From Candidatus Aenigmatarchaeota archaeon (lineage in GTDB: Archaea; Aenigmatarchaeota; Aenigmatarchaeia; PWEA01; B50-G16): a stretch of 15,743 bases of DNA. The notes beneath the pieces are model-generated. The model did no database searches. It was given only the letters and a program-made list of their open reading frames with translations, and had not been told where the DNA came from. How positions within the stretch are numbered: the first letter of the stretch is position 1; each line of letters opens with the position of its first letter. Where the stretch lies: positions 1 to 15,743 of the forward strand of contig QMZU01000006.1 in assembly GCA_003663345.1 (NCBI GenBank). Direction: 5' to 3'. Of the stretch, positions 1 to 15,743 are shown piece by piece. The position numbers and the translations under genes were made by a program.

Positions 1-3000
1 CCCTTCTTCAGGGGTAACATTCTTCTCAACCGGTAGTGGAACCTTCTCCACCTTCTCACCTGCTATGGCAAAGTAGGAGAATCCAGACACGTCAGACTCG
101 AACATTATAACTCTGTCGTTCTTCCAGAGAACCCGTGTTTCAATTCTTTCCCATTCATTATCATATCTGTACAGCCCGATGCTGCTTTCGTTGATATCGT
201 TCTCCTTTATCCATACTCTTTTTACATCAAATCTGATTTTTGCATGGTCAAGCTCTTCCAGATTCTGTGTCATGACTTCCAGATAACTGTAAACTGTACC
301 GGACAGGTCAGGGAGGGATAACGGTTTTTCATCATACTTCATTACCTGTATTCTTACATTCCTCGAAACATCCTTCACATATACCTCTATTTCCCTTACA
401 GGATACTCCTCATCCTCTATCTTCATCACTCCTGCTGAACCCGGCTGGAGCAGAATCCAGAGATGACTCTTACCACCGGTTACGGAAACGGATGAACCTC
501 CGGATGAGCCACCGGTACTTGTTTGAGCGTGCTGATTGGTTGTGAAGGTGTGGATGCCGGATGTTCTGCAGTTTTCGTAAGCATCGCATGAAGTTATGTT
601 ATAATAATAGGTTGTGCCTTCCGAAAGTCCGGTCAGTGTTATGTAATGGCTCATGACCAGATTTGTGTCGCTGGATTCCGAACCCAGAGATGAGGTTGTT
701 CCGTAGAGAATGGTGGAGTTGGCAGATTCGTCCGTGTTCCATGTTATGGTTGCAGTGGTGTAGGACACGGATGTTGCTATACTGGATATCCGGGGTGGGG
801 TCGTGTCCTGAACAGATGCGTAATGCGTTTTGATATATGATGTGTAATTCTCATCTCCGGGAAAGTATGCGGTGAGATTGAATGTACCGATTTCGGTGAG
901 GGTGGTGAGGTTGTAAAGCGGCGATGTACCGTTTATCAAAATCCATCCTGTGATATTGGAATCCATGTAGATGACCTTTCCGGATACGTTCAGAAGCGCG
1001 GTGAAGTTTGCATCACTCCCTCTTTCGTATGTGTAGTTCCCATCGGTTGAATTCAACAGAAGAGTTACAAGGGTTGAAGCCTTGTCTATGGTCAATATAC
1101 TCTGGGAGGAGAAGGAGGTATAATTCATCGTTTCTGTTCCGTTGCAGACGTAGATATGCGCTCCTGCGGGAAGGAGTACAGCTGTTCCGTTCTCCGCCAC
1201 ACTGCTGTTTCTGAAAAACTCAGGAGAGACTTCTCCATTTATGGAGAAGACCGAACATGTTGCGGTTACGAGGGTCCCGTATGTTGCAGCAGAAGGTGTT
1301 ATGGTGAGTGAAGGTTGCGGGACCCTTTTCTGAATTGTTAGTGTTACTGTTGTGGTATTCTCCGTGTAATTCTGATTACCGCTTGTGTTGTAAACATACA
1401 CATAGGTTCCTGCTCCCAGAAGAGCAAGTTCGGTTGCAGGGGTTCCGGAAGAGACAGAGGTATCGTTTCTGTACAGGTTAAAGGAAAGTGAGGAAACACT
1501 TGACCAGCCAGTGACGTTGGTCGTATTCTCATAGATGTATGTCTGGTCGGAGAGTGAGCCGTTTATGCTCAGCCACAACGGAACAGAGCCCTTAAACACC
1601 TGGACCGTTCTCAGAGGTGTGGAGCCGGATGTGTAGTTCTCCCCACCGGTGGTATTGTAAATATACTGATACGTGCCATTGCCCAGAAGTATGTCCTTCA
1701 TTATAGGGTCTCCGTTCTGGTTCACCCCGTACCCGTAGAGTGTGAAGACCAAGTCCTGGTTGTCCAGAAGCTCTGACCATCCTGTTATGTTCAAACCCTC
1801 CGGATAGGTTATCTGTCGGTCTGATTCCGTTCCGTTGAATGTTAGATGCATGTAGGGTGATGGGTCAGCCCTGCTCACAGTGAGATAATCCGTATCATAA
1901 GAGGATGTGTAGTTCTCGGTTTCGGTATAGTAGCAAGTATAGTTGTATACGGCTGCACCCAGCAGGATAACATCCTCTGCCTGAAGACCCGATGAGATCT
2001 GTGAACCATTCCTCTCAAGCAGAAGGGTTACATTTCCATCACCGTTGATAACATAACATGTGGTGTTCGACTGGGTACCGTAAGTAATATCAGACCCCGG
2101 GGAGAAAGAAATATTTACAGATGAGGTAGATTTATTTATGGTCAGTGTAGCGGATGTGTTTCCAGAGGTGTAATTTGTGCATCCCGAAGTGTTGAAGATG
2201 TAAACATAGATTCCGGCTGCGAGAAGTGTATCATCAGGATTGTTCACAGGAGTGTTGTTTCTGTAAAGGTTATATGCACAATCATCGTCACCAGAATCTG
2301 ATTCCACCCCCTCCACGTAAGCGATGTTTCCATAAGTGATAGTGGTGGTATTTGTTATCGATAAGACAGGTGTGGCTCTGCTCACAGCGAGATAATCCGT
2401 AACATAAGAAGAGGTATAATTCTGGCTCCCATTATAATAACATGTATAGTTGTACGTGCCTGCACCCAGTACCAGAACATCCTCCACCTCGGAACCTGAT
2501 GATATGATCGAGCCATTCCTTTCAAGTGAAAGGATTGCGCCACCATCACCCTGAATTATGTAACAACTTGAATTCGTCTGGATACCGTACGTCACACTGG
2601 GTGCCGGTGAGAAGGAGATGTTGACAGAGGATGATGACCTGTTTATAACATAACTCATCTCATCAGTGAAGTTCCAGTTTCCGGCTGTATCGGATGCGTA
2701 CCATCTGTAACGGTAACCGGACTCGTTTGCAGCAAGGTCTGTGAGTTCTATATGGTAAACGTTTCCATAACTCTGGACATATGGATACGTATAATTCTGG
2801 TGGTTGAATTCGAATATGACCGTGCCCACGTTTACACCATCAATCCACGTGATATTGAATTGATACATCGCTCCGGGGGAGTAGACAGGACTGGAAGGAG
2901 AGGTTGTGTTATTGTACCATCTGGGTGGTGTGCTGTCAGAGGTTGTTGTCATCTCCTGATTCAGATTATCGTAGGATGTGAAGAATATCGATGAATTGGT

Positions 3001-3372
3001 TGAATTAACCGCGGTGAGATTCGTTAACATTAAGACCTCGCCTGAATTCGAGACATTTACCTCCAGAATGGTCCATGAACCCGGGTTTCCGCTCTGGCTG
3101 GAGTTCAGGGTAACCTGGAGCATTGTGGTCCCGTTTATGTATCCCGGACCCTGCAGGGAGAAGTTATACGTGACTTCGTTTGTACTGTTTCCTGTCTCTG
3201 TAACGTTTATCAGATAGGTTGCATTTAAACCCTGCTGGACGGTCTGGTTCAGAACGGTTTTATTCACGAACTGAAGATTGTACTCGATACCATCCACAAT
3301 ATACATCGCCACGCCGTACTTTGAAAGAGCCAGAGTTAGAACTAAAAGCAGGAGTAAATATCTTGTCCTCAT
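1..3372 (-). CDS. Large secreted surface protein with Ig-like repeats, fibronectin III and PGF-pre-PGF domain (3' end outside window)
   Basis: Open from an ATG at 3372 to the left edge: 1,124 codons, no stop. Residues 1-22 form a Sec-type signal peptide (basic MRTR, Leu-rich core, likely cut after Gly-Val-Ala). Next come an N-terminal beta domain, a Fn3/Ig-like domain (about residues 140-245), and about seven Ig-like repeats (about 246-850) that often end in a Gly-x-Tyr-x-Tyr...Asn-Tyr-Thr-Ser pattern. A fibronectin type III domain (about 855-945) and a Gly/Ser linker follow. Residues about 967-1103 match the PGF-pre-PGF domain (VYSYLEV, then a GLYRY strand, ending GFSYFAI), which in archaea often lies before a C-terminal PGF sorting signal. 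Asn-x-Ser/Thr sites are very frequent, suggesting heavy N-glycosylation. It is probably an S-layer-associated or adhesin-like protein; its ligand is unknown. A TATA-like box 27 bases before the ATG supports this start. Confidence 0.88.
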   Translation of the reverse strand, partial: MRTRYLLLLLVLTLALSKYGVAMYIVDGIEYNLQFVNKTVLNQTVQQGLNATYLINVTETGNSTNEVTYNFSLQGPGYINGTTMLQVTLNSSQSGNPGSWTILEVNVSNSGEVLMLTNLTAVNSTNSSIFFTSYDNLNQEMTTTSDSTPPRWYNNTTSPSSPVYSPGAMYQFNITWIDGVNVGTVIFEFNHQNYTYPYVQSYGNVYHIELTDLAANESGYRYRWYASDTAGNWNFTDEMSYVINRSSSSVNISFSPAPSVTYGIQTNSSCYIIQGDGGAILSLERNGSIISSGSEVEDVLVLGAGTYNYTCYYNGSQNYTSSYVTDYLAVSRATPVLSITNTTTITYGNIAYVEGVESDSGDDDCAYNLYRNNTPVNNPDDTLLAAGIYVYIFNTSGCTNYTSGNTSATLTINKSTSSVNISFSPGSDITYGTQSNTTCYVINGDGNVTLLLERNGSQISSGLQAEDVILLGAAVYNYTCYYTETENYTSSYDTDYLTVSRADPSPYMHLTFNGTESDRQITYPEGLNITGWSELLDNQDLVFTLYGYGVNQNGDPIMKDILLGNGTYQYIYNTTGGENYTSGSTPLRTVQVFKGSVPLWLSINGSLSDQTYIYENTTNVTGWSSVSSLSFNLYRNDTSVSSGTPATELALLGAGTYVYVYNTSGNQNYTENTTTVTLTIQKRVPQPSLTITPSAATYGTLVTATCSVFSINGEVSPEFFRNSSVAENGTAVLLPAGAHIYVCNGTETMNYTSFSSQSILTIDKASTLVTLLLNSTDGNYTYERGSDANFTALLNVSGKVIYMDSNITGWILINGTSPLYNLTTLTEIGTFNLTAYFPGDENYTSYIKTHYASVQDTTPPRISSIATSVSYTTATITWNTDESANSTILYGTTSSLGSESSDTNLVMSHYITLTGLSEGTTYYYNITSCDAYENCRTSGIHTFTTNQHAQTSTGGSSGGSSVSVTGGKSHLWILLQPGSAGVMKIEDEEYPVREIEVYVKDVSRNVRIQVMKYDEKPLSLPDLSGTVYSYLEVMTQNLEELDHAKIRFDVKRVWIKENDINESSIGLYRYDNEWERIETRVLWKNDRVIMFESDVSGFSYFAIAGEKVEKVPLPVEKNVTPEEG
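1870..2130 (-). repeat. Ig-like repeat unit, second copy (residues 415-501 of the surface protein)
   Basis: An 87-residue unit that starts STSSVNISFSP and ends DYLTVSR. By my ungapped alignment about 58 of 87 residues match the unit at 2377-2637, and the two lie exactly 507 bases apart. Each has a Cys pair (Cys25 and Cys66 of the unit) that could form an intradomain disulfide. The partner domains between and after the copies are much more divergent. Confidence 0.85.
2377..2637 (-). repeat. Ig-like repeat unit, first copy (residues 246-332 of the surface protein)
   Basis: An 87-residue unit that starts SSSSVNISFSP and ends DYLAVSR, with the same length and Cys positions as the copy at 1870-2130. 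A different Ig-like unit separates the two copies, so the duplicated block is a two-domain period of 169 residues. Confidence 0.85.
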
Positions 3373-3394
3373 CAATAAGAATTTCGAAGCCCTT

Positions 3395-3403
3395 CTTATA
3401 AAG
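3395..3403 (-). promoter_or_regulatory. TATA-like box for the surface protein gene
   Basis: Minus-strand CTTTATAAG, centred at 3399, 27 bases from the ATG at 3372. It lies just after the stop codon of the upstream methyltransferase gene, so the surface gene probably has its own promoter and a leaderless transcript. The position is seen; promoter activity is inferred. Confidence 0.6.
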
Positions 3404-3405
3404 GT

Positions 3406-4044
3406 TCACCGCGGGAATCCCCTCTTACCTATCAGCGGAACGAACCTGTACCATCCTTCCTCATGAATTATCTCAAATCCACCCTTCTTTTTCTCACCAA
3501 CAACCATCCTCTGAATATCCCTGCCAACAGGAGCAACAATCCTTCCACCCTCCTTCAACTGCTCAACCCATTCCTCCGGAATCTCCGGAGCAGCGGCTGT
3601 GCATATAATTCTATCGTATGGTGCCTCATCACTGTAACCGATACTTCCGTCACCCTCCACAATCCTCACATTTCTTATACCGGCCCTTTCAAGGTTTTTT
3701 CTTGCCATCTCTGCCAAGGAACGTATTCTTTCAACCGTTACGACCATTCCCTTTCTACCAACTATGTGTCCAAGCAATCCGGCCTGCCATCCAGAACCCG
3801 CGCCTATCTCGAGAATTTTCATCCCTTTTCCGGGGTTGAGTAACTCCGTCATTCTCACAACTGTTGTGGGTTGCGATATAGTCTGCCCCTCACCGATGTG
3901 TAACGGATAATCAGCATATGCTTCTTTTTTATATCTTTCCGGAACGAACCACTCTCTCTTAACTCTCCTTAACGCCTCTTCAATCTCCCTGCTCCGCAGT
4001 GTGCCTTCCCTCTTCATCTTGGAAATCAGCTCTTCAAGACCCAT
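3406..4044 (-). CDS. pcm: Protein-L-isoaspartate O-methyltransferase
   Basis: A 212-residue SAM-dependent methyltransferase that methylates L-isoaspartyl residues in aged proteins, the first step of their repair; cytosolic. The family pattern is complete. Residues 54-65 (QTISQPTTVVRM) hold the conserved Ser-containing substrate loop, residues 77-86 (ILEIGAGSGW) are SAM motif I, residues 143-150 (YDRIICTA) the post-II strand, residues 165-172 motif III, and residues 201-208 (FVPLIGKR) the usual C-terminal motif. The length is normal for archaeal Pcm. It starts 34 bases from, and divergently to, the R15P isomerase gene; a TATA-like box 27 bases upstream puts transcription start on the ATG. No functional link to its neighbours is evident. 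Confidence 0.95.
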   Translation of the reverse strand: MGLEELISKMKREGTLRSREIEEALRRVKREWFVPERYKKEAYADYPLHIGEGQTISQPTTVVRMTELLNPGKGMKILEIGAGSGWQAGLLGHIVGRKGMVVTVERIRSLAEMARKNLERAGIRNVRIVEGDGSIGYSDEAPYDRIICTAAAPEIPEEWVEQLKEGGRIVAPVGRDIQRMVVGEKKKGGFEIIHEEGWYRFVPLIGKRGFPR

Positions 4045-4047
4045 TAC

Positions 4048-4056
4048 TTTATTTAA
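4048..4056 (+). promoter_or_regulatory. TATA-like box for the R15P isomerase gene
   Basis: TTTATTTAA centred at 4052, 27 bases before the ATG at 4079. It lies within the 34-base gap shared with the divergent pcm gene and predicts a leaderless transcript. Confidence 0.6.
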
Positions 4057-4066
4057 CTACGAGCAC

Positions 4067-4075
4067 ATTAAAATT
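4067..4075 (-). promoter_or_regulatory. TATA-like box for pcm
   Basis: Minus-strand AATTTTAAT centred at 4071, 27 bases before the pcm ATG at 4044. Together with the plus-strand box at 4048-4056 it makes two interleaved promoters facing apart in one 34-base gap. Confidence 0.5.
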
Positions 4076-4078
4076 CTT

Positions 4079-4921
4079 ATGGAGCTCTCGGAGCTTGTAA
4101 AAAGAATAAAAAACCTTGAGATTCAGGGAGCAGAAGCGGTTGCCAGAGAGAGCATCAAATTTCTTCTGGACATGGAGAAGAGCGGCACTTCCCGTGATGA
4201 TATACTCAGGGCAGCGGAAACCCTCAGAACCGCAAGACCAACAGAGCCCTTTCTGAGGAACTGCATCAAAGTTGGTCTCAAGAGGGGATTCTTACCTGTC
4301 TTAGAGCAGATATCCTCATCAAAAGAGGAGATAGCCCGGTACGGGAGCAGGAAGATAAAGGATGGATATATCGTATACACACACTGCCATTCATCCACGG
4401 TTGTCCGTATCCTGGAGGAGGCGAAGAGACTCGGAAAGGAGTTCGAGGTCAGGGTCACGGAAACAAGACCCCTATACCAGGGAAGGAAGACGGCAAAAGA
4501 GCTCTCCGAACTCGACATACCTGTTACACTTTTCGTGGATTCCGGTGTTGGTCTGGCGCTCCAGGGTGCTGATATGATGATGATAGGTTCGGATGCCATA
4601 ACATCAGAGGGGAAGGTGGTGAACAAGATAGGAAGCAGGACTTTTGCCTATATAGCAAAGTCACTGGGAATCCCGGTTTACATCTGCACCAACTCCTGGA
4701 AGTTTGACCCAGAAACCATCTTCGGTTTTGAGGAACCGATAGAGGAGAGGTCACCGGAAGAGGTGTGGGATAACCCGCCGAATGGCGTCACAGTAAGGAA
4801 CCCGGCCTTTGAGATGATTGAACCTGAATTAATAGAGGCGATTATAACCGAAATAGGTGTTTACAGACCGGATGTGATGATGGAAGTGATTAAGGAAAGG
4901 TATCCTGAAATATTTGAATGA
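4079..4921 (+). CDS. Ribose-1,5-bisphosphate isomerase (eIF2B-like fold)
   Basis: A 280-residue member of the eIF2B alpha/beta/delta family. Its likely role is converting ribose-1,5-bisphosphate to ribulose-1,5-bisphosphate in the AMP pathway, because RuBisCO and AMP phosphorylase are encoded just downstream. Residues 52-62 (ARPTEPFLRNC) and 101-105 (THCHS) are family motifs; Cys103 and Asp172 (in IGSDAI) fall where the catalytic Cys and Asp of characterised R15P isomerases lie. Residues 183-186 (NKIG) are also typical. The open frame reaches back to 4001, but the ATG at 4079 is preferred: MELSELV is a normal family start and a TATA-like box is centred 27 bases upstream. At 280 residues it is shorter than the roughly 320 of characterised homologues, mainly at the N terminus. 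A regulatory aIF2B paralogue is the alternative; the context argues against it. Confidence 0.85.
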   Translation: MELSELVKRIKNLEIQGAEAVARESIKFLLDMEKSGTSRDDILRAAETLRTARPTEPFLRNCIKVGLKRGFLPVLEQISSSKEEIARYGSRKIKDGYIVYTHCHSSTVVRILEEAKRLGKEFEVRVTETRPLYQGRKTAKELSELDIPVTLFVDSGVGLALQGADMMMIGSDAITSEGKVVNKIGSRTFAYIAKSLGIPVYICTNSWKFDPETIFGFEEPIEERSPEEVWDNPPNGVTVRNPAFEMIEPELIEAIITEIGVYRPDVMMEVIKERYPEIFE

Positions 4922-4930
4922 AATAAAATT

Positions 4931-4938
4931 TTTATATC
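4931..4938 (+). promoter_or_regulatory. TATA-like box for the ZIP transporter gene
   Basis: TTTATATC in an AT-rich 53-base gap. Transcription would start near 4961, giving a leader of about 14 bases that holds the GGTGA ribosome-binding site at 4966-4970, four bases before the ATG. This unit therefore seems to have a short leader, unlike most of its neighbours. Confidence 0.5.
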
Positions 4939-4974
4939 AATTAAAAACCAAAAGAAAGAGCTACAGGTGATTGA

Positions 4975-5700
4975 ATGATTCTGCTCTGGATAATTGGAAG
5001 CACACTCTTCGTCAGCGCCATATCACTCATCGGAATTTTTACATTGCTTTTGAAGGAAAAAACAGTTGAAAATATTATACTCTTTCTCGTTTCTCTCTCA
5101 GCAGGGGCACTGATGGGAGGCGCCTTCATACATTTGATACCTGAATCGGTGGAGGTCGGTGGCTCTGAGGTTTTTCTTTACGTACTCATCGGCTTTATAA
5201 TGTTCTTCTTCGTGGAGAAGGTTCTTCACTGGAGGCACTGCCACAAGGAGAGATGTCCGATTCACACATTCGCTTACATAAATCTGGTCGGTGATGGTGT
5301 TCACAACTTCATAGACGGACTGATCATGGCCGCAGCCTTCCTCACGGACATCCATCTCGGAATCATCACAACTCTTCTGGTGACCCTACATGAGATACCC
5401 CAGGAGATAGGAGACTTTGGTGTTCTCGTTTATGGCGGTTTCAGCAGAGTCCGGGCATTGATGATGAATTTCATTTCCGCAATAACAGCGGTGCTGGGTG
5501 GTATTTTTGGGTTTTTGCTCTACGGTTATGTGGAGTCACTCACACTCTTCCTTCTACCATTTGCAGCAGGTGGTTTCATTTACATCTCCGCCTCTGACCT
5601 CATCCCGGAGATAAGGAAGGATACCGGTCTCAGGAATTCCATGATAAACTTCACAATCTTCCTTCTCGGAATACTCCTGATGCTCCTCATCAAGGGGTAA
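4975..5700 (+). CDS. ZIP family divalent metal transporter
   Basis: A 241-residue inner-membrane protein with about seven to eight hydrophobic helices. ZIP proteins carry Zn2+, Fe2+ or Mn2+ into the cytosol. The two signature helices are clear: residues 110-115 (HNFIDG) and 139-147 (HEIPQEIGD), giving His110, Asn111, Asp114, His139, Glu140 and Glu144 as binuclear-site candidates. Residues 85-97 form a loop between helices with four His and two Cys, a likely metal-sensing or capture loop. The ATG at 4975 has a GGTGA ribosome-binding site four bases upstream. It sits between the R15P isomerase and RuBisCO genes on the same strand. It may supply a metal to enzymes nearby, but metal specificity cannot be read from the sequence. 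Confidence 0.92.
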   Translation: MILLWIIGSTLFVSAISLIGIFTLLLKEKTVENIILFLVSLSAGALMGGAFIHLIPESVEVGGSEVFLYVLIGFIMFFFVEKVLHWRHCHKERCPIHTFAYINLVGDGVHNFIDGLIMAAAFLTDIHLGIITTLLVTLHEIPQEIGDFGVLVYGGFSRVRALMMNFISAITAVLGGIFGFLLYGYVESLTLFLLPFAAGGFIYISASDLIPEIRKDTGLRNSMINFTIFLLGILLMLLIKG

Positions 5701-5702
5701 GG

Positions 5703-5709
5703 TTTTAAA
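5703..5709 (+). promoter_or_regulatory. TATA-like box for the RuBisCO-AMP phosphorylase unit
   Basis: TTTTAAA centred at 5706, 27 bases before the ATG at 5733. No Shine-Dalgarno sequence precedes that ATG, so a leaderless rbcL-deoA message is predicted. The box begins directly after the ZIP gene stop codon. Confidence 0.6.
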
Positions 5710-5732
5710 CCAGCACCAGCAATAATGATACT

Positions 5733-6974
5733 ATGAAAGGAATGCGTTATGTGGATTTCATAGATACCGGGTACAAACCCGGGAAAAACGATCTGGTCTG
5801 TACGTTCTACCTTGAAGCCAAGAACTTCAGAAGGGCTGCAGGAGCTGTTGCTGCTGAATCATCAATAGGCACATGGGACCCGAACCTCAAGACCATGAGA
5901 CCGGGTATAAGGAAACTCGGCGCCAAGGTATTTCATCTCAAGAGGAATCTGATTAAAATCTCCTATCCTGAAGAACTCTTTGAAAGAGGGAACATCTCCC
6001 AGATACTGAGCTCAATAGCAGGAAACATCTTCGGGATGAAGGAACTTGATTCCCTGAAGCTTTTGGATGTTGAGATCCCCAGAAGAATGGTGAAATCCTT
6101 CCCGGGACCAGGTTTCGGTGTGAAAGGTATAAGGAATCTGCTCCACGTCAGGAAGAGACCATTGCTCGGAACCATAATAAAACCAAAACTCGGTTTGAGG
6201 GAGAAACAGCACGCCAGAGTTGCCTATCATGCATGGAGAGGAGGTCTGGATATTGTAAAGGATGATGAGAACCTCACCGATATGAGGTTCAACCGTTTCG
6301 AGAAGAGGGTTGATGAGACGCTCAAGATGAGGAACAGAGCAGAGGAAGAAACCGGTGAGAAGAAGATATATATGCCGAATATAACCGCACCTCTCTCCGA
6401 GATGAAGAGGAGAGCGGATTATGTTATGGATAAAGGCGGTGAGTATGTGATGATAGATATTATAACCACGGGTTTCTCCGCGCTCCAGGAGATGAGGGAT
6501 TACCTCAATGGAAGATGTGTTATTCATGCTCACAGGGCGATGCATGCCGCTTTCACGAGAAATCCCAAACATGGGATAGATATGAAGGTGGTGGCGCTCT
6601 TCGCTCGGCTGGCCGGTGTTGACCAGCTCCACACAGGCACTGTCCTCGGGAAGATGGAAGGGGAGAAAGAAGAGGTCCTCTCTACAAATGAAAAGTTGCT
6701 TTCAGACCTCTACGGACTTAAGAAGGTTTTACCTGTTGCTTCAGGAGGTCTCCATCCAGGAATGGTACCGGCCCTTGTCAGAATACTCGGTCAGGACCTG
6801 GTGATACAGGCAGGTGGAGGTGTCCACGGTCATCCTTCGGGCACAGAGGCAGGCGCCAGGGCAATGAGGCAGGCGCTCGATGCCTTCATGGAAGGTGCAG
6901 ACCTTAGGGATTATTCCAGAGAGCATCCGGAACTTGAAGAAGCGCTCAAGAGGTGGGGAGTCTGTGAAGCTTAA
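5733..6974 (+). CDS. rbcL: Ribulose-1,5-bisphosphate carboxylase large chain, form III
   Basis: A 413-residue archaeal RuBisCO that makes two 3-phosphoglycerates from RuBP, CO2 and water. All catalytic positions I can align to plant RuBisCO are present: Glu42, Thr47 and Trp48 (AESSIGTW), Asn98, Lys150 and Lys152 (GTIIKPKLGL), the carbamylated Lys176 with Asp178 and Glu179 (KDDEN), His267 and Arg268, His300, loop-6 Lys307 (GKMEG), Ser337 (SGG) and the phosphate-binding Gly cluster at 361-363. It is therefore a true carboxylase and not a RuBisCO-like protein. No small subunit is encoded here. Its place between the R15P isomerase and AMP phosphorylase genes points to AMP salvage and not a Calvin cycle. 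The ATG at 5733 matches the leaderless promoter; a second Met at codon 4 is the alternative start. Its 3' end overlaps the next gene by 11 bases. Confidence 0.96.
   Translation: MKGMRYVDFIDTGYKPGKNDLVCTFYLEAKNFRRAAGAVAAESSIGTWDPNLKTMRPGIRKLGAKVFHLKRNLIKISYPEELFERGNISQILSSIAGNIFGMKELDSLKLLDVEIPRRMVKSFPGPGFGVKGIRNLLHVRKRPLLGTIIKPKLGLREKQHARVAYHAWRGGLDIVKDDENLTDMRFNRFEKRVDETLKMRNRAEEETGEKKIYMPNITAPLSEMKRRADYVMDKGGEYVMIDIITTGFSALQEMRDYLNGRCVIHAHRAMHAAFTRNPKHGIDMKVVALFARLAGVDQLHTGTVLGKMEGEKEEVLSTNEKLLSDLYGLKKVLPVASGGLHPGMVPALVRILGQDLVIQAGGGVHGHPSGTEAGARAMRQALDAFMEGADLRDYSREHPELEEALKRWGVCEA
6951..6956 (+). promoter_or_regulatory. Ribosome-binding site for AMP phosphorylase
   Basis: AGGTGG, seven bases before the GTG at 6964 and inside the RuBisCO coding sequence. 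It selects the GTG over the upstream in-frame ATG at 6880 and suggests translation is coupled to that of RuBisCO. Confidence 0.6.
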
Positions 6975-8511
6975 GGCGATACCGCTTGACATCTACACAG
7001 GAGGAAGATACGTGGCTGTGATGAACAAAGAGAGAGTCGAGAGCATGAACCTCCACCCACAGGACAGGATTCTCATAAAGTTCGGCTCCGAGGAGGTCGT
7101 GGCGATAATAGATACCACAGAGCGCGGCATTGGAAAGGATGAAATCGGAACTTATAAGGATACCACTGAAAAACTGGGAATCAAAAAAGGAGACCTTGTT
7201 GAGGTTGTTCCGGCAAAACCACCTGAAAGCGTGGAGTTCATCAAGGAGAAGATAAACAACCAGTCCCTGAACTACAAGAAGATATTGAAAATAATAGAGG
7301 ATGTTGTTGAGAGAAATATAACCGACATAGAGCTGGCCTCATTCGTCACAGCTCTCCATCTGAACGGCGTGAGTCTCGAGGAGGCAGAGTACCTGAGCAG
7401 AGCAATGGCAGAGACAGGAAGGATTCTCGAGCTCGGGAAGAAACCTATTTATGATAAACATTCAATAGGTGGTGTTCCGGGAGATAAAACAACAATGCTC
7501 GTGGTGCCGATAGTCGCATCTGCCGGACTGATCATACCCAAGACCTCATCAAAAGCCATCACATCACCGGCGGGAACCGCGAACCGTGTAGGTGTACTCA
7601 CGAATGTGGACCTCACACTTGAAGAGATAAAGGAGGTTGTGGAGAAGACGAACGGGTGTATGGCATGGGGAGGTTCCATGGAGCTTGCGCCTGCAGATGA
7701 CCTTTTGATACAGGTGGAGTACCCCATAGGTGTGGACCCGATGCTTTTACCATCGATAATGGCCAAGAAGAAGAGTGTCGGGGCGGATTATGTTGTGATC
7801 GATATACCGGTTGGAAGGGGTGCGAAGATAAGGACCATGGAGGAGGCGCAGGACTTGGCCGATAGTTTCATAGAACTTGGAAGAAGACTCGGTATGTCGG
7901 TGAGGTGTGGAATAACATATGGTGAACAGCCGATAGGGTACGCGATGGGACCTGCTCTTGAAGCTCTCGAAGCACTCAAAACCCTTATGGGTGACTGGAG
8001 CGCAAAGGACCTCGTGGAGAAGGCCACGTCACTTGCAGGAATGTTGCTTGAACTTTCCGGTGAGCATCGCGGAAAAGAGAAAGCTCTCAAAATTCTCAAA
8101 GAAGGTGTGGCGGAGAAGAAGTTCAGAGAAATAATCGGTGAGCAGGGAGGAGACCCGGATGTGAAGCCCTCGGATATTCAACTCGGGGATAAGGTGGTCC
8201 AGATAAAATCAAACCACAGCGGTCAGGTCCTCTGGCTGAGCAACCCGATACTCTCGGAGATAGCCAGAGCTGCGGGTGCGCCGAAGGATGAAGGAGCTGG
8301 TGTGCTACTCAATAAGAAGGTGAATGACCTCGTGAACAAGGGGGACCTTCTTTTTACTATATACGCTGAATCAGAGAGGAGGATGGACAGAGCTCTTGAG
8401 ATACTTAAAAGAGAAGAACCGGTGATAGTGAGGAAGAAGATAACGGAGAAGATGCTTCTGGAGGAGGTTCCGGGGAAGAAGCAGGAGAGGTTCTTCCTTT
8501 TGGAGAGATAG
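6964..8511 (+). CDS. deoA: AMP phosphorylase (archaeal thymidine phosphorylase family)
   Basis: A 515-residue enzyme that splits AMP with phosphate into adenine and ribose-1,5-bisphosphate, the entry step of the AMP pathway. Residues 1-85 match the extra N-terminal domain of archaeal AMP phosphorylases (LDIYTGGRYVAVMN). The thymidine phosphorylase core follows: residues 164-173 (DKHSIGGVPG) bind phosphate, residues 193-205 are the KTSSKAITSPAGT segment, and the C-terminal domain ends near 503. The frame is open from 6880, but the GTG at 6964 starts at the family N terminus and has AGGTGG seven bases upstream. It overlaps rbcL by 11 bases. The segment after SPAGTA reads Asn-Arg-Val where I recall archaeal and bacterial family members having Asp; this is worth checking but does not make the gene look inactive. 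Confidence 0.94.
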   Translation: MKLKAIPLDIYTGGRYVAVMNKERVESMNLHPQDRILIKFGSEEVVAIIDTTERGIGKDEIGTYKDTTEKLGIKKGDLVEVVPAKPPESVEFIKEKINNQSLNYKKILKIIEDVVERNITDIELASFVTALHLNGVSLEEAEYLSRAMAETGRILELGKKPIYDKHSIGGVPGDKTTMLVVPIVASAGLIIPKTSSKAITSPAGTANRVGVLTNVDLTLEEIKEVVEKTNGCMAWGGSMELAPADDLLIQVEYPIGVDPMLLPSIMAKKKSVGADYVVIDIPVGRGAKIRTMEEAQDLADSFIELGRRLGMSVRCGITYGEQPIGYAMGPALEALEALKTLMGDWSAKDLVEKATSLAGMLLELSGEHRGKEKALKILKEGVAEKKFREIIGEQGGDPDVKPSDIQLGDKVVQIKSNHSGQVLWLSNPILSEIARAAGAPKDEGAGVLLNKKVNDLVNKGDLLFTIYAESERRMDRALEILKREEPVIVRKKITEKMLLEEVPGKKQERFFLLER

Positions 8512-8515
8512 CTGA

Positions 8516-9727
8516 TCACTCTATTATTTTTCCTCTATTAGTTAAATTTAGTATCTCAGGAATTACATCCTTTCCTTCTATTCTTTCAAGAGCACCAAAG
8601 GTTTCGCAGTATTTCTCACCAAAAGCCAGAGTGTCATCCCTTCTCATATCACCGGTCCCGTAAAAAAGTATCGGGACATCATCTCCACTATGGTCTTTAA
8701 TACTGCAGGGGGTTGAGTGGTCACCTGTTATAACCATCAACGCTTTTGTTTTTGACAGGATTCTCATGGCATTATCGATATTTTGGATAAAATTCATCTT
8801 TCCAACAGCATCTCCATCATGACCATACAGGTCCGTACCCTTTATGTGAAGGAAAACAAAATCGAACCTTTTTGTGGCCTTTGAAGCTGTCTTGAATTTT
8901 GCATGAAGGTCAGTGTTCTTCCCTCCTGTTGCCCCTCTGACCTTTAAAATCTTCATTCCAAGGAATCTGCCGACACCTTTATAAAGCCCTGTACCGGCTA
9001 TACAACATGCCTTTAAACCATACCTCCTCTCAAATTCTTCAACCTTTTTATAAGTGCCGGCACCTCTTAGAAGGATGAAATTTGCGGGCAGAAGGTGCTT
9101 TCTCTTGCGCTCTCTGTTTGCTCTATGGTTCTCGAGGATTTTGTGAACTCTTTCAATGTACTTATTCAATACTTTTGCTGTTCTTTTTGCTTCTGGTGAT
9201 AGACTCCTCACCTTTTTGGGCTTTCTATTTGGTTTTCTTGGATCTGAGTCTGTTAATTGAGAGGAGAGGTTCTCCCCGCGCAGAATCAATGCTGCTCTAT
9301 GTTCGGTTCCGGCCTTCAGAATGAATTCAATTCCATCCATCTCCATTCTCAAATCCTTTTCAAAGCATCTAACATCTTTTATTCTACCTGCCCTTCTATC
9401 GATGATTACTCCTTTACTTATAGTCGCAAAATTAACCCGGAAAACCACATCTCCCTCTTTAATTTTTTCACCCGTTCCCAGTGCTTCTAAAGGACCTCTA
9501 CCGGGATAAAAATTGTAATATGGATGATAACCAAGTATTTCAAAATGTGCCGGTCCTGATTCTGGCGTCCACCCAAGGCTAAGAGGACTCATCATTCCAC
9601 ATAATCCTTCCCTTGCAAGATAATTCATGAACGGCGTGGATGCGGCCTCGAGAGGTGTTTCGCCAAAGAACTCCTTACACGGTCTGTCACCGAGACCATC
9701 TAAAATTATTAGAATAGCCCTTTTCAT
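8516..9727 (-). CDS. apgM: 2,3-bisphosphoglycerate-independent phosphoglycerate mutase, archaeal type
   Basis: A 403-residue enzyme of the alkaline phosphatase superfamily that interconverts 3- and 2-phosphoglycerate. Metal and catalytic residues are visible: Asp10 (ILDGLGDRP), nucleophile Ser57 (ESGPAHFEILGY), Asp299 and His303 (KGTDLYGHDGD), Asp336 and His337 (TGDHSTP), and His346. The phosphate loop GRGPLEALG is at residues 77-85. The start at 9727 (MKRAILIILDG) suits the family N terminus and lies about 27 bases from a TATA-like box; an ATG two codons upstream, at 9733, is the alternative. It converges on AMP phosphorylase with only four bases between the stop codons. Functionally it continues the AMP pathway, since RuBisCO makes its substrate. 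Confidence 0.94.
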   Translation of the reverse strand: MKRAILIILDGLGDRPCKEFFGETPLEAASTPFMNYLAREGLCGMMSPLSLGWTPESGPAHFEILGYHPYYNFYPGRGPLEALGTGEKIKEGDVVFRVNFATISKGVIIDRRAGRIKDVRCFEKDLRMEMDGIEFILKAGTEHRAALILRGENLSSQLTDSDPRKPNRKPKKVRSLSPEAKRTAKVLNKYIERVHKILENHRANRERKRKHLLPANFILLRGAGTYKKVEEFERRYGLKACCIAGTGLYKGVGRFLGMKILKVRGATGGKNTDLHAKFKTASKATKRFDFVFLHIKGTDLYGHDGDAVGKMNFIQNIDNAMRILSKTKALMVITGDHSTPCSIKDHSGDDVPILFYGTGDMRRDDTLAFGEKYCETFGALERIEGKDVIPEILNLTNRGKIIE

Positions 9728-9750
9728 TAACATTTCTTTACTCGAGGGTT

Positions 9751-9758
9751 TATTTAAA
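9751..9758 (-). promoter_or_regulatory. TATA-like box for apgM
   Basis: Minus-strand TTTAAATA, centred 27 to 28 bases before the ATG at 9727. This favours 9727 over 9733 as the first codon of a leaderless message. Confidence 0.55.
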
Positions 9759-9772
9759 ATTTGAGATAGTAA

Positions 9773-10723
9773 TTAAATTATACAGACCAATATCATACTG
9801 GTCAGGGCCGTTATCGGGACTGTGAAAACCCAGGTAGTTGTTATTTCTCTAACCGTTCTCCATCTAATCTTTTCACTTGAGACCATCCCTATGCCGAGAA
9901 TTGCTCCTATGAGAATATGTGTTGTGGAGACCGGTATTGCGAGAAATGTGAAGAGTATCACCACAATCGCGGAGCTAAACTGGGAGCAGAAACCTTTCAT
10001 GGGTGTTAGACGGAATATTCCGCGCCCCACGGTTTTCATCACCCTTCCTCCCCAGGTCAGAACACCGATTGCTACACCCACCGCTCCGATCACCATCAAG
10101 AGGTCCGGATTGAAATCAAGACCGACCAGTATCCCCACAGCCTTTGGAACGGAATTCGCGCCAGCACCGAAGCAGAAGAGAGACGCGGAAAGAACCTGCA
10201 GAAGCGCGAACATCCTTTCAATTCTTCTTCTTTCACGAACACCCCTCATTCTGGTGTAAAGAAGATTCCTTATCCCAAGATATACCAGAGCAGCGATGAA
10301 GAGCGAGATGAATGGTGAAAGAATCCAGGAGAGAATTATCTCCACGGTCAGACCCAGATTCAGGTTCATGCCGGCCCCTATCCCCACACCTATCAATGAG
10401 CCTATCAGTGAATGACTCAACGATATCGGCACCCTCTTATAGGTAGCGTAAAATATCCAGAGGGATGTTGAAAGGAGAACAATACAGATAACCTCAACAC
10501 TCATAACCTCCTGAGGCACCATTTTCATGCCTATTGTTCCCATCACAGCTCCACCAAAGGTCAGCGCTCCGAACAGCTGAAAAAACGATGCGAGGAGAGT
10601 TGCCTTTCTGACCCGGAGCGCCCCGGAACCGACAGACGTGCTCATTGCGTTTGCAAGGTCATTCGCACCGAGGTTCCAGGCAAGGAAGAGACCTAGAAAC
10701 AGCGGAACGAGAACCTCCAGCAT
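9773..10723 (-). CDS. PiT family inorganic phosphate transporter
   Basis: A 316-residue membrane protein of the PiT family (cation-coupled phosphate uptake) with about ten hydrophobic segments. The first signature is intact (WNLGANDLANAMSTSVG, residues 15-31), with Asn and Asp placed for ion and phosphate binding. The second repeat signature reads FGAGANSVPKAVG, so the usual Asp and second Asn of GANDVANA are replaced. Near the C terminus IPVSTTHILIG matches the family STTH motif; KRVPISLSHSLIG is its counterpart in the first half. The frame is open from 10846, but the ATG at 10723 starts directly before the first helix; a GTG three codons earlier is possible. It is divergent from a PhoU-like gene, a usual PiT partner. 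Phosphate supply for AMP phosphorolysis is a plausible role. Confidence 0.9.
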   Translation of the reverse strand: MLEVLVPLFLGLFLAWNLGANDLANAMSTSVGSGALRVRKATLLASFFQLFGALTFGGAVMGTIGMKMVPQEVMSVEVICIVLLSTSLWIFYATYKRVPISLSHSLIGSLIGVGIGAGMNLNLGLTVEIILSWILSPFISLFIAALVYLGIRNLLYTRMRGVRERRRIERMFALLQVLSASLFCFGAGANSVPKAVGILVGLDFNPDLLMVIGAVGVAIGVLTWGGRVMKTVGRGIFRLTPMKGFCSQFSSAIVVILFTFLAIPVSTTHILIGAILGIGMVSSEKIRWRTVREITTTWVFTVPITALTSMILVCII

Positions 10724-10733
10724 CTGTATCACA

Positions 10734-10741
10734 TTTATATT
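10734..10741 (+). promoter_or_regulatory. TATA-like box for the PhoU-like gene
   Basis: TTTATATT, centred about 27 bases before the ATG at 10764, which supports that start over the longer open frame from 10638. It lies in the 40-base gap shared with the divergent PiT gene. Confidence 0.55.
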
Positions 10742-10751
10742 GAAGTTTTCC

Positions 10752-10760
10752 TTAAATAAA
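10752..10760 (-). promoter_or_regulatory. TATA-like box for the PiT gene
   Basis: Minus-strand TTTATTTAA centred at 10756, predicting transcription from about 10729 and a leader of about six bases before the ATG at 10723. The PiT and PhoU-like promoters face apart and are interleaved within 40 bases. Confidence 0.45.
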
Positions 10761-10763
10761 GTT

Positions 10764-11417
10764 ATGAAGTTCTGGAGACCGCCAATATCCCTTGGCAGGG
10801 AGGAGGATATAAACAAAGAGTTCGCACTTTTTCTCAACGAGGTCACAAAGGCTGTGGAGCGCCTTCAGGACTCGGTTCTTGTGTTTTCTTTGGGAAATCT
10901 GGAAAAAGCCAGAGAGTTCGCGAAAAAAATATCAGAACATGAGGCGAAGGCAGATGAGCACCGGAGAAGGGTGGAGAAGATGCTCTACAGTGAAGGGTTT
11001 CTTCCATATGACAGGTCCGATAAGGTGGCTCTAACGGAGATGCTGGACGATATAGCTGATGCGGCGGAAATAACAGCAAATTTCTGCACCCTCAGAAAGG
11101 TGGATATGCCAGATGATTTGAAAGACCTGTATGACAAGCTCAGCAGAAAGGTACAGGATGCCATGAGGAACCTGAAGAGCGCGGTAGTGATTATGGATGA
11201 CAACCTTGCAGAAGCCATAAAGCTCATAGGCGCTGTCGAGGAGGACAGGAAAGAGGCAAGGAAAATAACACACCAGATACTGGAGAAACTCTTCTCGGAC
11301 AAGATGGACCCCACAACCATAATATTCCTGAAAGAGCTGGCCTACAGATTGATGAGAGTTGCAGATATGGCTGAAGAGGCCAGTGACAGGCTCTCGATAA
11401 TGGCTGCAAGGATATAA
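10764..11417 (+). CDS. PhoU-like regulator of phosphate transport, DUF47 family
   Basis: A 217-residue, all-helical cytosolic protein of the DUF47/PhoU-like family. Such proteins are commonly encoded beside PiT transporters and are thought to control them. It has acidic clusters typical of PhoU metal sites: Glu58, Glu60 and Asp63 (SEHEAKADEHRR), Asp95, Asp96 and Asp99 (EMLDDIADAAE), and Asp201, Glu204 and Asp208 in the last helix (RVADMAEEASDRL). The ATG at 10764 starts MKFWRPPISLGRE and sits 27 bases after a TATA-like box; the upstream frame is the complement of the PiT N-terminal coding region and is not expected to be translated. The divergent PiT gene is the probable partner. Confidence 0.9.
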   Translation: MKFWRPPISLGREEDINKEFALFLNEVTKAVERLQDSVLVFSLGNLEKAREFAKKISEHEAKADEHRRRVEKMLYSEGFLPYDRSDKVALTEMLDDIADAAEITANFCTLRKVDMPDDLKDLYDKLSRKVQDAMRNLKSAVVIMDDNLAEAIKLIGAVEEDRKEARKITHQILEKLFSDKMDPTTIIFLKELAYRLMRVADMAEEASDRLSIMAARI

Positions 11418-11458
11418 AAAGAAAGAAATTGGCCGGTCACTTCTTTGCGATCACTACA

Positions 11459-11755
11459 TCACTTGGCCAGAGTTATTGTTATTGAAGAGACGTTTATGTT
11501 CTCACCGTCCTCTGTGGTGATCTCTTCTGTATCTATGGTGATGTCCTTGATTTTGGCATCCTCGACAAACCTTTTCCTCGTTATCTCTGCAACATCCACC
11601 GCTCTCGAGATGGCTTTTCCTCTTGCCTTGATCTGGACCTCCTTGTTCCCTTCGCTGAACTGCGTCACCGCAGCGAGGACGTAACTCATTGTGGGCTTCT
11701 TTCCCACAAGAACAACGTTCTCTTCTGCCTTCTTGGCTTCTTTCTTTGCTGCCAT
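11459..11755 (-). CDS. albA: Alba family chromatin / nucleic-acid-binding protein
   Basis: A 98-residue Alba protein, an abundant dimeric archaeal DNA- and RNA-binding protein. A Lys/Glu-rich tail (residues 1-12) precedes the Alba fold: [16 protein letters not shown] at 16-31, [17 protein letters not shown] at 42-58 with the DNA-contacting Lys/Arg residues, and the beta hairpin [17 protein letters not shown] at 78-94. It has a strong ribosome-binding site (GGGGGTGA, 11763-11770) seven bases before the ATG and a predicted leader of about 20 to 35 bases. This differs from the leaderless neighbours and fits high expression. It is convergent with the PhoU-like gene. Confidence 0.95.
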
Positions 11756-11762
11756 TCATTCT

Positions 11763-11770
11763 TCACCCCC
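11763..11770 (-). promoter_or_regulatory. Strong ribosome-binding site for Alba
   Basis: Minus-strand GGGGGTGA, seven bases before the ATG at 11755. It selects this ATG over the out-of-frame ATG at 11759. It is the longest Shine-Dalgarno match I noticed in the window. Confidence 0.7.
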
Positions 11771-11795
11771 TGTATTCCTTAAACTGATACACAGG

Positions 11796-11820
11796 AAATA
11801 ATAAAAAAATTAAATATTTA
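11796..11820 (-). promoter_or_regulatory. AT-rich probable promoter of Alba
   Basis: Minus-strand run holding TAAATATTTA and a T-rich stretch. Either could be the TATA box, placing the transcript start between about 11776 and 11788. The exact box cannot be chosen by eye. Confidence 0.4.
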
Positions 11821-11852
11821 AAAGCTTTCCCTGAACACTTGTTTCTGGCCGT

Positions 11853-12167
11853 TTACGTAATAACGCAACCACATGCTCTTCTGATGTCGTCATCTGGAGC
11901 ACCGGTACACGCGGCTCCACTCAGACCGTTCATAGTGCAGTATGCATCTCTGAGTCCAGTGATGGTGTCCGGGTCTTTTGAACAGTCATTTACCAACGCT
12001 CCACATGCCTTGTTGAAATCTGCTCTTGCTTTCTGAACCTCTGCTCCTGGTGTGAACGCTCCCATGAAAAATGCCACTATCGCTAGAAGTACTATTATCG
12101 CTATAGCCAGAATTACAAGTGTGTTTATTGGCAGTGAAACTCCTTTTCTCCCTACCATACTGTTCAC
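11853..12167 (-). CDS. Archaeal type IV pilin-like protein, six cysteines
   Basis: A 104-residue secreted protein. The leader ends in Arg-Lys-Gly (residues 7-9) followed by VSLPINTLVIL and a hydrophobic helix to about residue 36, the layout of an archaeal prepilin cut after Gly9 with the helix used for filament assembly. The mature domain of about 65 residues has Cys at 55, 62, 77, 87, 99 and 101, enough for three disulfides. The start is a GTG at 12167 whose promoter box lies about 28 bases upstream; the ATG at 12158 (MVGRKGVS) is equally possible. Adhesive or structural pilus subunit is an inference from the N terminus; I recognise no named family for the rest. Confidence 0.75.
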   Translation of the reverse strand: MNSMVGRKGVSLPINTLVILAIAIIVLLAIVAFFMGAFTPGAEVQKARADFNKACGALVNDCSKDPDTITGLRDAYCTMNGLSGAACTGAPDDDIRRACGCVIT

Positions 12168-12191
12168 TTTTATACATTTTTGGAGATTTTA

Positions 12192-12199
12192 TATATAAA
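12192..12199 (-). promoter_or_regulatory. TATA-like box for the six-Cys pilin gene
   Basis: Minus-strand TTTATATA within a longer alternating run, about 28 bases before the GTG at 12167. It suggests a separate transcript for this pilin. Confidence 0.55.
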
Positions 12200-12226
12200 G
12201 GTTTTCTATTGGGATTAAAATAGGAA

Positions 12227-12559
12227 TCAGGTGCAGCAGTAATTTTCTATATTTGTTATCACCCAAACTAATCCCAAACCAGGAATGTTTACTCTTGATG
12301 TACCCATTCCATATTTATTCCTACACTCTTCATTTATATTATCGTAAGCAAATTTCCTGCAGTCATCGGTCGGATCCGGACAACATCCTCTTGTGTTGAA
12401 TGTCAGGCAAAAGTTCCTCAACTGTGCTTGGCAGTCTATATTTTTCGATGTGCCGGGCCATACGCCGCTGAAAAGGGCAATCATAGCCATCAGAACAAAT
12501 ATGGCAAGAACAAGGATTATCAGTGCGTTAACAGTTATAGATATGCCCTTCACGTTCAT
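12227..12559 (-). CDS. Archaeal type IV pilin-like protein, eight-cysteine module
   Basis: A 110-residue protein. The leader MNVKG is cut by prediction after Gly5, then ISITVNALIILVLAIFVL forms the assembly helix. Cys lie at 43, 51, 59, 60, 67, 79, 108 and 109: C-x7-C-x7-CC-x6-C-x11-C and a final CC near the C terminus. The same order, with nearly the same first spacings, occurs in the glycosidase fusion encoded just upstream, so the two are probably paralogues in their first 90 residues. The frame is open from 12598, but the ATG at 12559 is the family-like start and has a TATA-like box 27 bases upstream. It could be a pilus subunit that co-assembles with the fusion protein. Confidence 0.75.
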   Translation of the reverse strand: MNVKGISITVNALIILVLAIFVLMAMIALFSGVWPGTSKNIDCQAQLRNFCLTFNTRGCCPDPTDDCRKFAYDNINEECRNKYGMGTSRVNIPGLGLVWVITNIENYCCT

Positions 12560-12582
12560 CACTTTATTTTTCACGCTCTGGA

Positions 12583-12590
12583 TATTTAAA
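12583..12590 (-). promoter_or_regulatory. TATA-like box for the eight-Cys pilin gene
   Basis: Minus-strand TTTAAATA, centred 27 bases before the ATG at 12559 and immediately after the stop codon of the glycosidase fusion gene. This pilin can be transcribed separately from the operon upstream. Confidence 0.6.
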
Positions 12591-12591
12591 A

Positions 12592-14166
12592 TTAACACGA
12601 GTCATTCTGTATACAATCCTTCAGGGTCTGGAATGACGGTTTGGGCTGGAGGGTGTTTATATCTATGAGTCCAAAATTGGTATCACCGGTGTAAAGCATG
12701 TAGTAACATGCTATGAAGTCGTTGAGTTTATGGTGTTTAACTGATGACTTAAGCTCCGGAATATATTTTCTTATCCATTTACTCTGATCCTGCTCTGTGC
12801 CAGGCAGATTGCCGCAACATCCTGTTTCCATTATACTTAACCTTTTTCCGTATGCCGGGCTGGTTGAATTATCAATGAATTTGTCCACCATATCATCTAC
12901 AGTTTCATATATTGAGGGTGAGAACCATACCTCTGGATATGGATCGGGCCCTATGATGTCTATGTAATCCAGAGCACCATTGTTACCGAGGTCTCTCAAA
13001 TAGTTGATGTAACCACCACTCCAAACAAATGGATTTATAATTGTAAAGTAATTTCCATCACCTTCTTCTATTCCATCTCTCATATACATATATGCGGTTG
13101 GCTCTTCATCTGTTGAAAACCATTCGTGATGTGCAGTATCCTCCTCATTAGAAAGCTGATAATAATCAATCAGATCACCGTACTCGGTGGCAACCCTTTT
13201 TGAATATTCTTTTAGTTCTTTCCAGAAACTATTTATGTCGGAGCCCTTCAGATTATCCGCCCAGGCAGGGCTTCTGGCTCTCACCCCTATAACGGCTATT
13301 ATTTCAAAACCTTCTGATTTCAGTTTCTCGAAGATGTTCCTGTAAGCATTTATGGCATGCTGATTCCATGCATTGTTGCCGGGCTCTAGATGCTTCCAGT
13401 TTATATCAATCCTCACGTACTTGACCCCCAAATCTTTCATCTTCTCTATGGCGGTATTCAGATACCTGTTTGTGTTCACATCAACGCTCCAGTCACCGGG
13501 CACATACCCGTCATCTGAACCAACTCCCCAGAAATTCTCGGGATGCATGCACATGCACCACGCTATCTCTTCCACCACATATATGGTTACAGTATCCGTA
13601 TCGGTGTTTCCATCATTGTCGGTCACGAGTAAGGTAACGGTGTACTTTCCGGTTGTTGTGTAAGTATGGGTTGTGGTTCCTGTAGCAGAAGAAAAATCAA
13701 AACTTCCGTCACCGTCAAAATCCCATTTATAATCCACTATATTTCCGTCAGAGTCCGAGGAATAGGTGCTCCCGTCAAAATAGACAGTCTCACCCACACT
13801 TACCGTCAGAACCTTGTCAGTTGGATTTGGAGAGGTTCCTACGCGGGCATCAGCCTCAGGAACACTTCCAACCAGACCAGCACCACCGGAAGAACCTGCA
13901 CCTTCGAAACAGCAGTTTTTGAGATTATACGTAATTGTGCATATAACTGGAAGAGATAGTGACCGGCATTCGACCTTTGAACTGTCCTCGCAACATCCCT
14001 TTAACATATACTCTATACAGAGTTTCTTATACTCCTTATGGCAATCGACCGTTTTTTCACTCGGTTTGGCGGTGCCAATGAAGAGCGCTGCACTGGAACC
14101 CAAGACAATCATTGCTAAGAGTATAAGGACCAAAGAGTTTATGGTCAGTGACGTTCCTTTAAACAT
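12592..14166 (-). CDS. Pilin-like / PKD / glycoside hydrolase (clan GH-A-like) fusion protein
   Basis: A 524-residue multidomain secreted protein. Residues 1-31 are a prepilin-like leader (MFKG) and hydrophobic helix (TSLTINSLVLILLAM). Residues 42-86 hold eight Cys (42, 50, 58, 59, 67, 76, 85, 86). A Gly/Ser linker leads to a PKD domain, about residues 108-199, with the WDFDGDGS and TYTTTGKYTVTL signatures. Residues 201-524 look like a TIM-barrel glycoside hydrolase: KYVRIDINWKHLEP at 249-262, a conserved Asn340-Glu341 after strand 4 (YYQLSNEE, acid/base) and Glu447 after strand 7 (LSIMETG, nucleophile). The family (GH5, GH39 or similar) and substrate are not clear. The frame is open from 14208; the ATG at 14166, eight bases after the preceding stop, gives the pilin-like start. 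It is probably the last gene of an operon and displayed outside the cell. Confidence 0.82.
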   Translation of the reverse strand: MFKGTSLTINSLVLILLAMIVLGSSAALFIGTAKPSEKTVDCHKEYKKLCIEYMLKGCCEDSSKVECRSLSLPVICTITYNLKNCCFEGAGSSGGAGLVGSVPEADARVGTSPNPTDKVLTVSVGETVYFDGSTYSSDSDGNIVDYKWDFDGDGSFDFSSATGTTTHTYTTTGKYTVTLLVTDNDGNTDTDTVTIYVVEEIAWCMCMHPENFWGVGSDDGYVPGDWSVDVNTNRYLNTAIEKMKDLGVKYVRIDINWKHLEPGNNAWNQHAINAYRNIFEKLKSEGFEIIAVIGVRARSPAWADNLKGSDINSFWKELKEYSKRVATEYGDLIDYYQLSNEEDTAHHEWFSTDEEPTAYMYMRDGIEEGDGNYFTIINPFVWSGGYINYLRDLGNNGALDYIDIIGPDPYPEVWFSPSIYETVDDMVDKFIDNSTSPAYGKRLSIMETGCCGNLPGTEQDQSKWIRKYIPELKSSVKHHKLNDFIACYYMLYTGDTNFGLIDINTLQPKPSFQTLKDCIQNDSC

Positions 14167-14174
14167 AATATACA

Positions 14175-14375
14175 CTATTTGAAGAGTAGATTTGAAACAA
14201 CCTCCCATTTGGACGGATCTTTGACTGTGTTTATCGCCTGTTCGATATCGGAAAACTTTACCAGACCCAGAAATATTATTATAACCACGAGGACTATCAG
14301 AGCGAGTATTATACCCACCAGTGCGCTGAAAGCAAGACCCTTTTTCAGGTTATCACCGGTTATTATTTCGTTCAA
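14175..14375 (-). CDS. Small pilin-like membrane protein
   Basis: A 66-residue protein if read from the TTG at 14375. A Lys-Lys-Gly site (residues 11-13) precedes one long hydrophobic helix of about 24 residues (LVGIILALIVLVVIIIFLGLV), then a short polar tail without Cys. This is the layout of a minor pilin or a pilus-base protein. The start is uncertain: no ATG or GTG exists in frame and the TTG lacks a ribosome-binding site. A CTG at 14348, which would give an N terminus like the neighbouring pilins (M-KKG), has GGTGA four bases before it, the same spacing as two other genes here. It lies 15 bases after the preceding gene and eight before the next, so it is part of an operon. Confidence 0.65.
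   Translation of the reverse strand: MNEIITGDNLKKGLAFSALVGIILALIVLVVIIIFLGLVKFSDIEQAINTVKDPSKWEVVSNLLFK
14353..14357 (-). promoter_or_regulatory. GGTGA ribosome-binding-site match inside the small pilin frame
   Basis: Minus-strand GGTGA, four bases before an in-frame CTG at 14348. The same motif and spacing precede the ZIP gene ATG and the ATG at 15371. It suggests either a CTG start or a chance match. Confidence 0.35.
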
Positions 14376-14390
14376 AATAGTATAAAAATA

Positions 14391-15371
14391 TTAGAAGTAG
14401 TAATGGTAGACCACTGAAAATTCAGGGTTCGTATATCCGGATTTTGTGAGAATCTGGTTAACAGTATCTCTTGCCTTTATGAGTATTTTGACGTCCTTGC
14501 CTTCTATCAACCCGTCGGCCCTCTTTTCCGGGTCAGTGACGCAGCATGGGTCCCAGCATGGATATGGGATGCCGTAAGGGTCTGTGCATGTCTTCCAGCA
14601 CCCTGTGCAACAGGTATTTCCTGTATTTATGCAGTCTTGAGAATAGTCGTAATTCAATGTACCGGGTATCACTGCAGCAGAAACTGTCACGCCATCCTCT
14701 GTAAATCCATGACTTGCGAGATGAGAATTTATTTTGCTCATATAGCTATGGAGGCATACACTTTCTATCCAGTTACAATCCTTGCAGAATATCATACTGC
14801 ACGTATCGCTGTCCGGGAGGGATAGGGTCTGTACAAACTTTTTCACCTTCTTGTAGGCGAGAAGGTACTTCATATCTATTTTTTTATGGAACTCATATTC
14901 CGAACTCAGTTCAAAATCCGGTCTGTTAAGTTTCACTTTCACCTTTGGATTTGTTTTCACCTCATAATAATCATCCTGTATATCATAATAGCTGGTTGAG
15001 AAGAACTGTATTCTGATATTACTCTCTCCTTCAAGAAGTGCCTGATAAATTCCCATCTTTGTATCTATTTCGTCCCTCAATTTTGTCTTGACATAATCCT
15101 CCGAAGGTACATTTCCCGGAGACCACATCCCGTAACCGAATCCGTTCCCTCCAAGATACAGGGCTGCCCACTCCGCAGCAAATCTGGCGGAATCATTTAG
15201 AAAATATCTCGCATTGTCAAGGTCCACTTTGGATTTTATTATCATGAATTCATTGTGCACAAGCTCTATCTGCTGGTTATGAAACACGGTGTAACCTACC
15301 ACGAGGATGGCAGTGGCTGCAATTATAAAAGCCACCAGAATTATTCCCACATAACCCTTCTCCCCAAACAT
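14391..15371 (-). CDS. Pilin-like secreted protein with cysteine-rich C-terminal half
   Basis: A 326-residue protein. The leader MFGEKG is followed by YVGIILVAFIIAATAILVVGYTVF (a Lys-Gly prepilin-like site and one helix), then an extracellular domain. About residues 30-70 look helical; a beta-rich region follows. Twelve Cys cluster between about residues 190 and 281, including two CC pairs and a Cys/Pro/Trp/Tyr-rich segment (CCTGCWKTC, then PCWDPCC). This is a minor-pilin or TadE-like plan, but I recognise no named family for the outer domain. The ATG at 15371 has GGTGA four bases upstream, overlapping the previous stop codon, so translation is probably coupled. A tip adhesin or pilus-assembly role is an inference from the N terminus and neighbours. 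Confidence 0.75.
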   Translation of the reverse strand: MFGEKGYVGIILVAFIIAATAILVVGYTVFHNQQIELVHNEFMIIKSKVDLDNARYFLNDSARFAAEWAALYLGGNGFGYGMWSPGNVPSEDYVKTKLRDEIDTKMGIYQALLEGESNIRIQFFSTSYYDIQDDYYEVKTNPKVKVKLNRPDFELSSEYEFHKKIDMKYLLAYKKVKKFVQTLSLPDSDTCSMIFCKDCNWIESVCLHSYMSKINSHLASHGFTEDGVTVSAAVIPGTLNYDYSQDCINTGNTCCTGCWKTCTDPYGIPYPCWDPCCVTDPEKRADGLIEGKDVKILIKARDTVNQILTKSGYTNPEFSVVYHYYF

Positions 15372-15379
15372 TTTTTCAC

Positions 15380-15743
15380 CTATAATGTGACCTCTGGAAG
15401 ATAGAGATCCTCCGTGAAGAACACCTCACCTGATGATATTTTTACGTGCATAATTTCTCCCTCAGGATATGCAACCGGCATCTCATATTTGCTTCCATAG
15501 CCCCATATTCCTGCTCCGAGGTCTTCCTCTCCGCCATCCACCTCAAGTTTTATCGAGACCTCATTTTCGTACTTGTTGATTACGTCATTTAACTCGTCCT
15601 TTATGTCCGAATCTCTGGTTATCATATACAACCTGGCGGCTTCTCTCACATCGCCATAGTTTTCCGTTTCAAGTTTCAGAAATGTTATGAGATTTACCAT
15701 GCCGGTGAAACCGCCGGTTATCTCCTCTCTTATTTCTATTGCC
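15380..15743 (-). CDS. Unrecognised protein, 5' end outside the window
   Basis: The frame is open to the right edge; 120 codons are visible before a TAG at 15380-15382. An internal Met at codon 15 of the visible part could be read as a start, but the frame continues upstream (GGFTGMVNLITFL) with no ribosome-binding site, so the gene almost certainly starts outside. The visible part is helical and charged (YENEVSIKLEVDGGEEDLG), then beta-like with a Tyr/Gly-rich stretch (GAGIWGYGSKYEM). It lacks Cys. It lies eight bases before the Cys-rich pilin-like gene and is probably in the same operon. The sequence suggests no function. Confidence 0.65.
   Translation of the reverse strand, partial: AIEIREEITGGFTGMVNLITFLKLETENYGDVREAARLYMITRDSDIKDELNDVINKYENEVSIKLEVDGGEEDLGAGIWGYGSKYEMPVAYPEGEIMHVKISSGEVFFTEDLYLPEVTL

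Follow-up and report, generated by a model that had tools for sequence, protein, structure and literature searches.

A glycosidase-like domain joined to a small pilin subunit in a pilin-like gene cluster of a small-genome archaeon

We identified, within a cluster of pilin-like genes from a small-genome archaeon, a fusion of an ordinary small pilin subunit with a glycosidase-like domain. The fusion protein, P0001, is encoded on the minus strand at 12592..14166 of the stretch of DNA analysed (15,743 nucleotides at full length, hereafter the window), and its open frame and domain matches define a modular pilin of 524 aa, consisting of a small pilin, a linker, a PKD domain and a GH-A-like barrel. 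P0001 is probably a modular minor pilin that displays a predicted clan GH-A glycosidase at a distance from the cell, where it would trim glycan for contact. A pilus or the membrane may thereby hold the predicted enzyme towards the sugars of other cells or of the surroundings.

The fusion gene, its pilin module and its neighbours

The original prediction of one continuous frame is borne out: 524 codons run on the minus strand from an ATG at 14166 to a stop at 12592-12594 with no in-frame stop in between, and the frame read on the plus strand over 12592..14166 contains many stops. The start at 14166 places K-G immediately ahead of a hydrophobic stretch (MFKG followed by TSLTINSLVLILLAMIVLGSSAALFIG). 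Another ATG further upstream, at 14208, would extend the protein by 14 residues, but lies inside a separate ORF (14175-14375, minus strand).

The pilin module (residues 1-90; 13897..14166, minus strand) was delimited by its pilin profile match, cysteine positions and predicted helices, which lie at residues 9-32 and 37-55 of the model. The basic leader is followed by the first of these, a hydrophobic helix (MFKG, then TSLTINSLVLILL...), with a hydrophobic maximum of 2.78 at residue 12. A flexible linker (residues 91-117; 13816..13896, minus strand) was recognised from the pLDDT, which is <50 across residues 64-117 of the predicted model. The spacer, originally predicted to be a PKD domain, matches PF18911 over residues 120-196 (57 bits, against a cut-off of 27), and occupies residues 118-198 (13573..13815, minus strand), between which the model contains beta strands. 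Residues 199-524 (12595..13572, minus strand) form the predicted (beta/alpha)8 glycosidase-like domain. Composition is even along the gene, with a GC content of 0.42-0.45 over the pilin, PKD and barrel parts.

The prepilin-type N terminus, likewise predicted originally, scores 63.3 bits (E 3e-19) against a profile built on 17 small pilins, all from genomes other than that of the window. By comparison, 200 shuffles of the P0001 head, with the helix composition kept, gave a maximum of 12.8 and a mean of -2.0 bits, and the window membrane proteins PitA and ZIP scored 0.6 and -2.4 bits. The adjacent small pilins W_123 and W_104 scored 77.5 and 85.8 bits, and the heads of the related fusions P0121, P0122 and P0124 scored 23.0, 22.2 and 16.0 bits, the last of these barely over the best of the shuffled P0001 heads. 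Two further neighbours, W_326 and W_120, scored -9.1 and -1.6 bits, indicating that they are not members of the small-pilin family. The pilins in the profiles were chosen by eye, 19 (two from the window) being used for a profile-profile comparison and 17, with the window rows omitted, for scoring. In the former, the heads of four glycosidase fusions, including P0001, matched the 19 small pilins with 98.4% probability.

Pairwise, P0001 is 35% identical to W_123 over residues 3-72 (E 2.8e-11) and 32% identical to W_104 over residues 3-65 (E 1.3e-4). The eight-cysteine module of the original prediction is present at residues 42, 50, 58, 59, 67, 76, 85 and 86; W_123 likewise has eight cysteines, the first five spaced nearly as in P0001 when counted by eye. 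Judged from sequence, the head of P0001 is a whole small-pilin module, cysteine layout included, and more than a signal peptide. The leader, helix and clustering of the small-pilin family in turn suggest that its members are pilins; P0001 has no match to the archaeal Pilin_N family of Pfam, to which, among six window proteins, only W_104 shows a weak match below the cut-off (E 0.029).

The small-pilin family is matched in 100 of the 156 genomes of the phylum with profile A5 (16 rows, including P0001 and the two window pilins). Among the matches listed, most open frames have about 100-180 codons and that of P0001 is the longest (585), followed by frames of 236, 217, 211 and 208; the diverged head of a second fusion, from genome G079, is not among the profile matches listed.

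The minus-strand gene order in the window is W_120, W_326, a 66-residue membrane peptide, P0001, W_123, W_104 and Alba. W_120 (15380..15742) is truncated where the window and contig end, and its frame is open on the 5' side. W_326 (14391..15371) is a larger pilin-like protein with a Cys-rich C-terminal half and no Pfam match, related to the N-terminal part of a 560-residue protein at L083 8959-10638 (E 9e-6) and to a 243-residue protein at L098 5155-5883 (E 6e-7). The 66-residue ORF between W_326 and P0001 (14175..14375, read from the sequence with a TTG start) encodes K-K-G and then a long hydrophobic helix, and is perhaps a minimal pilin-like membrane peptide. W_123 (12227..12559, 110 aa from its ATG) belongs to the same family as the P0001 head by its identity to P0001 and the external pilin profile, which also identifies W_104 (11853..12158) as a small pilin; a TATA-like stretch (TTTATATATA) was seen by eye directly upstream of W_104. 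Alba (11459..11755, over the cut-off of NCBIfam TIGR00285) is a syntenic marker after the small pilins.

Elsewhere in the window, the plus strand at 4001-8511 carries the archaeal AMP pathway in one stretch: type III RuBisCO and AMP phosphorylase exceed their NCBIfam cut-offs, and a ribose-1,5-bisphosphate-isomerase-like gene and an intervening ZupT-like gene fall below theirs. Together with Alba, the three pathway genes indicate that the DNA is from an archaeon, probably one of a DPANN lineage. The minus strand at 1-3375 encodes a protein of 1125 or more residues that is repetitive and probably exposed at the surface; it runs off the window edge and has no Pfam match at E up to 1.

We compared synteny across 19 sources, 15 of which show a small pilin; the small pilins of L082, L087 and L093 were lost to an overlap filter, and L092 was included for a PKD match, not for a small pilin. 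In four of the 15, the window, L083 (genome G001), L085 (G005) and L090 (G008), a small pilin is followed directly by Alba on the same strand; these four are from one taxonomic order. Alba occurs in another arrangement in L096 and L098, and is not found in the stretch covered in the other nine, several of which are on short contigs. Downstream of Alba, L083, L085 and L090 also have a proteasome alpha gene.

What immediately precedes the first small pilin differs between genomes: it is the glycosidase pilin P0001 in the window, a Cys-rich protein of 782 residues with a head of pilin type in G001, a 293-residue protein related to the latter in G005, and a 469-residue protein with no Pfam match in G008. 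A pilin-headed DUF1554 protein lies ahead of the small pilins in G006 (L084 5389-6249, over the Pfam cut-off), and a DUF1554/endostatin-like domain is carried on a pilin-like head one gene further up in G001 (L083 8959-10638, below the Pfam cut-off). We take DUF1554 and endostatin domains to be C-type-lectin-like. We additionally identified three tandem pilin-headed proteins (757, 463 and 293 residues) at L085 276-4820, sharing a repeated Cys-rich module that has no Pfam match over the cut-off and is also present at L083 6571-8916.

Fold and relatives of the glycosidase-like barrel

The C-terminal domain had been predicted to be a TIM barrel, and models and fold searches agree on a predicted (beta/alpha)8 barrel of GH-A type. 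Asn340, Glu341 and Glu447 are indeed found at the positions first assigned to them. In the model, Glu341 (the predicted acid/base; codon 13144..13146, minus strand) lies just after strand 4 (335-339) and Glu447 (the predicted nucleophile; codon 12826..12828, minus strand) at the end of strand 7 (442-448), an arrangement that in clan GH-A enzymes sets the two acids face to face. Alignment A4 supports both placements; in a profile match to the PDB, Glu341 aligned to the Glu of the NE motif in an ancestral family 1 glycosidase.

The rows of A4 share 25-44% identity with the window barrel domain. Glu341 and Arg252 are kept in all seven rows, and Tyr410 and Glu447 in all rows that cover them (six and five respectively); conservation at this level of identity is consistent with an active site that has been maintained. 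In two of the seven rows, G079 and its near twin P0121, Asp takes the place of the Asn ahead of the acid/base Glu. The predicted fold and the predicted catalytic Glu pair support the assignment of the P0001 barrel to clan GH-A.

Membership of a single CAZy family was rejected, as matches scatter over GH1, GH42, GH35, GH14, GH5, GH53, GH10 and GH39. Searched alone against Pfam, P0001 matched only GH35, below threshold (E 4e-4), and reached no GH cut-off; it has no GH1 match in Pfam, and partial matches to GH1-type PDB chains. Among four relatives, P0121 and P0123 are over the Pfam GH1 cut-off, P0124 is just under it and P0122 has no GH1 match; P0121 and P0124 are also over the GH42 cut-off, and P0122 passed neither. 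No solute-binding protein domain is present among the 11 Pfam families listed for P0001 (E up to 1).

The top Foldseek match of the barrel was PslG (TMq 0.65), which we presume to belong to family GH39. Its profile match covers positions 31-88 only (E 3e-5), and it is absent from the best 50 matches listed in a second fold search. Identity by structure between the barrel and the fold-search chains is 13-18% among the best 50 matches listed, and most matched chains are longer (425-490 residues) than the barrel of P0001 (about 326 residues).

A search for barrel homologues, first in 95 genomes and later in the 156 of the phylum, returned only one close match besides the window, in G079, with 44% identity over P0001 residues 227-524; searching by class and by phylum amounted to one set of 156 genomes. 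The G079 gene (476 codons) has a pilin-like helix at its start and a C..C..CC module, and no PKD. The barrel profile matched seven of the 156 genomes, of which only G079 and the window genome (G000) belong to the fusion family. G068 and G102 contain more distant GH-A proteins without a pilin head, placed by Pfam in GH53 and GH42 respectively: the former a 313-residue protein without an N-terminal helix (27% identity over residues 234-517), the latter a 653-residue protein with an N terminus like that of an ordinary signal peptide or secreted protein. Thus, the GH-A barrels of this phylum are not always carried on pilins. In G042, G047 and G062 the match extends over the first half of the barrel only, in frames of 442-444 codons that look like GH1 enzymes (by eye for G047, by frame length for the others). 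Two genomes of the same genus, G030 (92% complete) and G087 (69%), have no match at all to P0001.

The protein database adds P0121, P0122, P0124 and P0123 to the fusion family; P0124 is a fragment that breaks off once the first half of the barrel is complete, whereas P0123 is a 207-residue barrel fragment on an 859-base contig with no head visible. A pilin-like head is visible in four of the five distinct family members (including that of the window, and counting G079/P0121 as one), and the N termini of homologues accord with the original prediction, a pilin-like helix being present in all four members in which the N terminus can be seen. None of these reads by eye as an ordinary Sec signal, and we rejected this interpretation. 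The connection between head and barrel varies, being a PKD domain in P0001, Cys-containing in P0121 and P0122, and Pro-rich in P0124. As called, P0122 starts MELPAKYLV without a K-G leader; its alignment begins just past the leader, suggesting that the start may have been called too late.

A homologue search with P0001 residues 196-524 recovered only the query, and a search with the full alignment A1 gave 134 matches, dominated by PKD proteins, P0121 not being among the best 120 of them. A contig scan of genomes identified nine loci, mostly from Peregrinibacteria, and in every one the matched stretch takes in the PKD region. A viral origin was rejected, since a scan of viral contigs with A4 pattern-matched 99 stretches and confirmed none.

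Proposed role and alternative readings

Three loci of the window genome, two on contig C4 and a third on C41, combine a T2SSE-family ATPase gene with a pair of T2SSF platform genes; C18 has a fourth ATPase, whose platform match is below the cut-off, and C106 carries an A24 prepilin peptidase. In the window, where the contig ends, we recognised neither an ATPase nor a platform gene; the assembly genes lie on other contigs, and their link to P0001 is therefore presumed. We found no match to the A24 peptidase in G079, and no SBP_bac_1 sugar-binding proteins in either G000 or G079, with controls detected in 14 of 14 cases. Both genomes are drafts (74% and 81% complete respectively), so that absences from them, including that of the sugar-binding proteins, carry little weight; related genomes are of 0.3-1.9 Mb and mostly drafts. 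Two contigs of the window genome, C97 (L048) and C88 (L047), have GC contents of 0.603 and 0.563 against 0.454 for the window, and may represent foreign DNA or contamination in the draft assembly; C97 carries a recombinase-like gene, identified by eye.

We infer the processing, assembly, catalysis, substrate and purpose of P0001 as follows. The protein would be inserted into the membrane through Sec, its C terminus facing outwards, and the four-residue leader MFKG would be clipped after Gly4 by the prepilin peptidase of the genome. Its helix could then join a short filament or pseudopilus with W_123 and W_104, in which the PKD domain and the flexible linker would keep the GH-A barrel distant from the cell; the bulk of the module makes the filament tip its probable site. 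The predicted enzyme, acting by a retaining mechanism, would hydrolyse a beta-linked glycan of a surface or matrix, whether on a partner cell or in the environment, and this trimming would most likely aid contact, rather than cell nutrition. In Sulfolobus solfataricus, an amylase that has a class II leader and is associated with the membrane reportedly aids the use or uptake of starch near the cell (PMC5023256), and thus a feeding role for P0001 is possible. If the barrel is active, its substrate would indicate the glycan that is met by the pilus.

Filament display and catalysis, which we infer together, can each be read otherwise. The pilin head might serve as a mere anchor in the membrane or S-layer, in the manner of the bindosome, leaving the enzyme single on the surface and never in a filament. 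Sulfolobus sugar-binding proteins with class III signals have been proposed to lie near the membrane or within the S-layer, with no pilus (PMC2910488), and both the window without recognised assembly genes and the leaderless start of P0122 as called are compatible with such an anchor. We nevertheless consider it rather unlikely, as the head of P0001 is the whole small-pilin module with its cysteine layout, and the gene lies within a run of pilin-like genes whose synteny is conserved.

It is less likely still that the barrel is catalytically dead and acts at the pilus as a lectin-like adhesin, as do the lectin modules of bacterial modular pilins. The Asp before the acid/base in G079/P0121 and the DUF1554/endostatin-like domains on pilin-like heads in the G001 and G006 clusters (over the Pfam cut-off in G006 only) would fit this, and carbohydrate-binding modules are frequent among the extra modules described for modular pilins (PMC8179133); against it, Glu341, Arg252, Tyr410 and Glu447 are kept in every A4 row that covers them, in spite of the low identities. 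Finally, although the genome is an incomplete draft in 183 contigs, an artefact of assembly or gene calling is highly improbable, and we rejected chimeric assembly, since head and barrel recur together in G079/P0121, P0122 and P0124 and the gene has an uninterrupted frame of even composition.

Within our preferred reading of P0001 as a modular minor pilin, we also considered, as a speculative and on balance improbable extension, that the slot beside the small pilins and ahead of Alba serves a phylum-specific pilus as a position for interchangeable cargo, in which lineage-specific surface modules at the tip cut or grip the glycan coat of a partner cell. The modules counted here would be the glycosidase of the window genome, the Cys-rich repeats of G001 and G005, and the DUF1554/endostatin-like domains on pilin heads in the G001 and G006 clusters. 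If this were true, P0001 would be a contact-dependent enzyme for recognition between symbiont and host. Partner recognition and attachment by very small archaea are poorly known, and their pilins are easily missed; in the Nanohaloarchaeota, for example, pilus machinery has been described with no annotated pilins (PMC9563170). The locus supplies a pilin-like family with which the whole phylum can be searched, one member of it carrying a candidate enzyme.

Comparison with known surface proteins

The original prediction regarded enzymes on type IV pilin scaffolds as rare, and this remark needs softening, since proteases, redox proteins and sugar-binding proteins with class III signals, and bacterial pilins with predicted peptidases, are already known. 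Archaeal class III signal peptides are described on substrate-binding proteins, including those of the bindosome, on extracellular proteases and on redox proteins (PMC2910488). In Pyrococcus furiosus, pyrolysin has a class III signal peptide and the amylase PF0477 a class I signal (PMC3824201). Bacterial modular pilins comprise more than 1,200 proteins in 264 architectures, including predicted peptidases, and their bulky modules are proposed to be exposed at the tip (PMC8179133); "hydrolase" is absent from the main text of that study, and a glycosidase may still be among its 264 architectures. Neither "hydrolase" nor "PKD" occurs in the main text of a survey of archaeal type IV pili (PMC4858521). 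We found no report of a pilin-glycosidase among the titles and abstract openings listed, which is weak evidence of absence.

The closest likeness in architecture is to the modular type IV pilins PilB and PilC of Streptococcus sanguinis, in which a small pilin module is likewise followed by a grafted functional module (PMC8179133). P0001 differs from these in being archaeal, in having a pilin module of another family, and in the glycosidase-like barrel that is added to it. The bindosome and other class III proteins of Sulfolobus resemble P0001 as archaeal surface proteins with prepilin-type N termini, some of them sugar-binding (PMC2910488); they are solute-binding or other proteins, whereas P0001 combines a complete small-pilin module with a predicted GH-A barrel inside a pilin-like cluster. 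With clan GH-A enzymes, such as the GH1 beta-glucosidases and PslG, P0001 shares the predicted (beta/alpha)8 barrel, the Glu residues at strands 4 and 7 and the NE motif, although its barrel is shorter, reaches no Pfam GH cut-off and is carried on a pilin. PslG has been described as a glycosyl hydrolase encoded in an exopolysaccharide gene cluster (PMC9075953), and any likeness to P0001 in function is by analogy only. What is new here, as far as sequence and predicted structure indicate, is an archaeal, glycosidase-bearing version of the modular pilin.
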